NCBI RefSeq assembly: GCF_003363135.1
Contig: NZ_QRBB01000001.1
Span: forward strand, 2,689,169-2,753,168
Direction: 5' to 3'
DNA: 64,000 bases
DNA from: Alteriqipengyuania lutimaris
GTDB taxonomy: Bacteria; Pseudomonadota; Alphaproteobacteria; Sphingomonadales; Sphingomonadaceae
The stretch's first letter is position 1. Each line of letters starts with the position of its first letter. Of the stretch, positions 1 through 64,000 are shown piece by piece. The position numbers were made by a program, and so were the translations under genes. Under the pieces are notes generated by a model. The model saw nothing but the letters and a program-made list of their open reading frames with translations, was not told the DNA's origin and searched no databases.

Positions 1-480
1 GACCGCGTAGATAAGCACGGAGGAGTAGCGGAACATGCGCTCTGCCGCAGCTGTGCCAAGGCTGACCACCGCGATGATAAGTGTCAGCAGCAGCCCCGTG
101 CCGATCAGTGTCGGCCAGCCGAACAGGGCCGTGCCGATCTCACCCGCAGCCGCCGCGATCACCGCGATCACGAGCACCATGAACAGGACGTAGGCGATTT
201 CGAACAGGATCCACCCGGGCCCCAGCAGCTCGGCGAAGAAACCGCGATAATCATTCGCCCGTACGATGCGGGCAAATTCGAAGGTGACGGCGCACACGAT
301 GCTCCAGATCGCCATCGCGAGAAGCAGGCCGAGCAGGCCGCCCAGCGGGCCGCTGCCCACGAAAAACTCGGCGATCTCGCGCCCGGTGGCATAGCCGCCC
401 CCGATGACGACCGCCTTGAACGCGAGCCCCGGCAGGACCAGCCGCCGGAAGACCCCGTTCGAGGCGGCCGCATCGCTCAT
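1..480 (-). CDS. YkvI-like integral membrane protein, N-terminal part (runs off the window)
   Basis: The reading frame starts at ATG 480 and stays open to position 1, so about 160 N-terminal residues are visible and the C-terminus is missing. The start overlaps the stop of dgcN in an ATGA junction, so the two genes are probably translationally coupled. The N-terminus carries a glycine-rich GGGYATGRE motif followed by FFVGSGPLGG, the pattern of the YkvI family of uncharacterised membrane proteins (APC-like fold). At least three hydrophobic segments follow, near residues 37-55, 83-105 and 115-135. Family function is unknown. Its place behind a TonB receptor and dgcN suggests inner-membrane transport of glutamate, N-acetylglutamate or a related product, which is an inference only. 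Confidence 0.7.
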   Translation of the reverse strand, partial: MSDAAASNGVFRRLVLPGLAFKAVVIGGGYATGREIAEFFVGSGPLGGLLGLLLAMAIWSIVCAVTFEFARIVRANDYRGFFAELLGPGWILFEIAYVLFMVLVIAVIAAAAGEIGTALFGWPTLIGTGLLLTLIIAVVSLGTAAAERMFRYSSVLIYAV

Positions 481-1595
481 TCGGCGAGGCAGCTTTCGAC
501 GAGGGTGTCGAAGGACTCGCCGCCCCGGATCGGGTCGGCGACGGGCATTCCCAGCCGGGCGGTTTCGCGCGCCAGCAGATCGTTCGCCTCATCGGGGCCG
601 AGCGTCGAGGTGTTGAGCGATACGCCTGCGCAGCGGATCGCCGGATTGGTCCTGCCGCCGAGCCTGATCGTCAGTTCGGCCAGCTCCTCGATCTCCGGCA
701 GCGGGAAATCCGGGTGGCCGAGCACGTGCCGGCGCGCAGGATCGTGGCAGATAACGAACACGTCGGGCTGGCTACCATGCAGCAGCGCCATGGAGACGCC
801 TGAATATGCCGGGTGATACAGCGATCCCTGCCCTTCGACGATGTCCCAGTGATCGGCCGCGTTATCGGGAGACAGGAGCTCAGCCGCGCCAGCGGCGAAG
901 TCAGCGACCACCGAATCGAGCGCGATGCCGGCCCCTGCAATCAGGATACCGGTCTGCCCGGTCGCGCGGAAGTCGCTGTCCACCCCGCGCGCGGCGAGCG
1001 CTCTCGCAATGGAGAGTGCCGTGTATTTCTTGCCCAGCGCGCAATCCGTGCCCACCGTCAGGAGGCGTCTGCCACTGCGCTTGCGCCCCGTGGCGACCGG
1101 AAGATCGGCCGGAGGGGTCCGGATGTCCACCAGACGCTGCCCGTATTTCTCGGCAGCCGCGCGCATCCCCGGAAGGTCGGCAAGCCTCGCATGCATTCCA
1201 CTCACGATGTCGAGCCCCGCCGCCAGCGCCTCTTCCAGTGCAGGCATCCAATCCGGCGCGATCCGGCCGCCCGAATTTGCGATACCGATCACCATCGACT
1301 TCGCGCCCCGCTCCGCCGCTTCGGCAGGCGAGAGGCGGGTCAGCCCGGTGCTGACGGTCGCCCCGGGAAGGACGGATTCGCCAAGGCACTTGTCGCCCGC
1401 CCAGTCGCGAAGGCCAAAGGCGGTCTTGGCATAACCCGCCTCCGTGCAGTCGCCGAGGAAGAGAAGGTATGGCGTGCGCAAGGCGCCGACGTCGTCGCCC
1501 GTCGTATCCTCCGGACGAGACGGCGCGCCTGCGTCATCTTCGTCGGCAGAGGCCCGGGATGCCAGCGCCACTGCGCCGCCCTTGCTATCCATCAT
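477..1595 (-). CDS. dgcN: DgcN, D-glutamate N-acetyltransferase (DUF1611 family)
   Basis: This 372-residue protein matches the DUF1611 family, now known as DgcN, which acetylates D-glutamate so that DgcA can racemise it to N-acetyl-L-glutamate. The sequence has the N-terminal YLLFLGDCTEAGYAKTA stretch (about residues 43-59) and a P-loop-like GTDCALGKKYTA segment (about 182-193), both typical of the family. A longer upstream extension of the frame lies inside the TonB receptor gene in another frame, so I chose the start MMDSKGG at 1595. Its ATG overlaps the receptor stop in a TGATG junction. A second ATG follows at 1592. dgcA lies 4 kb away in the companion operon. The first 35 residues are acidic and low-complexity and may be poorly conserved. 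Confidence 0.85.
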   Translation of the reverse strand: MMDSKGGAVALASRASADEDDAGAPSRPEDTTGDDVGALRTPYLLFLGDCTEAGYAKTAFGLRDWAGDKCLGESVLPGATVSTGLTRLSPAEAAERGAKSMVIGIANSGGRIAPDWMPALEEALAAGLDIVSGMHARLADLPGMRAAAEKYGQRLVDIRTPPADLPVATGRKRSGRRLLTVGTDCALGKKYTALSIARALAARGVDSDFRATGQTGILIAGAGIALDSVVADFAAGAAELLSPDNAADHWDIVEGQGSLYHPAYSGVSMALLHGSQPDVFVICHDPARRHVLGHPDFPLPEIEELAELTIRLGGRTNPAIRCAGVSLNTSTLGPDEANDLLARETARLGMPVADPIRGGESFDTLVESCLAE

Positions 1596-3925
1596 CAGAA
1601 GCTGGCTGCGGCTGTGACACCGAAGGTCCGTGGACGGATCGGCGATGCGGAGAGCAGCGTGCCGGGGCGTTCGCCCAAGCCACCCAGGGCGGTCAGTCCA
1701 CGAGAATTCGTCACGTTCGTGGCGTAAGCGGTGATGCTGAAGCTGTCGAACGCCACCCCGGCGCGCAAATCGACCTTCTCGTATCCGTCGACTTGCAGCC
1801 TGCGCCCGAACAGCGAGCGATAGGTCGAGTCGAACCCGCCCGCCTGGTCGCTCACCAGCCGTGCATCGCCTCCGACGAAAGCCGTCGCGCCACTGCCGAG
1901 GGCCCATTCGTAATCGACGCTGAGTGTCGCGGTCAGCTCGGGCGTAAAGGGCAGCTGATCGCCCTCCAGCCCGCCGGTTACCGGCGGCGTATCCTCGGTC
2001 AGTTCGGCATTGTTGTAGGCACCATTGATCGCCAGCGTGAAGCCGTCCGCAGGACGCACGGTCGCGGTGAGTTCGGCACCGTAGACGCGCGCCCCCTCGC
2101 CATTGTCGTTCGCGCCCACCGGACCGATCGCGGTGTCGAAGGCCGCGAAAATCAGGATGTCGTCCCAGTCGAGATAATAGATCGCACCATCCACGCTGAA
2201 AGTCCGGTCGATCGTCTCGCCGCGGAAGCCGACCTCGTAGCTCACAACGGTGTCCGCATCGTACTGGACCGGGAAGTCGGCGCCGGCACCCGGCGGCACG
2301 ACGTTCGGTCCGCCCGGACGATAGCCCTTGGCGACGCGCGCATAGATCGAGCTGAAGTCGCTCAGCTCGTATCGTGTATCCGCCGACCAGGTGACGACGT
2401 CTTCGCTCGATTCACCCTCGGTGATGTTGGGCGAAGGCAGGCCCTGCAGCGGCTGGAAGGCACCGCGTTCGGTCTGGATCACGGTCTGATCGTTCCGGCT
2501 GTATCGCACGCCCCCGCCGACTTTCCAGCGCGGGGTCAGCTCGAAACCGACATTGGCGAAGGCCGCGACCTCTTCGTAGGTCGAATCCAAGTTGAGGACG
2601 AGCAGTTCGGGAAAGCCGAGGACGGCCGGATCGAACAGCACGCCGGTATCCTGCACGAAGGGCACGAGCGTCTGTTCGATCTTCACCGTCTCGTCGGTGT
2701 AATAGCCGCCGATCTGCCATTCGAACGGACCGCCTTCATTGGAAGACAGGCGCAGTTCCTGCGTGAATTTTTCCTGGTTGAGCGGCGCAGCGAGAAACAC
2801 GCCCACGTCATCCGTCCGTCCACCGAACGACTGATAGACGAAGGTAACGGTCGGACCGAAACCGATCGTGTTGTCGGTCAGCTGCCGTTGATCGAGCTCG
2901 CCGAAGCTGGTGACCGAGGTGGCGGTCGCAAAGCCGAGATCGAGATCGATCGTTCCGTTGTAGAGCCGGTAATCGACATCGTTGTTTTCCGGATAGAACT
3001 CCGTCCGCACGAACCCGTCGACGGGATCGCCGGTGTTGGGGTCGGTCTGGACCGGATCGCCGGTGACGGGATCCGCATCGTAGGAACTGGGCGAGCCGGC
3101 GCGGATATTCTGCGCGATCGCGGTCAGGCGGACCGAGAATGCGGACGTCGGTTCGAACAAAGCCGAAATCCGTCCACCATAGATCTCCGCCTCGTCGATC
3201 TCTTCCTCGAAGCTGCGGCCGACCGCGTCGACGAAACCCGCCTCCTTGCGATAGAAGCCGCTGGCGCGCACCGCGAGCGTATCGCCGATGGGCACGTTGA
3301 CGACGCCGTTCGCGCTCCATCCCGTACCGCCGCCATCGACCGTTTCGACACCGGCCTTCGCGCGGCCCTCGAATTCGCCGAGCTGGGGCGGGGTGGTGAC
3401 GAAGCGGATCACGCCGCCAAGCGCATTCGACCCATACAAAGTGCCCTGCGGCCCGCGCAGCACCTCCACCCGTTGCAGATCGAAAGTGTCGAAGTCGCCG
3501 GCAAGGACCGCAGCATTGCCGAGGCTGGAGCTGGAGCCGAACGGCGTGTCGTCCACATAGATCGCAACGGTCGAACCGACCGATCCGGTATTGACGCCGC
3601 GCAGGATCACGCGCGTCTCTCCGGGGTTGCTCTGCGTCAGGCTGAGGCTGGGGACCAGTTCGACATAGTCGGTGAAGCTGTCGGCCTGCTGGCGCTCCAG
3701 CGTCTCTTCGCTCACCACGCTGATCGACTGCGGAACCTCGCTGAGCGCCTGGGTGCGCTTCTGCCCGGTGACGATGATCACCTCGCCGCGATCGGCACGG
3801 ACTGGTTGCTCGACCTCGTCGTCCTGCCCGTCCGTCTGCGCGATCGCAGCTGCGGGCATTGTCATGGCAAGGACGGCTACGCCTGCGGCAAGAGTGGCCC
3901 GGCTCGAAAATCTGGCTTTTGTCAT
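1595..3925 (-). CDS. TonB-dependent outer-membrane receptor of the D-glutamate/peptide regulon
   Basis: A 776-residue TonB-dependent receptor that imports a ligand through the outer membrane using TonB energy. It begins with a signal peptide (MTKARFSSRATLAAG to a cleavage near AAAIAQ), then a TonB-box region with VIIVTGQKR, a plug domain with EVLRGPQGTLYGSNALGG, and a beta-barrel ending in phenylalanine (AASF). An upstream ATG at 3946 would add seven residues; I prefer 3925 because the signal peptide is cleaner. It is the first gene of a unit with dgcN and the YkvI-like gene, and the operator at 4000-4032 lies just upstream. The substrate is not visible in sequence. Context suggests a D-glutamate-containing peptide or muropeptide, which is inference. 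Confidence 0.9.
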   Translation of the reverse strand: MTKARFSSRATLAAGVAVLAMTMPAAAIAQTDGQDDEVEQPVRADRGEVIIVTGQKRTQALSEVPQSISVVSEETLERQQADSFTDYVELVPSLSLTQSNPGETRVILRGVNTGSVGSTVAIYVDDTPFGSSSSLGNAAVLAGDFDTFDLQRVEVLRGPQGTLYGSNALGGVIRFVTTPPQLGEFEGRAKAGVETVDGGGTGWSANGVVNVPIGDTLAVRASGFYRKEAGFVDAVGRSFEEEIDEAEIYGGRISALFEPTSAFSVRLTAIAQNIRAGSPSSYDADPVTGDPVQTDPNTGDPVDGFVRTEFYPENNDVDYRLYNGTIDLDLGFATATSVTSFGELDQRQLTDNTIGFGPTVTFVYQSFGGRTDDVGVFLAAPLNQEKFTQELRLSSNEGGPFEWQIGGYYTDETVKIEQTLVPFVQDTGVLFDPAVLGFPELLVLNLDSTYEEVAAFANVGFELTPRWKVGGGVRYSRNDQTVIQTERGAFQPLQGLPSPNITEGESSEDVVTWSADTRYELSDFSSIYARVAKGYRPGGPNVVPPGAGADFPVQYDADTVVSYEVGFRGETIDRTFSVDGAIYYLDWDDILIFAAFDTAIGPVGANDNGEGARVYGAELTATVRPADGFTLAINGAYNNAELTEDTPPVTGGLEGDQLPFTPELTATLSVDYEWALGSGATAFVGGDARLVSDQAGGFDSTYRSLFGRRLQVDGYEKVDLRAGVAFDSFSITAYATNVTNSRGLTALGGLGERPGTLLSASPIRPRTFGVTAAASF

Positions 3926-3999
3926 ACCCCGTGTCCCTTCTGACAATTTGCCGCCGGAGACGCCTGAACCCGACTCCAGAGGCTGCTTATTTTCTTATC

Positions 4000-4032
4000 A
4001 GGACAATAATGTCCTTGTAAGAGAATTGTCAA
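4000..4032 (-). promoter_or_regulatory. Promoter with palindromic operator upstream of the TonB receptor-dgcN unit
   Basis: Read on the minus strand, a TTGACA -35 box (4032-4027) is followed after 11 bp by a perfect palindrome, AGGACA-N4-TGTCCT (4000-4015), where the -10 region should fall. The box sits over the last codons of the transporter gene. The same arrangement with the same 11-bp spacing occurs at 8458-8490, and the flanking GATTTGACAATT is shared. This fits a repressor operator; the adjacent XRE-cupin protein is the natural candidate. Confidence 0.7.
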
Positions 4033-5369
4033 ATCCCGGCTGTCGACCCCACCTTCGTGTCCGGAACCTGCTCGGAAGAGCCGAAACGCGCGTCGAAAAC
4101 CCGCCGGGCGGGCGCATCCAGCAGCCGCAGGACGATGGCTGCGGCGACCGCGATCGCGGCCAGTAGGCCGAAGTAGATCGATGGCGAGATTTCGCTCCAG
4201 AAGCTCCCTACGAAACCCCCGGCGAGGCTGCCGGTGAAGATCGCGAAGAACCAGCTGGCGACGGTGCTCGCACCGAGCCGCTGCGGAGCGAGGCGTGCGA
4301 AGATTCCCAAGCCATTGGGCAGGATGTAGAGTTCGCCCGTGGTCAGGATCAGGAAGAAGGCGACCAGCCAGATCCAGCTCGCCTGGCCATCCTGCTGGAT
4401 GCCGGCGACGAAGGCGAGCAGCACGTAGGCACCGGCCACGACCAGCGCGCCGATCGCCATCTTCTGCAGAGGGGAATGCTCGGTCCCCGCCTCCGCCTGC
4501 CGCCGCCAGCGGGCGAGCAGGAACGGGGTGAGCAGAATGACGATCATCGGGTTGAGAGACTGGAACCAGGTCATCGGTATCTCGAAGGCGAACGCGGTCC
4601 GGTCCACCCCTTCGTTCGCCCACAGGGCGACCGTGTTGCCCACCTGCTCGTAGGCGCTGCGAAACAGGGTGACGGCAAGAAGCAGTGCGCCCAGCAGCAT
4701 CAGCGTTGCGCGGTCGAAACCCTGCCAGGTTCCGCCCTCCTCCGCTTCGACAGCGGCTGGTTCGCGGGTCTCGGGCGGCAGGTATTTCCCGCCCAGCAGG
4801 TAGATCGTCAGGCCGATGACCATCCCGATGCCCGCTGCACCGAAACCGTAGTGCCAGCCGTAGAATTCCCCGAGCGTTCCGCAGATCAGCGGTGCGAGAA
4901 AGCCGCCGATATTCACGCCGACATAATAGATGTTGTAGGCCCACGGCCTGCGCGGGTCGTCCGCAGCATAGAGATCGTTGATCTGGCTCGGCAGGCTGGG
5001 GAGGAAGAAGCCGTTGCCCAAGGCGATCGTGCCGAGGGCAATGTAGAGCATCGGCTCGAAGGCCATCAGGAAGTGGCCCAGCGCCATGATCGTGCCGCCC
5101 AGGATCACCGCGCGCCGCTTGCCCAGCCAGCGATCGGCGATGATCCCGCCGAAGATCGGCGTGAAGTAGGCGAGCGCGGTGTAGGTGCCGTAGATGTAGG
5201 ACGACATGCCCTGCTCGATCAGCAGCTCGATCGTCATGTAATAGACGAGCAGCGCGCGCATGCCGTAGTAGGAGAACTGCTCCCACATATTGGTGAGGAA
5301 CAGGACGGTCAGGCCGCGCGGCTGGCCGAACCAGGTCTTCTCGCTTCCCGGAGCCAGGGCTGTCGTCAC
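4029..5369 (-). CDS. POT/PTR-family proton-coupled oligopeptide transporter
   Basis: A 446-residue inner-membrane transporter with about 12-14 hydrophobic segments, of the POT (PTR2) branch of the major facilitator superfamily, which imports di- and tripeptides with protons. The YYGMRALLVYYM segment and the FGGIIADRWLGKRRAI-like loop are family hallmarks. The start is a GTG at 5369 that overlaps the dgcA stop (GTGA); an upstream extension lies within dgcA. In canonical POTs helix 1 carries ExxER. Here the equivalent is N27-M-W-E30-Q31, so the first glutamate and the arginine are replaced. Its place next to dgcA and a serine hydrolase suggests it moves D-glutamate-containing peptides or their products into the cytoplasm. 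Confidence 0.88.
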   Translation of the reverse strand: MTTALAPGSEKTWFGQPRGLTVLFLTNMWEQFSYYGMRALLVYYMTIELLIEQGMSSYIYGTYTALAYFTPIFGGIIADRWLGKRRAVILGGTIMALGHFLMAFEPMLYIALGTIALGNGFFLPSLPSQINDLYAADDPRRPWAYNIYYVGVNIGGFLAPLICGTLGEFYGWHYGFGAAGIGMVIGLTIYLLGGKYLPPETREPAAVEAEEGGTWQGFDRATLMLLGALLLAVTLFRSAYEQVGNTVALWANEGVDRTAFAFEIPMTWFQSLNPMIVILLTPFLLARWRRQAEAGTEHSPLQKMAIGALVVAGAYVLLAFVAGIQQDGQASWIWLVAFFLILTTGELYILPNGLGIFARLAPQRLGASTVASWFFAIFTGSLAGGFVGSFWSEISPSIYFGLLAAIAVAAAIVLRLLDAPARRVFDARFGSSEQVPDTKVGSTAGI

Positions 5370-6364
5370 GCGACGTAGCCCCACACGTCCTGGCCGCAAC
5401 TGACCATGCCGTCTTCATAGTGCAGCGACGGTTCGCGGTCTTTCGCGAGGAAGGTCGGTCCGTCCAGATCGACGTAGTCGCACAGCTGAGCGAGGATATA
5501 GGCGGGCGCCATAGCGAGGCTGGAGCCGACCATGTTGCCGACCATGACCTGGAGCCCGTGCTGCCGGCACAGGCGCGCGATTCTCAGGGCTTCGGTCAGC
5601 CCGCCGCACTTGTCGAGCTTGATATTGAAGACGGAGAACCTGCCTGCCAGCGCTTCCACATCGGAACTGGTCAGCGCGCTTTCGTCGGCAGCGAGCGGGA
5701 TCGGACACTCGAAACCTTCCAGGTCGCCCTCGCGGCCGCGTGCCAGCGGCTGTTCGAGCAGCGATACCCTGCACTCGGCGAGTGCGGAGACGAGAGGGTC
5801 CAGCTCCCCGAGCGCGAAACCCTGGTTCGCGTCGACCATCAGCCAGACGTCCCCCCGCGCCTCCCGGATCGCGCGCACGCGCGCAATGTCGAGAGCGAGA
5901 TCGCCTGTCAGCTTGATCTTGATCGCCTTGGCACTGCGGTAACGGCTTGCCCCGGCCGCCATCGCCTCCGGCGTGTCCGCGCCGAGCGTAAAGGTCGTGA
6001 CGACCGGCAGCGGCGCATCGATCCCCGCCATTTGCCAGGTGGGCGTGGCGGTGCGGCGCGCCTCCAGTTCCCACAGTGCGCAGTCGATCGCGTTGCGCCC
6101 GCCCCCCGCGGGCATGGCATCGAGCAGACCCTTGCGATCGATCCCGGCCTCGATGACGCCACGCGCCGCTTCGATATCGGCCATCATGTTATCGGCATCG
6201 TCGCCGAGGTAATAGACGCCCCCTCCCTCGCCGCGCCCTTCGTGCGCGCCGTCGGAAAGCGTCGCCACGACCACCTCGCAGTTCTCGAACACGTGGCCCG
6301 AGATGCGAAAGGGTGCCGCGAGGCGCAGCGTCTCGCGCCGCGCCTCGAGCTTCAGGCCCGGCAT
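5366..6364 (-). CDS. dgcA: DgcA, N-acetyl-D-glutamate racemase (enolase-superfamily dipeptide epimerase)
   Basis: A 332-residue enolase-superfamily protein of the muconate-lactonising/dipeptide-epimerase subgroup. It has the general-base motif KIK (K149, K151), three metal ligands in the VDAN (D178), LLEQP (E204) and AADES (D227) motifs, and the second base lysine in the NIKLDKCGG segment near 249-252. With DgcN it forms the pathway D-Glu to N-acetyl-D-Glu to N-acetyl-L-Glu. The sequence alone cannot exclude L-Ala-D/L-Glu epimerase (YcjG/YkfB) activity, which would also fit a peptide-use locus. The presence of DgcN favours DgcA. The start at 6364 overlaps the hydrolase stop (TGATG); a longer frame extends into that gene and is rejected. 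Confidence 0.85.
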   Translation of the reverse strand: MPGLKLEARRETLRLAAPFRISGHVFENCEVVVATLSDGAHEGRGEGGGVYYLGDDADNMMADIEAARGVIEAGIDRKGLLDAMPAGGGRNAIDCALWELEARRTATPTWQMAGIDAPLPVVTTFTLGADTPEAMAAGASRYRSAKAIKIKLTGDLALDIARVRAIREARGDVWLMVDANQGFALGELDPLVSALAECRVSLLEQPLARGREGDLEGFECPIPLAADESALTSSDVEALAGRFSVFNIKLDKCGGLTEALRIARLCRQHGLQVMVGNMVGSSLAMAPAYILAQLCDYVDLDGPTFLAKDREPSLHYEDGMVSCGQDVWGYVA

Positions 6365-8379
6365 CAGTAGTTGGTCCCGAACCCGATCAGGTGGAAGGCG
6401 AGGCCCATCCAGACGATCACCAGTCCGGCGAGCACCAGAAGGATGCTCCAGACCTTGGCGGTCCACGCGCGCTTGCCGGTCCAGACCTGCCAGAGATACC
6501 AGCAGAACACCGCCAGCCCCCCGAAGAACACCACGAACGTGGCGATCTGCAGGACGATGACGACCGTGTCGAAGGCTCCGCCGAGATTGGTCAGGTCGCC
6601 GAACATCAGGGTGATCGTGACCGCCCACCCCACAAGAACGAGGAGGATGGCCAGCGCGGCGATCCGCGAGAGGCGATAGCCGAGCAGTTCGCGCCCCTCA
6701 TATCCCAGCGTCCCCGAATAATGCCGCCGGACCAGTGCACGCGTCGGCCAGAGCAGCGCCGTGAGCAACAGGATGAGAAGGCTCGCGTAGAGCAGCGGCA
6801 TCAGCAGCGAGGAGTCCTTGTACCACGGGGCCCGCTCGAACACCGTGAAGGCGGACATGATCGACAGGCTGAACCGCGTCACCTCCCCATCGACAACCTC
6901 GGCACCCAGCTTCTGGTGGCTGTTGAGGTCCTCCCACAGGAAAGGCTCCACCTCGACCCAGTTGGCCGGGCGTCCGGTCAGGCCCATGCCCGGCGGCAGC
7001 ACGAGGTCCCCGTCCGCGTCCACGCCGACAGTGGTCTGGCCGAGAAGCTGGGTAAGATTGAGGAAGGTCGAATCCGCACGGCGCGAGGGCACCCAGTTGC
7101 CCGCCAGCATCTGCGCATGTTCCTTGGCGGTTTCGGGATCGACCCGGCTCGTTTCCGGCTCTCCTGGGAAATAGCGATCAGCGAATTCGGTGAACAGGTT
7201 GATCCGAACGCCATTGACCGCGCCCGCTTCGCCGCCGCTGTTGAAGGACGCATAAAGGCCCACGCCCTCGTCCAGAAACAGGTGAAGCGAAGTATGAAAG
7301 CCCTCGGTGTCGCCGAGGTGGGCGATCACGTCCTGGCCGTTGATGTCGGTTTCGAAGAAGCCGAGCAGCATCCGGTCGAGGCCGGGGATCATGTCGGTCG
7401 CGGTGGTATGCATCTCGCGCGCGGTCTCGGCCTCGAGGATGCGGTTGCCGTCGAGCTCGCCATTGTTGAGGTGCGCCAGCATGAAGCGCGCCATGTCCGT
7501 TCCGGTGGAGGTCAGCGACCCGGCCGGCGAAGGCCCGACGATCTCGAACGGCACCGGCTCGCCCGATGCCGTGCCGTAACCGGTGGCGAGGTTGCCGCGC
7601 ATGCTTTCCGGAACCGGCTGGCGGAACGTCGAATCGTTCATGCCCAGCGGATCGAAGATGTGCCGCTCCACATAATCGTAGAACGGCTCGCCCGAGACGC
7701 GTTCGACGATATAGCCGGCGAGCGCGGTGCCGTAGTTCGAATAGGCGGGCGTCTCGCCAGCGTCGAAGATGCGCTCGGGCACCCACTGCTTGAGCAGTTC
7801 GTCGTAGGGAGGGATCGTGTCGCGATCGTGCCCGATAAGATCCTTCACCTGTTCCTCGAACCCGGCGGTATGGGTCATCAGCTGACGCATCGTTACAGGT
7901 TTGCCGTTGCGTTCCGGAATTTCGAAATCGAGATACTGGTTCACGTCCGCGTCGAGATCGATGCGACCCTGTTCGACCTGCTGCATCACCGCGGTCCAGG
8001 TCACCAGTTTGGAAACCGATCCGGGCCGGAACAGGGTGCGTCCCGGGTCGACGGGGGTGCGATCCTCCACGTCGGCGAGGCCGAAGCCGCGCTGGGTCAG
8101 GATCTCGCCGTCCTTGACCACCACGACCACCGCACCGGCGATATCGCCGTCGCCCAATGCATAGGGCATGTACCCCTCGAGCCAGGTGTCGACATCGGTC
8201 TTCGTGAGATCAGCCGCGCCGTCCGGCCGGTCGCTCGCCTGGGCTGCGGCGGCCTGTTCGGCTTCCGGCGTCCCAGGGAGATTGGGGTCCGGCGTCTGCG
8301 CGAACCCGCTTCCGCCAATCCACAGCAGAAATGCGCCCATTGCTGCAATCGCGGCGAGCATCTCTTTCTTCAAACCCAT
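6364..8379 (-). CDS. Serine beta-lactamase/D-aminopeptidase-like hydrolase with C-terminal membrane domain
   Basis: A 671-residue exported serine hydrolase of the class C beta-lactamase/penicillin-binding-protein fold (Pfam Beta-lactamase). A signal peptide spans residues 1-28. The catalytic SVSK tetrad (S121, K124) and the YSN motif (Y213-N215) are intact; a third motif may be HLGDTEGF. After about residue 530 come four predicted transmembrane segments, so the catalytic part is likely tethered to the inner membrane and faces the periplasm. The fold includes D-aminopeptidases, D,D-peptidases and esterases. Next to dgcA and a peptide transporter, a peptidase releasing D-residues is plausible but not proven. 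It is the first gene of the hydrolase-dgcA-transporter unit; RBS GGGGGGACA precedes ATG 8379. Confidence 0.85.
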   Translation of the reverse strand: MGLKKEMLAAIAAMGAFLLWIGGSGFAQTPDPNLPGTPEAEQAAAAQASDRPDGAADLTKTDVDTWLEGYMPYALGDGDIAGAVVVVVKDGEILTQRGFGLADVEDRTPVDPGRTLFRPGSVSKLVTWTAVMQQVEQGRIDLDADVNQYLDFEIPERNGKPVTMRQLMTHTAGFEEQVKDLIGHDRDTIPPYDELLKQWVPERIFDAGETPAYSNYGTALAGYIVERVSGEPFYDYVERHIFDPLGMNDSTFRQPVPESMRGNLATGYGTASGEPVPFEIVGPSPAGSLTSTGTDMARFMLAHLNNGELDGNRILEAETAREMHTTATDMIPGLDRMLLGFFETDINGQDVIAHLGDTEGFHTSLHLFLDEGVGLYASFNSGGEAGAVNGVRINLFTEFADRYFPGEPETSRVDPETAKEHAQMLAGNWVPSRRADSTFLNLTQLLGQTTVGVDADGDLVLPPGMGLTGRPANWVEVEPFLWEDLNSHQKLGAEVVDGEVTRFSLSIMSAFTVFERAPWYKDSSLLMPLLYASLLILLLTALLWPTRALVRRHYSGTLGYEGRELLGYRLSRIAALAILLVLVGWAVTITLMFGDLTNLGGAFDTVVIVLQIATFVVFFGGLAVFCWYLWQVWTGKRAWTAKVWSILLVLAGLVIVWMGLAFHLIGFGTNY

Positions 8380-8457
8380 GTTGTCCCCCCGCCTGTGCGG
8401 CTTGTTGCTTCGATCTGGCTTCGTCGCTAGCTTGGACGAATATTAGTTGGCGTGATC

Positions 8458-8490
8458 AGGACATAATGATCCTAATTAGAAAATTGTCAA
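8458..8490 (-). promoter_or_regulatory. Promoter with operator upstream of the serine hydrolase-dgcA-transporter unit
   Basis: On the minus strand a TTGACA box (8490-8485) is followed after 11 bp by AGGATCATTATGTCCT (8473-8458), an imperfect copy of the palindrome at 4000-4015. The surrounding sequence (GATTTGACAATT) also matches the first site. It lies between the divergent hydrolase (start 8379) and the XRE-cupin gene (start 8516), so one bound protein could control both directions. Confidence 0.7.
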
Positions 8491-8515
8491 ATCGGGGCAG
8501 GCAGGAGGGGCGCGC

Positions 8516-9175
8516 GTGACGGAGCAGCACCAGACACTCGGCAGCCTCATGCGCGGCCTGCGCAAGCGCAACGGCTGGACTCTCAAGCGGATGAGCGAGG
8601 AAAGCGGCATCCCCGTCTCGACGCTTTCCAAGGTGGAGCATGACCGGCTCACGCTCACCTATGACAAGCTGCTCCAGTTGAGCCAGCGCCTGGGAATCCG
8701 CCTGTCGGAACTGTTCGCCGAGCCGGAGGACCGGGGCGAGCGGTCGATCACCGCGCGTCGCAGCATCGGACGGCTCGACCGCGCGGTGCGGGTTACGACC
8801 GACAATTACGACTATTACTACATGTGCCCCGAACTGCGGAACAAGCGCATGATCCCGATCGTGACGACGATCCGTGCGCGCACGGTCGAGGAATTCGGCA
8901 AACTCGTCCGCCATTCGGGCGAGGAATATATCCACGTGATCGAAGGCAGCATCGTGGTCCACACTGAATTCTATGATTCGGTCACGCTCGAAAAGGGCGA
9001 GGGAATCTATATCGATTCCGACATGGGCCACGCCTACGTCGTGGCCGAGGGGTGCGACGAAGCCCATGTTCTGGGCATCTGCGCGAGCCGCGAGCAGGAC
9101 TTCGCCAAATCGCTCATGACCATCCACGGCGACGACGCGCCCGAGCATGATGGCAGTGCTAGCGGCACGGGATAG
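8516..9175 (+). CDS. XRE-family transcriptional regulator with C-terminal cupin sensor
   Basis: A 219-residue regulator with an N-terminal XRE helix-turn-helix (about residues 8-65, with SGIPVSTLSKVEHDRLTLTYDKL) and a C-terminal cupin-like small-molecule domain (about 105-200, with GEEYIHVIEGSIVVHTEFYDSV and DSDMGHAY). Proteins of this layout commonly sense amino-acid or sugar metabolites. The GTG start at 8516 has the strong ribosome site AGGAGGGG at 8503-8510. It is transcribed divergently from the hydrolase-dgcA-transporter unit, with the operator between them. I infer that it controls both minus-strand units of the D-glutamate regulon. Confidence 0.85.
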   Translation: MTEQHQTLGSLMRGLRKRNGWTLKRMSEESGIPVSTLSKVEHDRLTLTYDKLLQLSQRLGIRLSELFAEPEDRGERSITARRSIGRLDRAVRVTTDNYDYYYMCPELRNKRMIPIVTTIRARTVEEFGKLVRHSGEEYIHVIEGSIVVHTEFYDSVTLEKGEGIYIDSDMGHAYVVAEGCDEAHVLGICASREQDFAKSLMTIHGDDAPEHDGSASGTG

Positions 9176-9305
9176 GGACTGGCTCCGACCGGGCACCCGC
9201 CTTCTCCGTCAAAAGGCGAAATGCGGAAAGCCGAGGGCTGCAATCAGGTCTGAACCGCCGGACCGCGCGAGCGCCATTCCCATTGAATCTCGCCAGCAAG
9301 GTTCT

Positions 9306-9319
9306 ATACCTAAAGGTAT
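9306..9319 (+). promoter_or_regulatory. Palindromic operator over the tetR start codon
   Basis: The perfect inverted repeat ATACCT-AA-AGGTAT ends within the ATG of the TetR-type gene. A related 14-mer (ATACTTATCGGTAC, 9988-10001; 10 of 14 positions identical) lies in the promoter region of the RND operon. This fits autorepression together with control of the efflux genes. Confidence 0.55.
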
Positions 9320-9917
9320 GGAAAAGCTTGCAACAAGAGGTCGCCCGCGGGAATTCGATACCGACGTCGCACTTGCCGAAGCCCTGCGCCTGTTCTGGCA
9401 GAAGGGGTACGAGGGCACCTCGCTCAGCGACCTGACCGAAGCGATGGGGATCACCCGGCCGAGCCTCTATGCCGCGTTCGGCAACAAGGAGACGCTTTTT
9501 CGCCACGCGCTCGATCTCTACGAGAAGGACAAGCTCGCCTATATCGGCGAAGCAGTCGAGGCGCCCACTGCACGCGGCGTTGCCGAAACGCTTTTGCTAG
9601 GATCGGTCGACGTGGCAACCGGCGGCGAGTGCCGCGGCTGCATGGGCGTGATCTCGATGGTCGGCTGCCAGAGCGTGGAGCCTTCGATCCGCGACGACGT
9701 GAACGCCCGCGCCCAATCCGCAAAACAGCTGATCGTCGACCGGATGCAGCGCGCGATCAACGCCGGCGAATTCGCCGTGCCGACCAGTGCGGAGGCGATC
9801 ACGCGCTATCTGCTCGCGCTGATGCAGGGTATCTCGGTGCAGGCCCAATCCGGAGCGACCCGGAGCGAGCTGATGGAAGTTGCTGATTCTGCGCTGCTTT
9901 CGTGGCCGTCGCGCTGA
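9318..9917 (+). CDS. TetR/AcrR-family repressor, likely of the adjacent RND efflux operon
   Basis: A 199-residue TetR-type regulator. The N-terminal helix-turn-helix (about residues 8-60) contains GRPREFDTDVALAEAL and GITRPSLYAAFGNKETLF, the usual signature. The C-terminal ligand domain contains a cysteine-rich GECRGCMGVISMVGC stretch (about residues 104-118), common in one TetR subgroup. The frame extends upstream to 9147 without a stop, but the start MEKLATRGRP at 9318 fits the family and places a palindrome across it. It lies just upstream of, and co-directional with, the RND efflux operon, which has a similar palindrome in its promoter. Confidence 0.85.
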   Translation: MEKLATRGRPREFDTDVALAEALRLFWQKGYEGTSLSDLTEAMGITRPSLYAAFGNKETLFRHALDLYEKDKLAYIGEAVEAPTARGVAETLLLGSVDVATGGECRGCMGVISMVGCQSVEPSIRDDVNARAQSAKQLIVDRMQRAINAGEFAVPTSAEAITRYLLALMQGISVQAQSGATRSELMEVADSALLSWPSR

Positions 9918-9920
9918 CGG

Positions 9921-9940
9921 TTTTTCGCATCTGCGAAAAA
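9921..9940 (+). terminator. Hairpin after the tetR gene
   Basis: TTTTTCGCA-TC-TGCGAAAAA forms a perfect 9-bp stem three bases after the tetR stop codon. The stem is AT-rich at its base and no T-run follows on the plus strand, so it may be a weak terminator or a protein-binding site. Confidence 0.4.
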
Positions 9941-9966
9941 ATTACCGGGCGGTACAGAAAATCCGC

Positions 9967-10001
9967 TTGACCTGAACCCCAGATTACATACTTATCGGTA
10001 C
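9967..10001 (+). promoter_or_regulatory. Candidate promoter and TetR operator of the RND operon
   Basis: TTGACC (9967-9972) is followed after 16 bp by TACTTA (9989-9994), a plausible -35/-10 pair. The -10 region overlaps ATACTTATCGGTAC (9988-10001), which resembles the palindrome at the tetR start. About 140 bp of leader then precede the adaptor gene. Confidence 0.45.
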
Positions 10002-10140
10002 AGATAGCTGTGCAGCGGTGATCGCTGCGCGGTGGCCGGGTGCCGCGGGCCCCGGTTCGTCCGAATTGTGCGCGTCCTGCTTCGAAAGCTCTCGCTTTTG
10101 GAGGCGGTAGCGCTTGTCTCGACAAGGTCAGGAATACCCG

Positions 10141-11469
10141 ATGCTCGACACCCCTCTCGACCGCTACGCCGATCACGCTACCGAGGAACGCCGTGCGCAG
10201 CAGGATGCCCAAAATGTCGACGAGGCAGGCTCGCCGGAGCTTGCCGATCACGAGCAATCACATGGGCTCATGCGCCACCGGCGCCTGTGGATCGGCCTCG
10301 CTCTGCTGGTAGCGATCCTTGGTGCGTGGTGGCTCCTCGGCGGCAAGCCTTCCGCCCCCGCCGCTGCGGCACCGCCCGCAGTGACCGCAGCGCTTCCGCT
10401 CCAGAAAGAAATCACCGAGTGGGACGAATTCGTGGGCCGCTTCCAAGCCAGCCGCAGCGTCGAGGTCCGCCCGCAGGTTTCGGGCGAGATCACGCGCATC
10501 CATTTCACCGACGGCCAGTTCGTCCGCAAGGGCGCGCCGCTGTTCACCATCGACGCACGAACCTATCGCGCCGCGCTCGCCGAGGCGCAGGCTGAGGTCG
10601 CGCGGGCCGAGAGTGCGCTTGCGCTGTCGCGCGACAATCTGAGCCGTGCGCAGCGGCTGGTCACTGACGATGCGATCGCCGCGACCGAGATCGACCGGCT
10701 GCAGGCCGAGGTGCGCAATAATGCCGCCACGCTTGCTGCGGCGAAGGCGCGGGTGAACTCGCGAGCGCTCGACGTCGGCTTCACCACCGTCCGCGCGCCG
10801 ATTTCGGGGCAGATCTCCGACCGCCGGATCGACGCGGGCAACCTCGTCTCGGGCGGGGGTGGCAGTGCCGCCACGCTGCTGACCACGATCAACGCGGTCG
10901 ACCCGGTCTATTTCGAATTCACCGGCTCCGAGGCGCTGTTCCTCAAGGCGCGCCGCGAAGGGCTCGACAAGGGCACGCCGGTCGAGATCCGCCTGCAGGA
11001 CGAGGCCGACTATCGCTGGCACGGCACGCTCGACTTCACCGATAACGGGCTCGACAGCGAGTCCGGCACGATCCGCGCGCGTGCGGTCGTGCGCAATGGC
11101 GAAGGCTTCCTTGCGCCCGGGCTGTTCGGCCGAATGCGGCTGGCGACCGGCGGCACGCGGCAGGCGCTGCTGGTGCCCGATACCGCCGTCACCACCGACC
11201 AGACGCGCAAGCTGCTGCTGGTGGTCGGCAAGGACGGCACCGTCGCCACCCGCGCGGTCGAGCTCGGGCCATTGGTCGGTAATCTGCGCGTGATCGAGAA
11301 GGGTCTGAAACCCACCGACCGCGTGATCATCGAGGGCACCCAGATGGCAATGCCCGGGCAGAAGGTCTCCGCGCAGAAGGGCCGGATTTCGGCACCCCCG
11401 GCGGAGGCGACCGCGCCTCCCGAGACGCCCGCCTCGATCCCAGCCTCCTCCGCCAGCCTCGCCAGCTAA
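10141..11469 (+). CDS. RND efflux periplasmic adaptor (membrane fusion protein)
   Basis: A 442-residue periplasmic adaptor that links the RND pump to the outer-membrane channel. A 48-residue cytoplasmic tail precedes one transmembrane helix (about 49-68, LWIGLALLVAILGAWWLL). A biotinyl-lipoyl-like half motif (SVEVRPQVSGEITRIHF), a coiled-coil hairpin rich in Ala, Glu and Arg (about 140-210), a second lipoyl half (VRAPISGQISDRRIDAGNLV) and a beta-barrel domain follow. There is no lipobox, so it is membrane-anchored. A TTG at 10114 could add nine residues; ATG 10141 with AGGA upstream is preferred. It is the first gene of a four-gene operon. Confidence 0.9.
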   Translation: MLDTPLDRYADHATEERRAQQDAQNVDEAGSPELADHEQSHGLMRHRRLWIGLALLVAILGAWWLLGGKPSAPAAAAPPAVTAALPLQKEITEWDEFVGRFQASRSVEVRPQVSGEITRIHFTDGQFVRKGAPLFTIDARTYRAALAEAQAEVARAESALALSRDNLSRAQRLVTDDAIAATEIDRLQAEVRNNAATLAAAKARVNSRALDVGFTTVRAPISGQISDRRIDAGNLVSGGGGSAATLLTTINAVDPVYFEFTGSEALFLKARREGLDKGTPVEIRLQDEADYRWHGTLDFTDNGLDSESGTIRARAVVRNGEGFLAPGLFGRMRLATGGTRQALLVPDTAVTTDQTRKLLLVVGKDGTVATRAVELGPLVGNLRVIEKGLKPTDRVIIEGTQMAMPGQKVSAQKGRISAPPAEATAPPETPASIPASSASLAS

Positions 11470-11543
11470 GGCGCGCCCGCGCGCAGCCTCACGCCCGAAT
11501 TACGCCCCCAATTCACGCCCCAGACCACGCCCGGAGTGCGTCC

Positions 11544-14500
11544 ATGAACATTTCCCGCTTCTTCATCGATCGGCCGATCTTCGCCTGCGTCCTCGCGGTG
11601 CTGGTGACGCTGGTCGGCGCGATTTCCTACTTCTTCCTGCCGGTCAGCCAGTATCCCGACATCGTGCCGCCGACGGTGACCGTCACCGCGGTCTATCCCG
11701 GTGCCTCGGCCGAGACGGTGGCCGATACCGTCGCCAATCCGATCGAGCAGGAGATCAACGGCGTCGACGGTATGCTCTACCAGTCGAGCGAATCCACCGG
11801 CGACGGGCGGATGACGATCACCGTCACCTTCGCGCCTGGCACCGACCTCGACGAAGCGCAGGTGCTGGTCCAGAACCGCGTCGCAATCGCCGAGGCGCGG
11901 CTGCCCGAAGAGGTCCAGCGGCTCGGCATCGTCACCCGCAAGACCACGCCCGACTTCCTGATGGTGGTCAATCTGGTATCGCCCGACGGTTCGCTCGACC
12001 GCGAATATATCTCGAACTACGCACAGACGCGGATCAAGGACCGTGTCGCCCGGCTCGAAGGGGTCGGCGACGTACAGATGTTCGGCCAGCGCGAGCTGGC
12101 GATGCGCGTGTGGATCGATCCGGGCCGTGCCGCCGCGCTAGGCCTGACGGGCAGCGATGTCGTGCGTGCGCTGAGGGCGCAGAACGTGCAGGTCGCCGCC
12201 GGCACGCTCGGCCAGCAGCCGAGCCCCGATTCCGCATTCCAGCTCAATGTCGAGACGCAGGGCCGCTTCACCAGCCCGGACCAGTTCGGCCAGGTGGTGA
12301 TCCGCACCGACGAACAGGGCCGCCAGATCCACGTCAGCGACGTGGCACGGGTCGAGATCGGCGCGGCGGACTACGCCACATCGGCCTACCTCAACGACAC
12401 GGATTCGGTGATCCTGCCAGTGTTCCAGAAGCCCGGCTCCAACGCGCTCGCCGCGGCGGAAGGCGTCAAGGCGACGATGGACGAACTGGCGGCCGATTTC
12501 CCGCAGGGCCTCGAATACCGGATCGTCTACAACCCGACCGAATTCATCGCCGAAAGCATCGACGCGGTGCTGCACACATTGCTCGAGGCGGTGGTGCTGG
12601 TGGTGCTGGTGATCATCGTCTTCCTGCAGAAGGCGCGCGCCTCGATCATTCCCGTGCTCGCGATCCCGATCTCGCTCGTCGGCACCTTCGCCGTGCTCGC
12701 GATGCTCGGCTATTCGCTCAACAACCTCTCGCTGTTCGGGCTGGTTCTCGCGATCGGGATCGTGGTCGACGACGCGATCGTGGTGGTCGAGAATGTCGAG
12801 CGCAATCTGGAGGCTGGCTACAGCCCGCTGGAAGCCGCGCGGCGATCGATGGACGAGGTCGGCAGCGCGCTGATCGCGATCGTGCTGGTACTGTGCGCGG
12901 TGTTCGTGCCCACGCTGTTCATGGGCGGCCTCTCGGGCGAGTTCTACAAGCAGTTTGCGGTCACGATTTCCGCGGCGACCATCATCTCGCTGTTCGTGTC
13001 GCTCACGCTGTCGCCCGCGCTGTCCGCGCTGCTTCTGCGGCCGCACGAGCACCTGCCCGAGGACGCGCCGCGCTGGCGCAAGGCGATCGAGCGGGCGGGC
13101 GACAGGTTCAACGCCGGGTTCGAGCGCTTCAGCGACAGCTATGCGCGCCTGACCGGGCGGCTGGTGGCGATGCCCCGGCGCATGATGCTCGCCTATGGCG
13201 TGCTGATCGGCCTCACCGGGTTCGCATTGGTTATGACCCCCACCGGCTTCGTACCGCAGCAGGACCAGGGCTATTTCGTCTCGGTCATCCAGCTTCCCCC
13301 GGGCTCGTCCACGACCCGCACCGATGCGGTGATGAAGAAGGTCGCCGAGCGTGTGCTGCCGATCGAGGGGATCACGGGCACGGTCATGCTGTCCGGCTTC
13401 GACGGGACGACGCAGACCCAGTCCGCCAGCTCGGCGGCCGCCTACTGGGTGCTCGACGATTTCCATCACCGTGAGGGCAACGGCCAGTCGATCGACGAAC
13501 TGATCGCCAAGGCGCAGGCCGCCACCGCCGACATCAACGAAGCGCGCCTGATGATCGTCAAGCCGCCCGTCATCCAGGGGATCGGCTCCGCCGGCGGGTT
13601 CCGCATGATGCTGAAGGACGATTCCGGGCAGGGCTACCGCCAGATGCAGGAAGTGGCCAATGCCGTCATCGCGCAGGCCAACCAGCAGGAAGGGCTGGCC
13701 GGGGTCTATACCTTCTTCGACACCGGCACCCCGCGCGTGAAGACCGATATCGACCGCGAAAAGGCGCAGATGCTGAGCGTTTCGCCGAGCGACATCTTCG
13801 ACACGCTGTCGGTCTATCTGGGCAGCGCCTTTATCAACGACTTCAACCTGCTCGGGCGGACCTATCGCGTCACCGCGCAGGCGGATGCGAGCTATCGCGA
13901 CGATGTCAGCGATATCGGCAATCTGTATGCCCGGTCCCGCAATGGAGCGATGGTGCCGCTGGGATCGGTTGCGACCGTGACCGACACAACCGGCCCGTAC
14001 CGCGTCAGCCGCTACAACCTCGCGCCCGCAGTGGCCATCGACGGCGACACCGCCCCGACGAGTTCGACCGGGCAATCGCTGGTGACGATGGAGAAGGTCG
14101 CAGCCGAAACCGTACCGCAGGGCTATTCGACCGAATGGACCGGCATCGCCTTCCAGCAGGCCAGCACCGGCAACACTGCGATCTACGTCTTCGGGCTCGC
14201 GGTGCTGCTCGTCTTCCTCGTGCTGGCGGCGCAGTACGAAAGCCTGATCATGCCGCTGGCGATCATCCTGATCGTGCCGATGTGCCTGCTGGCGGCGATG
14301 ATCGGGGTCAACCTGATGGGGATGGACAACAATGTCCTCACCCAGATCGGGCTGGTCGTGCTGATCGCGCTGTCCGCCAAGAACGCGATCCTGATCGTGG
14401 AATTCGCCCGCCAGGGTGAGGCGCTGCACGGGCTGTCGCCCATCGATGCCGCGATCGAGGCGGCGCGGACCCGTCTGCGGCCGATCCTGATGACGAGCTT

Positions 14501-14732
14501 CGCCTTCATCCTCGGCTCGGTCCCGCTGGTGATCGCGACCGGCGCGGGCGCGGAACTGCGCCAGGCGCTGGGCACGGCGGTGTGCTTCGGCATGCTTGGC
14601 GTGACCGGCTTCGGCCTGATCTTCACCCCCACTTTCTACGTCGTTTGCCGCGCTCTGGGCGACCGGCTCGCATCGCTGCGCGGTCCCAGCCGCCGTAGCG
14701 AGGCGAGCCCGGCGATGCAGCCGGCCGAATAG
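11544..14732 (+). CDS. RND multidrug efflux permease (HAE1 family, AcrB/MexF-like)
   Basis: A full-length 1062-residue hydrophobe/amphiphile efflux pump of the inner membrane that exports compounds using the proton gradient. It starts MNISRFFIDRPIFACVLAVLVTLVG, the usual first helix, and has twelve predicted transmembrane helices and two large periplasmic loops. The proton-relay aspartates are present in helix 4 (D409, D410 in GIVVDDAIVVVENV), and helix 10 has the expected SAKNAILIVEFA segment. RGPS-like terminal residues are short. It lies 74 bp after the adaptor and 11 bp before the outer-membrane factor. Substrates cannot be read from the sequence. Confidence 0.95.
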   Translation: MNISRFFIDRPIFACVLAVLVTLVGAISYFFLPVSQYPDIVPPTVTVTAVYPGASAETVADTVANPIEQEINGVDGMLYQSSESTGDGRMTITVTFAPGTDLDEAQVLVQNRVAIAEARLPEEVQRLGIVTRKTTPDFLMVVNLVSPDGSLDREYISNYAQTRIKDRVARLEGVGDVQMFGQRELAMRVWIDPGRAAALGLTGSDVVRALRAQNVQVAAGTLGQQPSPDSAFQLNVETQGRFTSPDQFGQVVIRTDEQGRQIHVSDVARVEIGAADYATSAYLNDTDSVILPVFQKPGSNALAAAEGVKATMDELAADFPQGLEYRIVYNPTEFIAESIDAVLHTLLEAVVLVVLVIIVFLQKARASIIPVLAIPISLVGTFAVLAMLGYSLNNLSLFGLVLAIGIVVDDAIVVVENVERNLEAGYSPLEAARRSMDEVGSALIAIVLVLCAVFVPTLFMGGLSGEFYKQFAVTISAATIISLFVSLTLSPALSALLLRPHEHLPEDAPRWRKAIERAGDRFNAGFERFSDSYARLTGRLVAMPRRMMLAYGVLIGLTGFALVMTPTGFVPQQDQGYFVSVIQLPPGSSTTRTDAVMKKVAERVLPIEGITGTVMLSGFDGTTQTQSASSAAAYWVLDDFHHREGNGQSIDELIAKAQAATADINEARLMIVKPPVIQGIGSAGGFRMMLKDDSGQGYRQMQEVANAVIAQANQQEGLAGVYTFFDTGTPRVKTDIDREKAQMLSVSPSDIFDTLSVYLGSAFINDFNLLGRTYRVTAQADASYRDDVSDIGNLYARSRNGAMVPLGSVATVTDTTGPYRVSRYNLAPAVAIDGDTAPTSSTGQSLVTMEKVAAETVPQGYSTEWTGIAFQQASTGNTAIYVFGLAVLLVFLVLAAQYESLIMPLAIILIVPMCLLAAMIGVNLMGMDNNVLTQIGLVVLIALSAKNAILIVEFARQGEALHGLSPIDAAIEAARTRLRPILMTSFAFILGSVPLVIATGAGAELRQALGTAVCFGMLGVTGFGLIFTPTFYVVCRALGDRLASLRGPSRRSEASPAMQPAE

Positions 14733-14743
14733 GACGAACAGCC

Positions 14744-16180
14744 ATGCACATTCGCAACCTCACCCTCTCTGCCGTCTCCGCGCTGGCTCTCGCAGCCTGC
14801 GCGGCGGGGCCGGACCCTGTCGCCTCTACCCCCATCCGCGATGTGGAAACCGGCCCCTACCTTTCCGCCGAGGCCGACGTCGTCAGCCCCGCGCCGCTGC
14901 CGCAGGACTGGTGGCGCCTGTACGACGACCCCGTGCTCGACGGGCTGGTCGCCGATGCGCTCGCCGCCAATACCGATATTCGCCAGTCGGTCGCCCGGAT
15001 CGACCGGGCGCGGGCGGCGCTGCGCGGCGCGCGATCGGATCGCTTGCCGCAAGTGGGGCTCGATGCGTCCGCCGGATATGGCCGCACACCCGAAGCGCAG
15101 ACCTTGCCGGGGCAGGACCGCGACGGCGGCCAGTTCTCGATCGGCGCCGATATCGCCTACGAAGTCGACCTGTTCGGGCGGGTAAGCAGCGGTATCGCCG
15201 CCGCACGCGGCGATGTCGCCGCGGCGCGCGCCGATGCCGAAGCGGTCAGGGTGATGGTGGTGGCCGACACCACCCGCGCCTACGCCGACGCCGCGAGCGC
15301 GGCGGCGCGGTTGCGCGTGGCACGCTCGATCGTCGATCTGCTCGAAGACAGTCTGCGCCTGACCCGCCTGCGCCACGATGCGGGCTATACCGATGGGCTT
15401 GCGGTGGCGCGGATCGAGAGCCTGCTCGAACAGCGCGCCGCCACCATTCCCGCAATCGAGGCGGAGCGCCGCGCCGCGCTGTTCGCGCTCGCGACGCTGA
15501 CCGGCCGCGCGCCCGCCGCGCTGCCCGCCAATATCGGCGAGCGGACCGTTCCGCTGGAGATCGAGGCGCCGCTGCCGGTGGGCGACGGGACGCAGCTGCT
15601 CGCGCGTCGCCCCGATGTGCGCGCGGCGGAACAGCGCGCGCTGGCCGACGGGGCGCGGATCGGCGTCGCCCGCGCCGACCTGTACCCACGCATCACGGTG
15701 GGCGGGTCGATCGGATCGAACACATCCAAGCTGGGCGACCTGTTCACCGGCGGCCCGCTGGGCTTCGTGCTCGGCCCGCTGATCGACTGGGCCTTTCCCA
15801 ATCGCGAGCCGGTCTATGCCCGGATCGACGCGGCCGAGGCGGATGCACGGGGATCGCTCGCCGCATTCGACGGCACCGTCCTCGTCGCCTTGCAGGAAGC
15901 GGAGACCGCCCTGTCGAACTACGCCCGCTCGCTCGAACGGCGGCGGATCCTGGTCTCAGCAGTCGCCTCGGCGGAGCGCGCGGCACGGATCGTGCGCGCG
16001 CAGAACCGCGAAGGGCTGATCAATTCGCTCGATACACTCGATGCCGAACGCACGCTGGCCGAAACCCGCGCGACGCTGGCCGATCAGGATGCCGATGTGT
16101 CGCGGCAGCAAATCGCGCTGTTCCGCGCATTGGGCGGCGGCTGGTCCGCCAGCCATGGAGGCAATAATGAAGCCCTCTAA
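14744..16180 (+). CDS. RND efflux outer-membrane lipoprotein (NodT/OprM family)
   Basis: A 478-residue outer-membrane factor that forms the exit duct. A lipoprotein signal ends LALAAC with the acylated cysteine at residue 19. Two repeats of the OEP fold follow, with the typical WWRLYDDPVLDGLVADAL and YEVDLFGR segments and long Ala-rich helices (about 60-220 and 270-460). It completes the adaptor-pump-channel set. Its 3' end overlaps the start of the 38-residue small protein by 14 nt in a different frame, and the ribosome site for that gene lies inside this one. Confidence 0.92.
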   Translation: MHIRNLTLSAVSALALAACAAGPDPVASTPIRDVETGPYLSAEADVVSPAPLPQDWWRLYDDPVLDGLVADALAANTDIRQSVARIDRARAALRGARSDRLPQVGLDASAGYGRTPEAQTLPGQDRDGGQFSIGADIAYEVDLFGRVSSGIAAARGDVAAARADAEAVRVMVVADTTRAYADAASAAARLRVARSIVDLLEDSLRLTRLRHDAGYTDGLAVARIESLLEQRAATIPAIEAERRAALFALATLTGRAPAALPANIGERTVPLEIEAPLPVGDGTQLLARRPDVRAAEQRALADGARIGVARADLYPRITVGGSIGSNTSKLGDLFTGGPLGFVLGPLIDWAFPNREPVYARIDAAEADARGSLAAFDGTVLVALQEAETALSNYARSLERRRILVSAVASAERAARIVRAQNREGLINSLDTLDAERTLAETRATLADQDADVSRQQIALFRALGGGWSASHGGNNEAL

Positions 16181-16283
16181 AGATTCATGGTGGCACATCC
16201 ATCGCGACGCCATCCTGTCCGGCATGTTCGGGTTCCTCATGACGTCCGCCATATTGCTCTGGCCGATCGTCTCGGCAGCCTAG
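16167..16283 (+). CDS. 38-residue single-TM small protein at the end of the RND operon
   Basis: ATG 16167 is preceded by GGAGG at 16157-16161, ideally spaced, and the frame ends at TAG 16281-16283. The product has a charged, tryptophan-rich N-terminus (MKPSKDSWWHIHRD) and one hydrophobic segment at about residues 16-37. The gene overlaps the outer-membrane factor by 14 nt, so it is almost certainly co-translated. I do not recognise the family. By position it could be an accessory subunit, like AcrZ (49 residues) which binds the pump AcrB in Escherichia coli, but no sequence similarity is claimed. Too short for usual gene finders. Confidence 0.6.
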   Translation: MKPSKDSWWHIHRDAILSGMFGFLMTSAILLWPIVSAA

Positions 16284-16300
16284 CGCTGGACCAGAGGCAC

Positions 16301-16320
16301 GCCCGGTCGTGCGATCGGGC
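16301..16320. terminator. Hairpin between the convergent RND operon and peptidase gene
   Basis: GCCCGGTC-GTGC-GATCGGGC makes an 8-bp stem with one G-T pair and a short loop, followed by GTTTCG. It lies in the 68-bp gap between two converging genes, so a terminator serving either side is likely, though the T-run is short. Confidence 0.5.
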
Positions 16321-16351
16321 GTTTCGAACACGATAGCGCCAGACCGCTTGT

Positions 16352-18562
16352 CTATGTGCGGTTGCGCGATGCGCAGTCGGAGACGCTCTGTTCGGCAAAA
16401 GCCCAGAAAAGCGCCATTTCGCTGTATTCCTCGCGCAGGTCGGCGCTTCCCTGATGCCCTGCATCCGGGTCGACCAGCAATATCGCAGGCTCCCCGGGCA
16501 AAGCGCGGTGGCGGACCTCGGCGACGAGTTTCGCGGGTTCCCAGTAGGCGACGCGATCGTCTTTCAATCCTGCGGTGCACAACAGTGCCGGGTAGCTCGC
16601 CGGTTTCACGTTCTCGTATGGCGAGATGGAGGCAATGTAGTCGTAGGCTTGCGGATCGGCGAGAGGGTCGCCCCAGTCCGGACGGAACAGCGGGACAAGG
16701 GGATGGTCGGCATCGCTCATGGTATTGAGCATGTCCACAAAGGGCACCTTGGCGATCACACCGGCCCATAATTCGGGCGCTATGTTCATCGCTCCGGCCA
16801 CCAGAAGCCCTCCGGCGGAAAGCCCATAGGCGGTTACCTTTTCGGGCGCGCACCGCTTCTGCGCCACAAGGTGGCGCGCACAGGCGATGAAGTCGGTCAT
16901 GGAATTGCGTTTCTGGAAGCGTCGGCCATCGAGGAACCACTGTCGCCCTTCCTCCCCGCCGCCGCGCACATGCGCGATCGCGTAGACCCAGCCGGCATCG
17001 ACCAGGACGGTAGCGGGCAGGGAGAAGACAGGCTCGCTCGACACACCATAGGCGCCATAACCGTAGAGCAGCAGCGGCGATGAGGCGTGGCGAGGGTGAT
17101 CGCGCCTCGAAAGGAGGGTCACCGGCACCATGGTCCCATCCGGCGCCCGCGCCTCCGTCCTCTCCACCCGATAGGCACCGGGATCGTAGTTCCGGAGTTC
17201 GGTCTCGCCGACCAGGGTACGCTCGCCCGAGACAAGATCGACGTCGTACCATGACATCGGCCGGGCGGGGGTTTCGAACCCCACGCGGACCGAAGATACC
17301 GAGTAGTCCTGCCCCGGCGGGAGGGTCAGCGCGAAGGCCGGCGCATTGAAGGCAATGTCCCGCTCCGTCCCGTCGGGTTTCATCAGGACAAGGCGATGCA
17401 GCCCATCGGCACGCTCGAGCCGGACCAGCCCGTCCTCGAAGGGCAAGAGCGACACGATCGGCCTGCCCGGACGGTGAGGGACCAGCGTGGGACCGGCTTT
17501 CAGCGTTCTGGAATCGAGGCGGACCAGCTTGCCGTCGAAAGCTTCGTCCATGGTGGTCAGCATCAGCAGCTGCCCGTTCCATTCGTGAACCGAGTAGATG
17601 ATGCCTTCTTCGCGCTCGCGCACCACCCGCGGCGGTGCGCTTTCCGCACCGCGGGCGATAAGGCGGGTTTCGGACGTGTCCGGCCCCGCGAGCTCCAGCG
17701 CCACGAACCCGCCAGCCGCCGTACGCCGGACCTGCATGAAGATGGCCGGGTCACGCTCTTCATAGACAAGCGCCCCCTCCCCGCCCCCAAGTGCGCTGCG
17801 ATAGAGCCGAGTGGGACGGTTGCGCGCATCGCGCCAGATCCAGAACAGGCTGTCAGATCCCGGCGCAAAGGTCAGGCCGCCATAGCCGTAGGCATCGCCG
17901 GGCACGAGCACGCGAACCTCGCCGTCCTGCGTATCGAGCACGCAGATGCGATGGCGGTCGTTGCCGACCAGATCCTCGGCCCAGGCGAAATACCGGTGGT
18001 CGGGGCTCGGCTGGAATTCGGTCGCCCGGTAATAGGAACGCCCCTCCGCCCGCACGGCCTCGTCGACGAGGATTTGCTCGGGCCCCTCGGGCTTGCGCCG
18101 CACGTGAACCGGGCGCGTCGCGCCTTGTGGTACGTAGCTGTAGTAGAGCCATTCCTCTCGCATAAGCGGCGGAGCGGCATCTGTGGTGCCGGATCGCGCG
18201 AGCATGGCCGACACGAAGGCCTCACGCCGCGCCTCGAGCGGACCCAGCATCGCACGTGCGTAGTCGGCTTCCTGCTCGAGGTGGTTCGCGAGCCGGGGCG
18301 GCAGATTGTCCAGCGAACGCACGCCTTCGTCGGGGATGAACTTCATCCACGAATAGGGATCGTTCCGGCGCCGTCCGAGCTGTTCGATCCAGTCGTCCAC
18401 GCGCGACGCGACGGGCGGTGTCGCGTTCGGCCAGCAACCGCTCGCGGCGGTTCTCCCGGGTCGGGCAAGAGACCCCGCGCAGCTGGCCGTCATGAAGGCG
18501 GTGGCGGCGGTGCCGAGGAGCATGCCGCGCCTCGTCAATCGGGATCGGGAGAAGTTCGGCAT
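16352..18562 (-). CDS. Prolyl-oligopeptidase-family (S9) peptidase with Tat-type signal and lipobox
   Basis: A 736-residue serine peptidase of family S9A/oligopeptidase B type. An N-terminal seven-bladed propeller (about 60-470) precedes an alpha/beta-hydrolase domain with catalytic Ser582 in GLSAGG, an Asp in LKDDRV (about 668) and His703 in DAGHQG. Unlike classic cytoplasmic members it begins MPNFSRSRLTRRGMLLG, a twin-arginine-like signal, and the signal ends with a lipobox-like TASCAG (C28). It is probably an exported, perhaps lipid-anchored, peptidase acting on short peptides. It is transcribed away from the TonB receptor at 18775, with a 212-bp shared intergenic region in which I saw no clear operator. 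Confidence 0.88.
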   Translation of the reverse strand: MPNFSRSRLTRRGMLLGTAATAFMTASCAGSLARPGRTAASGCWPNATPPVASRVDDWIEQLGRRRNDPYSWMKFIPDEGVRSLDNLPPRLANHLEQEADYARAMLGPLEARREAFVSAMLARSGTTDAAPPLMREEWLYYSYVPQGATRPVHVRRKPEGPEQILVDEAVRAEGRSYYRATEFQPSPDHRYFAWAEDLVGNDRHRICVLDTQDGEVRVLVPGDAYGYGGLTFAPGSDSLFWIWRDARNRPTRLYRSALGGGEGALVYEERDPAIFMQVRRTAAGGFVALELAGPDTSETRLIARGAESAPPRVVREREEGIIYSVHEWNGQLLMLTTMDEAFDGKLVRLDSRTLKAGPTLVPHRPGRPIVSLLPFEDGLVRLERADGLHRLVLMKPDGTERDIAFNAPAFALTLPPGQDYSVSSVRVGFETPARPMSWYDVDLVSGERTLVGETELRNYDPGAYRVERTEARAPDGTMVPVTLLSRRDHPRHASSPLLLYGYGAYGVSSEPVFSLPATVLVDAGWVYAIAHVRGGGEEGRQWFLDGRRFQKRNSMTDFIACARHLVAQKRCAPEKVTAYGLSAGGLLVAGAMNIAPELWAGVIAKVPFVDMLNTMSDADHPLVPLFRPDWGDPLADPQAYDYIASISPYENVKPASYPALLCTAGLKDDRVAYWEPAKLVAEVRHRALPGEPAILLVDPDAGHQGSADLREEYSEMALFWAFAEQSVSDCASRNRT

Positions 18563-18774
18563 GCATCCGATCCTAAGCTCGGGCAACGTAAGGAAGCGCG
18601 CTGATACGGGCCGATCACCGCATCGATCGGGCCGCAACCGATCTGCGATTATCGCGCCGCAATTGAAGCAATGATGCGCCTCATGGCCCAATCAAGCAAC
18701 AATCTGACCCACCTTCAACGCCGGGCCACAAATCGGACTGATAGCATTGCCTCGTACTCAGAGGGAGGCACAGC

Positions 18775-20970
18775 ATGAAACCCCGGAAAACCTTGATCGC
18801 TCTCGCCAGTGGCACGTCGCTTCTGGTTCTCTCGCAACCGGCCCTCGCCCAGGAAACGGACGAAGCCGAGACCGTAGCGCCCAATACGATCGTCGTGACC
18901 GCCACCAAGCGCAGCGAGCGCATCGAAGACGTTGCCGCCTCGATTACCGCGGTCACGGCGGAGGAGCTGGACGAGCTCAACGCCCAGAGCCTTTCCGACT
19001 ATATCACGCGCGTACCCGGCGTGGTCTTCAACGACTACCAGCCCGGCGTGTCCGAAGTCGTGATCCGCGGTGTGGCCTCGACCACCTATCATGAGGCCAA
19101 TCAGGCAACGACCGGCTATTATCTCAACCAGATTCCGCTGGTGGAGCCGGGTTTTCCCATTGTCATTCCGGACGTGGACACGTTCGATCTCGCCCAGGTG
19201 GAAGTGCTGCGCGGTCCGCAGGGTACGCTATTCGGCTCTTCCTCGCTCGGCGGCGCGGTAAACTATGTCGTGAACGAGGCGGATGCGAGCGGCTTCGATG
19301 CCGGGTTCGAAGGGATCGTGTCCTCCACGCGCGATGCCGGTGAGGCGAGCACCGCCGTAAAGGCCATGGTCAACCTGCCGATCGTCGAGGACAAGCTGGC
19401 GGTCCGCGTCGTCGCGCTCCAGCGGTATGATGCAGGCTATCTCAACAACACAGGCACGGGCGTGGACGGCAGCAACGACCTGCGTGTTCGAGGGCTGCGC
19501 GGCTCGATCGTCTGGACGCCGACCGAAGCCACCACCCTTTCGGCCCTGAGCATGTATCAGGAATACGAGCTCAACGATCAGACCTATGTCGAATTCCGCG
19601 ACGATTTCGGCCCATTCGAGCGGCGCACCAACGTCCCCGAATATCAGAACACCAGTTTCCAGCTGCACAGTCTGCGACTGGACCAGGCACTCGGCTTCGC
19701 GACGCTGACCGCCATCGGCAGCTATACCCTCAAGGAAAACGACCTCGCGTTCGACGATTCGATCTTCGTGGGGATCGATCCCCGCACCGGTACGGCGCAG
19801 CTTTCCGGCTCGGCCGGCGACTCGGAGACCTATTACGGCGAGGCGCGGCTTACTTCGGATGAAACCGGTCCGTTCAACTGGCTGATCGGTGCGAATTTCA
19901 CCAAATTGCAGGCCGACAGCACCGGCCGTGTCTTCATCGAAGGAATCGGTGACTACATCGACGCCAACCCCACCGAGTTCGGCGGGCTGCCCGCCAGCGA
20001 GATCGCGCCGGACGACTTCGTCCAGCGCACGGTCAGTAGCAGCGATGTGCGCGAGATCGCTCTATTTGGCGAGGCATCCTTCACGATCGCCGATGTGCTC
20101 ACCTTGACGCTCGGCGGTCGATTGTTCGAATACCAATCCGAACCGCGGCTGCAGTTCCTCCCGAATGCCGACCTGATCGCCCCGTTCGACTACCAGCCGG
20201 GCAAGCAGACGGAGAGCGGGTTCATCCCCAAGGCCTCGCTGCGTTACCAGCCGACCGACAATTTCATGGTCTACGCGCTTTATTCGGAAGGCTTCCGGAT
20301 CGGCGGGATCAACGTCTACTCGGTCGCCGCAGGCACGCCGCTCGATTTCGACAGCGACTCGACACAGAACTATGAGCTGGGGTTCAAATACCAGCCGCTG
20401 CCAGGGCAGATTTCCATCGAGGCGACCGCCTATCACATCGATTGGAACGACATTCAGGCGCGCCTGTTCGTTCCGGTTACCTTCGAAGCCTATACGACCA
20501 ATGGCGGCGGTGCGGAAATCGACGGGGTCGAGGTCTCGCTCAATGTGAGCCCTGCGGATTTCGTGTCGCTGTCCACCAATGTCAGCTACAGCGATGCGCG
20601 GCTGTCCGACGTGCTGCCTACGACTGGCGGCGGCTATCCTGCGGGCACCAAGCTGCCCGGTGCTTCGGACTGGACGTTGTCGAACCGGATCGATTTCCGA
20701 CTTCCCATTCCCGGCCTCGAGCCGCGGCTGGGCTTCGCCCACCGCTACCTGTCGGAGGCGCCCGTCGCGTTCGGCGACCCCCTGGAGAAAGGCGATTATC
20801 ACCTTGTCGACATCAACGCCGATGTCACGCTTGCCGAAGGGATCGAGCTGGGCGTCTTCGTGAAGAACGTGTTCGACGAATACGCTATCCTGAACGCACC
20901 CTTCGGCTTTGCCGGTTCGGTGACACGGCCCCGCACCGTGGGTGCCAGCGTTCGGTTCGACCTTTACTGA
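18775..20970 (+). CDS. TonB-dependent receptor beside the S9 peptidase
   Basis: A 731-residue outer-membrane receptor. The signal peptide ends near ALAQ (residue 25), a TonB-box-like NTIVVTATKR follows, the plug carries VEVLRGPQGTLFGSSSLGG, and the barrel ends in the aromatic-terminal GASVRFDLY. AGAGGGAGGCA (upstream of ATG 18775) serves as ribosome site. It is divergent from an exported peptidase and converges with the amidohydrolase operon, overlapping it by 7 nt at the stop codons. The ligand is unknown; peptide-derived or amine-containing compounds are suggested only by neighbours. Confidence 0.9.
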   Translation: MKPRKTLIALASGTSLLVLSQPALAQETDEAETVAPNTIVVTATKRSERIEDVAASITAVTAEELDELNAQSLSDYITRVPGVVFNDYQPGVSEVVIRGVASTTYHEANQATTGYYLNQIPLVEPGFPIVIPDVDTFDLAQVEVLRGPQGTLFGSSSLGGAVNYVVNEADASGFDAGFEGIVSSTRDAGEASTAVKAMVNLPIVEDKLAVRVVALQRYDAGYLNNTGTGVDGSNDLRVRGLRGSIVWTPTEATTLSALSMYQEYELNDQTYVEFRDDFGPFERRTNVPEYQNTSFQLHSLRLDQALGFATLTAIGSYTLKENDLAFDDSIFVGIDPRTGTAQLSGSAGDSETYYGEARLTSDETGPFNWLIGANFTKLQADSTGRVFIEGIGDYIDANPTEFGGLPASEIAPDDFVQRTVSSSDVREIALFGEASFTIADVLTLTLGGRLFEYQSEPRLQFLPNADLIAPFDYQPGKQTESGFIPKASLRYQPTDNFMVYALYSEGFRIGGINVYSVAAGTPLDFDSDSTQNYELGFKYQPLPGQISIEATAYHIDWNDIQARLFVPVTFEAYTTNGGGAEIDGVEVSLNVSPADFVSLSTNVSYSDARLSDVLPTTGGGYPAGTKLPGASDWTLSNRIDFRLPIPGLEPRLGFAHRYLSEAPVAFGDPLEKGDYHLVDINADVTLAEGIELGVFVKNVFDEYAILNAPFGFAGSVTRPRTVGASVRFDLY

Positions 20971-21980
20971 GCCGGGAGAGCATCAAGGAAGGCGGTGACG
21001 TTTCGGCCGAGATCGTCCACCGCGTAGCCGCCTTCCATGACGACCAGAGTGGAAAGGCCCATTGCGCCGATGGCTTCGCCCAGGCGCGGAAAATCATTCT
21101 GTGAGAGGCTGAAGCCGGAAATCGGATCACCTTCGTAGGTGTCCGCCCCGAAGGACAGGACGAGAAACTTCGCCCCCCAGTTCGCGATAGCCTCGCTCGA
21201 CCGCATCAGCGCCTCGCGATAGTCCCCCCAACCGGTACCGCGCGGCAGCGGCAGGTTGAGCGTCGTGCCCTCGCCGGCGCCTTCGCCGCGCTCGTCGGCA
21301 TAGCCCCAGTAGAACGGATAATCGGTACGCGGATCAGCGTGGATCGAGGCGAAGAATATCGCATCGTCCTGCCAGAAAATGTCCTGCGTGCCATTGCCGT
21401 GGTGGTAGTCCACGTCCAGCACCGCCACCGGGCCGAGGCCCAGCGCACTCGCCTGGCGGGCCGCGATGGCGGCGTTGTTAAGATAGCAATAGCCACCCAT
21501 GTAGTCCGGACCGGCGTGATGACCGGGCGGGCGACACAGCGCGAAAGCCGTGCGCTCTCCACTATCAGTCATGTCATGGAGAGCGGAAAGCGCGGTCTGT
21601 GCCGACCAGTATGCCGCCTGCCACGTCCCCTGGGCGATCGGCGTGCCGGCATCGTAGCTATACCGGCCCAGCTGCGCATCGATCCTGTCCAGCGCGAGAT
21701 CGCGCCGCTGCACCACGGGGAAGGTGTAGCCGATGGCATCGCCCTGCCGCCCTGCGGCGTGCCATTCGGCGAAGGCGCATTTCAGGAAGGAAACATATTG
21801 CGCGTCGTGCACGGCGAGGATCGGCGCCAACCCGTGATCCCCAGGTGGGCGACAGTCCAGCAGCGCGGCAATATCGCCCGCCCGGCCGGGCACTTCGGCG
21901 TAGGCGACCCAGTCTCCGTTATGCAGCTCGCGAACCGGAGCATGCGCAAGTTGCCGATCGTCGAAGACCGCCTTGATCAT
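20964..21980 (-). CDS. Histone-deacetylase-family amidohydrolase (acetylpolyamine amidohydrolase-like)
   Basis: A 338-residue zinc amidohydrolase of the arginase/deacetylase superfamily. It has RPPGHHA (H154, H155), the metal motif DVDYHHGNG (D191, H193), GADTYEGDP (D280) and the GGY transition-state tyrosine, so the active site is complete. Bacterial members deacetylate acetylpolyamines or other N-acylated amines in the cytoplasm. The start MIKAVF at 21980 overlaps the stop of the preceding gene (ATGA); an upstream extension is rejected. It is the last gene of the esterase-PaiB-amidohydrolase operon. The exact substrate cannot be told from sequence. Confidence 0.85.
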   Translation of the reverse strand: MIKAVFDDRQLAHAPVRELHNGDWVAYAEVPGRAGDIAALLDCRPPGDHGLAPILAVHDAQYVSFLKCAFAEWHAAGRQGDAIGYTFPVVQRRDLALDRIDAQLGRYSYDAGTPIAQGTWQAAYWSAQTALSALHDMTDSGERTAFALCRPPGHHAGPDYMGGYCYLNNAAIAARQASALGLGPVAVLDVDYHHGNGTQDIFWQDDAIFFASIHADPRTDYPFYWGYADERGEGAGEGTTLNLPLPRGTGWGDYREALMRSSEAIANWGAKFLVLSFGADTYEGDPISGFSLSQNDFPRLGEAIGAMGLSTLVVMEGGYAVDDLGRNVTAFLDALPAQ

Positions 21981-22567
21981 GCCGTTCCTTCCACCATTTC
22001 GCGCATCCATTGCGCCAGTTGCCTGTCGGGATGGTTGGTGACAATTTGCGCGAAGACGTCCTTCTTTTCATCCTGTCCCAGCTTGAAGGCGGGGGTGCAG
22101 TCGCGCACGTGTGCGCGGAAGGCGATGATCCGGTCCAGCATGCGCTCGTATCGCGCGCCCAATTCCGCAGTCGTCCAGCGAGCTTCTGTTCGGCCTTCCA
22201 GATGGCCGAGCAGGCGCTCCACCGATGCGCCCGTCTCTTCGGGCTGGAACTCGATCTCGACCCTGAAGCGCAGGACCGCATAGTTCCATGTCGGGCCCCA
22301 GTCGGTCTCGCCAACATGACGGGGGGAAACATAGCCTTCCGGACCATTGAACAGGACCAGGCCCGAAGCGTCCTGCGCGAAATCCTCGCACAGCGGATTA
22401 TGGCGCGCGCAGTGGCCGAAAAGAGAAATAATCTCGCGTTGTCTGTTGCATTCGGCGAGCAGCGGCAGCGGGCTGGCGTTGAATTGGCGTGAAACGACCC
22501 ATGCCAGCGGATATTCACCGACGAGGCGCGCAACGCGCTCCAGCATATCGGGCGAATGCGCGGACAT
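21977..22567 (-). CDS. PaiB-like FMN-binding protein
   Basis: A 196-residue protein of the PaiB / FMN-binding negative transcriptional regulator family. Visible hallmarks are GYVSPRHVGETDWGPTWNYAVL (about residues 79-100), and the C-terminal FKLGQDEKKD. In Bacillus subtilis paiB lies next to a polyamine acetyltransferase (paiA). Here it is joined to an amidohydrolase that would do the opposite. The frame extends upstream to 22870 inside the esterase gene; the start MSAHSPDM at 22567, one base after the esterase stop, is chosen. Whether it regulates or catalyses a flavin reaction is unknown. Confidence 0.78.
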   Translation of the reverse strand: MSAHSPDMLERVARLVGEYPLAWVVSRQFNASPLPLLAECNRQREIISLFGHCARHNPLCEDFAQDASGLVLFNGPEGYVSPRHVGETDWGPTWNYAVLRFRVEIEFQPEETGASVERLLGHLEGRTEARWTTAELGARYERMLDRIIAFRAHVRDCTPAFKLGQDEKKDVFAQIVTNHPDRQLAQWMREMVEGTA

Positions 22568-22568
22568 G

Positions 22569-23522
22569 TCAGTCCATGTCCAGCCGTTCGCGCAGCCATG
22601 CGGACTGCTCGGCGAGGGCGCGGCGCGCGATCGGCGCGATGGCCATCGCTTCGAGGAAGCTGTGAGTGGCGCCACGATAGATGGTGCGCTGTACGGGCAC
22701 CCCTGCGGCCTCCAGCCGGTCGGCAAAGGCGATGTTGCTATCGGTGAGAATGTCGCATTCGGCGATGCCCACGAATGCCGGCGGAAGCCTTTCCAGATTG
22801 GCCCTGATCGGCGCGACCAAAGGATCGTCCAGATCCTCTTCGCTGCGCACATAGCCGCGCCAGAAGGCATCCATCTCGTCGGCCTCGAGCGTGTATTGCG
22901 GGCCGGAAAAGGCCTTGTAGCTTTGCCGAGGCTGCGGATCGAAGGCGCCGTAGTTCAGCAGCATTCCCGCAAGCAGGCTGCCCCCGGCATCGCGCCGGCG
23001 CAGACATGCGGCAACGCAGAGATTTGCCCCCGCCGAATCTCCTCCGATGGCCATGCGCTGCGTGTCGATGCCAAGCTCGCCGCCCTCGCGCTCGAGCCAG
23101 TCGAGCGTATCGACCACCTCGTTCAGCGCGATGGGATAGCGGCTTTCGGGAGCAAGGCTGTAGTCGATACCGATCACCGCAATGCCTGCGCGCGCGGCAT
23201 ATTCGCGCATCAGCCGATCATGCGTGTCGATGCTGAAGATCGTCCAGCCGCCACCGTGGATATAGAACAGGACGGGCAGGCCAGCCTCGTCGATCGGGCG
23301 GTGAAGGCGCAACCGCAAACCCTCGTGTTCCCAGGTCTTCGTTTCGGCCATGGGCGGGCCACCGCTACGCCATTCCTTGCGCACGAGCTCGGCAATCCTG
23401 CGGCGTTCGGTCGGGTCGGCGGGCTGCTGCGTAGCGTGTTCGGCATAGGCCTGTTCCAGTTCGGCGACGAACCTGGCGATGTCGGGATCCACGCGAGCAT
23501 CGCTCGCTTCGAATCTCCCCAT
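22569..23522 (-). CDS. HSL-family alpha/beta hydrolase (carboxylesterase)
   Basis: A 317-residue esterase of the hormone-sensitive-lipase branch. The oxyanion HGGG (89-92) and the full triad are present: Ser163 in GDSAG, Asp257 in ECDIL and His287 in ATHSF. There is no signal peptide, so it is probably cytoplasmic. It is the first gene of the operon with the PaiB-like and amidohydrolase genes, and is divergent from the AraC-type regulator at 23689 across a 166-bp gap. The three enzymes together look like a pathway that removes ester and N-acyl groups from an imported compound. Confidence 0.85.
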   Translation of the reverse strand: MGRFEASDARVDPDIARFVAELEQAYAEHATQQPADPTERRRIAELVRKEWRSGGPPMAETKTWEHEGLRLRLHRPIDEAGLPVLFYIHGGGWTIFSIDTHDRLMREYAARAGIAVIGIDYSLAPESRYPIALNEVVDTLDWLEREGGELGIDTQRMAIGGDSAGANLCVAACLRRRDAGGSLLAGMLLNYGAFDPQPRQSYKAFSGPQYTLEADEMDAFWRGYVRSEEDLDDPLVAPIRANLERLPPAFVGIAECDILTDSNIAFADRLEAAGVPVQRTIYRGATHSFLEAMAIAPIARRALAEQSAWLRERLDMD

Positions 23523-23688
23523 TTTCTAACCCTTCATCCTGCATTTCTCCCCGATCTCGGCTAATGCGACCGTAGCCTCATCTCTACTCCGGACGGGTCA
23601 ATCACGCGTACGATCAGGCCAAGCTCTGTCTCGCACTTGCAATATTTTCGCCATTGCCTTTCAATCGGTCCGTATTCGAGAAGGTTCA

Positions 23689-24447
23689 ATGCAACACAGC
23701 TTCGACATTCTCGCTAGAAAACAGCCGGTCGTGGTTCTGGTGGACGAATATCCGTCGGGATACCTCGACCCCCTCCACCAGCACGATCATATCCAGGTCC
23801 TGTACGCCTCTGCCGGGGTGATGTCGGTCCGTACGCCCGATATCAGCTACGTCATCCCTCCCCAACGGGCAGTGTGGATACCGGCGAATACCGATCACGA
23901 GGTCTATTGCCGCGGACCGGTCTCGCTGCGCACGCTCTATCTCGAGCCCGAATTGAAAGCCCGCGGCCACAATTGCCGTGCCTTCGAAGTCTCCGATTTC
24001 CTGAGAGCGCTGATCCTCGAGGCTGCGAAGCTGGATTCACCGGCCGATGAAAACGGTCGCGCCGGACGCATCATTGCGCTGCTGCTGGAGGAAATCGAGC
24101 GTATGCCCGATGCGCCCTATCAGGTGAACATGCCGCGCGATCCGCGCCTGCTGAAAATATGCGAGGCGCTGCTCAAGGATCCCTCCTGCACGCGCGATAT
24201 CGACGACTGGGCAAAGGAAATCGGGATGGGCCGGAGGACTCTGACCCGGTCCTTCAAGGCCGAAACCGGCATGGGACTGGCGGTGTGGCGCCAGCAGGTC
24301 CGGCTGATGGAGGCGCTCTCGCTCCTGAGCGAAGGGATGTCCATCACCCGCGCAGCGTATGAAGTCGGTTATGAGAGCGCGAGCGGCTTCAGCGCGATGT
24401 TCCGCCGCACCTTTGGCCAGTCCCCTCGCCAGTACCTCGGTTCCTGA
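23689..24447 (+). CDS. AraC-family regulator with N-terminal cupin sensor
   Basis: A 252-residue regulator. The N-terminal cupin (about residues 15-95, with HQHDHIQVLYASAGVMSV) would bind a small molecule. The C-terminal double helix-turn-helix (about 145-250) ends with the AraC signature AAYEVGYESASGFSAMFRRTFGQSPRQY. It faces the esterase-PaiB-amidohydrolase operon divergently and is the obvious candidate regulator. Its 3' end is followed by a long hairpin shared with the convergent siderophore receptor gene. Confidence 0.88.
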   Translation: MQHSFDILARKQPVVVLVDEYPSGYLDPLHQHDHIQVLYASAGVMSVRTPDISYVIPPQRAVWIPANTDHEVYCRGPVSLRTLYLEPELKARGHNCRAFEVSDFLRALILEAAKLDSPADENGRAGRIIALLLEEIERMPDAPYQVNMPRDPRLLKICEALLKDPSCTRDIDDWAKEIGMGRRTLTRSFKAETGMGLAVWRQQVRLMEALSLLSEGMSITRAAYEVGYESASGFSAMFRRTFGQSPRQYLGS

Positions 24448-24528
24448 GCGGCCGCCTGCAGCCAGCTCGTGACAGGACACGATGACGGCCGCTGCGTGGG
24501 CTTGCGGACCGTTCAATTCTGAGCTGCG

Positions 24529-24570
24529 GCGGGTCATCCATGAAGCGGACCGCTTCGATGGATGACCCGC
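24529..24570. terminator. Long bulged hairpin between convergent araC-type and siderophore-receptor genes
   Basis: GCGGGTCATCCATGAAGCGG pairs with CCGCTTCGATGGATGACCCGC over about 20 bp with a single bulged G and a one-base loop. It sits between two genes that end toward each other, 12 bp from the receptor stop. There is no T-run, so termination may be bidirectional by structure alone, or it may be a repeat element. Confidence 0.6.
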
Positions 24571-24581
24571 GCAGGTTGCAA

Positions 24582-26786
24582 TCAGTACCGATACGCGACC
24601 GACAGCACCGCCTGGCGTGCGTTCGCCGGCACCGCGAAGTGGGGATTGCGCAGCTTGGTGACGTACCGCTCGTCGCCGACATTTTTCACGTTCAGGCGCA
24701 GGCCGAGCGTGTCGGTGATGGCGAACGCGGCGAACAGGTCCGCCCGCACGTACCCGTCTGCCGAGATCAGGTTTCCACCGTCCGCGAAGCGTTCGGACTG
24801 GTAATAGACCCCGCCGCCGACACTGAAGCGCTCATCGAACTCGACTGTGCCGGACAGCGAGAGATTGTGCTTGGGCGTATTGGGCAGCGTGTTGCCGACG
24901 TTGGAATCGCCGTCATCGGTCGGGTCGTCATTTCCGGACACCGTGTCTTCACGGATTTCGCTATCGACATAGGTGTACCCGCCGAAGAGCGAGACGGGGC
25001 CCGCTCTCCCGGTCACGCCGATTTCGAAACCGCGGATGCGTGCCGCATCGAAGACGTCGGTCACCTCTCCCAGCGCATCGGTATTAATGATATTGCCGCG
25101 ATCCACCTGGAAGGCCGCAGCCGAAACCTGCATCGCGCCGCCGAACAGTTCCGCCTTGGCGCCGATTTCGTAATTCTCGGTTTCCTGCGGCGAGTAGGTT
25201 TCGTTCCTGATGGACGGATTGGCCGAGCCTGCGCCGACATCGGTCCCCGGAGGGTTCTTCGCATCGGCATAGGAAGCGTAGAGGCTAACCGACGGGACCG
25301 GCTTGAAGGTCGCGCCCGCCTGCCAAGTGACGAAGTCCGTTTGCACTTCGGCGTTAAAGGGCCCCCCGCGACCGCTGCCGGAGCCGCTTGCGCGGTAGTC
25401 GGTATAGCGCACGCCGCCGCTGACGATCAGCTGCGGGACCAGCGTGATCGAGTCGAACAGGTAGACGCTCAGATCCTCCGCGTCCGACAGCGACGGCGTA
25501 TCGGACCGCGTGATCGAGCCGTCCCATGGGTCGGACGGGTCGGGATTCGGCAGATCGGTGCAGTTGAAATTCGCGATGTCCTCCGGCGGGCAGGTCCGGT
25601 TGCCGGTATCGACGTTGTAATTCAGATTATAGGTATCCGCCCAGGCGTACTCGGCCCCGAAGGAAAGGCTGTGGAGTACCGAACCGGTTGCGAACTCGCC
25701 CGAAAGGTTCGCGTTAGCGGTCATCGCTTCGGTGTTTGAATTGCGGCTCTTGATCGCGCGCCAGACGAGGCCGTTGGCGACGTTCCCGGCGCTGTCGTCC
25801 GGGTTGGTGACGATGTAGTCCATGTCGCTGTCGGAATAGCGCAGCAGCGCCGATGCGCTCCAGCCATTGCGCATGTCGTGATCGAACTTGAAGGTCGTGG
25901 TGTCCGTCCGCGATTTCTGGAAGTCGCGCGCCAGAAGGCCGTAGAAATTGTCGAAGTCGACATCGGCAGGCACGCGTTCCCCGCCGGGCAACTGGTTACG
26001 CGACGTCAGCGGAATGCCGTAGTCGGGCAGCTGGTCGCCCTCGAAGTGATAATGGGTCAGGCTGACGACCGTGTCGCCGCCCACGCCGAACGCGATCGAC
26101 GGCGAAACACCCCAACGATCATCGAAGACCTCATCGCGGCCCGGCTGGTTCGAATCGTGGAACAGGCCGACGAGCCGCACGGCGAGCTGGTCGCCGATCT
26201 GCTGGTTGATATCGGCGGTCACCCGATAGAGGTCGGATGTACCGATCGTGCCGGTGGCCGAGACGAAATCGCCCGCGCGTGCCGTCTTGCTGACGATGTT
26301 GATCCCGCCCGCAGCCGCACCGCGGCCGCCCAGCGCGCCGCTCGGCCCCTTGAACACCTCGATCTGCTCGACCGCGAAGGTCTCGCGCGTCTGCGATCCG
26401 ATATCGCGCGCGCCGTCGACGAAGACATCGCCGGTCGCATCGACACCGCGGATCAGGGGAATATCCGCCGCTGCGGTGCCGCCCTCGCCCGCACCCAGCG
26501 TGATGCCAGGGACCGTGCGCAGCGCTTCTTCGAAGGAATAGGACGCGGTCTGCTCCAGCGTTTCCTCGGTCACGACGTTCACGATCCGCGGAGTGTCGAG
26601 GATCGAAGCGGTGCTCTCGTCAATCTCCAGTTCGTCCGCACGCTCGCCGCTGACGATGATGCTGGAGTTTGGCTGGGCACCCGCTTCCAGCTCGCCCTCT
26701 TCTGCGAGAGCGGGTGCGCTGGCGATGAAGCCGACACATCCCAAGGCGAGATAGGTGGCGGGCCGGGCGGCAATGGTACGCTTCAT
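24582..26786 (-). CDS. TonB-dependent catecholate-siderophore receptor (Fiu/PiuA type)
   Basis: A 734-residue receptor. A signal peptide ends at ALAEEG, followed by the TonB-box-like SIIVSGERAD, a plug with EVFKGPSGALGGRGAAAGGINIVSK, and a barrel ending in VLSVAYRY. The plug motif and the adjacent PiuC-type dioxygenase are typical of the Fiu/PiuA group, which takes up iron-loaded catechol compounds. Start ATG 26786 gives a clean signal peptide; an upstream ATG is inside the promoter. A strong Fur-box-like palindrome lies at 26853-26879, so expression should be iron-repressed. Two cysteines lie in an extracellular loop (TCPPEDIANFNCTD), probably a disulfide. Confidence 0.9.
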   Translation of the reverse strand: MKRTIAARPATYLALGCVGFIASAPALAEEGELEAGAQPNSSIIVSGERADELEIDESTASILDTPRIVNVVTEETLEQTASYSFEEALRTVPGITLGAGEGGTAAADIPLIRGVDATGDVFVDGARDIGSQTRETFAVEQIEVFKGPSGALGGRGAAAGGINIVSKTARAGDFVSATGTIGTSDLYRVTADINQQIGDQLAVRLVGLFHDSNQPGRDEVFDDRWGVSPSIAFGVGGDTVVSLTHYHFEGDQLPDYGIPLTSRNQLPGGERVPADVDFDNFYGLLARDFQKSRTDTTTFKFDHDMRNGWSASALLRYSDSDMDYIVTNPDDSAGNVANGLVWRAIKSRNSNTEAMTANANLSGEFATGSVLHSLSFGAEYAWADTYNLNYNVDTGNRTCPPEDIANFNCTDLPNPDPSDPWDGSITRSDTPSLSDAEDLSVYLFDSITLVPQLIVSGGVRYTDYRASGSGSGRGGPFNAEVQTDFVTWQAGATFKPVPSVSLYASYADAKNPPGTDVGAGSANPSIRNETYSPQETENYEIGAKAELFGGAMQVSAAAFQVDRGNIINTDALGEVTDVFDAARIRGFEIGVTGRAGPVSLFGGYTYVDSEIREDTVSGNDDPTDDGDSNVGNTLPNTPKHNLSLSGTVEFDERFSVGGGVYYQSERFADGGNLISADGYVRADLFAAFAITDTLGLRLNVKNVGDERYVTKLRNPHFAVPANARQAVLSVAYRY

Positions 26787-26852
26787 GATCGGTCTTTCTT
26801 CCCTGTCCGTTTTATGAACGGCGCCTATGGGGAAGGTGAAAACCGGAGTCAA

Positions 26853-26879
26853 TGCAAATGCGAACTATTCTCACTTGCA
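26853..26879 (-). promoter_or_regulatory. Fur-box-like palindrome upstream of the siderophore receptor
   Basis: The 27-bp sequence has the arms TGCAAATGCGAA and TTCTCACTTGCA around the spacer CTA; ten of twelve arm positions are complementary. This length, symmetry and AT-rich GAAnnnTTC core fit a Fur operator. It lies 67 bp upstream of the receptor start, between that gene and the PiuC gene. Confidence 0.75.
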
Positions 26880-26910
26880 AGAATATCTGTGGGGGCGCCC
26901 CTCTCGCGAG

Positions 26911-27594
26911 CTAGGCGTCGGCCCAGCTGCGCATCAGGTTGTGATAAAGGTTGGTCAGCTCCATCACCGCCTCGTCCTGCGACCCCCGATCGGCCGAAAG
27001 GACACGAACGGTGCGGTCGAGCCGGTAGAGCTGCTCGCGCTGGAAGGGATCGCGCACCATGCTTTGCAACCAGAAGAAGCTCGCGACGCGTACGCCATCG
27101 GTAACCGGCGTGACGCGGTGCACGCTCGATGCGGGATACAGCACCATGTCGCCGGCGCGCAGCTTCACCCGGTGTTCGCCGAATAGGTCCTCAACCACCA
27201 GCTCGCCGCCTTCGTAGCTGTCGGGTTCGGACAGGAAGAGCGTGGCCGACAAATCACTGCGGATGCGGAAATCGGCGCCTTCCAGTCGGCGGATCGAATT
27301 GTCGACATGGTTGCCGAAAGTCTCGCCCCCCTCGTAGCGGTTGAAGAGCGGCGGAAAGACCTTGAGCGGCAGTGCCGCAGCCACGAACTCCGGCGTCTGC
27401 CCGAGCGCGTCGAGAACGATCCGGCCTGCCCGCTGCGCCGCTTCGCTGCCCTGGCGAAGCTGACGGTTGCGTTTGGCGGTGCGCGACTGGTGGCCCGATG
27501 TCTCGTTGCCGTCGACCCATTCCGCCGCGTCGATCATCTCGCGAAGGCCCTCGACCTGCTCGGCACTCAGCACGTTTTCGATCCGAACCATCAT
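26911..27594 (-). CDS. PiuC/PKHD-type Fe(II)/2-oxoglutarate dioxygenase
   Basis: A 227-residue dioxygenase of the PiuC/YbiX family. The iron ligands H96 and D98 (GNHVDNS) and H159 (SSVHRV), and the 2-oxoglutarate-binding R169, are all present, and the length is normal. Homologues are usually adjacent to Fiu/PiuA receptors and iron-regulated; their substrate is unsettled. The start MMVRIENV at 27594 has AGGAG upstream; a longer frame reaches 27696 inside apbE and is rejected. It lies 10 bp after the apbE-type gene in the PepSY-to-PiuC operon. Confidence 0.88.
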
Positions 27595-27604
27595 AGCGGC
27601 TCTC

Positions 27605-28606
27605 CTATTGTTTCCATTCGCGCCACGCGGCGCTTTCGGCGACGCGCCGCGGCCCCACGATCCGCGCGGGCACCCTGTGCCGGTCTGCAAAGGCAATGCC
27701 TTCGTCCAGCCCCAACACGATCAGCGCGGTCGCCAGCGCATCCGCCTGCATGCAGCCGGGATGGAGCACATTGGCCGACAGCGCGTCGTTTGTGGGATCA
27801 CCGCTCTCGGGATCGAGAGTGTGCGACCAGGAGCGATCCTGCGCAAATCGCCGCCGCTCCCAGTGGCCGGAGGTGGCGAGCGACCAGCCGGTCAGGCCGA
27901 TCCGCGTGCGGCTTGCCACCGATCCCAGAGGTACGGACAGGTCGATCCACCACGGCAGTGCATCGGCGCGCAGGCCGACCGCTTTCGTTTCGCCGCCGAT
28001 ATCGAGCAGCATGTGTCCGATGCCCATCCGCGCGATCGCAGCGACCCCCATGTCGACGGCGTAGCCTTTTGCGATGCCTGACAGGTCCAGCACCGCACCG
28101 CCCGGCTGAACCAGGACGTCCGGCTCGTCGGTCCTGATACTCCCCAGGTCGACATTTGCAGACCGTGCGGGCGCAGGTGCTGCTTCGTCGAAACCTTTGT
28201 CGCCAAAGCCCCAATGGTCGCTATGCAAGCCCAGCAGGGGGTCGAACGCGCGCTCGCTCGCGCGCTGTATCGAATGTGCGCAGTCGAGGACCTGCCGGAA
28301 CTGCGGGCCGATCCGGTGTCGACTGCCGGGCGCGCCGGCATTGAAGCGGCTGAGCTGGGAATCCCGTCGCCACTGGCTCATCTGCGCGATCACGCTTTCG
28401 AAACAGCGTTCAAGGACTGCTGCCATCGGTCCCGTGTCCAGTTCCGGTGGTGCGAGTGCCCGCAACGACCAACCCGTTCCCATCGTCGTACCGGACAGGG
28501 CGATCTGGCGCGCATCTGCCGGTGCGGGCGAGCAGACAGGCTCGCCCGGCGGCAAAAGCAGGTCGAGCGTATCGTCGGCGCCGATGCCTGCGGCCCTTGT
28601 GCTCAA
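27605..28606 (-). CDS. apbE: ApbE-type FAD:protein FMN transferase
   Basis: A 333-residue flavin transferase that attaches FMN from FAD to threonine in target proteins, in the periplasm or in the cytoplasm. It has TTMGTGWSL (about 40-48), the conserved [12 protein letters not shown] and [10 protein letters not shown] motifs, and a C-terminal [12 protein letters not shown], all typical. The only start in phase near the preceding stop is a TTG at 28606 that overlaps it (TTGA), implying coupling. No signal peptide is obvious, which is unusual for a periplasmic ApbE, so the true start or location needs a closer look. The likely target in this operon is the DUF2271 protein. Confidence 0.85.
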
Positions 28607-29418
28607 AGCGGCATGAATTCGAGCACGGCGGTGTAGGACATGCGACGCGCCGTCCCCTCCTCGTATTCGCCCCGTCCCGCCGATGCTTCGAGATAATACA
28701 TCCCGGCCTCGTCCGCGCTCAGCGTCACCATGCCATCGGCATCGGTGGTCAGCGTCTGGATGCCAGGTTCGTCGCGATAGCGGGTGCCGCCCGCGACGAA
28801 TTCGAGTTCCAGCCCGGCCGCGGGCTCGCCATCCATCAGGAAGCGCATCTGCGCGGGCTCACCCGCGATCAGATCGTTGGGATGGGTCACCGGGATCATC
28901 TCGAGGCCGACATTGGTGGGCGCCAGCGCGGTCTCGTTCGGCGCACCCAGCGTCACGAACGTTTCCGTGCGCCCGGAATTCTCGCTGATCCGGACGTCGG
29001 TCGCCCCTTCGGGGATAGCGGTTTCGAGCTCCGCACGGCTCCCGCGCCAGCGGCGGCGTTCGCCGTTCAGCTCATAGAAGCCCATCATGCCGTTGCTCGC
29101 GATCGCGATCCGATAGGTGCCCTGGCTTTCGAGTTTGAGATCGAACACGCTGCGATAAGCGCCGCTACCGATGATCTCCGGGGTGACGGACTGGCCATCC
29201 GGTCCGATCACGACCAGATCGTCGAGGCCGAGCGGGCGATGTTCGAAAATGAACAGACCGTTGGACGCTGCTGCGTCGACGGTAACCGTTTCCTCCTCGC
29301 CTGCCATCACGGTGGCGGACGGCAGCAGCCAGCGGCGATGCGCCTCGGCGGCGCTGGGCGCGAGGGTCGACAGGCCGAGTGCGAGGCCGGCGGCAATGAG
29401 GGAAGGTTTGGCGAACAT
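28603..29418 (-). CDS. DUF4198 periplasmic protein
   Basis: A 271-residue exported protein. The signal peptide ends at AAEA just before HRRWLLPSAT, the typical N-terminus of mature DUF4198 proteins. The rest is beta-rich with a repeated immunoglobulin-like pattern (AGEPAQMRFLMDGEPAAGLELEF, TTDADGMVTLSADEAGMYYLE). Members often lie in metal-uptake loci and are thought to bind metals or siderophores; this is weakly supported. It lies 20 bp after the DUF2271 gene and overlaps apbE by 4 nt. The start is ATG 29418. Confidence 0.8.
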   Translation of the reverse strand: MFAKPSLIAAGLALGLSTLAPSAAEAHRRWLLPSATVMAGEEETVTVDAAASNGLFIFEHRPLGLDDLVVIGPDGQSVTPEIIGSGAYRSVFDLKLESQGTYRIAIASNGMMGFYELNGERRRWRGSRAELETAIPEGATDVRISENSGRTETFVTLGAPNETALAPTNVGLEMIPVTHPNDLIAGEPAQMRFLMDGEPAAGLELEFVAGGTRYRDEPGIQTLTTDADGMVTLSADEAGMYYLEASAGRGEYEEGTARRMSYTAVLEFMPL

Positions 29419-29438
29419 AGAGAGGAATCCTTCGAAGG

Positions 29439-29960
29439 TCAGGGCTGGATGGAAAGACGCACGGTGCCGAGTTCCTTCGAACCCGATTTGGAACCCGTCA
29501 TGGGCTTGGCCGGCGGCCACTGAAAAGGAATGCTGACAAGCTCGCGACCGCCGACCTCGCGGGCCGCCTCAACGCGCAGCACATAGGACCCCGCCGCGAG
29601 CCTGGGCAGCGGGCGGGTGCCTTCGCTGAAGCGCAAAGTGTAGTTTCCCGGGGCCTGCGTCGGTCCGCTGATGCCGTCGGCGGGCATGTCGGTGGTGCGC
29701 CCTGCACGCCGCCACCAGGTCCGCATATCGGGCAACCATTTGCGCGGATCGTCGCCGCGCAAATCCACATCGTACCAAACGTCGAGATTGGCCACCGCCT
29801 TACCGTCGGCGTCCTCCAGCCATATCGCGACGTAAGGATTGTGATATTCGGCCACGCGCAAGCGCGGGATCTCTACGCGCACCTGCATCTCCCCCGCCGC
29901 AGCGGGCGCCGCCACGGCAGCAGCGGTCACGGGAATGGCAATTCGGTAGGCTTTACGCAT
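29439..29960 (-). CDS. DUF2271 periplasmic protein, candidate FMN-carrying redox protein
   Basis: A 173-residue exported protein (signal peptide about 1-23, cleavage near AAAG). The segment DGISGPTQAPG (residues 95-105) resembles the flavinylation motif Dxx[ST]GAT, with proline in place of alanine, so T101 is the candidate FMN site. Other conserved parts are NPYVAIWLEDADGKAV and RKWLPDMRTWWRR. DUF2271 genes are known neighbours of PepSY and ApbE genes. I infer that it accepts electrons from the PepSY membrane protein and passes them to ferric siderophore in the periplasm. Confidence 0.78.
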   Translation of the reverse strand: MRKAYRIAIPVTAAAVAAPAAAGEMQVRVEIPRLRVAEYHNPYVAIWLEDADGKAVANLDVWYDVDLRGDDPRKWLPDMRTWWRRAGRTTDMPADGISGPTQAPGNYTLRFSEGTRPLPRLAAGSYVLRVEAAREVGGRELVSIPFQWPPAKPMTGSKSGSKELGTVRLSIQP

Positions 29961-29991
29961 GAACGGGTCCTCGTTCGGAAAAGTGTAGCGG

Positions 29992-30639
29992 TCAGTGCAT
30001 CAGGAAAAGGATGAGAAGCAGCGGAATGACGAGGCCGGCGCCAACGATCGGCCAGGTCGAGGGGCGCTTGCGGGCATGGACCTGCAACAGCAGCAGGCCC
30101 GTCACGCAGAATATGACGCAGGCCCCCGCGAAGATATCGATGAACCACGCCCAGGCGAGGCCTGTGTCGCGCCCCTTGTGCAGGTCGTTCAGGTAGGCAA
30201 TTGCGCCGCGATCGGTGTCTTCGAGCGTGGCATCTCCCGAAGCCAGATCGATCGCGATCCACCCGTCACCTCCGGCGCGCGGCAGCGGCACATACAGCTC
30301 GGTCCCGGTCCATTCGGGGCGCCTACCATCGAGCTCGATGTCGAACTCGCGCTCAAGCCATTCCTTCGGTGCCTCGGCCGGCTCGCCCTCCGGTGAAGCG
30401 CGCAGCTGCGACAGCAGGTCGGCGGGCAGCGTAGCCTCGCGCGTCTCGATCGTCGGGTCCGCCTCGATCGTCCCCGCATGATTGAGCGTGATGCCGGTGA
30501 TCGCGAACAGGACCATCCCGACGAGGCAGATCGCGCTGCTCATCCAGTGCCAGGTATGAAACTGGCGCATCCAGAAGGGCGAGAAACGCGACCGCCGCTT
30601 CGGCCTCGCGATCTTTGCGTTCTTGACCGCCTGATTCAT
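29992..30639 (-). CDS. PepSY-associated transmembrane protein
   Basis: A 215-residue membrane protein with a first transmembrane helix after a basic N-terminus (residues 25-50), a soluble periplasmic part, and two further helices near the C-terminus (about 160-180 and 195-212). The histidines in RQFHTWHWMSS and in the LNDLHKGRD loop match the PepSY-TM family, whose members pass electrons across the inner membrane. The start ATG 30639 (MNQAVKNAK) is preferred over 30684. It is the first gene of the five-gene operon to PiuC. Confidence 0.82.
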   Translation of the reverse strand: MNQAVKNAKIARPKRRSRFSPFWMRQFHTWHWMSSAICLVGMVLFAITGITLNHAGTIEADPTIETREATLPADLLSQLRASPEGEPAEAPKEWLEREFDIELDGRRPEWTGTELYVPLPRAGGDGWIAIDLASGDATLEDTDRGAIAYLNDLHKGRDTGLAWAWFIDIFAGACVIFCVTGLLLLQVHARKRPSTWPIVGAGLVIPLLLILFLMH

Positions 30640-30944
30640 CAAAAGTGCCGATCCAAAATGACAGACCAGTGCGAATGACCTCATTGCGAATGCATGTCAA
30701 TAACAGTTCCAGCGTTGAGCCACCCAGCGTGGCTCCGATGATCGACCTCTATCGCCTCGCGATGAATCGGAGGGACGTCTCAGCCCCAGATTATCTGGCG
30801 AGCCGCTGCCGCTTTGCGCCGAATGTCGGTCATAGGCAGGCCGTCGCCATTCGCCTCATCGCACCCGAACTTGTACTGCCGGGATGGAGCCTTTGACGCA
30901 CCCGTATCGCCGTGTTCACGTCGCGATTGGCCCTTCGCCCCACT
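30640..30944 (-). promoter_or_regulatory. Promoter region of the PepSY-to-PiuC operon, with Fur-like repeats
   Basis: In this gene-free stretch a TTGACA box on the minus strand (30700-30695) is followed by TGCATTCGCAATGAGGTCATTCG, where the element CATTCGCA/CATTGCGA occurs twice (about 30670-30694). The same GCGAA/TGCA elements form the stronger Fur-like site at 26853. Iron control is plausible. Nothing else clear was found between 30701 and the TIGR03032 stop at 30945. Confidence 0.45.
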
Positions 30945-32096
30945 TCACAGCTCTTGGGTCGGTCCCATGGAGAGCGTGCGTTTGAGTTCTTCCGAGGTGG
31001 GGCCGATCATCGCTGGCTGGCGTATGCCGGGGAGTGCGACGACGTCGTAGAGTTCGGTGACGATGCCTTCGAAGTTGATCGTGTGGAGGATGGTGCCGCT
31101 TTTGGTGTCGATGAAATAGAGCCCGGCGCGCGGGGAGATGCCGCGCTTGTCGAGCTCTTCGTCGAGGGAGAGGCCGCTGAAGGTCTTGTTGTCGCGCGGC
31201 AACGAGAGGCCAGCGACCGCGACATCGCCCATGAAGGCGAGGCCGCGCAGGTATCCGGGGCAGAACGCCACCGGGACAAAGGACTTGGCGTCGAGGTCGA
31301 CATAGCCGAACTCGCCCTTGCCGCTGTTGTGCAGCCACAGCTTGCCCTCGTGCCAGCGCGGTGAGTGCGGCATGGAGAGGCCCCCGCACACGATCTCGCC
31401 CGTCTCGACATCGATCACGATGCCCCTGTCGCGGCGTCCGTCGCGCCAGGCGTCGTAAGTGTCGGTCGCACTGATCGCGGTGACGAAGGCGGGCTTGCCG
31501 TCGCGCATGGCGAGCCCGTTCAAGTGACAGCGATCCTCGGCCACCAATGCACTGATGAAGTCCGGCTTCCACACGGGCACGAAGCTGTGATCGGCCGAGG
31601 GGCGCGCGAGGCAGTTGAACAGCGTGTTGACGAAGACCGGCTGGCTCTCGCCGTCGATACCGATGTCGTGCGCGTCGAGATCGCCGGTGAAGTAGCTGAG
31701 GCGCGGCATGTAGAGCGCATCCGAGCCCTTCACCGCGCTGGCTCCATCTTCGAGCACGTCGGTGAAGCGATAGAGCTGCGTCTCGCTGGAGATCCACAGA
31801 TGCCTGGGCTTGCCGCTGCCCACGTCCGCGGCGCTCGCCATGCCCAGGCAGCGACCGATATTGCGGTTGTAGGTCCACAGCTTGCCCTCCTGCCCGATGC
31901 CGAAGAGGATGACCTTCCCCACCTGATAGGTGGTGATCGCGACGCTCGCGTTCTGACTGGCCAGCCATGTCTCGAACCCGCGCGAGACGTTGACTTCGAA
32001 CCTTGCGTCGCCCGGCGTGGCAGTCTGGGCGGTGCTGGCATCGACGGTCTTCTTTGCGGCGGTCTTTTTTGCGGCGGGCTTCTGGGCGGCGGTCAT
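30945..32096 (-). CDS. TIGR03032 family protein in the type I secretion operon
   Basis: A 383-residue protein matching the TIGR03032 family, visible in FVNTLFNCLARPSADHSFVP, LVAEDRCHLNGLAM and GLSMPHSPRWHEGKLWL. The first 30 residues are Lys/Ala-rich and low-complexity (KPAAKKTAAKKT). No signal peptide is present. The rest has short beta-rich repeats that could form a propeller. Function is not known for the family. It is the last gene of the adhesin-ABC-HlyD-TolC unit, and its ATG overlaps the TolC stop (ATGA). It may modify, chaperone or interact with the giant secreted protein; that is an inference. Confidence 0.82.
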   Translation of the reverse strand: MTAAQKPAAKKTAAKKTVDASTAQTATPGDARFEVNVSRGFETWLASQNASVAITTYQVGKVILFGIGQEGKLWTYNRNIGRCLGMASAADVGSGKPRHLWISSETQLYRFTDVLEDGASAVKGSDALYMPRLSYFTGDLDAHDIGIDGESQPVFVNTLFNCLARPSADHSFVPVWKPDFISALVAEDRCHLNGLAMRDGKPAFVTAISATDTYDAWRDGRRDRGIVIDVETGEIVCGGLSMPHSPRWHEGKLWLHNSGKGEFGYVDLDAKSFVPVAFCPGYLRGLAFMGDVAVAGLSLPRDNKTFSGLSLDEELDKRGISPRAGLYFIDTKSGTILHTINFEGIVTELYDVVALPGIRQPAMIGPTSEELKRTLSMGPTQEL

Positions 32097-33445
32097 CGCT
32101 CGGTATCCTCGGAAACGGAAAGGGGTATGGCCTGGGTCAATACGGCGATGGTCAGCCGTTCGCGCAGCGCGCGGTACTGCGCCCGGATCGCCTCGGCCTC
32201 GGCGCCTGCGAGCGCCGCTTCGGCCAGTTCGTATTCCTGATAGGGCCTGAGGCCCTCGTCGAACTGGCGGCGAACCGCAGCAACCTCGGCGGCAAGCGCG
32301 CCGACCTCGTCCTCTCGCGCATCGGCGAGAGCGGCGAAGGCGTCGGCGCGGGCAAGGCTGGCGCGAAGCTGTTCGGCAAGGTCCCGGCGTTCGCGGTCCG
32401 CCTCGGCTCGGGCGCCTGCGAGCCGCGCAAGCGCCTCGTCGCGCTCCCCGCCGTAGCTGCCGCCGCCGAACAGCGGCATCGAGACGTCGAGCCCTACCCT
32501 GCGCGCGGTGGTCCAGCGGTCGAACAGGCGGTCGTACTGATAGGCGCCGACCGCCTGCACGCTGATCTCGGGCCGCTGGATGCGCCGGGCGACATCGACA
32601 TCGGCGCGCGCGGCGTCGATCCGCGCATCGGCGGCGAGCATGCCGGGCGCGGTGTCGATCGCGTGGGCCACGCTTTCTTCGGCGGCGAACGGAGAGATGA
32701 GCGCAACCCCCACCGCCATCTGCCCACTGCACGGCTCCGCCATATCGCCCACCAGGCTGGCAAAGCGGATCCGCGCGCTGCCCAGCGATGCCTCGCGCTC
32801 GACCCGGTCGGCGCGGGCCGAGGCGATCTCGGCGCGGATGCTGCTGGCGGTGGCGATGGTGATGAGCCCGGCCTCGAGCCTGCGCGGCAGGCCTTCGGCA
32901 AGCGTGCGGAAGCGCTCCTCGCGCCGCTCGGCCGCGGCGACCAGTTCGGTCAGTTCGAGAATGCCGAGGAAGGCGAGCCCTGCATCGCCCTGCAGGTCGA
33001 GCGCGGCTTCGCGCGTTTCGAGCATGGCCGCCTGGCTCCGTGCGCCGAGCGCACGCCTGCGCGCGGCGCTCTGCCCGAAATCGAACAGGCGCTGCGAGAG
33101 GACCAGTCCGGTCTGGGTATTGGTCCGCCCGTCGACCAGCCCGCTGTCGCCCTCCGCAGCGCGGGCATAGGCGGAGACCTGCGGGAAGGCGGTGCCGCGC
33201 TCCTGCCGCAGGCGCGCCTGCGCGATCGAGGCATTGGCGCGCGCGGCGGAGACTTCCGGGCCGCGCTGCTGCGCCAAAGCGAGCGCTTCGGGAAGGGTCA
33301 GACAGGCGCCGGGCGCGGGCTGTTCGCCGAAGGGGCTCGGCGGACCGATAGCATCGTCCTGGGCTGCCAGCGGAGACGCGCTCAAGGTGCCCACAACGGC
33401 GCACAGAAGTGCACAGGGGACACCAAGCCACTCCACAAAAGTCAC
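32093..33445 (-). CDS. TolC-family outer-membrane channel of the type I secretion system
   Basis: A 450-residue outer-membrane efflux protein. A signal peptide ends at PLAAQ, then two OEP repeats of long Ala-rich helices (about 50-240 and 260-440), with LSQRLFDFGQS and LDVSMPLFGGGSYGG at the beta-strand positions. It starts with GTG at 33445 overlapping the HlyD stop (GTGA). With the ABC exporter and HlyD adaptor it completes a dedicated secretion machine for the giant adhesin. Confidence 0.9.
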   Translation of the reverse strand: MTFVEWLGVPCALLCAVVGTLSASPLAAQDDAIGPPSPFGEQPAPGACLTLPEALALAQQRGPEVSAARANASIAQARLRQERGTAFPQVSAYARAAEGDSGLVDGRTNTQTGLVLSQRLFDFGQSAARRRALGARSQAAMLETREAALDLQGDAGLAFLGILELTELVAAAERREERFRTLAEGLPRRLEAGLITIATASSIRAEIASARADRVEREASLGSARIRFASLVGDMAEPCSGQMAVGVALISPFAAEESVAHAIDTAPGMLAADARIDAARADVDVARRIQRPEISVQAVGAYQYDRLFDRWTTARRVGLDVSMPLFGGGSYGGERDEALARLAGARAEADRERRDLAEQLRASLARADAFAALADAREDEVGALAAEVAAVRRQFDEGLRPYQEYELAEAALAGAEAEAIRAQYRALRERLTIAVLTQAIPLSVSEDTER

Positions 33446-34728
33446 GAACGCGCGCCTCGCCGAAGGATGCTGGTGAGCGGTTCGAAGAAATAGTCGAGTA
33501 TGGTGCGCTTGCGGCCCGACTCGAGGAAGGCCTCGACCGGCATGCCGGGCACGATCTTCGCATCGATCTGAGCGCGTTCGCCCGCGTCCATCCGGATGCG
33601 CGCCTCGTAAAAGCTGTAGGACCCGTCGGCGCTGGTCTTCAGGTCGGCGCTGACCCGGGTGACCTCGCCCTCGATGCTGGGCGAGCGCCAGCTGTCGATC
33701 CCGGCGAGGCGCGCGCGCACCTTCTGGCCGCGGAAAATGTCCTCGATGTCGGACGGGCGGATCTCGACCGTGGCGACAAGCCCTTCGCCCTCGGGCACGA
33801 TCTCGAGGATCGGCTCGCCCGGCGTCACCACGCCGCCGGCAGTTCGGTAGCGCAGGTTGAGCACGGCCCCTGCCATCGGCGCGCTGATGACGTTGCGCTC
33901 GACCACGTCCTCGACCGATGTCCGCCGTGCCTCGAGTTCGGATTGCCGGGCGAACTCCTCGACCAGGTCGGCGGCGACGGTTTCGGAGAACTGCGCGCGG
34001 GCCTGCGCGATCTGTTCGGACAGATCGGCCATCTCAGCGGTATCGGCGGCGCGGGCGGTGTTGAGCCGGCCCAGCTCTGCCGAGAGTCGCGCCTCCTCCC
34101 GTTCGAGCCCTGTGACTTCGGAGCGGGTCACCAGCTGTTCGCGTAGCAAGCCGCGCTTGTCCGCCAAATCTGCTCGCACGATAGCGAGCTGGCGCGCGTT
34201 GCCGTCGATCTCGGCCTGCCGGTTGCGGACCGAGGCGGCGAGGCCTGCGCGGCGCGTTTCCAGCACCCCGACATCGGCATCGACCTTGCGGCGCTGCTGG
34301 AAGAACAGGTCGCGGTGGCGCTGGACGATCTCGGCCTTCGCCTCCGCAGGCACCCCGGAGAAGTCCACCCGGTCGAGATCGGGATCGGCTGCGCCTGCGG
34401 ACAGCGCGCGCAGCCGCGCGATGCTCGCCGCGTTCTCCGCCTGGTCGATCGCCGCGCGCTCGCGGCCCGAGGTCGCGGCGACATCGCGCAGGATCATCAG
34501 CGGCTGCCCTGCTTCGACGCTGTCGCCTTCCTCGACCAGGATTTCATCGATGATCCCGCCTTCGAGATGCTGGACCACCTGCCGGTCGCTGTCGCCCGCC
34601 ACCTTGCCGAACGCGGTCGTCCCTTCGGCTAGCGGAGCCATGCCCGCAAAGACGATGAACAGCCCGAACAGGACGAGGCAGGCGATGCCGGATCGCCGCA
34701 GCGTGGGATCGGATCGCAGCACGCCCAT
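33442..34728 (-). CDS. HlyD-family type I secretion adaptor
   Basis: A 428-residue membrane fusion protein with one N-terminal transmembrane helix (about 13-33), the lipoyl half LEGGIIDEILVEEGDSVEAGQPL, a long coiled coil (about 80-270), the second lipoyl half near NVISAPMAGAVLNL, and a C-terminal beta domain ending MPVEAFLESGRKRTILDYFFEPL, the hallmark of type I secretion adaptors. The frame runs upstream into the ABC gene; the start MGVLRSDPTLRR at 34728 overlaps the ABC stop (TGATG). Confidence 0.9.
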   Translation of the reverse strand: MGVLRSDPTLRRSGIACLVLFGLFIVFAGMAPLAEGTTAFGKVAGDSDRQVVQHLEGGIIDEILVEEGDSVEAGQPLMILRDVAATSGRERAAIDQAENAASIARLRALSAGAADPDLDRVDFSGVPAEAKAEIVQRHRDLFFQQRRKVDADVGVLETRRAGLAASVRNRQAEIDGNARQLAIVRADLADKRGLLREQLVTRSEVTGLEREEARLSAELGRLNTARAADTAEMADLSEQIAQARAQFSETVAADLVEEFARQSELEARRTSVEDVVERNVISAPMAGAVLNLRYRTAGGVVTPGEPILEIVPEGEGLVATVEIRPSDIEDIFRGQKVRARLAGIDSWRSPSIEGEVTRVSADLKTSADGSYSFYEARIRMDAGERAQIDAKIVPGMPVEAFLESGRKRTILDYFFEPLTSILRRGARS

Positions 34729-36461
34729 CACGACCGGTTGCCTATCGCGACCACTCCGGCGGGCGCTGCCGCCTGCTCCAGCCCGGCGAGATAGGCCTGC
34801 GGCTCCACCGCCGCGACCCGCGCGGGGGAGAGCAGCATGACCCTGTCGGCAAGCTGGATCATCGAGGGATCGTGGGTCGCCAGCAGCACGACGCTGCGCG
34901 CGGCGGCCTTCTCGCGCCCGATCAGTTCGATCAGCGATTCGCGCAGTGCCCGGTCGAGGTTTGCGGACGGCTCGTCGAGCAGGATCAGCGCGGGCTCGCG
35001 GAAGAACGCGCGGGCCAGCGCGATCATCGCGACCTGCCCGCGGCTCAGATGCGCGCCGCCTGCGCCCACCTGTGTATCGTAGCCCCTTGGCAGCGCGGCG
35101 ATGAGATCGTGGGCGCCCACGCTGCGAGCCGCTGCGAAGATCTCCTCGCGCTCCGCATCGCCGAAGCGGGCGATGTTCTGCGCAACGGTGCCGGGCACCA
35201 GCTCGCCGTCCTGCGGCAGGTAGCCGATATGGCGCCCGCGATCGGTGCTGTCCCACACGTGCAGATCGATCCCGCCAAGCCGCACGGTGCCCGCCAGCGG
35301 CGGGAACACGCCCGCGAGCGTCTGCAGCAATGTCGTCTTGCCCGAGCCCACTGTGCCGACAAGGCAGACGACTTCGCCCGCTGCCACCCTGATCGAGAAC
35401 TTGGGCGCCAGCGGCTTCTCGCTGCCGGGCACCGCCAGTTCGAGGTTCTCGACCGCCAGCGAAGGCGTGGGCCGAGGCATCTCGGTAATAGCAGGCCTGC
35501 TCTTGGGGCCGAACAGCCTCGTGCCCAGCTCGCGCCATGCGGTGCGCGCGGCGATCAGCTGCCGCCACATCGAGACCGACTGGTCGATCGGGGCGAGCGC
35601 GCGGCCCATGATGATCGAGGATGCGATAATCGCGCCGGGCGTGGTCTCCTGCGCCAGCACCAGCGCCGCGCCAATCCCCAGCGCCGCGATCTGCAGCCCC
35701 ATGCGCAGGGTCCGCGCGATCGAGGTGAAGGCCCCGTTCTCGTTCGCGCGCGCGATCGTCCCCGCGCTCGCGGCGCCCTTCCTTGCCTGCCAGTCGGCAA
35801 AGGTCGCGCCGACCATGCCCATGCCGATCACCGCGCTGCGCTGGCGTTCGAGCAGGGCGGCGAACTGGCTCGCGCCCGCTTCCGCCGCCTGTGCCCGCTC
35901 GACCGCGCTGCGCGTGGTCAGCTCGCTGTAGACGGCGACCCCCAGCACAATCGCAGCCCCCAGCACGCCCAGCCCGCCGATCACCGGATGGACGAGGAAC
36001 ATCAGCGCGAGGAAAAACGGCGCGAAGGGCAGGTCGAACAGCGGCAGGACCAGTCCCTGCGCCAGAAAGGACTGCAGAGTGGAGAGCCGCCCCTGGCTGA
36101 CCCGCAGCGTGTTCCCGTCGCTATCGGCCAGCGCCTCGCGGAAAATCTGCTCGTCATAGGCCGCTTCGAGCTCGGCCGCCGCGAGCGCGACCGCTCGCCT
36201 GCGTGCCATCTCGGAAATCGCGAACACCACGAGCAGCAGCGCCGCCACCGCCGAGATCAGGATCAGCGTCTCGGTCGATCCCGAGGTCAGCACCCGGTCG
36301 TAGACCTGCAGCATGTAGAGCGGGGAGACCAGCATCATCAGGTTCGCGACCAGCGAGAACAGCATCGCCGCGCGGAAATAGGGCACCAGCGGACCCTCGC
36401 CGCGAAGTATCGCGCCGAGGACCGATCCGCCTTCTGTCTCGCTATTGCTGGAGTTCGTCAT
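34728..36461 (-). CDS. Type I secretion ABC exporter (PrtD/LapB type, membrane plus ATPase)
   Basis: A 577-residue half-transporter. Six hydrophobic segments lie in residues 30-290, and the ATPase has Walker A GTVGSGKT (369-376), signature LSRGQ (472-476) and Walker B LILLDE (492-497). The signature is LSRGQ rather than LSGGQ, a known variant in this family. There is no N-terminal C39 peptidase or C39-like domain, so it resembles the PrtD/HasD branch. It lies 15 bp after the giant adhesin gene. Confidence 0.92.
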   Translation of the reverse strand: MTNSSNSETEGGSVLGAILRGEGPLVPYFRAAMLFSLVANLMMLVSPLYMLQVYDRVLTSGSTETLILISAVAALLLVVFAISEMARRRAVALAAAELEAAYDEQIFREALADSDGNTLRVSQGRLSTLQSFLAQGLVLPLFDLPFAPFFLALMFLVHPVIGGLGVLGAAIVLGVAVYSELTTRSAVERAQAAEAGASQFAALLERQRSAVIGMGMVGATFADWQARKGAASAGTIARANENGAFTSIARTLRMGLQIAALGIGAALVLAQETTPGAIIASSIIMGRALAPIDQSVSMWRQLIAARTAWRELGTRLFGPKSRPAITEMPRPTPSLAVENLELAVPGSEKPLAPKFSIRVAAGEVVCLVGTVGSGKTTLLQTLAGVFPPLAGTVRLGGIDLHVWDSTDRGRHIGYLPQDGELVPGTVAQNIARFGDAEREEIFAAARSVGAHDLIAALPRGYDTQVGAGGAHLSRGQVAMIALARAFFREPALILLDEPSANLDRALRESLIELIGREKAAARSVVLLATHDPSMIQLADRVMLLSPARVAAVEPQAYLAGLEQAAAPAGVVAIGNRS

Positions 36462-36476
36462 ACTTCGCGCCAGCGC

Positions 36477-39400
36477 TCAAAGCCCCCCGAAGTCTTGCGC
36501 CGTCTGATCGACCGGCAGCGTGAGCTCGACCGCAAACCGTCCATCCATGGTGTCCATCCAGTTCGCCATGTCTAGCGCATCCAAAGCCAGCGACGCGTCG
36601 AACGGATCGGGTGCCATGAAGGGGCCTCCCGAGCCGCCGCCGATGCGGACGCCGCCAGACGGGTCGGTGTCGGCCAGGAAAGCGGCGATATCGATGGAGT
36701 CGATCGTGCCCGGCGCGTCGAGATCGATCGCGACATCGGCCCCGAGATCGTCGCCCAACTGCGCGCGCGCACCCTCGAACATGCCGTGGTCCCCCCTGAC
36801 GCCAGCCAGGGCAAGCTCGGTGCCGAAGATCATCGCAGTGACGCCGGTCGAGACCTGCACGCCCTGCTCCACCAGAAGGTTGGCATTGCCGGACTGGTAG
36901 AGATCGTAGTTCACCCCATCGATCTCCCGCGTGCCGCCAGCCACGAAGCCGTCGGCATAGACCTGGTCGCTGGCGGTACCGTCCACGATCAGCTGCGAGC
37001 GTCCGCCGCTGCGCGCATCCGAAATCTCGCGGATTGCGGCTTCGGAAACCGTCAGTTCGTTGAATCCCGTGCCGGTCAGGTCGATCCGCTCGATCGAGTG
37101 GAGGCGCGACAGCAGGGGCCGATAGGTGAGGTCGAGCATCATCTCCACGCTGGCGAGCGCCAGTGTGTCGGTCCCGTTGCCGCCGTCGATATCGGCGAAG
37201 GCGAAGTTCGATACGGAGATCGTGTCGTCGCCCGCGCCGCCCCGGATCACGTCCGCGCCGCCATTGCCGATAATCGTATCGTCGCCCGCATTGCCGATCA
37301 GGTTGTCGGCACCGCCGGTTCCGGTGCGCGTCAAGGCGACCGTGCTCGCGCTGCCGACGGCACTGCCGAAGATAACGTAGGCTTCGCCGCCCTGGCTGTA
37401 TCCGTTCGGATCGGCGTACATCGCCCCCACGATCAGGTCGTCGAAACCGTCGCCGTTGAGATCGCCCGCCCCGGAAACGGATTTGCCGCTCCGGTCATCG
37501 CCGTCGATCCCGAGGATTTCAAATCCGTCGGTACCGTCGAGCGCGGCAAGATCGAGGCCGGTGCCGAAACCGTCGGCGCTGCCGAAGACGACGTAGCTTT
37601 TGCCGACAAACCCCTGTTCGTCGACCGTCGCACGATAATCTCCGATAATCAGGTCGTCGAACCCGTCGCCGTTGAAATCTCCCGCACTGGAGACAGCGCT
37701 GGGTACGGTAAATTGCGAAGGGTCGATCCCGAAAATCCTGAAACCATTGGTGCCATCGATCGAAGCGAGATCTACGGTGGCGCTGAAGCCACCGGCATGG
37801 CCGAACACCACGTAGGCCTCCCCGCTAGAGATCCCGCCATCAAAGGCACCGCCGCTGGCTGCGATGATCAGATCGTCGAAGCCGTCGCCGTTGATGTCGC
37901 CCGCCCTTGCGATAGACAGACCCACATTGTGGTAAGCGCGGCTCCCGTCGATCCGGAAGCCGTTGCTTCCATCGAGCGCGGCGAGATCGAAGCTGTCTAC
38001 GAAGCCGGTCGTGCTGCCGAACACGACGTAGCTCGATCCGGCACTCTCCACCCCGTCCACATCGGTAGACGAACCGATGATCAGATCATCGATACCATCG
38101 CCGTTGATATCGCCGGCAGCGGCAACGGATTTGCCACCTTCGTCGCCTGCCGTCAGCCCATCGAGCCGAAAGCCGTTGGTCCCGTCCAGCGACGCGAAAG
38201 AGGTGACAGCGGCGAACCCATCCGCCTTGCCGAAGACGACGTAAGTCTCGCCTGCCGCGAATTTTCCGTCCGGATCGCCGCCAGGTGCACCAACGATGAT
38301 ATCGTCGAAGCCGTCTCCGTTGATATCGCCCGCGCTTGCGACCGCGAAGCCGCTTCTGTCGCTTCGATCGATGCCTTCCATCCGGAAACCGTTGCTTCCG
38401 TCGAGCGTGGCGAGATCGAGGTTGCTTCCGAAGCCGTCCGCCCTGCCGAACACGACATAGGCCCTGCCCGCCTGGAACTGACCGTCTACCCGAGCAAGGT
38501 ACGAGCCGATGATCAGATCGTCGATACCATCTCCGTTGACATCGCCCGCGCTGGAGACCGATCGACCGGCTTTCTCCCCTAGGTCCATGCCGGTCATCTT
38601 AAAGCCCTGCGTAGCGTCGAGCGCCCCCAGGTCGATGCTGGCCGGATAGCCGTCGGCCGTGCCAAAGACGACATAGGCCCCGCCGGTCCCGGAAGTCGAA
38701 GCCGATCTGGCGCCTTCCGCCCCGATAATGATGTCGTCGAAACCGTCGCCGTTGACGTCGCCCGCGCTTGACACCGATCGGCCGACGCTCTCGCCACTCC
38801 TCGTCCCATCGAGCCGGAAGCCGTTGTTTCCATCCAGCGATGCAAGCGAGATCACCCCCGCAGGCTCCATGACAGAGACCGCACCCTCGACCAGCAGTCT
38901 CGCGGTCCCATTGGTGAAGACGGTATAGCCCTCGCCATCCACCACGGTGTCTTCGCCCCGCGTCCAACCGCGGATGACGACACTGTCGCCGACATCGCCG
39001 GTAATGGTCAGCGTCGTCACCCCGCCGCTGAGATCGTCGGACAGGCCCACAACGCCCAGCCTGTCCAGCCAGACGGCGTTGTCGCCGCTGCCGGTGAGGT
39101 CGATGGTCTCGATCGAGTCGATCCGCGCGCCTACCTCACGCGAGGTCAAGTCCAAAACCATGCCGCTGCCCGACAGGGCCAGCGTGTCGCTGCCACGCCC
39201 GCCATCAATATCGGCAAAGGCGAAGTCGGCGATGGAGATGATATCGCTGCCCGCACCGCCGCGGATCACATCCGCACCGCCGCCGCCGGTCAGCAGGTCG
39301 TCGCCCGCATTGCCGACCAGGTTGTCGGCCGCGGCGCTGCCAGAGCGTGCCACCGCCTTCGAATCCTCGGTGCCGGTGGCACCCCCGAACAGCACGTAAC

Positions 39401-42400
39401 TCCTCCCCGCATCGGCATTGCCGCCGGGATCGGCATTCGGCGCACCGATGATCAGGTCGTCGTACCCGTCGCCGTTGACGTCGCCCGCCGCGGCCACCGA
39501 GTGTCCGCTGAGCTCGTCCCCGTCGACGCCTTCGATCCGGAAACCATTCGTCCCGTCGAGCGACGACAGGTTCCAGCTGGCCTCGAAGCCGCCCGGCTTG
39601 CCGAAGATCACATAGCTTTCGCCAGCGCTGCTCTGCCCGTCGGGATCCGCCTGACGCGCGCCGACAATGATGTCGTCGTACCCGTCGCCGTTGACGTCGC
39701 CTGCATGCGCGACGCTGCGACCGCTCATGTCGTCCGCGTCGATCCCATCGATCCGGAAACCGGTGCTGCCATCGAGCGTGGAGAGGTCGATGCTGGCGCC
39801 GAACCCGTTTGCGCGACCGAACACGACGTAGGTCGCACCGGCGCCGGCATTGCCGTCGGAGGCGACACCATAGGCGCCGACGATCAGATCGTCGAAGCCG
39901 TCGCCGTTGATGTCGCCGCCCCCGGAAACGGAGAACCTGCTGATGGCATCCGCGCTCCAGTCGATCCGGAACCCGTTGGAACCATCGAGCGAGGCGACGG
40001 AGAACCTGCGGGAGAAGGTTCCATCCACCGCACCGAACACGACGTAGCTCTCGCTGGCGTAAACGACGCCGTCGGGCGATGTCCGGTACGCCCCGATGAT
40101 CAGGTCGTCGAACCCGTCGCCGTTGAAATCGCCCGCACCCGAAACGGCAAAGCCGCTGTTGTCGCCTGCTTCGCTGCCCGAGAGCCAGAGCTCGGCATCG
40201 TCGAGGCGGTAAGCTGGGGAGAAACCCGGCCCGCCGAAGATAAGAAAGCCCGCTCCGATGTCCGGGGTAGTATTGAGATCTGCGTCAAGCCTGGAACCCG
40301 GGGCGCCCACGATCAAGTCATCATATCCGTCGCCGTTGAAGTCCCCCACGCCCGAGACGGAGGCACCGGCCCGGTAGTCGTTGAAAAATGAGTTGAGCGC
40401 GAAGCCAATTGCTCCGTTCAGCTCCGCCGGATTCAGAGTCGGCTCGAACCCAGTCGCGCGACCGAGCACCACGTACGCAGTGCCCTTGTCGAGATCTCTG
40501 CCGGGCGCACCGATGATGAGATCGTCGATACCGTCGCCATTGATATCGCCCACGCCCGCGACAGAGTGTCCACCCTCCGCGTACGACTCGAAGCCGTTGA
40601 ACCTGAAGCCGTCGGTGCCGTCCAGTTTGGATAGATCGATGCCGGGATCGAATCCGCCAGCCCGGCCGAAGACGACGTAGCTGTCGCCGGCACCGAATCG
40701 GCCTCCGTCCGGTGCCCCGATGATAAAATCGTCGAAGCCGTCGCCGTTGATGTCGCCCACACCCGCGACGGACCTTCCGCTGTGGTCGCCCGGGGCGATT
40801 CCATCGAGCCGGAAGCCGTTGCTGCCGTCGAGCGAGGACAGCGCAACCGCGCCGACCGGGTAAGACACCGCAACCCCATCCTGCACCAGCAGCCGGGCGT
40901 TGCCGTTGGTGAACACCTGGTAGGTGCTGCCTCCAAGGTCGATGCCGGCACCCTGCGCCCAGCCCCCGTCTTCGATCCGCAGACGGTCGCCCGCATCGCC
41001 GTTGACGGTCAGCGTGGTGACGCCGCCGCTGCGATTGTCGGACAGCTCGAAAATAGACTGCGCATCCACGGTCAGCGTGTTGTCGCCGCTGCCCGCCAGA
41101 TCGATCGTCTCGATCGAATCGATGCGCAGGCGAGGGTTGGCGGTGAGGTCCAGGTCGACCGCGCTGCCTTCCAGCGCCAGCGTATCGCTGCCATGGCCGC
41201 CATCGATGGACGCAAAGGCAAGGTCGGCGATCGCAATCGTATCGCTGCCCGCACCGCCCCGGATTACATCCGCGCCGCCATTGCCGACGAGTATGTCGTC
41301 GCCCGCGTTGCCGATCAGGTTGTCGGCCCCGGCGGTGCCCGTGCGCGAGATCGATCGGGTATCCTCCGTCCCGGTCGCGCCGCCGAAGATGACGTAGCTT
41401 TCGCCGGAATTTCTTCCGCTCACATAGCCATTGGGCGAACCGACGATCAGGTCGTCGTAACCATCGCCGTTCACGTCTCCCGCGCTGGCCACGGAGGACC
41501 CGCTACGATCATATTGATCGATACCCAGGATGCGGAAACCATTGGCCCCGTCGATCGAAGCAAGATCAAGACTCGCGCCAAATCCCTCTGGGCGGCCGAA
41601 CACGACATAGCTTTGGCCGGAATATGCGGCCTCACCGGAGGAAGTGGGGGCCCCGATGATCAGGTCGTCGAATCCGTCGCCGTTCACATCGCCCGCACTT
41701 GCGACCGAATAACCGCTAAGGTTGCGCCGCCCGCCTCCATCGATCCTGAAGCCGTCACTCCCGTCGAGCGCGGAGAGATCGATGGCAGCGCCAAAGCCGC
41801 CCGCCCGGCCGAAGACGACGTAGCTTTCACCGGCGAAATCTCGACCATCGGCAGAAGCGCGGCTGGCCCCGATGATAAGATCGTCGTAACCATCGCCGTT
41901 AACGTCCCCGGCACTCGCCACCGAACTGCCGCTGCGGTCGTATGGATCGATCCCGTCCAGACGGAACCCGTTCGTGCCGTCGAGCGAGGCGAGGTCGATC
42001 GCCGCACCAAAGCCGCCGGCCTTGCCGAACACGACGTAACTCGCGCCGGCTTCGAAATCTCCGTTGGGCCGAGCACCGGTGGCCCCGATCATGATATCGT
42101 CGAATCCGTCGCCGTTGACATCGCCCGCGCCCGCGACCGAGTAACCGCTGTTGGAATAGGCACCGGCCCCATCGATCCGGAAGCCATTGTTTCCATCGAG
42201 CGATGCGAGCTCGATGCTGGCAGCGAAACCGTCCGCCCGACCGAACACGACGTAGCTTTCGCCCGCGGTATCCTGACCGTTCGGATCGGCGCTGAAGGCG
42301 CCTATGATGATATCGTCGAACCCATCCCCGTTGAGATCGCCCGCGCTCGCGACCGATCGCGCACTGGTATCGTAATTATCGATCCCGCGAAGGCGAAAGC

Positions 42401-45400
42401 CGTTGCTGCCATCGAGCGAAGCGAGGTCGAGACTTGCGCCGAAGCCGTCCGTCCTGCCGAACACCACATAGGTTTCTCCGGCATACCAACGCGAACCCGG
42501 GTTGGCGAAGCGCGCCCCGATGATGAGATCGTCGACCCCGTCCCCGTTGACGTCCCCCGCGCTTGCGACCGAGCTGCCGCTGGCGTCATCCCAGTCGACG
42601 CCATCGAGCCTGAAGCCGTTGCTTCCGTCGAGCGAAGCGAGATCGAACGAGGCTTCGAACCCGCCGGGCCCGCCGAAAACCACATAGGATTCTCCGGCAT
42701 CTTCCAGTCCGTTCGCGCCGGCGCCCGGAGCACCGATGATCAGATCGTCGTAACCATCGCCATTGACGTCGCCCGCGCTGGCGACGGAGGTTCCGCTACT
42801 ATCGAACACGTCGATCCCGTCGAGCCTGAAACCGTTGCTCCCGTCGAGCGAGGACAGAGCGACAGACGCGACCGGCACAGCCACCGACACCCCGTCCTGC
42901 ACCAGCAGGCGGGCGTTGCCGTTGGTGAACACCTGGTAGGTGGCCCTGGGAAGGGTGATGTTCGCCTCTTGCGTCCAGCCACCGTCGGTCAGGCGCACGT
43001 CGTCGCCTGCATTGCCGTCGACCCACAGCGTGGTGACGCCTGCGTCGGTATCGTCGGACAGGCCCAGCAGCGCCAGCCGGTCGAGCGTCAGGCTGTTGTC
43101 GCCGCTGCCGCTCAGATTGATCGTCTCGATCGAATCCAGACGCGAACGCATCGCGTTGTCCGTCAGGTCGAGCGTCAGACCGCTGGCCCACAGCGAAAGC
43201 GCGTCGGTTCCATGGCCCCCGTCGATATCGGCAAAGGCAAGATCGCCGATGCTGATCGTATCGTGGCCCGCACCGCCGCGGATCACGTCCGCCCCGCCGT
43301 CGCCGATCACCATGTCGTTCCCGGCATTGCCGATCAGGTTGTCGGCTCCGGTCGTGCCGATGCGTGTTACCGGCGCGGTATTCTCGGTGCCCGTGGCGCC
43401 CCCGAAGATGACGTAGCTTTCGCCGGAATTCGACCTTGCGCCATCCGCCCCCGGCGCACTGACGAGGAGATCGTCATAGCCATCGCCGTTGACATCGCCC
43501 GCAGAGGACACGGACGCACCGAGTCGATCCAGTGCGTTGCCGCCCTGGATGATGAACCCCTGCTGCTCCGTGAAAGCGGCGAGGTCGATCAACTGGCGGC
43601 CATCGACACTGGTGCCAAATCCGTTGCCACCGCCGTAGATGACATAGGCAGACCCGGCGGATTGGCCCCCGTTATCCGTCGAGGACGCGCCGACGATCAG
43701 ATCGTCGTAGCCGTCTCCATTGACGTCCCCGGCCGAAGAAACCGACGTACCCGCATGGTCGAACGTCGCGGCGCCCCTGACGACGAAGCCTTGCGCGGCG
43801 GTCAGCGTGGCGAGATCGATGACGCGTCGTCCGCCAACGTCCGTCCCGAAACCGCCCGCCGATCCGAACACGACATAGGCGTCGCCATTATCGGTGCTCC
43901 CGCCACCTCGGGGCACACCGATGATCAGATCGTCGTAGCCGTCCCCATTGATATCCCCGGCCGAAGAAACCGCGCTTCCCAGACGATCGCCACCCGCTTC
44001 GGCCTGAATGACGAAGCCCTGACCGGCGCCGAGCGTGGCGACGTCGAGAACCTGGCTGCCACCAACGTCGGTCCCGAAACCCCCTGCCGAACCGAAGATG
44101 ACATAGGCTTCGCCTGCGTAGGTTCCGGCATCGTTGCCGTAGGGCCCGCCGACGATCAGGTCATCATAGCCATCGCCGTTCAGATCGCCCGCCGAGGAGA
44201 CACTGAAGCCCAGCGTGTCTACGGCATCCCCGCCCCTGACGATGAAGCCCTGACCCGCAGAAACGGTCGTCAGGTCGATCACCTGGCGTCCGCCGACGCT
44301 GGTCCCGAAGCCGTTCGCCGATCCGAAGATGACATAGGCTTCGCCCGCCGAAGATCCGCCCCGGTCATTGAGATAGGCGCCCACGATCAGGTCGTCGAAG
44401 CCATCTCCATTCACGTCGCCTGCATTCGATACGGAGTAACCGGCGAGATCGCGCTCGGCATCGCCCTGAATGACGAAGCCCTGCGCCGGCGCGAGCGCGT
44501 CCATATCGATGATCTGCCTGCCGCCCTCGTCGCTCCCGAAGCCACTGGTCGAGCCGAAGATGACATAGGCGCTGCCGGAGTCGGGTTCGCCAAGATCGCT
44601 GAAAGGCGCTCCGACGATGATATCGTCGATCCCGTCGCCATTGATGTCGCCCACCCCGGAAACCGACCAGCCGAAATCATCGTACTGCGCTTCGGCGCGC
44701 AGGATGAAGCCTTGCGCCGCGGTCAGCGTGCTCAGATCGATGACCTGGCGACCATTTGCTTCGGTCCCGACCGCATTCGGCGAGCCGAAAACGACATAGG
44801 CCTGGGTCGGGTCACCCGCCACGCCGCGCGCGCCGATGATGAAATCTGCGTAGCCGTCCGCGTTGACGTCGCCCGCGTCGGAGACGGAGACACTGGACAA
44901 ATCGCCTGTCACATCGCCAAGGACGACGAAGCCCTGCGCAGCGGTGAATGTGGAAACGTCGATCACACGCGCCGGTTCGAACACGTCGGTCACGCTGAGG
45001 CTGACCGCCTGGTTCGTGCTGTAGGTGCCGTCGCTCGCCGTGACGGTGAACTGGTAGACGTTGTCGCCATCCGCGTCGGCGGGCGCTTCGAAGTCGGGCG
45101 CGTTGCGGAACGTGACTTCACCGGTTTCGCTGTCGATCGCGAACAGAGCGGCATCGGTGCCGCTGAGCGAGTATGTCAGCGCATCTCCATCCGCATCGCT
45201 CGCGTTCGCATCATAGGCTGCGGTCTGGTTCTCGGCAGCGCTGGCGCTCGCAGCGGAGGTGAATGCCGGCGCATTGTCGTTGACGTTGGTGACCGTGATC
45301 TGGACCGACTGGTCGGTGCTGTTCGTGCCGTCGCTGGCGGTGACCACGAGGTCGTAGACGTTGTCGCCATCGGCATCCGCCGGGTTCTCGAAGTCGGGTG

Positions 45401-48400
45401 CGCTGCGGAACGTCACGACGCCGGTCACGGCATCGACCGCGAACAGCGCGGCGTCGGCGCCGCCGAGCGAATAGCTGATCGAGCCGCCATCCGCATCGGT
45501 GGCATCGACATCGATTACGGCGGTCTGGTTCTCGGCCACCGAGGCCGATGCGGCGCTCGTGATCGCCGGAGCATTGTCGTTCTGGTTGGTTACGGTGATC
45601 GCGACGTTCTGATCCGTCCCGGTGGTGCCGTCGCTCGCGGTCACAACGATGTCGTAGAGATTATCGCCATCGGCATCGGCGGGGTTCTCGAAATCGGGCG
45701 CGGTGCGGAAGCGCACCACACCGGTCTCGACATCGATCGTGAACAGCGCCGCGTCGGTGCCCGACAGGCTGTAGCTGATCCCGTCGCCATCCGCATCGGA
45801 CGCGGTGGCGACATAGGCTGCGGTCTGGTTCTCAGCCACCGCCGCCGATGCGGCGCTCGTGATCACCGGCGCGTTGTCGTTCTCGTTCGTCACGGTGATC
45901 GCGACGTTCTGATCCGTCCCGGTGGTGCCGTCGCTCGCGGTGACCACAATGTCGTAGACATTGTCGCCGTCGGCGTCGGCCGGGTCCTCGTAGTCGGGCG
46001 CGGTGCGGAAGCGCACCACACCGGTCTCGACATCGATCGTGAACAGCGCCGCGTCGGTGCCCGACAGGCTGTAGCTGATCCCGTCGCCATCCGCGTCGGA
46101 CGCGGCGGCGACATAGGCTGCGGTCTGGTTCTCTGCGACCGACGCCGATGCGGCGCTCGCGATCACCGGCGCGTTGTCGTTCTGGTTCGTCACGGTGATC
46201 GCGACGTTCTGATCCGTCCCGGTGGTGCCGTCGCTCGCGGTCACGACGATGTCGTAGACATTGTCGCCATCGGCGTCGGCCGGGTTCTCGTAGTCGGGCG
46301 CGGTGCGGAAGCGCACCACACCGGTCTCGACATCGATCGTGAACAGCGCCGCGTCGGTGCCCGAGAGGGAGTAACTGATGCCGTCGCCATCTGCGTCCGA
46401 CGCAGCGGCGACATAGGCTGCGGTCTGGTTCTCTGCGACCGACGCCGATGCGGCACTCGCGATCACCGGCGAATTGTCGTTCTGGTTCGTGACGGTGACC
46501 TGGACCGACTGATTGGTGCTGTTCATACCGTCGGAGGCGGTCACGACCAGATCGTAAACATTGTCGCCATCGGCATCTGCCGGGTTCTCGTAGTCGGGCG
46601 CAGTGCGGAACGTGACCACGCCCGTCGCGGCGTCGATGGTAAAGAGCGCCGCGTCGGTGCCACTGAGCGAGTAGGTCAGCGGGTCGCCATCCGCATCGGT
46701 GGCGTCTACGTCGATTGCAGCGGTCTGGTTCTCGGCCACCGAAGCCGATGCGGCGCTCGCGATCACCGGAGCGTTGTCGTTCTGGTTCGTGACGGTGATC
46801 TGCAAGGACTGATCGGTGCTGTTGGCGCCCTCGCTAGCGGTGACGACGATATCGTAAACATTGTCGCCATCGGCATCGGCAGGCGCTTCGTAGTCGGGCG
46901 CAGCGCGGAATGTCACCACGCCCGTCGCGGCGTCGATATCGAACAGCGCGGCGTCGGTGCCGCTCAATGAGTAGGTAAGCGCATCAGCATCCGCATCGGT
47001 GGCGTCGACATCGAGCGCAGCAGTCTGGTTCTCGGAGACGATCGCGCTTGCGACCGAGGTAATCACGGGCGCGTTGTCGTTGCCGTTGGTCACCGTGACC
47101 TGGACCGACTGATCGGTGCTGTTGGTGCCGTCGGATGCGGTAACCACGAGGTCGTAGACATTGTCGCCGTTCGCATCGGCAGGAGCCTCGAAGTCGGGCG
47201 CAGTGCGGAAGCGCACCACGCCGGTTTCGACATCGATCGCGAACAGCGCAGCGTCGGTGCCCGAGAGGGAGTAGCTTATGCCGTCGCCATCGGCGTCATC
47301 CGCGTCCGCATCATAGGCGGCGGTCTGGTTCTCGGCAGCACTGGCGCTCGCAGCGGAGGTGAAGACCGGCGCATTGTCGTTCTGGTTCGTGACCGCGACC
47401 TGGACCGACTGGTCGGTGGTGTTGGTGCCATCGCTGGCGGTGACCACGATGTCGTAGACGTTGTCGCCGTCGGCATCGGCGGGGCTTTCGAAGTCTGGCG
47501 CGGTGCGGAAGCGCACCACACCGGTCTCGACATCGATCGTGAACAGCGCCGCGTCGGTGCCCGAGAGCACGTAGCTGATGCCATCGCGATCCGCGTCCGA
47601 CGCACCGGCCACGTAGGCCGCGGTCTGGTTCTCGCTCACCGAGGCCAATGCGGCGCTGGTGATCACCGGGGCATTGTCGTTCTCGTTGGTCACCGTGATC
47701 TGCACCGATTGATCCGTGCTGTTGGTGCCGTCGCTGGCGGTGACGACGATATCGTAGACATTGTCGCCATCGGCATCGGCGGGGTTCTCGAAGTCGGGCG
47801 CGCCGCGGAACGTGACCACGCCGGTCGAGGCGTCGATCGCGAACAGCGCCGCATCGGTGCCCGAGAGCGAGTAGGTCAGCGTGTCGCCATCCGCGTCGGT
47901 TGCTTCGACATCGATTGCGGCGGTCTGGTTTTCGGCCACCAAGGCCGATGCGGCGCTCGTGATCGCCGGGGCATTGTCGTTCTGGTTGGTCACCGTGATC
48001 TGCACCGATTGATCGGTGCTGTTCGTGCCGTCGCTCGCGGTGACGGTCAGCTCGTAGACGTTATCGCCATCGGCATCGGCCGGTGTCTCGTAGTCCGGCG
48101 CGGTGCGGAACGTCACCACACCCGTCACGGCGTCGATATCGAACAGCGCGGCATCGGTGCCGCTGAGCGAGTAGGTCAACGTGCCGCCATCCGCATCGGT
48201 GGCGTCGACATTGATTGCGGAGGTCTGGTTTTCGGTCACCAAGGACGATGCGGCGCTCGTGACCACCGGCGCATTGTCGTTCTGGTTCGTGACGGTGATC
48301 TGCACGGTCTGTTCGGTGCTGGCGATGCCGTCACTGGCGGTGACCACGAGATCGTAGACGTTGTCGCCGTTCGCATCGGCGGGAGCTTCGAAGTCGGGCG

Positions 48401-51400
48401 CAGTGCGGAACGTCACGACGCCGGTCTCGACATCGATTGTGAACAGCGCGGCGTCGGTGCCGCTGAGCGAATAGCTGATCGAACTGCCATCCGCGTCCGA
48501 CGCATCGGCGATGTAGGCGGCGGTCTGGTTCTCTGCCGCCAAGGCCGATGCGGCGCTGATGATGACTGGCGCGTTGTCATTTCCGTTGGTGACGGTGACC
48601 TGCACGGTCTGGTCGGTGCTGGCGGTGCCATCGCTTGCGGTGACCACGAGGTCGTAGACATTGTCGCCATTCGCATCGGCGGGAGCCTCGAAGTCGGGCG
48701 CAGTGCGGAAACGCACCACACCGGTCTCGACATCGATGGTGAACAGCGCGGCGTCGGTACCGCTGAGCGAGTAGCTGACAGCGTCGCCATCGGCGTCGGC
48801 CGCGTCCGCATCATGGGCGGCGGTCTGGTTCTCGGCAGCGCGAGCGCTTGCAGCGGAGGTAAACGCCGGCGCATTGTCGTTGACGTTGGTCACGGTCACC
48901 TGGACCGACTGGTCGGTGCTGTTGGTGCCATCGCTGGCGGTGACCACCAGATCGTAGACATTGTCGCCGTCGGCATCGGCCGGGCTTTCGAAGTCGGGCG
49001 CGGTGCGGAACGTCACCACGCCCGTCGCGGCGTCGATCGCAAACAGCGCCGCATCGGCGCCGCCGAGCGAGTAGGCCAGCGCATCGCCGTCGGGATCGGT
49101 TGCGTCGACGTCGATCGCGGCGGTCTGGTTCTCCGCGATCGAAGCCGACGCGACGCTGGTAATCACCGGGGCGTTGTCGTTACCATTGGTCACGGTCACT
49201 TGGACCGACTGGTCGGTGCTGTTCGTGCCGTCGCTGGCGGTGACCACCAGATCATAGACGTTGTCGCTCTCGGCATCGGCGGGAGCCTCGAAGTCGGGCA
49301 CGGTGCGGAACGTCACCATACCGGTCGACGGATCGATATCGAACAGCGCGGCGTCGGATCCGCTGAGCGAGTAGGTCAGTGCACCGCCATCCGCATCGAT
49401 TGCGTCGACGTCGATCGCAGTGGTCTGGTTCTCCGCGACGCTGGCAATGGCGGCGGACGTGATGACCGGCGCGTTATCGTTCTGGTTGGTCACGGTGACC
49501 TGCACGGCCTGGTCGGTGCTGTTGGCACCATCGCTGGCGGTGACCACGATGTCGTAGATATTGTCGCCGTTCGCATCGGCGGGAGCTTCGTAGTCGGGCG
49601 CGGTGCGGAAGCGCACCACACCGGTCTCGACATCGATCGTGAACAGCGTCGCATCCGCGCCCGAGAGGCTGTAGCTGATCCCCTCGCCATCCACGTCGGA
49701 TGCCTCGGCGACATAGGCTGCGGTCTGGTTCTCGGTCACCGATGTCGACGTGGCGCTGGTGATCACCGGCGCGCTGTCGTTCTGATTCGTGACGGTGACC
49801 TGCATGGCCTGATCGGCACTGTTCGTGCCATCGCTCGCGATCACGACGATGTCATAGACGTTGTCGCCGTCGGCATCGGCCGGGTTCTCGAAGTCGGGCG
49901 CGCTGCGGAACGTCACCACGCCCGTCGCGGCGTCGATTGCGAACAGTGCGGCATCCGTGCCCGAGAGCGAGTAGGTCAGCGGAAGGCCATCCGCATCGGT
50001 GGCGTCGACATCGATCGCGGCGGTCTGGTTCTCGGAGACGATCGCGCTTGCGACCGAGGTGATCACCGGCGCGTTGTCGTTGCCGTTGGCCACCTTGATC
50101 GCGACGTTTTGATCCGTCTCGGTGGTGCCGTCGCTCGCGGTGACGACGATGTCGTAGACGTTGTCGCCATCGGCATCGGCGGGAGCTTCGAAGTCGGGCG
50201 CGGTGCGGAAAGTCACCACGCCGGTGGCGGCGTCGATGGTGAACAGCGCCGCGTCGGTGCCCGAGAGCGCGTAGCTGATCGAACTGCCGTCCGCGTCGGT
50301 GGCGTCGACATCGATTGCGTAAGTCTGGTTCTCGGCCACCAATGCCGACGCCGCGCTCGCGATAACCGGAGCGTTGTCGTTCTGGTTGGTGACGGTGATC
50401 TGCACGGACCGATCGGTGGCGTTCGTGCCGTCCGAGGCAGTGACCACGATGTCGTAGACGTTGTCGCCGTCCGCATCGGCGGGGTTCTCGAAGTCGGGCG
50501 CGACGCGGAACGTCACTACGCCGGTCTCGCTGTCGATCGCGAACAGCGCGGCGTCGGTGCCGCCCAGTGAATAGCTGACGGCATCGCCATCCGCATCGGT
50601 GGCAGCGACGTCGATTGCGTAGGTCTGGTTCTCTGCCACCATCGCCGAAGCAGGATTGGTGATCACCGGCGCATTGTCGTTCTGGTTCGTGGCGGTGATC
50701 CGCACGCTCTGGTCGGTGCTGGCGGTGCCGTCGCTTGCGGTCACGACGATGTCGTAGACATTGTCGCCATCTGCATCGGCGGGGTTCTCGAAGTCGGGCG
50801 GGGCGCGGAACGTCACCACGCCGGTCTCGCTGTCGATCGTGAACAGCGCGGCGTCGGTGCCCGAAATGCTGTACGTAATGGTATCGCCGTCCGCATCGCT
50901 CGCGTCGACGTCGAGCGCCGCCGTCTGGTTCTCCGCCACCGAGGCATTCGCAGCCGAGTTGAACACCGGCTCCCTGTTCGAGGGCGCGGGACTAGGTGCC
51001 GGCGCGGGACTGGGTGCGGGTGCCGGGGAGGGAAGTGCCGGGCTTTCCCCGCTGGCAGCGGACGCAATCCCGCCGACACCCAGCGCGCCGATGCCCGCGA
51101 TCAATCCTGCCGGAAGCGCGCCAACGACGGAAAGGCCCGCCGCACCCAGCGCAGCTTCGCTGACGAGGATCGCGCCTCCCTGAACGACCACGCTTTCGGC
51201 CGCGATGGTGACGACCTGACCATTCTCGAGAGTGAGTTCCAGCGCACCGCTATCGAGCACGCGAGAGGAGACGACCCCCTCGACCTTATCCAGCGAGACC
51301 AGATCCTCGCTCGCTTGAGCTTTCAGCGAGGCGGGCACAAACGCCGCAGCGGCAATCGAGGTCAGCAGACCAGGGCGACCGCTAACGGACCGGCGGTGGG

Positions 51401-51422
51401 GCCGAGAATTCGACGTGCTCAA
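36477..51422 (-). CDS. Giant type I secreted surface protein: 20 cadherin-like repeats plus four FG-GAP/RTX blocks
   Basis: A 4981-residue protein. The N-terminus (about 1-155) has an Ala/Gly-rich hydrophobic stretch and a BapA/LapA-like region (VEGVVSSRVLDSGALELTLEN), then a Pro-Ala linker. Twenty cadherin-like repeats of 100 residues follow (DNA 50975-44990), each with Ca-binding DADGD and NDN motifs. Then four blocks of seven FG-GAP repeats, with DVNGDGYDDLIIGA, each block closed by an RTX-like module (NLIGNAGDDxxxGNGGADVIRGGAG). The last about 150 residues hold no repeats and likely contain the secretion signal. The start is TTG 51422, with SD GGGAGGAAG upstream; no nearby ATG fits. A surface adhesin or matrix protein is likely; it is secreted by the four downstream genes. 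No LapG/LapD gene is visible here. Confidence 0.9.
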   Translation of the reverse strand: MSTSNSRPHRRSVSGRPGLLTSIAAAAFVPASLKAQASEDLVSLDKVEGVVSSRVLDSGALELTLENGQVVTIAAESVVVQGGAILVSEAALGAAGLSVVGALPAGLIAGIGALGVGGIASAASGESPALPSPAPAPSPAPAPSPAPSNREPVFNSAANASVAENQTAALDVDASDADGDTITYSISGTDAALFTIDSETGVVTFRAPPDFENPADADGDNVYDIVVTASDGTASTDQSVRITATNQNDNAPVITNPASAMVAENQTYAIDVAATDADGDAVSYSLGGTDAALFAIDSETGVVTFRVAPDFENPADADGDNVYDIVVTASDGTNATDRSVQITVTNQNDNAPVIASAASALVAENQTYAIDVDATDADGSSISYALSGTDAALFTIDAATGVVTFRTAPDFEAPADADGDNVYDIVVTASDGTTETDQNVAIKVANGNDNAPVITSVASAIVSENQTAAIDVDATDADGLPLTYSLSGTDAALFAIDAATGVVTFRSAPDFENPADADGDNVYDIVVIASDGTNSADQAMQVTVTNQNDSAPVITSATSTSVTENQTAAYVAEASDVDGEGISYSLSGADATLFTIDVETGVVRFRTAPDYEAPADANGDNIYDIVVTASDGANSTDQAVQVTVTNQNDNAPVITSAAIASVAENQTTAIDVDAIDADGGALTYSLSGSDAALFDIDPSTGMVTFRTVPDFEAPADAESDNVYDLVVTASDGTNSTDQSVQVTVTNGNDNAPVITSVASASIAENQTAAIDVDATDPDGDALAYSLGGADAALFAIDAATGVVTFRTAPDFESPADADGDNVYDLVVTASDGTNSTDQSVQVTVTNVNDNAPAFTSAASARAAENQTAAHDADAADADGDAVSYSLSGTDAALFTIDVETGVVRFRTAPDFEAPADANGDNVYDLVVTASDGTASTDQTVQVTVTNGNDNAPVIISAASALAAENQTAAYIADASDADGSSISYSLSGTDAALFTIDVETGVVTFRTAPDFEAPADANGDNVYDLVVTASDGIASTEQTVQITVTNQNDNAPVVTSAASSLVTENQTSAINVDATDADGGTLTYSLSGTDAALFDIDAVTGVVTFRTAPDYETPADADGDNVYELTVTASDGTNSTDQSVQITVTNQNDNAPAITSAASALVAENQTAAIDVEATDADGDTLTYSLSGTDAALFAIDASTGVVTFRGAPDFENPADADGDNVYDIVVTASDGTNSTDQSVQITVTNENDNAPVITSAALASVSENQTAAYVAGASDADRDGISYVLSGTDAALFTIDVETGVVRFRTAPDFESPADADGDNVYDIVVTASDGTNTTDQSVQVAVTNQNDNAPVFTSAASASAAENQTAAYDADADDADGDGISYSLSGTDAALFAIDVETGVVRFRTAPDFEAPADANGDNVYDLVVTASDGTNSTDQSVQVTVTNGNDNAPVITSVASAIVSENQTAALDVDATDADADALTYSLSGTDAALFDIDAATGVVTFRAAPDYEAPADADGDNVYDIVVTASEGANSTDQSLQITVTNQNDNAPVIASAASASVAENQTAAIDVDATDADGDPLTYSLSGTDAALFTIDAATGVVTFRTAPDYENPADADGDNVYDLVVTASDGMNSTNQSVQVTVTNQNDNSPVIASAASASVAENQTAAYVAAASDADGDGISYSLSGTDAALFTIDVETGVVRFRTAPDYENPADADGDNVYDIVVTASDGTTGTDQNVAITVTNQNDNAPVIASAASASVAENQTAAYVAAASDADGDGISYSLSGTDAALFTIDVETGVVRFRTAPDYEDPADADGDNVYDIVVTASDGTTGTDQNVAITVTNENDNAPVITSAASAAVAENQTAAYVATASDADGDGISYSLSGTDAALFTIDVETGVVRFRTAPDFENPADADGDNLYDIVVTASDGTTGTDQNVAITVTNQNDNAPAITSAASASVAENQTAVIDVDATDADGGSISYSLGGADAALFAVDAVTGVVTFRSAPDFENPADADGDNVYDLVVTASDGTNSTDQSVQITVTNVNDNAPAFTSAASASAAENQTAAYDANASDADGDALTYSLSGTDAALFAIDSETGEVTFRNAPDFEAPADADGDNVYQFTVTASDGTYSTNQAVSLSVTDVFEPARVIDVSTFTAAQGFVVLGDVTGDLSSVSVSDAGDVNADGYADFIIGARGVAGDPTQAYVVFGSPNAVGTEANGRQVIDLSTLTAAQGFILRAEAQYDDFGWSVSGVGDINGDGIDDIIVGAPFSDLGEPDSGSAYVIFGSTSGFGSDEGGRQIIDMDALAPAQGFVIQGDAERDLAGYSVSNAGDVNGDGFDDLIVGAYLNDRGGSSAGEAYVIFGSANGFGTSVGGRQVIDLTTVSAGQGFIVRGGDAVDTLGFSVSSAGDLNGDGYDDLIVGGPYGNDAGTYAGEAYVIFGSAGGFGTDVGGSQVLDVATLGAGQGFVIQAEAGGDRLGSAVSSAGDINGDGYDDLIIGVPRGGGSTDNGDAYVVFGSAGGFGTDVGGRRVIDLATLTAAQGFVVRGAATFDHAGTSVSSAGDVNGDGYDDLIVGASSTDNGGQSAGSAYVIYGGGNGFGTSVDGRQLIDLAAFTEQQGFIIQGGNALDRLGASVSSAGDVNGDGYDDLLVSAPGADGARSNSGESYVIFGGATGTENTAPVTRIGTTGADNLIGNAGNDMVIGDGGADVIRGGAGHDTISIGDLAFADIDGGHGTDALSLWASGLTLDLTDNAMRSRLDSIETINLSGSGDNSLTLDRLALLGLSDDTDAGVTTLWVDGNAGDDVRLTDGGWTQEANITLPRATYQVFTNGNARLLVQDGVSVAVPVASVALSSLDGSNGFRLDGIDVFDSSGTSVASAGDVNGDGYDDLIIGAPGAGANGLEDAGESYVVFGGPGGFEASFDLASLDGSNGFRLDGVDWDDASGSSVASAGDVNGDGVDDLIIGARFANPGSRWYAGETYVVFGRTDGFGASLDLASLDGSNGFRLRGIDNYDTSARSVASAGDLNGDGFDDIIIGAFSADPNGQDTAGESYVVFGRADGFAASIELASLDGNNGFRIDGAGAYSNSGYSVAGAGDVNGDGFDDIMIGATGARPNGDFEAGASYVVFGKAGGFGAAIDLASLDGTNGFRLDGIDPYDRSGSSVASAGDVNGDGYDDLIIGASRASADGRDFAGESYVVFGRAGGFGAAIDLSALDGSDGFRIDGGGRRNLSGYSVASAGDVNGDGFDDLIIGAPTSSGEAAYSGQSYVVFGRPEGFGASLDLASIDGANGFRILGIDQYDRSGSSVASAGDVNGDGYDDLIVGSPNGYVSGRNSGESYVIFGGATGTEDTRSISRTGTAGADNLIGNAGDDILVGNGGADVIRGGAGSDTIAIADLAFASIDGGHGSDTLALEGSAVDLDLTANPRLRIDSIETIDLAGSGDNTLTVDAQSIFELSDNRSGGVTTLTVNGDAGDRLRIEDGGWAQGAGIDLGGSTYQVFTNGNARLLVQDGVAVSYPVGAVALSSLDGSNGFRLDGIAPGDHSGRSVAGVGDINGDGFDDFIIGAPDGGRFGAGDSYVVFGRAGGFDPGIDLSKLDGTDGFRFNGFESYAEGGHSVAGVGDINGDGIDDLIIGAPGRDLDKGTAYVVLGRATGFEPTLNPAELNGAIGFALNSFFNDYRAGASVSGVGDFNGDGYDDLIVGAPGSRLDADLNTTPDIGAGFLIFGGPGFSPAYRLDDAELWLSGSEAGDNSGFAVSGAGDFNGDGFDDLIIGAYRTSPDGVVYASESYVVFGAVDGTFSRRFSVASLDGSNGFRIDWSADAISRFSVSGGGDINGDGFDDLIVGAYGVASDGNAGAGATYVVFGRANGFGASIDLSTLDGSTGFRIDGIDADDMSGRSVAHAGDVNGDGYDDIIVGARQADPDGQSSAGESYVIFGKPGGFEASWNLSSLDGTNGFRIEGVDGDELSGHSVAAAGDVNGDGYDDLIIGAPNADPGGNADAGRSYVLFGGATGTEDSKAVARSGSAAADNLVGNAGDDLLTGGGGADVIRGGAGSDIISIADFAFADIDGGRGSDTLALSGSGMVLDLTSREVGARIDSIETIDLTGSGDNAVWLDRLGVVGLSDDLSGGVTTLTITGDVGDSVVIRGWTRGEDTVVDGEGYTVFTNGTARLLVEGAVSVMEPAGVISLASLDGNNGFRLDGTRSGESVGRSVSSAGDVNGDGFDDIIIGAEGARSASTSGTGGAYVVFGTADGYPASIDLGALDATQGFKMTGMDLGEKAGRSVSSAGDVNGDGIDDLIIGSYLARVDGQFQAGRAYVVFGRADGFGSNLDLATLDGSNGFRMEGIDRSDRSGFAVASAGDINGDGFDDIIVGAPGGDPDGKFAAGETYVVFGKADGFAAVTSFASLDGTNGFRLDGLTAGDEGGKSVAAAGDINGDGIDDLIIGSSTDVDGVESAGSSYVVFGSTTGFVDSFDLAALDGSNGFRIDGSRAYHNVGLSIARAGDINGDGFDDLIIAASGGAFDGGISSGEAYVVFGHAGGFSATVDLASIDGTNGFRIFGIDPSQFTVPSAVSSAGDFNGDGFDDLIIGDYRATVDEQGFVGKSYVVFGSADGFGTGLDLAALDGTDGFEILGIDGDDRSGKSVSGAGDLNGDGFDDLIVGAMYADPNGYSQGGEAYVIFGSAVGSASTVALTRTGTGGADNLIGNAGDDTIIGNGGADVIRGGAGDDTISVSNFAFADIDGGNGTDTLALASVEMMLDLTYRPLLSRLHSIERIDLTGTGFNELTVSEAAIREISDARSGGRSQLIVDGTASDQVYADGFVAGGTREIDGVNYDLYQSGNANLLVEQGVQVSTGVTAMIFGTELALAGVRGDHGMFEGARAQLGDDLGADVAIDLDAPGTIDSIDIAAFLADTDPSGGVRIGGGSGGPFMAPDPFDASLALDALDMANWMDTMDGRFAVELTLPVDQTAQDFGGL
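37100..44980 (-). repeat. Four blocks of seven FG-GAP repeats, each closed by an RTX-like module
   Basis: Block positions (minus strand): A about 44975-43395, B about 42855-41370, C about 40845-39375, D about 38845-37345. By counting the S-L-D-G-S-N-G-F or A-Q-G-F starts in each block, I find seven repeats of about 70-78 residues in each. The RTX-like modules lie at about 43375-43190, 41360-41170, 39365-39175 and 37345-37160, spaced about 2.0 kb apart. Seven FG-GAP repeats are the number in an integrin-alpha propeller, so four seven-bladed propellers are likely. Repeat boundaries are by eye. In block C the third and fourth repeats are diverged. Confidence 0.8.
44990..50975 (-). repeat. Twenty tandem cadherin-like repeats with an exact 300-bp period
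   Basis: The motif encoding NDNAPVITSAAS (for example at 45270, 45570, 45870, 46170 and so on to 50670) recurs exactly every 300 bp, with no insertion or deletion that I could find. The 20 repeats differ at scattered positions, with sub-classes ending AYV/AYD or AID in the first strand. Neighbours such as repeats 16-18 (45,570-46,770) are closest, which suggests recent duplication. Confidence 0.88.
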
Positions 51423-51439
51423 TTTTCTTCCTCCCGCAA

Positions 51440-51457
51440 GACATCATTAAGGATGTC
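51440..51457. promoter_or_regulatory. Inverted repeat between the giant adhesin and the divergent regulator
   Basis: GACATC-ATTAAG-GATGTC is a perfect 6-bp inverted repeat with a 6-bp spacer, 18 bp upstream of the TTG start of the adhesin and 54 bp upstream of the divergent regulator start. Its position makes it a candidate operator or leader-RNA structure. Confidence 0.5.
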
Positions 51458-51510
51458 CTGCCTCTAGCGCGCTATGGCCTCCGCGCTTCGAGCGAGGCAA
51501 CGAAACAAAA

Positions 51511-52533
51511 TTGGAGCATTTTTGTGATGTAAGTTGCTGGGACGCGCTGCTAAACTTTCGTTCTCGGACTACGCAACGAGGGGGGCGTCCCATTTACACG
51601 CCGTTTGAACAGCTTCTGGGCATCACGCTGAATTCGGAAGATTGGCAGGCGCCGGAGCGCATCGCCGCGCATACCGACTTCCCCGAAGCATGCGCCATAA
51701 TGGCCGCGCGCCTCCTCGGCCTGTACGATGAGTCGATCCGCCTGCGGTGGCTGATCGAATTCTCGCGCTATACCACCTTCAGCCTCATCGTGTGCCTTTT
51801 GGCGGGCGAGCGCGAAGACGATCCGGACAGCTGGGTCACTATCGGGAAGCTGCAACGCGTCCTCCCCTCACTGGGCATACCGGGCGGGCGCAACATCACC
51901 GAACTCGTATCGAAAATGCAGAACGACGGCCTCCTGAGGTCGGTCCGCGCTCCTCACGACGGCCGCGTGAGGCTGCTGCGTCCGACACAGCAGATGATCG
52001 CTCTCGACCGGCAGTTCATGCCCGTAACACATGCGCCGCTTCACCGTCTCTTCCCCGAGGAGGGGTACGACGCCGCCCTGCGGGGCGATGCCGTCTACCA
52101 TCATGCCTTCAGGCGGGCGTCGCTTCAGTCGCTCGGTGTCGTCCAGCGTGTGATGAGTGCCAACCCGGGTGCGGATTTTTTCATCCAGAAGACCGTGGGC
52201 ACCAGGGTTTTGATGCTCTTGTACATGGAAACTGCAGAGGCGGCCGATGGTGCGACGCAGCCCGGTTTCCTGACGCGCGCTGCCGAACGCAGCATGGTGT
52301 CGCGCACGCATGTCAGCAACCTGATCAGCGCCGCCGCCGAGGCAGGGTTCGTGCAAACCTCCGGCTCCAGAAAAGATACGGTCATCATGTCGCCCGCACT
52401 CAGACAGGATACCGAGATGTGGATCGCCGACAGTTTGAGCGCGACCTCGATTACCCACCGTCTCGCCCTGGAAATCGCAGCCGCAGAGGGGCCCGCGCTT
52501 GCGATGCCGCCCTGGGATGGATGTTCGGAATGA
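51511..52533 (+). CDS. Regulator-like protein with two winged-helix regions, divergent from the giant adhesin
   Basis: A 340-residue protein that I do not recognise as a named family. The central part (about 115-165, LPSLGIPGGRNITELVSKMQNDGLLRSVRAPHDGRVRLLRPT) reads like a MarR-type winged helix with a wing, and the C-terminal part (about 240-290, SMVSRTHVSNLISAAAEAGFVQTSG) like a second. No sensor domain is obvious. The start is uncertain: TTG 51511 has GAGG ten bases upstream and is in frame; the next plausible start is further in. It faces the giant adhesin, so control of its expression, for example for biofilm entry or exit, is likely but unproven. Confidence 0.6.
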   Translation: MEHFCDVSCWDALLNFRSRTTQRGGRPIYTPFEQLLGITLNSEDWQAPERIAAHTDFPEACAIMAARLLGLYDESIRLRWLIEFSRYTTFSLIVCLLAGEREDDPDSWVTIGKLQRVLPSLGIPGGRNITELVSKMQNDGLLRSVRAPHDGRVRLLRPTQQMIALDRQFMPVTHAPLHRLFPEEGYDAALRGDAVYHHAFRRASLQSLGVVQRVMSANPGADFFIQKTVGTRVLMLLYMETAEAADGATQPGFLTRAAERSMVSRTHVSNLISAAAEAGFVQTSGSRKDTVIMSPALRQDTEMWIADSLSATSITHRLALEIAAAEGPALAMPPWDGCSE

Positions 52534-52655
52534 CGCTGATCCCCGGTATCGGAAGGCGCCGTTGGCGCGGCGCACTCCACACCACGGCGCGTGCTGAAAG
52601 GATGATCGCGACCCGGTAGCGACTCGCCGCCGAGCCTTTGCATCGCTCTTTTGAA

Positions 52656-52781
52656 CCGCTTGCCATCGACCGTGCCGATGAAGAACCACGATCGGCCATT
52701 CGGACGCACACGCAGGTACAGATGGCCTCCAACGCAAGGGATACCGACCTTGGCGGACCCGACCTGTCGAGCCGTGAGTTT
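52656..52781 (-). pseudogene. Remnant of a P4-type tyrosine integrase N-terminus
   Basis: A 42-codon segment starts directly after a TAG stop with LTARQVGSAK and contains GGHLYLRVRPNGRSWFF. This matches the N-terminal arm-binding domain (DUF4102) of P4-like integrases, which read MLTxxxVxxAKP...GGGLYLxVxPxGxxxWxF. There is no start codon, and after about residue 42 no similarity remains although the frame stays open. The gene is therefore broken. It is oriented away from the tRNA-Ser-like site 57 bp upstream, the usual layout of an integrase at an attachment site. Confidence 0.65.
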
Positions 52782-52838
52782 CTAACGCGCGCGCAGCAGT
52801 TCGCCCGGGTTCGTTGAAAATCGCTGGAAACTTGGAAG

Positions 52839-52858
52839 TGGCGGAGAGGGTGGGATTC
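52839..52858 (-). other. attB/attL-like copy of a tRNA-Ser 3' end
   Basis: Minus-strand GAATCCCACCCTCTCCGCCA is identical to the final 20 nt of common bacterial tRNA-Ser genes, including the T-arm part and the CCA end. The rest of the tRNA is absent (no GTGGGTTC before it), so it is not a tRNA gene. Such a 3'-end copy is what remains when an island integrates at a tRNA gene. Confidence 0.65.
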
Positions 52859-53281
52859 TATTCCAGGACTTATCCCTCTACTTTTCTTGGCTTTTATGAT
52901 CTCACTCGACTTGGCGTACCCCCGCCAGCACCCCGATCTCGGTCGACGCCAGTAAAGCGAATTTTGCCGCGCGCGATCTTGATCAGGACAACTCAATTGG
53001 CATGGAACAGCGTGCGGGGCGTCGTTTCGTGGAATGCAGCCATCGGTTCAGAACCGGCCCCCTCCGCGGTCCATACATTGAGGGTGTCAAAGCGCCACAC
53101 CTTAGGACGAGTTACGCCCTCCGATTCTCATTCAGCACGCCAAGCGCTAGGCAGCGTCAGGACCTACGACAGGGCAGTCGATGTGTAACCGTCCGAGTGA
53201 AGGGCGCTTGGTATGCGAGCAGAACGTCGAAGATCGCATCCTGCGCTTGACGCTCCATTGGCTGCGGAATAAGTCAGACAA

Positions 53282-54376
53282 ATGGGAGAGGCATTAAGAC
53301 TGGCGGACATCGCGAAGTCCTATGGCGGACCGCGTGTCATTGACGGATTGTCGCTCGACGTCGCTCCGGGCGAGTTCCTCGTCCTTCTCGGCCCGTCGGG
53401 CTGCGGCAAGTCGACACTCCTACGCGCCATTGCCGGACTGGAAGATCTGGACGCCGGATCGATCCATCTGGGCGAGGAGCGAATCGATACCCTGCCGCCG
53501 GGCCGCCGGGGCGTGGCGATGGTATTTCAGCAATATGCCCTGTATCCGCACATGAGCGTGCGCGAGAACATGAGCTTCGGCCTGCGCAACGCGGGCACGG
53601 ACGCGCAGACCATCGATGAACGCGTCAGCGCCGCCGCTGCCAGTCTTGAGATCGAGCCTCTGCTGGACCGCAAGCCCGGCCAGTTGTCGGGCGGCCAGCG
53701 GCAGCGGGTCGCGATCGCGCGCGCGATCGTGAAGGAGCCCAAGCTCTTCCTGCTCGACGAACCGCTTTCCAATCTGGATGCAGCCCTGCGCACACGCACC
53801 AGGCTGGAGCTTGCGCAACTCCACAAGCGACTGGGCGCCACGATGGTGTTCGTCACCCATGATCAGGTCGAGGCGATGACGCTGGCCGACCGGATCGTGG
53901 TGCTGAACGGCGGCAGGATCGAGCAGTGCGGCACGCCGATGGAAATCTATCGCCGCCCGGCGTCGAAGTTCGTCGCCGAGTTCGTCGGCTCACCAAAGAT
54001 CAATCTGATCGCTGGACAGGTGGACGCGGCCCAGGGTCGCGCCGCGTTGCGCCTTGGACGCGGAGAGCTGCTCGACACGACGATCCCCGCAGCCGATCTC
54101 GCCGGGCAGCAGGCGGAACTCGGCGTGCGCGCAGAGCATGTCGGCATCACCCCGCCGGGCGCGGGGACTATCGATGCCAGCGTCGTGATCGTAGAACGGC
54201 TGGGCGAGCGGACGCTGGTCTACACCCGGCTCTCCGACGGCACACAGATCGTGGCCGAGGATCGCGGCGACACCACGGTCGCCTCGGGCGACAGCGTGGG
54301 CCTGCGGTTCGAGAGCCAGCGCGCGATCCTGTTCGATTCAGACGGGAACGCGCATTTCGGCGAAGCTGCACAGTGA
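53282..54376 (+). CDS. ABC transporter ATP-binding protein (UgpC/MsmK type) of a CUT1 sugar importer
   Basis: A 364-residue ATPase that powers sugar import. It has Walker A GPSGCGKST (37-45), signature LSGGQ (135-139), Walker B LFLLDE (155-160) and H-loop H193, and the C-terminal regulatory beta-domain (about 235-360) of the MalK/UgpC group. ATG 53282 has no clear ribosome site. It is the first gene of the importer operon and ends in a GTGA overlap with the next gene. With the following permeases, binding protein and GH51 enzyme it probably imports arabino-oligosaccharides. Confidence 0.9.
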   Translation: MGEALRLADIAKSYGGPRVIDGLSLDVAPGEFLVLLGPSGCGKSTLLRAIAGLEDLDAGSIHLGEERIDTLPPGRRGVAMVFQQYALYPHMSVRENMSFGLRNAGTDAQTIDERVSAAAASLEIEPLLDRKPGQLSGGQRQRVAIARAIVKEPKLFLLDEPLSNLDAALRTRTRLELAQLHKRLGATMVFVTHDQVEAMTLADRIVVLNGGRIEQCGTPMEIYRRPASKFVAEFVGSPKINLIAGQVDAAQGRAALRLGRGELLDTTIPAADLAGQQAELGVRAEHVGITPPGAGTIDASVVIVERLGERTLVYTRLSDGTQIVAEDRGDTTVASGDSVGLRFESQRAILFDSDGNAHFGEAAQ

Positions 54377-55293
54377 CCACGCTCGCCCACGAACCGACTG
54401 CGCCGATCCCGGCTAATACGAAGAAATCGGTCCGTTACGACCGGCATGCCGTCTGGTTTGTGCTGCCCTACCTGATCGTCTTCGTCGCGATGATCGTGGT
54501 GCCGCTCGCCATCGGCATCTGGCTGTCCTTCACCAAGGGCGATCTGTTCGGAATCGAGCGCACGGTCGGCCTTGCCAACTACGTCCGCCTGCTCGGTGAT
54601 CCGATCTTCCTCCAGACGGTCGGCAACACATTCTACTTCGTCCTGCTGACCGTTCCCACACTCGCGATCATCGGCCTCGCACTGGCGCTGGCGCTGAACC
54701 GCGAGACTCGATGGGCGACGGTTCTGCGCGCGATCTTCTTCGCCTCTACGGTCCTTTCGGTGACGGTCGTCACGCTGGTCTGGCGGCTGGTCTTCCTGCC
54801 CGACAGCGGCTTGCTGAACGTGGTGGCGGGATGGTTCGGTACCTCCGCCCCCGCCTTCCTCAATGACGAGAACCTGGCGATGATCGCCATCGCGATCACC
54901 ACCATCTGGTGGTGCATCGGCCTGCCGATGGTGCTGTTCCTCGCGGCCCTCCAGCAGGTGCCGCGCGACCTCTACGAAGCGGCTGCGCTCGACGGAGCGG
55001 GCCGGTGGAAGGCGCTGCGCCACATCACTCTGCCCGCCATCAAGCGGACCTTCGCGCTGGTGCTGATCATCGAAGTGATCCTGCAGTTCCAGCTGTTCGG
55101 CCAGCCGCAGCTGATGACGCAGGGCGGACCCAACAACGCGACACGTCCGGTCGTGCTCTTCATCTACGAGGCCGGCTGGCGACAGTGGGAGCTGGGCTAT
55201 GCCGCGGCGGCTGCTCAGGTGCTGTTCGGGATGATCCTGGTCGCCGCGATGATCCAGTACTGGATCACCACCCGGCGCGAGGATGCGCGATGA
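54373..55293 (+). CDS. CUT1 sugar ABC permease 1 (MalF/AraP-like)
   Basis: A 306-residue inner-membrane permease with six predicted helices and the EAA loop EAAALDGAGRWKALRHITLPAI, which docks the ATPase. The frame extends upstream into the ATPase gene, but the GTG at 54373 overlapping the stop (GTGA) gives MTTLAHEPTAP and is preferred. It overlaps permease 2 by an ATGA junction. Confidence 0.9.
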   Translation: MTTLAHEPTAPIPANTKKSVRYDRHAVWFVLPYLIVFVAMIVVPLAIGIWLSFTKGDLFGIERTVGLANYVRLLGDPIFLQTVGNTFYFVLLTVPTLAIIGLALALALNRETRWATVLRAIFFASTVLSVTVVTLVWRLVFLPDSGLLNVVAGWFGTSAPAFLNDENLAMIAIAITTIWWCIGLPMVLFLAALQQVPRDLYEAAALDGAGRWKALRHITLPAIKRTFALVLIIEVILQFQLFGQPQLMTQGGPNNATRPVVLFIYEAGWRQWELGYAAAAAQVLFGMILVAAMIQYWITTRREDAR

Positions 55294-56111
55294 GCAAGCG
55301 CACCTCGCCCATCGTTCTCGCCATGCTGGTGCTCGCGGCGATCCTGACGCTGGCGCCGCTGCTATGGGTGCTGGGCCTCTCGCTCAAGGCGAACAGCGAA
55401 TTGCTGGTCGATCCCAACTCGGTCTTCAGCGCGCCCTATACGCTGGAGAACTACCGAACGCTGTTCGGCGACGGCCAGGTGTTCCGCTGGATCGCCAACA
55501 GCCTGATTGTCTCGCTGGGGATGACGGCGGGGGTGCTCACCCTCTCGTCGCTCGCGGGCTATGCGTTTGCGCGCATGCGTTTTCCGGGGCGCGACGCGCT
55601 GTTCGTGATCGTGCTGCTGGGCCTCGCTGTTCCCGAACAGGCGGTGATCATCGCACGCCACCTGATGTTCGGCTGGGCGAACCTGCACAACACCTATTTC
55701 GCGCTGATCACGCCCGGCCTCGCCGCCCCCTTCGGCGTTTTCCTGATGACCCAGTATTTCAAGGCGATCCCGAAGGATCTGGACGAAGCGGCCGCGCTCG
55801 ACGGAGCGAGCCCGTTGCGCATCTTCACGCACGTTCTGCTGCCCCTCACCCTGCCCGCGCAGGCGACGCTGGGGATATTCACCTTCCTTGGCGCGTGGAA
55901 CGACTACTGGTGGCCGCTGATCTCGGCGACCAACAAGTCGATGTTCACGCTGACCGTGGGCATCGCCTCTTCGCAAATGAACTTCGCGCAGACCGAGGGG
56001 CTGGGCTTCCTGATGTCGCAGGCGGTGCTGGCGGGCCTGCCGATCCTGATCGTGTACCTCTTCTTCCAGAAATACATCGTGCAGGCGGTCGCCGGGGCAG
56101 CGGGTCGATGA
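55290..56111 (+). CDS. CUT1 sugar ABC permease 2 (MalG/AraQ-like)
   Basis: A 273-residue inner-membrane permease with six helices and the EAA loop DEAAALDGASPLRIFTHVLLPL. It ends with the AGAAGR region and overlaps the next gene by ATGA. It pairs with permease 1 to form the transport channel. Confidence 0.9.
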   Translation: MSKRTSPIVLAMLVLAAILTLAPLLWVLGLSLKANSELLVDPNSVFSAPYTLENYRTLFGDGQVFRWIANSLIVSLGMTAGVLTLSSLAGYAFARMRFPGRDALFVIVLLGLAVPEQAVIIARHLMFGWANLHNTYFALITPGLAAPFGVFLMTQYFKAIPKDLDEAAALDGASPLRIFTHVLLPLTLPAQATLGIFTFLGAWNDYWWPLISATNKSMFTLTVGIASSQMNFAQTEGLGFLMSQAVLAGLPILIVYLFFQKYIVQAVAGAAGR

Positions 56112-57427
56112 GGCGATTGACCGCCCTGCTCCTGCTCGCGCTGGCTGGCTGTTCGCAACCGGGCGGCAACGACGAGGATGGGCGCACTCAGATCGTCATC
56201 CAGCGTGTCTTCGGCGCGTGCGAGGCGGAGTACGGAGACGTCGTCGATCCGGCGGAGGCAGAGGGCGAATGCGGCATCATGACCGCGCTCATCAACCGCT
56301 TCGAGGCCGAGAACCCGGATGTCGACGTGGTCGAGAACATCGTATTCTGGCCTGGATACGACCAGTTGACTGCATCGCTTGCGGCGAACGACGCGCCCGA
56401 TCTCGTGACCATGCATGGGTCGGTGCTGGCCGATTACCAGGCGCGGGGCCTGCTGGAGCCGGTGGGGGCCGAGCTGGCCGAACGCGGGATCGAGCCATCG
56501 GATCTGACCGCGGCGGCGCGCACCGCGATGACCATCGACGGACAACTCTGGGCGCTGCCGATCGATAGCTGGGCGCCGCTGTGGCACATCAACATGAACC
56601 TGTTCCGCGAGGCTGGGCTGGTCCGCAACGGCAGACTGATCCTGCCCGAAAGCCCCGAAGAGCTCTATCGTCACGCGCGCCAGTTCCGCGAGCGCACCGG
56701 CAAACCCTATTTCGTCCAGGGGACCGCGAACGAATATGCCGGCTTCACGCGCAACTTCTACACTTTCGTGATGCAGCAGAACGGCACCCTGTTCGACGAG
56801 AACGGCCGCGCCAATTTCCAGACGCCCGAAGCCGCGGCGGCCCTTCGCCTGTTCCGGACCATCCACGAACAGGACATGACGACCAAGAACCAGGATTACA
56901 GTGCTGCCGTGTCGGGCTTCATGAACGGGGATGGCGGCGTGTTCCTGGTCGGTACGTGGATGGTGCAGACATTCACCGCAGCTTCGATGGAACAGGATCG
57001 ACCGCTTTCGGGCGGCTACGCGGTCTATCCCTATCCGCAGCTGTTCGACGCGGCGAACCGGACCTTCGCCGATTCCCACGGCTTCGCCATGCCACGCAAC
57101 CGGAACCGCAGCGATGCCGAGCGCGATGCGGCCATGCGCTTCCTCGCATTCTTTGCGCGCAACGATGCCGCCTGGGCGCGCACCGGCCACCTTCCCGCCA
57201 TGCAGGCGGCGATCGAGAGCGAGGAATGGCGCGCGCTGCCCCATCGCGAGCAGCTGGCCGAACTCGCCCGCACCGCGACCCCGCTGCCCAAGGACATTCG
57301 CCGCCAGTTCCCGATCGAAACCATCGTCGGGCAGGAAGCGGCAGCGGCTATTTCGGGCGCCAAGACGATCGATCAGGCGCTCGCCGACATGGAGCGGCGG
57401 GTGAACGACGTCCTTTCCAACATCTAG
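56108..57427 (+). CDS. Sugar-binding lipoprotein of the CUT1 importer
   Basis: A 439-residue extracellular solute-binding protein (family 1). A lipoprotein signal ends LALAGC with the lipid cysteine at 15, so it is anchored to the inner membrane facing the periplasm. Typical segments are PDLVTMHGSVLADYQARGLLEPV, LWALPIDSWAPLWHIN and FMNGDGGVFLVGTW. It is downstream of both permeases and 19 bp upstream of the GH51 gene, in one operon. Ligand by context: arabinose oligomers. Two extra cysteines (CEAEYGDV, GECGIM) may form a disulfide. Confidence 0.88.
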   Translation: MRRLTALLLLALAGCSQPGGNDEDGRTQIVIQRVFGACEAEYGDVVDPAEAEGECGIMTALINRFEAENPDVDVVENIVFWPGYDQLTASLAANDAPDLVTMHGSVLADYQARGLLEPVGAELAERGIEPSDLTAAARTAMTIDGQLWALPIDSWAPLWHINMNLFREAGLVRNGRLILPESPEELYRHARQFRERTGKPYFVQGTANEYAGFTRNFYTFVMQQNGTLFDENGRANFQTPEAAAALRLFRTIHEQDMTTKNQDYSAAVSGFMNGDGGVFLVGTWMVQTFTAASMEQDRPLSGGYAVYPYPQLFDAANRTFADSHGFAMPRNRNRSDAERDAAMRFLAFFARNDAAWARTGHLPAMQAAIESEEWRALPHREQLAELARTATPLPKDIRRQFPIETIVGQEAAAAISGAKTIDQALADMERRVNDVLSNI

Positions 57428-57446
57428 ACCAGAACAGGATCACGCC

Positions 57447-58958
57447 ATGCTCAAGGCCCGCGTCATCGCCGATGCCGATTTCACCATCTCCGCCGTCGAT
57501 CCGCGCATCTACGGCAGCTTCGTCGAGCATCTGGGCCGCTGCGTCTATGGCGGCATCTACGAGCCCGATCACGAGATGGCGGATGAGAACGGCTTCCGGC
57601 AGGACGTGCTCGACCTGACGACGGAGTTGGGCGTCTCCATCGTGCGCTACCCTGGCGGCAATTTCGTGTCCGGCTACAACTGGGAGGACGGCGTCGGGCC
57701 AAAGGAAGATCGCCCCGTGCGCCTCGACCTCGCTTGGGGATCCACCGAGACGAACCAGTTCGGCACCAACGAGTTCATGGTGTGGTGCGACAAGGCCGGG
57801 GTCGAGCCGATGTTCGCGGTAAACCTTGGAACGCGCGGGCCCGCGGAGGCGCAGAATCTCCTCGAATATTGCAACCACCCCGAGGGTACGCTGCATGCGG
57901 ACATGCGCCGCGACCATGGTGTGGAGAAGCCGCACGCCATCAAGTTCTGGTGCCTCGGCAACGAGATGGACGGCCCCTGGCAGACCTGTGCCAGGACCGC
58001 TGCGGAGTACGGTCGGATCGCCACCGAAACCGCCAAGGTCATGCGGTGGACCGATCCGAACGTCGAACTGGCGGTATGTGGATCCTCGCACCGCGAAATG
58101 CCCACCTACGGCGCGTGGGAATACGAGGTGCTCGACCACACGTTCGAGCATGTCGATTTCATCTCTCTGCACCAGTATTTCGAGAACCACGAGAACGAGG
58201 TCGATCGTTTCCTGACCGTGATCGACGATCTCGATGCGTTCATTTCCGAAGTCGTCTCGATCGCGGACTCGGTCGCCGCGAAGCGGCGGTCGGACAAGCG
58301 CATCATGCTCTCGCTCGACGAATGGAACGTCTGGTATCGCGCGCGCAGCGGGTCGGACCTGCGCGCGGAGAACTGGGAGATCGCGCCGCACCTGCTGGAA
58401 GAGGTCTATAATTTCGAGGACGCGCTGGTCGTCGGTGGCGCGCTGCTGACCATGATCAACCACGCGGATCGCGTGAAGGCCGCCTGCATCGCGCAGCTCG
58501 TCAACGTGATCGGGCCGATCATGACCGAGACCGGCGGCCCCGCATGGCGGCAGACGATCTTCCATCCCTTCGCCCAGGCCTCCCGCTTCGGACGGGGCAC
58601 CGCACTGCGGTGCAAGGTCGAGACCGAGACTTTCGCAGCCGGCAAGCACGAGGCCGCGCCCTGCCTGCTGACGGCCGTGGTGCACGATCCGGATAGCGGG
58701 CGAGCGACAGTGTTCGCGCTGAACCGCTCGGTCGATCATGAGATGGAACTGGAGGTGGACTTGCGCAACATGGGGCCGCGCGCGCTGGACGAGGCGATCG
58801 AGCTCCATCACGAGGATATCAAAGCGATCAACGACCGCGACACCCCCGACCGGGTCGCGCCGCATGCGCATCCAGACGCTGAGCTGGAGTGGCAGGCTCT
58901 GCGGGCGACGCTGAAGCCGCTCTCCTGGAACGTGTTCGTTACGGGCGCTGCCCCGTAG
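57447..58958 (+). CDS. Cytoplasmic GH51 alpha-L-arabinofuranosidase
   Basis: A 503-residue glycoside hydrolase of family 51, which removes arabinofuranose from arabino-oligosaccharides. The acid/base E173 (GNEMDG) and nucleophile E292 (SLDEWNVWY) are in the positions known for family 51. No signal peptide is present, so it acts in the cytoplasm on imported oligomers. It is the fifth gene of the importer operon and is followed by a strong terminator. A second, exported GH51 enzyme lies at 62235. Confidence 0.93.
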   Translation: MLKARVIADADFTISAVDPRIYGSFVEHLGRCVYGGIYEPDHEMADENGFRQDVLDLTTELGVSIVRYPGGNFVSGYNWEDGVGPKEDRPVRLDLAWGSTETNQFGTNEFMVWCDKAGVEPMFAVNLGTRGPAEAQNLLEYCNHPEGTLHADMRRDHGVEKPHAIKFWCLGNEMDGPWQTCARTAAEYGRIATETAKVMRWTDPNVELAVCGSSHREMPTYGAWEYEVLDHTFEHVDFISLHQYFENHENEVDRFLTVIDDLDAFISEVVSIADSVAAKRRSDKRIMLSLDEWNVWYRARSGSDLRAENWEIAPHLLEEVYNFEDALVVGGALLTMINHADRVKAACIAQLVNVIGPIMTETGGPAWRQTIFHPFAQASRFGRGTALRCKVETETFAAGKHEAAPCLLTAVVHDPDSGRATVFALNRSVDHEMELEVDLRNMGPRALDEAIELHHEDIKAINDRDTPDRVAPHAHPDAELEWQALRATLKPLSWNVFVTGAAP

Positions 58959-58981
58959 CCACCCTCTCGATTGCCGCCGCA

Positions 58982-59017
58982 AAAAAAGAGGCCCGGCTGG
59001 TCATACCAGCCGGGCCT
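58982..59017. terminator. Strong bidirectional terminator between the GH51 gene and the convergent TonB receptor
   Basis: AGGCCCGGCTGGT-CAT-ACCAGCCGGGCCT forms a 13-bp perfect stem with a 3-base loop, preceded by an A-run and followed by TTG. The A-run on the left gives a T-run on the opposite strand, so it can end transcription from both sides. Confidence 0.9.
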
Positions 59018-59067
59018 TTGCGTAGGTAAGGGACCGCCCCAGCGGCGCGGACCCTGGGGAGAGAGCC

Positions 59068-61929
59068 TTAGTTGAAAGTGTATCGCACACCGAGGGCGAA
59101 AGTCCGCGCGAGCAGCGTATTGCCCAGATTGAACTCGTCCGGCCCCCCGAACTCGCCGAAGCGATAGTAGGTTTGCTGATATTCCTTCGTTAGGTTCACG
59201 GCATCGAAGGTGACGCCGAAATTGTCCGTAAGGTTATAGTTCAGCTGGAAATCGAGGCTGCTTTCCGGTCGCCGCCACACGCCCAGCGGACCGGCGAAAT
59301 TGCGCTCCTCGTTGTTGTTGAGGAAGTTTTTCCGCCAGACATAAGACAGGCGGAGTCCCAGTGGACCGCGATCATAAGCTGCCGTGATATTGTAGGACAG
59401 GTCGGAGACGCCGAAGAAGTCGCTTTCCGTCGTGTCGACGATCTCGCCCGCCTGGTTGGAAATCGGAATCGTCTGGTTGCTGTCGAGCAGCGTCAGACTG
59501 CCGGTTGCGCCCAGGCCATTGAGCATGCCCGGCAAGGTCGGGAAGTAGACGAAGCCGAGTTCAAGCCCCTTCAACTCGCCATCCGAGGCATTCTCGGGCC
59601 GCGTTATGGCAAAAAGATCCGTGTTGAGGCCGGTATTGGGAATCTCGAGCACCGTGACCAGCGGCACAACCAGGCCTTCCACATCGCGCTTGAACGCGGT
59701 CAGGAAAATCGCGCTGTCAGGCTGGAAGTACCATTCGAGCGAGAAGTCGTAGTTGGTCGAACGCGTCGGCTCGAGGTTCGGATTGCCCCCGGCCCCGGTG
59801 CCACGGCCCACGTCCGTCAGGTCCCCAGTGAGGGCGTAATACGGATTGAGATCGGCAAATCCCGGACGCCGAAGGGTCCGACCGTAATTAAACCTGACCC
59901 GGAAGTTGTCGGTCAGATCCGCAATCGCCGTTATCGAAGGCAGGAACTCGCTCGCCTTCGCCTCGTCGTCCACGACCGTGCCCGAAAGACGATCGGTAAA
60001 GGTCAGGTCGGTATCGACATCGACATAGCGCAGGCCCGCCTGCAGGAAGAGACGTACGTCGCCGACGTAATGCTCAAAGTCGACTTCGCCATAGATCGAG
60101 AGTGTTCTTTCGGTGATGTTGAACACTTCGACCTGGTTGAACTCATCCGACAAAAGGATGCCCGGGTCGACGCTGTCGGCATAGAGCTGCCGGACGAAAT
60201 CCGCGTTGTCCTGCAGCCACTGGCCGCTGATATTGATCCACGACATCGGGACATCGGCGCGCCCGTTGAAGAAGTCGTCGCTGATGAAATAGGATTCGGC
60301 CGGCAGGTTGGTCAGGGGCTGGCCGAGGGCCGGCGCATCCTGCTCGCGAACAGTATCTGCTGCGCCGCGCTTATCGAAACGGAAGCCTGCACGAACCGCT
60401 TTGAGGATGCTCGCGTCGAACTCGTACGCCGCATCCGTCTGCCAGGTGATCGCGTCGCCCTGCGAGGTGCCAGCATTGTCGTAGAGTTCGCCGACCGTCC
60501 ATGCGGTCGGATCGTAGAGGCGCGTATTGTCGTCGAAACTCCAGCTCGGCAGACCATCGTCGGCGTTGAAATCGACAGTGATCTGCGGGGCGACACGCGT
60601 CAGGCGCGTGGCCAGGAACTGCGTTTCGAACTTGCTCCACTGGTAAGAAAGATCGGTAGTGACGCTCAGGTTATCGCCGATCTGCCAGTCAGCGTTGAAC
60701 GCGCCGACGTAGCTGTCGGTCTTGTTGTCGGTGAAATCGCCGCTCTGGAAACCGAAGACATCGCCGACCACGCGGTCGGATATAATGTTCGTTCCTTCGT
60801 AGAGATTGAAGGTCGACCCCGGATTGGGACCGAGCGAGCCCCACCAGTCGACGAAGGTGAAATGAAGGTTGTTGAATGTGTTCGACCGGAAGCCGTTGTA
60901 GAGGAATTCCGCAGTGTAGGTGCTGGATGAGTTAGGAGCCCACTGGAGAGCGGCATTGATCGCAGGCCGTTCGCGCTCACCATACACATCGGGCGCAAAG
61001 TTGGCGTCGCGCGCGAGGTAATATGGGGTTTCGATCCCGTTGAGAGTGAAGGTCGATCCGGCTTCGTAGGGAATGCCGGTTTCCAGGCCCGGTGTCCACG
61101 CGCCCGTGTCGGGGAACACCCGCTGAAGCGGCGTAAAGCCTGTTCCGGGGGGCGGATTCTCCGTCACGAAAGGAACCAGGGCGCCGGAAAAGACGCTCAT
61201 GTCGCGGAATTCCGCTTTCGAATAGCTGCCCGCTATGAGCACGCCGATGTCGCCGATGCCGGTTTCCCACTTGTTGCTCAGCAATAGGCTGACGTTAGGA
61301 TTGAAGGTGTCCGCAGCCTCGTTGTAAACTCCGCGTGCGTTAGCCGAGAGCGCAAAACCATCAAAATCGAGCGGGCGACGGGTGATCACGTCAACCTGGC
61401 CTGCAAGTCCCGTTTCGATCTGCGTCGCCGACCGTGTCTTGTAGACGTCGATCCGCTTGACGAGGTTGGCGGGAATGTCGGCCAGCGCGAAGGCGGTGCC
61501 CGAAGCGGTGAAAATCTTGCGTCCGTTGAATGTCGTCAGCGCGTCGGGCAGGCCGCGAATGGAAAGGGTGTTCGTTTCGCCGCCCTCCCGATTGGTCACC
61601 TGAACACCCGTAAGGCGCTGCAGTGCCTCGACCACGTTGTTATCCGGCAGCTTGCCGATATCTTCCGCTACAATCGAATCGACCACCTGAGAAGACTCCC
61701 GCCGCACTTCGATCGCTTCGGAAAGCGCGGCGCGGATGCCCGTGACGATGATCATCTCCGATGCCTCGGGATCGGCCGGCGTCCCCTCTGCCGGCTCGGG
61801 TCCCTCCTCCTCCTCGGGCACGGGATCGGGCTGCGTACCCGTGGTTTGCGCTGCGGCGGGGCTCGCCAGGCATCCGAGCGCAAGCGCCATTGCGGACACG
61901 CCTGCGAGTTTACACGCGGTGTATTTCAT
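59068..61929 (-). CDS. TonB-dependent receptor of the TIGR01782 (carbohydrate) type
   Basis: A 953-residue receptor. The signal peptide ends at AAAQ, followed by an acidic linker and the TonB-box-like MIIVTGIRAALSEAIEVRR, which is typical of the TIGR01782 sugar-uptake group. The plug has LPDNNVVEALQRLTGVQV and SIRGLPDALTTFNGRKI, and the barrel ends FALGVRYTFN. It is divergent from the exported GH51 and converges on the ABC operon, so it likely moves arabino-oligosaccharides across the outer membrane. Confidence 0.92.
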   Translation of the reverse strand: MKYTACKLAGVSAMALALGCLASPAAAQTTGTQPDPVPEEEEGPEPAEGTPADPEASEMIIVTGIRAALSEAIEVRRESSQVVDSIVAEDIGKLPDNNVVEALQRLTGVQVTNREGGETNTLSIRGLPDALTTFNGRKIFTASGTAFALADIPANLVKRIDVYKTRSATQIETGLAGQVDVITRRPLDFDGFALSANARGVYNEAADTFNPNVSLLLSNKWETGIGDIGVLIAGSYSKAEFRDMSVFSGALVPFVTENPPPGTGFTPLQRVFPDTGAWTPGLETGIPYEAGSTFTLNGIETPYYLARDANFAPDVYGERERPAINAALQWAPNSSSTYTAEFLYNGFRSNTFNNLHFTFVDWWGSLGPNPGSTFNLYEGTNIISDRVVGDVFGFQSGDFTDNKTDSYVGAFNADWQIGDNLSVTTDLSYQWSKFETQFLATRLTRVAPQITVDFNADDGLPSWSFDDNTRLYDPTAWTVGELYDNAGTSQGDAITWQTDAAYEFDASILKAVRAGFRFDKRGAADTVREQDAPALGQPLTNLPAESYFISDDFFNGRADVPMSWINISGQWLQDNADFVRQLYADSVDPGILLSDEFNQVEVFNITERTLSIYGEVDFEHYVGDVRLFLQAGLRYVDVDTDLTFTDRLSGTVVDDEAKASEFLPSITAIADLTDNFRVRFNYGRTLRRPGFADLNPYYALTGDLTDVGRGTGAGGNPNLEPTRSTNYDFSLEWYFQPDSAIFLTAFKRDVEGLVVPLVTVLEIPNTGLNTDLFAITRPENASDGELKGLELGFVYFPTLPGMLNGLGATGSLTLLDSNQTIPISNQAGEIVDTTESDFFGVSDLSYNITAAYDRGPLGLRLSYVWRKNFLNNNEERNFAGPLGVWRRPESSLDFQLNYNLTDNFGVTFDAVNLTKEYQQTYYRFGEFGGPDEFNLGNTLLARTFALGVRYTFN

Positions 61930-61960
61930 TCCAGAAATCCTCCCATGGATCGATTTTCTT

Positions 61961-62133
61961 ATTTATCAGACAACTTGTAACGCAGCCCGAACGAATGCGC
62001 AATACTCCCAGTTGCGATCCATAAACATCTGATACTATTGCGCTTTCTGGGCGTTTGGCGAGACGGTGAATATCCTGCGAGTCCCTTATGAGGGCCGGTG
62101 ATCGCTTGTCAGGTTAACTTAAGTCTGATTATT
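61961..62133. promoter_or_regulatory. Pair of similar motifs in the shared TonB receptor / GH51 promoter region
   Basis: GTCTGATAAAT (minus strand, 61971-61961) and GTCTGATTATT (plus strand, 62123-62133) share 9 of 11 bases and are each oriented toward the gene they precede. They may be half-sites of one regulator of the locus. No regulator gene is visible in the window beside them. The remaining intergenic bases show nothing else clear. Confidence 0.3.
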
Positions 62134-62234
62134 GTCCGTACGGTCGGGACACGCCAGCGGCGTTGGACACCGGCCGATTTGACATTGCACGATCAGGACC
62201 GGGCTTCGATCCGGCAACCGAAGGGGAGAGTTTG

Positions 62235-63785
62235 ATGAGAAGAACACTGAGGGGAGCGGCGATCGCAATCGCGGGTGTCGCCAGCCTGGGCGTATCGGGT
62301 GCGATGGCGCAGCAGCCGGCGCAGAACGTGAGCGTCGAGGTCGACTTCGATGCCACCGGCCCCCGGATCGAACCCGAGGTGCAGGGACACTTTGCGGAAC
62401 ATCTGGGCCGGGGCATTTACGAAGGGGTATGGGTCGGGGAGGATTCGGCCATTCCCAATACCGACGGTTTCCGGACCGACGTGCTCGTAGCACTCCAGCA
62501 ACTCGAAATTCCCGTCGTCCGCTGGCCGGGCGGCTGTTTCGCCGACGAATATGACTGGCGCGACGGCATCGGCCCGCGGGCGGAACGCCCCGTCCGCCTC
62601 AACACCCACTGGGGCTGGGTGATCGAGGACAACGCCTTCGGCACCCATGAATTCCTGAACTATTCCGAAGCTCTCGGTGCCAAGCCCTATGTCGCGGGCA
62701 ACATGGGATCGCTGCCCGCCGTCGAAATGGCACGCTGGATGGAATACATGACCGGAGACCTGCCGACCGACCTGGCGGAAATGCGCCGAGCCAATGGTCG
62801 CGACGAGCCTTGGGACGTGCCCTATTTCGGGATCGGCAACGAAAGCTGGGGCTGCGGAGGCAACATGCAGCCATCCTATTCCGCAGACCTTCACCGGCGC
62901 TATTCGACTTTCGTAAAGGCGCCTCCGGGCAAGTCGATCGTGAAGGTGGCGACCGGTGCGAATGTCGACGATTACAATTTCACCGAGACACTGATGCGCG
63001 AGGCGCGTCACACGATGGATGCGATCAGCATCCACTACTACACCTTTCCCGGCAGCTGGGAGGACAAGGGCCCAGCCACCGGCTTCGGCCGCGACCAATG
63101 GGCCAGCACGCTAAGCCATGCCCTCCGGATGGACGAGCTGGTTACCAATCACGTGGCGATCATGGACAAGCACGATCCTGAGGGACGGGTGGATCTCTAC
63201 GTCGACGAATGGGGCACCTGGTACGATTCCGAACCCGGATCGACGCCCGGCTTCCTGTACCAGCAGAACAGCCTGCGCGATGCGCTGGTCGTGGGGCTGA
63301 CGATGAACGTCTTCCATGATCACACCCGCCGGGTGAAGATGGCCAATATCGCGCAGATGGTGAATGTGCTGCAGGCCTCGATCCTCACCGACGGGGAGGA
63401 AATGCTGCTGACCCCCACCTACCACGCGCTCGACATGTATCGTCCGTTCCGGGGAGCGGTGCCTTTGCAGGCCGAGGTCGACACGCCGCGCTATGTGGAA
63501 GGTGAATACGACCTTCCGCTGGTCGACGTGTCGGTCGCGCGCGGTGAGGACGGCAAGCTGATCGTCTCGCTGATCAACCTCAGCCCAGACACGCCGGCGC
63601 GGGTTGCCACCAACCTGGAAGGGACCGCGAGCGGGCGGATCATCACCGGTCCGGAGTTGGACACGCACAACACCTTCGACAATCCCGAGCGGATCACGCC
63701 GGCGCCCTACGCCGCCCGCTCGCGCGGCGGAGAGCTGGTGTTCGATCTTCCGGCGAAGTCGCTGGTGGTCGTGACCATCGACTGA
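62235..63785 (+). CDS. Exported GH51 alpha-L-arabinofuranosidase
   Basis: A 516-residue GH51 enzyme with a signal peptide (MRRTLRGAAIAIAGVASLG to AMAQ). The acid/base E203 (GIGNESWG) and nucleophile E325 (VDEWGTWYD) are present. ATG 62235 has GGGGAGAG upstream; a longer frame reaches 62163 but would spoil the signal peptide. It acts in the periplasm or outside, trimming arabinofuranose before or during uptake by the divergent TonB receptor. It differs considerably from the cytoplasmic GH51 enzyme at 57447, so the two are not a recent duplication. Confidence 0.92.
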   Translation: MRRTLRGAAIAIAGVASLGVSGAMAQQPAQNVSVEVDFDATGPRIEPEVQGHFAEHLGRGIYEGVWVGEDSAIPNTDGFRTDVLVALQQLEIPVVRWPGGCFADEYDWRDGIGPRAERPVRLNTHWGWVIEDNAFGTHEFLNYSEALGAKPYVAGNMGSLPAVEMARWMEYMTGDLPTDLAEMRRANGRDEPWDVPYFGIGNESWGCGGNMQPSYSADLHRRYSTFVKAPPGKSIVKVATGANVDDYNFTETLMREARHTMDAISIHYYTFPGSWEDKGPATGFGRDQWASTLSHALRMDELVTNHVAIMDKHDPEGRVDLYVDEWGTWYDSEPGSTPGFLYQQNSLRDALVVGLTMNVFHDHTRRVKMANIAQMVNVLQASILTDGEEMLLTPTYHALDMYRPFRGAVPLQAEVDTPRYVEGEYDLPLVDVSVARGEDGKLIVSLINLSPDTPARVATNLEGTASGRIITGPELDTHNTFDNPERITPAPYAARSRGGELVFDLPAKSLVVVTID

Positions 63786-63802
63786 GCTACCGCCCAGCAT
63801 CG

Positions 63803-63840
63803 AAAAGGGCCCGCTCGCTTCACGCGGCCGGGCCCTTTTT
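63803..63840. terminator. Terminator after the exported GH51 gene
   Basis: AAAAGGGCCCG and CGGGCCCTTTTT form a 7-bp GC stem extended by A-T pairs, with a 15-base loop and a run of five T. It lies 18 bp after the stop codon. The A-run on the left makes it bidirectional, serving the converging gene at 63870 also. Confidence 0.85.
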
Positions 63841-63869
63841 CTTGCATCGAACCGATCGGGCACCTCGCC

Positions 63870-64000
63870 CTATTCGTGGAATTCCTCGACGAAGCGGAAA
63901 CTCCCGCACAGGAACGCATCGGCCACCAGGCGCAGGGGCGCGACATCGACGTCGGAAACCTCGGCCCGGATCAGCGCCCCGAACTTGCGATAGATCGAGG
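63870..64000 (-). CDS. C-terminal end of an unidentified protein (enters from the right edge)
   Basis: Only the last 43 codons are visible, ending at TAG 63872-63870. The tail reads ALIRAEVSDVDVAPLRLVAD and ends FRFVEEFHE. I do not recognise it. It points toward the exported GH51 gene and shares the terminator with it. Confidence 0.55.
   Translation of the reverse strand, partial: SIYRKFGALIRAEVSDVDVAPLRLVADAFLCGSFRFVEEFHE

Follow-up and report, generated by a model that had tools for sequence, protein, structure and literature searches.

The window analysed here, a 64,000-nucleotide stretch of the Alteriqipengyuania lutimaris genome, opens with two blocks of genes that probably make up a regulon for the utilisation of peptides, held off by a locally encoded XRE-cupin repressor. 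The substrates would be peptides containing D-residues, and probably not D-glutamate. A composite operator overlies the predicted promoters of both blocks, just upstream of the gene for the putative repressor, and it is conserved with that gene, even where the two are unlinked.

Both blocks lie on the minus strand, between positions 1 and 8379. They encode, in transcription order, an S12 serine hydrolase, a DgcA-like enzyme, a POT transporter, a TonB receptor, a DgcN-like protein and a YkvI-like protein. The S12 (beta-lactamase/PBP-like) hydrolase 1 (6364..8379, minus strand; Pfam PF00144) has an N-terminal hydrophobic segment, the motifs SVSK/YSN/HLG and TM-like segments towards the C-terminus. 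Its stop codon is overlapped by the ATG of the dgcA-like gene (5366..6364, minus strand), which is placed by NCBIfam as an epimerase/racemase of the enolase superfamily; the nearest named relatives of the protein are from Citromicrobium, at 89-91%. The gene for the POT-family oligopeptide transporter follows (4029..5369, minus strand; PF00854, TIGR00924), its likely GTG start overlapping the dgcA stop. The second block begins with the TonB-dependent outer-membrane receptor (1595..3925, minus strand; PF00593, PF07715), whose stop adjoins the start of the dgcN-like (DUF1611) gene (477..1592, minus strand; NF041892). The ykvI-like transporter gene (1..480, minus strand) is cut by the edge of the window; in the whole genome it encodes 372 aa, and the operon runs on beyond the edge from ykvI to a second S12 hydrolase and an M19 dipeptidase, the N-terminus of which carries what by eye is a lipobox-like, lipoprotein-like signal. 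Within a block, each gene either adjoins the next or shares a few bases with it. The XRE-cupin gene (8516..9175) is divergent, on the plus strand. This layout confirms the gene order, strands and coordinates of both operator sites given in an earlier reading of the window (the sequence-only reading). That reading also described two separate transcription units. There is indeed a predicted promoter before each block, but a single long operon with an internal promoter is equally likely, because the -35 element of site 1 shares bases with the stop codon of the POT gene, and because each of the three terminator-like sites found in 1-9300 is on the plus strand.

The two transporters differ in how closely they can be placed. 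The POT protein exceeds the TIGR00924 cut-off (293.3 against 130.2 bits). Oligopeptide:H+ symporters of this family are known for the motif ExxERFxYY; the window protein reads NMWEQFSYY instead, and the arginine is missing from all 19 proteins aligned, out of 62 listed POT proteins. Searches of Pfam, NCBIfam and PDB sequences gave no match for YkvI, which the source annotations call a "YkvI family membrane protein". It is placed by fold only, from the APC/LeuT fold of an orthologue in a related locus (L003).

Both promoter-operators are read from the minus strand. Site 1 (3990..4032) comprises TTGACA at 4032-4027, a palindrome at 4000-4015 and the -10-like hexamer TATTGT at 4008-4003. Site 2 (8458..8490) has TTGACA at 8490-8485, the core TTTTCTAATTAGGA, a palindrome at 8458-8473 and the -10-like hexamer CATTAT at 8468-8463; it ends 25 bp from the start of the divergent XRE gene. 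TTGACA therefore stands exactly 11 bp from the palindrome at both sites, as had been claimed. The string AGGACANNANNNTCCT-N11-TGTCAA occurs only at these two sites in the whole 3.29-Mb genome, and the 33-bp form with up to three mismatches finds the same two places only. Allowing the same number of mismatches, a 26-bp form matches the window three times, in each case at one of the two sites, and matches none of 100 shuffles. The sites are the best two of three sigma-70-like promoters in 1-9300 (shuffle mean 1.4). At each the predicted -10 hexamer lies inside the palindrome, so that by sequence criteria this is a dyad operator in a core promoter.

The 16-bp palindrome itself fares unevenly. It is good at site 1, where the arms are AGGACA/TGTCCT, but poor at site 2, where there are 4-bp arms only (AGGA/TCCT). 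The best-conserved part in relatives is the left core TTYTCYNATYAGGA, on the TTGACA side of the palindrome, and for this reason we reject the palindrome as the whole operator. Site 1 contains the core on both strands, at 3990-4015 on the plus strand with no mismatch and at 4000-4025 on the minus strand with three. Searching the genome for the core with up to two mismatches found six places, three of them at the two known sites and three elsewhere, against one for the reversed control. The shared promoter-operator is real, and is longer than described earlier.

Related gene clusters in Sphingomonadales, Caulobacterales and Xanthomonadales are preceded by the composite form TTGAC(A)-ATTYTCYNATYAGGA-N8-TCC. 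The motif was derived from the regions that precede XRE genes, with the two window sites as seed, and resembles TTGACAATTYTCYAATYAGGATCATTATGTCC; 68 of 89 regions score above 10, and no shuffle does. Among 150 distinct sites TTGACA is present in 90 and TTGAC in 111. The dyad centres are about 10 bp apart, a spacing that would fit either two dimers or one. At the low score of 13 the capped matrix gave 26 matches in 0.95 Mb of shuffled DNA, and scores were therefore used only from 20 to 25 upwards. With a matrix trained solely on XRE-adjacent regions, a further site lies upstream of another cluster gene in 42 of 77 loci, at 32 times the density found elsewhere.

The regulator has an N-terminal Cro/C1-type HTH and a C-terminal cupin domain (PF01381, HTH_3, and PF07883, Cupin_2, both above cut-off), and has orthologues in the related loci. 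Its nearest NCBIfam model, PuuR, matches at 48.2 bits against a cut-off of 211. A divergent cluster gene lies no more than 700 bp from the XRE gene in 69 of the 77 loci; in one more the divergent gene is another XRE gene. We compared the presence of the site with that of the regulator in two sets of genomes, which overlap in at least three. In 298 family genomes, where an XRE match was taken at E up to 1e-15 and so includes paralogues, the exact 21-bp head of the motif is present in 29 of 62 genomes with a match and in none of the 236 without (Fisher 2.6e-23, a test that ignores phylogeny). All 29 are among the 50 that have an XRE orthologue of at least 56% identity. The strict 33-bp site is found in 17 of 50 genomes reached from other loci, every one among the 34 with a strong XRE orthologue (E < 1e-70; Fisher 2.4e-4, again ignoring phylogeny).

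The family set has site and XRE gene mostly linked, indeed close together in most genomes with the exact match, so that co-occurrence is partly expected. The site could thus belong to another regulator, and track the XRE gene only through a common mobile gene cluster. We regard this as very improbable. The single XRE match of each of six Stenotrophomonas genomes adjoins a hydrolase and a dgcA-like gene, where the site scores 23-37, yet a second cluster with dgcA-like and TonB genes, more than 300 kb away or on another contig, also has sites in all six (by the strict pattern in five, by the matrix in the sixth). Since a cluster distant from the regulator carries the site, the association cannot come from neighbourhood alone; linkage accounts for part of it, not all. 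Loci that lack a local regulator point the same way. We found 33 loci with dgcA-like and POT genes and no XRE orthologue within the locus. In nine of them the site matches at scores above 20 (21.9 to 42.4), and in the other 24 no match exceeds 15.8. For eight of the nine the genome encodes a strong XRE orthologue at another place; that of the ninth (L016) has only a 39% paralogue. No XRE orthologue was present elsewhere in the 13 genomes searched for the 24 site-less loci. The sequence-only reading had named relatives that keep the genes and lack the palindrome as evidence against it. Such relatives do occur, namely these 24 Dyella/Rhodanobacter-type loci, but none has a local XRE orthologue of at least 56%.

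Conversely, nine of the 77 loci with an XRE orthologue have no XRE-adjacent site at a score of 25, two of them reaching 22.7 and 24.0. In two of the nine a site precedes a displaced hydrolase gene, scoring 34.3 in L020 and a weak 20.6 in L154. The XRE paralogues (40-43%) in the site-less loci L055 and L074 have the recognition segment ENGK as against EHDR; this is only suggestive, as site-bearing orthologues such as that of L159 read ENGR. One operator tying both blocks together is supported by these data, the site being placed before both blocks and kept in relatives, and its co-occurrence with the XRE-cupin gene makes the product of that gene the best candidate for the binding protein. The genes for the TonB receptor, hydrolases, transporter and epimerase do travel together in relatives, as had been proposed, and a DgcN gene is present in 69 of the 77 loci.

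The claim that dgcN and dgcA here are the two split halves of the pathway from D-Glu to N-acetyl-L-Glu was not supported. Neither window protein reaches the cut-off of its family: DgcN scores 440.6 bits against NF041892 (cut-off 480) and DgcA 371.1 against NF042940 (cut-off 400). The same genome contains an adjacent dgcN-dgcA pair at G000:C2:381970-383972 that exceeds both (502.9 and 428.3 bits), surrounded by genes for a LysR regulator, a sodium:dicarboxylate symporter, an amidohydrolase and an amino-acid permease. The window and C2 copies are 44% (DgcA) and 48% (DgcN) identical. We calculated trees using FastTree with small canonical sets (six DgcN, seven DgcA). The six canonical DgcN form one clade (support 1.0) apart from that of the XRE loci, which holds 36 proteins and takes in seven more whose loci have no XRE gene (0.95). 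In the DgcA tree the clade of the XRE loci has 36 and nine others (0.98), while the canonical clade is unresolved from YcjG (0.38). Across the 298 genomes none of 51 over-cut-off DgcN lies within 15 kb of an XRE orthologue and one is near a paralogue. The 96 under-cut-off DgcN comprise 51 near an orthologue, ten with only a paralogue nearby and 35 with no XRE gene nearby, and the altered DgcN is thus found outside the XRE regulon as well. An over-cut-off DgcN is also present in 18 of the 44 genomes that carry the XRE-linked form.

The substrate loops are altered too. Counting fragment positions from LEARR in the window enzyme, DgcA positions 18, 21 and 47 are R, R/K and R in 7/7 canonical DgcA and in YcjG. 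They are G/S, F/I/M and Y/F in 36/36 proteins from XRE-orthologue loci, none of which has a basic residue there. Two arginines of DgcN, present in 6/6 canonical proteins, are likewise gone in 36/36, window position 59 being mostly F and 65 A or V. The catalytic lysines and metal ligands (DxD) of the window DgcA-like protein are retained, as is the DLDGP motif, so the enzyme should be active. We take the lost basic residues to bind glutamate, from their presence in YcjG and from known structures. YcjG is narrow for Glu at the C-terminus, according to PMC5808125, which makes the basic residues common to YcjG and DgcA fair candidates for binding of the Glu carboxylate. Note that the loss is wider than the XRE regulon, because Halieaceae-type DgcA encoded beside DgcN (L068, L070) also lack the basic residues and also fall below the cut-off. 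The window genes are paralogues of the D-Glu pair with altered substrate loops, and the remodelling of the pocket leads us to infer a substrate that has no carboxylate on its side chain.

Two other readings of the enzymes have to be weighed. As in the sequence-only reading, the regulon could be the D-Glu pathway proper, in which DgcN acetylates D-Glu and DgcA racemises the product, combined with uptake and hydrolysis of D-Glu-containing muropeptides under the same repressor, where the C2 pair would serve free D-Glu and the window pair D-Glu derived from peptides. DgcN and DgcA are, after all, the nearest curated families, the enzyme retains both catalytic lysines and the DLDGP motif, and an amidohydrolase in one annotated Stenotrophomonas distal cluster (L024) best matches PRK09061, which we take to be a D-glutamate deacylase, at 206.7 bits against a cut-off of 340. 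However, the scores of both window proteins, the uniform replacement of the basic residues and of the DgcN arginine, and a full pair with its own symporter elsewhere in the genome all count against this, and we consider it unlikely. For muropeptide or poly-gamma-glutamate, two of the substrates named in the sequence-only reading, nothing decisive was found.

Alternatively the DgcA-like protein could be a dipeptide epimerase acting on imported L,D-dipeptides with hydrophobic C-termini, with the DgcN-like protein either taking no part or acting on the amino acid released, and no N-acyl intermediate. The operon holds a dipeptide-type POT transporter, and alignments show the arginines to be missing also from 3q45 and 3jva, presumably hydrophobic-dipeptide epimerases. 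The Thermotoga maritima epimerase accepts hydrophobic C-termini, as described in PMC13338154 and PMC5808125. Against this, the enzyme scores 371 bits with the NCBIfam DgcA model compared with 237 for dipeptide-epimerase models (237.3 for the YcjG model NF011708, cut-off 343), and the DgcN gene retained in most loci argues for a joint step. A dipeptide epimerase seems doubtful here. A second, undescribed D-amino-acid pathway is possible but far from assured. In it, DgcN and DgcA paralogues that have jointly lost their glutamate-binding arginines would act on a D-residue other than glutamate, probably a hydrophobic one, acylating and racemising it after its release from peptides, under one XRE-cupin repressor and a composite two-dimer operator common to alpha- and gammaproteobacteria.

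The peptide regulon might then work as follows. The XRE-cupin repressor would bind the operator as one or two dimers and block RNA polymerase; with -10-like hexamers inside the palindrome, we infer that binding should exclude the polymerase. Once its cupin domain senses a metabolite of the pathway, it would release the operator. Peptides would then cross the outer membrane through the TonB receptor and be cut in the periplasm by the M19 dipeptidase and both S12 hydrolases, and POT and YkvI would bring small peptides and amino acids respectively inward. The DgcN-like and DgcA-like enzymes would finally acylate and epimerise the D-residue, leading it into L-amino-acid metabolism.

That the direction of control is repression is suggested by analogy. 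XRE-cupin factors inhibit metabolic genes in their own neighbourhood, and PsdR of Pseudomonas aeruginosa acts on genes for the use of small peptides, according to PMC7901475. DbuR of P. putida represses a divergent operon for D-branched-chain amino acids, protecting 44 bp that include a 20-bp palindrome and cover the predicted -10 (PMC12724383). The HTH plus cupin architecture and local target genes are shared here, as is divergence in the case of DbuR; the mode of control would, by this analogy, be like that of PsdR and DbuR. The operator is longer, however, and composite, many genomes having it at two or more promoters, and the target genes encode enzymes like DgcN and DgcA along with a TonB receptor and hydrolases of types S12 and M19.

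The D-glutamate pathway of DgcN and DgcA reportedly comes from Pseudoalteromonas. The pathway is mentioned in PMC10845958. Homologues of both its enzymes are found in the one regulon here. Unlike that pathway, they are below the cut-offs with substrate loops replaced, the neighbouring regulator is XRE-cupin and not LysR, and peptidases and a TonB receptor are added. The L-Ala-D/L-Glu epimerases YcjG and YkfB and muropeptide recycling genes resemble the present system in joining an enolase-superfamily epimerase, with the catalytic lysines and DxD kept, to peptide hydrolases, but here the basic loop residues common to YcjG and DgcA are missing and the score is below the YcjG cut-off. Three things are new here: an operator that is composite and recurs at several promoters, a gene set that reaches from TonB receptor to cytosol, and a pair of enzymes that has been remodelled; no paper joining these three was found in the open PMC literature.

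The operator motif provides a means to find the regulon in other genomes, and the C2 and window copies, being in one genome, are a clean pair for studying a change in substrate choice. If our reading is right, the substrate would be wrong in the annotation of many DgcN and DgcA proteins of Sphingomonadales and Xanthomonadales. Peptides with D-residues are counted among the resistant organic matter in the sea (PMC10845958), and these bacteria would possess a regulated system, running from outer membrane to cytosol, for using such peptides.

The operator core at site 1 (window 3990-4025) is present on both strands, the two copies facing each other across the palindrome, although the plus side has no cluster gene start at that place. 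Matches to the operator matrix scoring 28 to 35 also lie ~9 to 21 kb away from the XRE-cupin gene in three relatives, at L177:9532 (genome G163), L178:4126 (G284) and L176:19003 (G301). These precede additional hydrolase or M19 genes, which are candidates for distant members of the regulon.

In relatives that lack the POT transporter gene at this position other peptidase-like genes lie downstream of operator sites. These are a divergent M19 gene (L017:11026-12204), an amidohydrolase (L116:6835-8124) with its best match, at 375 bits and below the cut-off of 500, to the model for Caulobacter Xaa-Pro dipeptidase, and a PRK09061-type amidohydrolase (L024:6686-8308; 207 bits, below the cut-off of 340). 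Past the M19 gene of locus L108 there is a further TonB receptor with a PepSY_TM protein (4394-8417); the two may serve iron uptake and have no connection with the regulon. In the window the XRE-cupin gene is followed by a TetR-type regulator (by profile match) and by membrane-fusion-like and RND-efflux-like genes identified by eye (9147-14732), apparently a separate efflux operon.

XRE-cupin paralogues of ~40% identity adjoin similar hydrolase clusters at L007:482-1159, L055:12404-13120 and L074:15688-16395, and these clusters are possible sister regulons. Scanning the loci with the operator matrix gave nothing scoring >15.8 in L055 and L074, and two moderate matches (29.3 and 28.6) in L007, the genome of which has a true orthologue elsewhere.

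POT transporters are expected to carry the motif ExxERFxYY. The window protein (4029-5369) has NMWEQFSYY in its place, and the motif arginine is absent from all 19 proteins aligned, out of 62 cluster POT proteins listed. The cluster transporters may therefore differ from the usual in proton coupling or substrate.

The A. lutimaris genome (G000) contains a second dgcN-dgcA pair at C2:381970-383972 (locus L187), with both scores over the family cut-offs. A LysR gene precedes it and a gene for a sodium:dicarboxylate symporter follows. This pair is likely to be the true D-Glu pathway of the genome.
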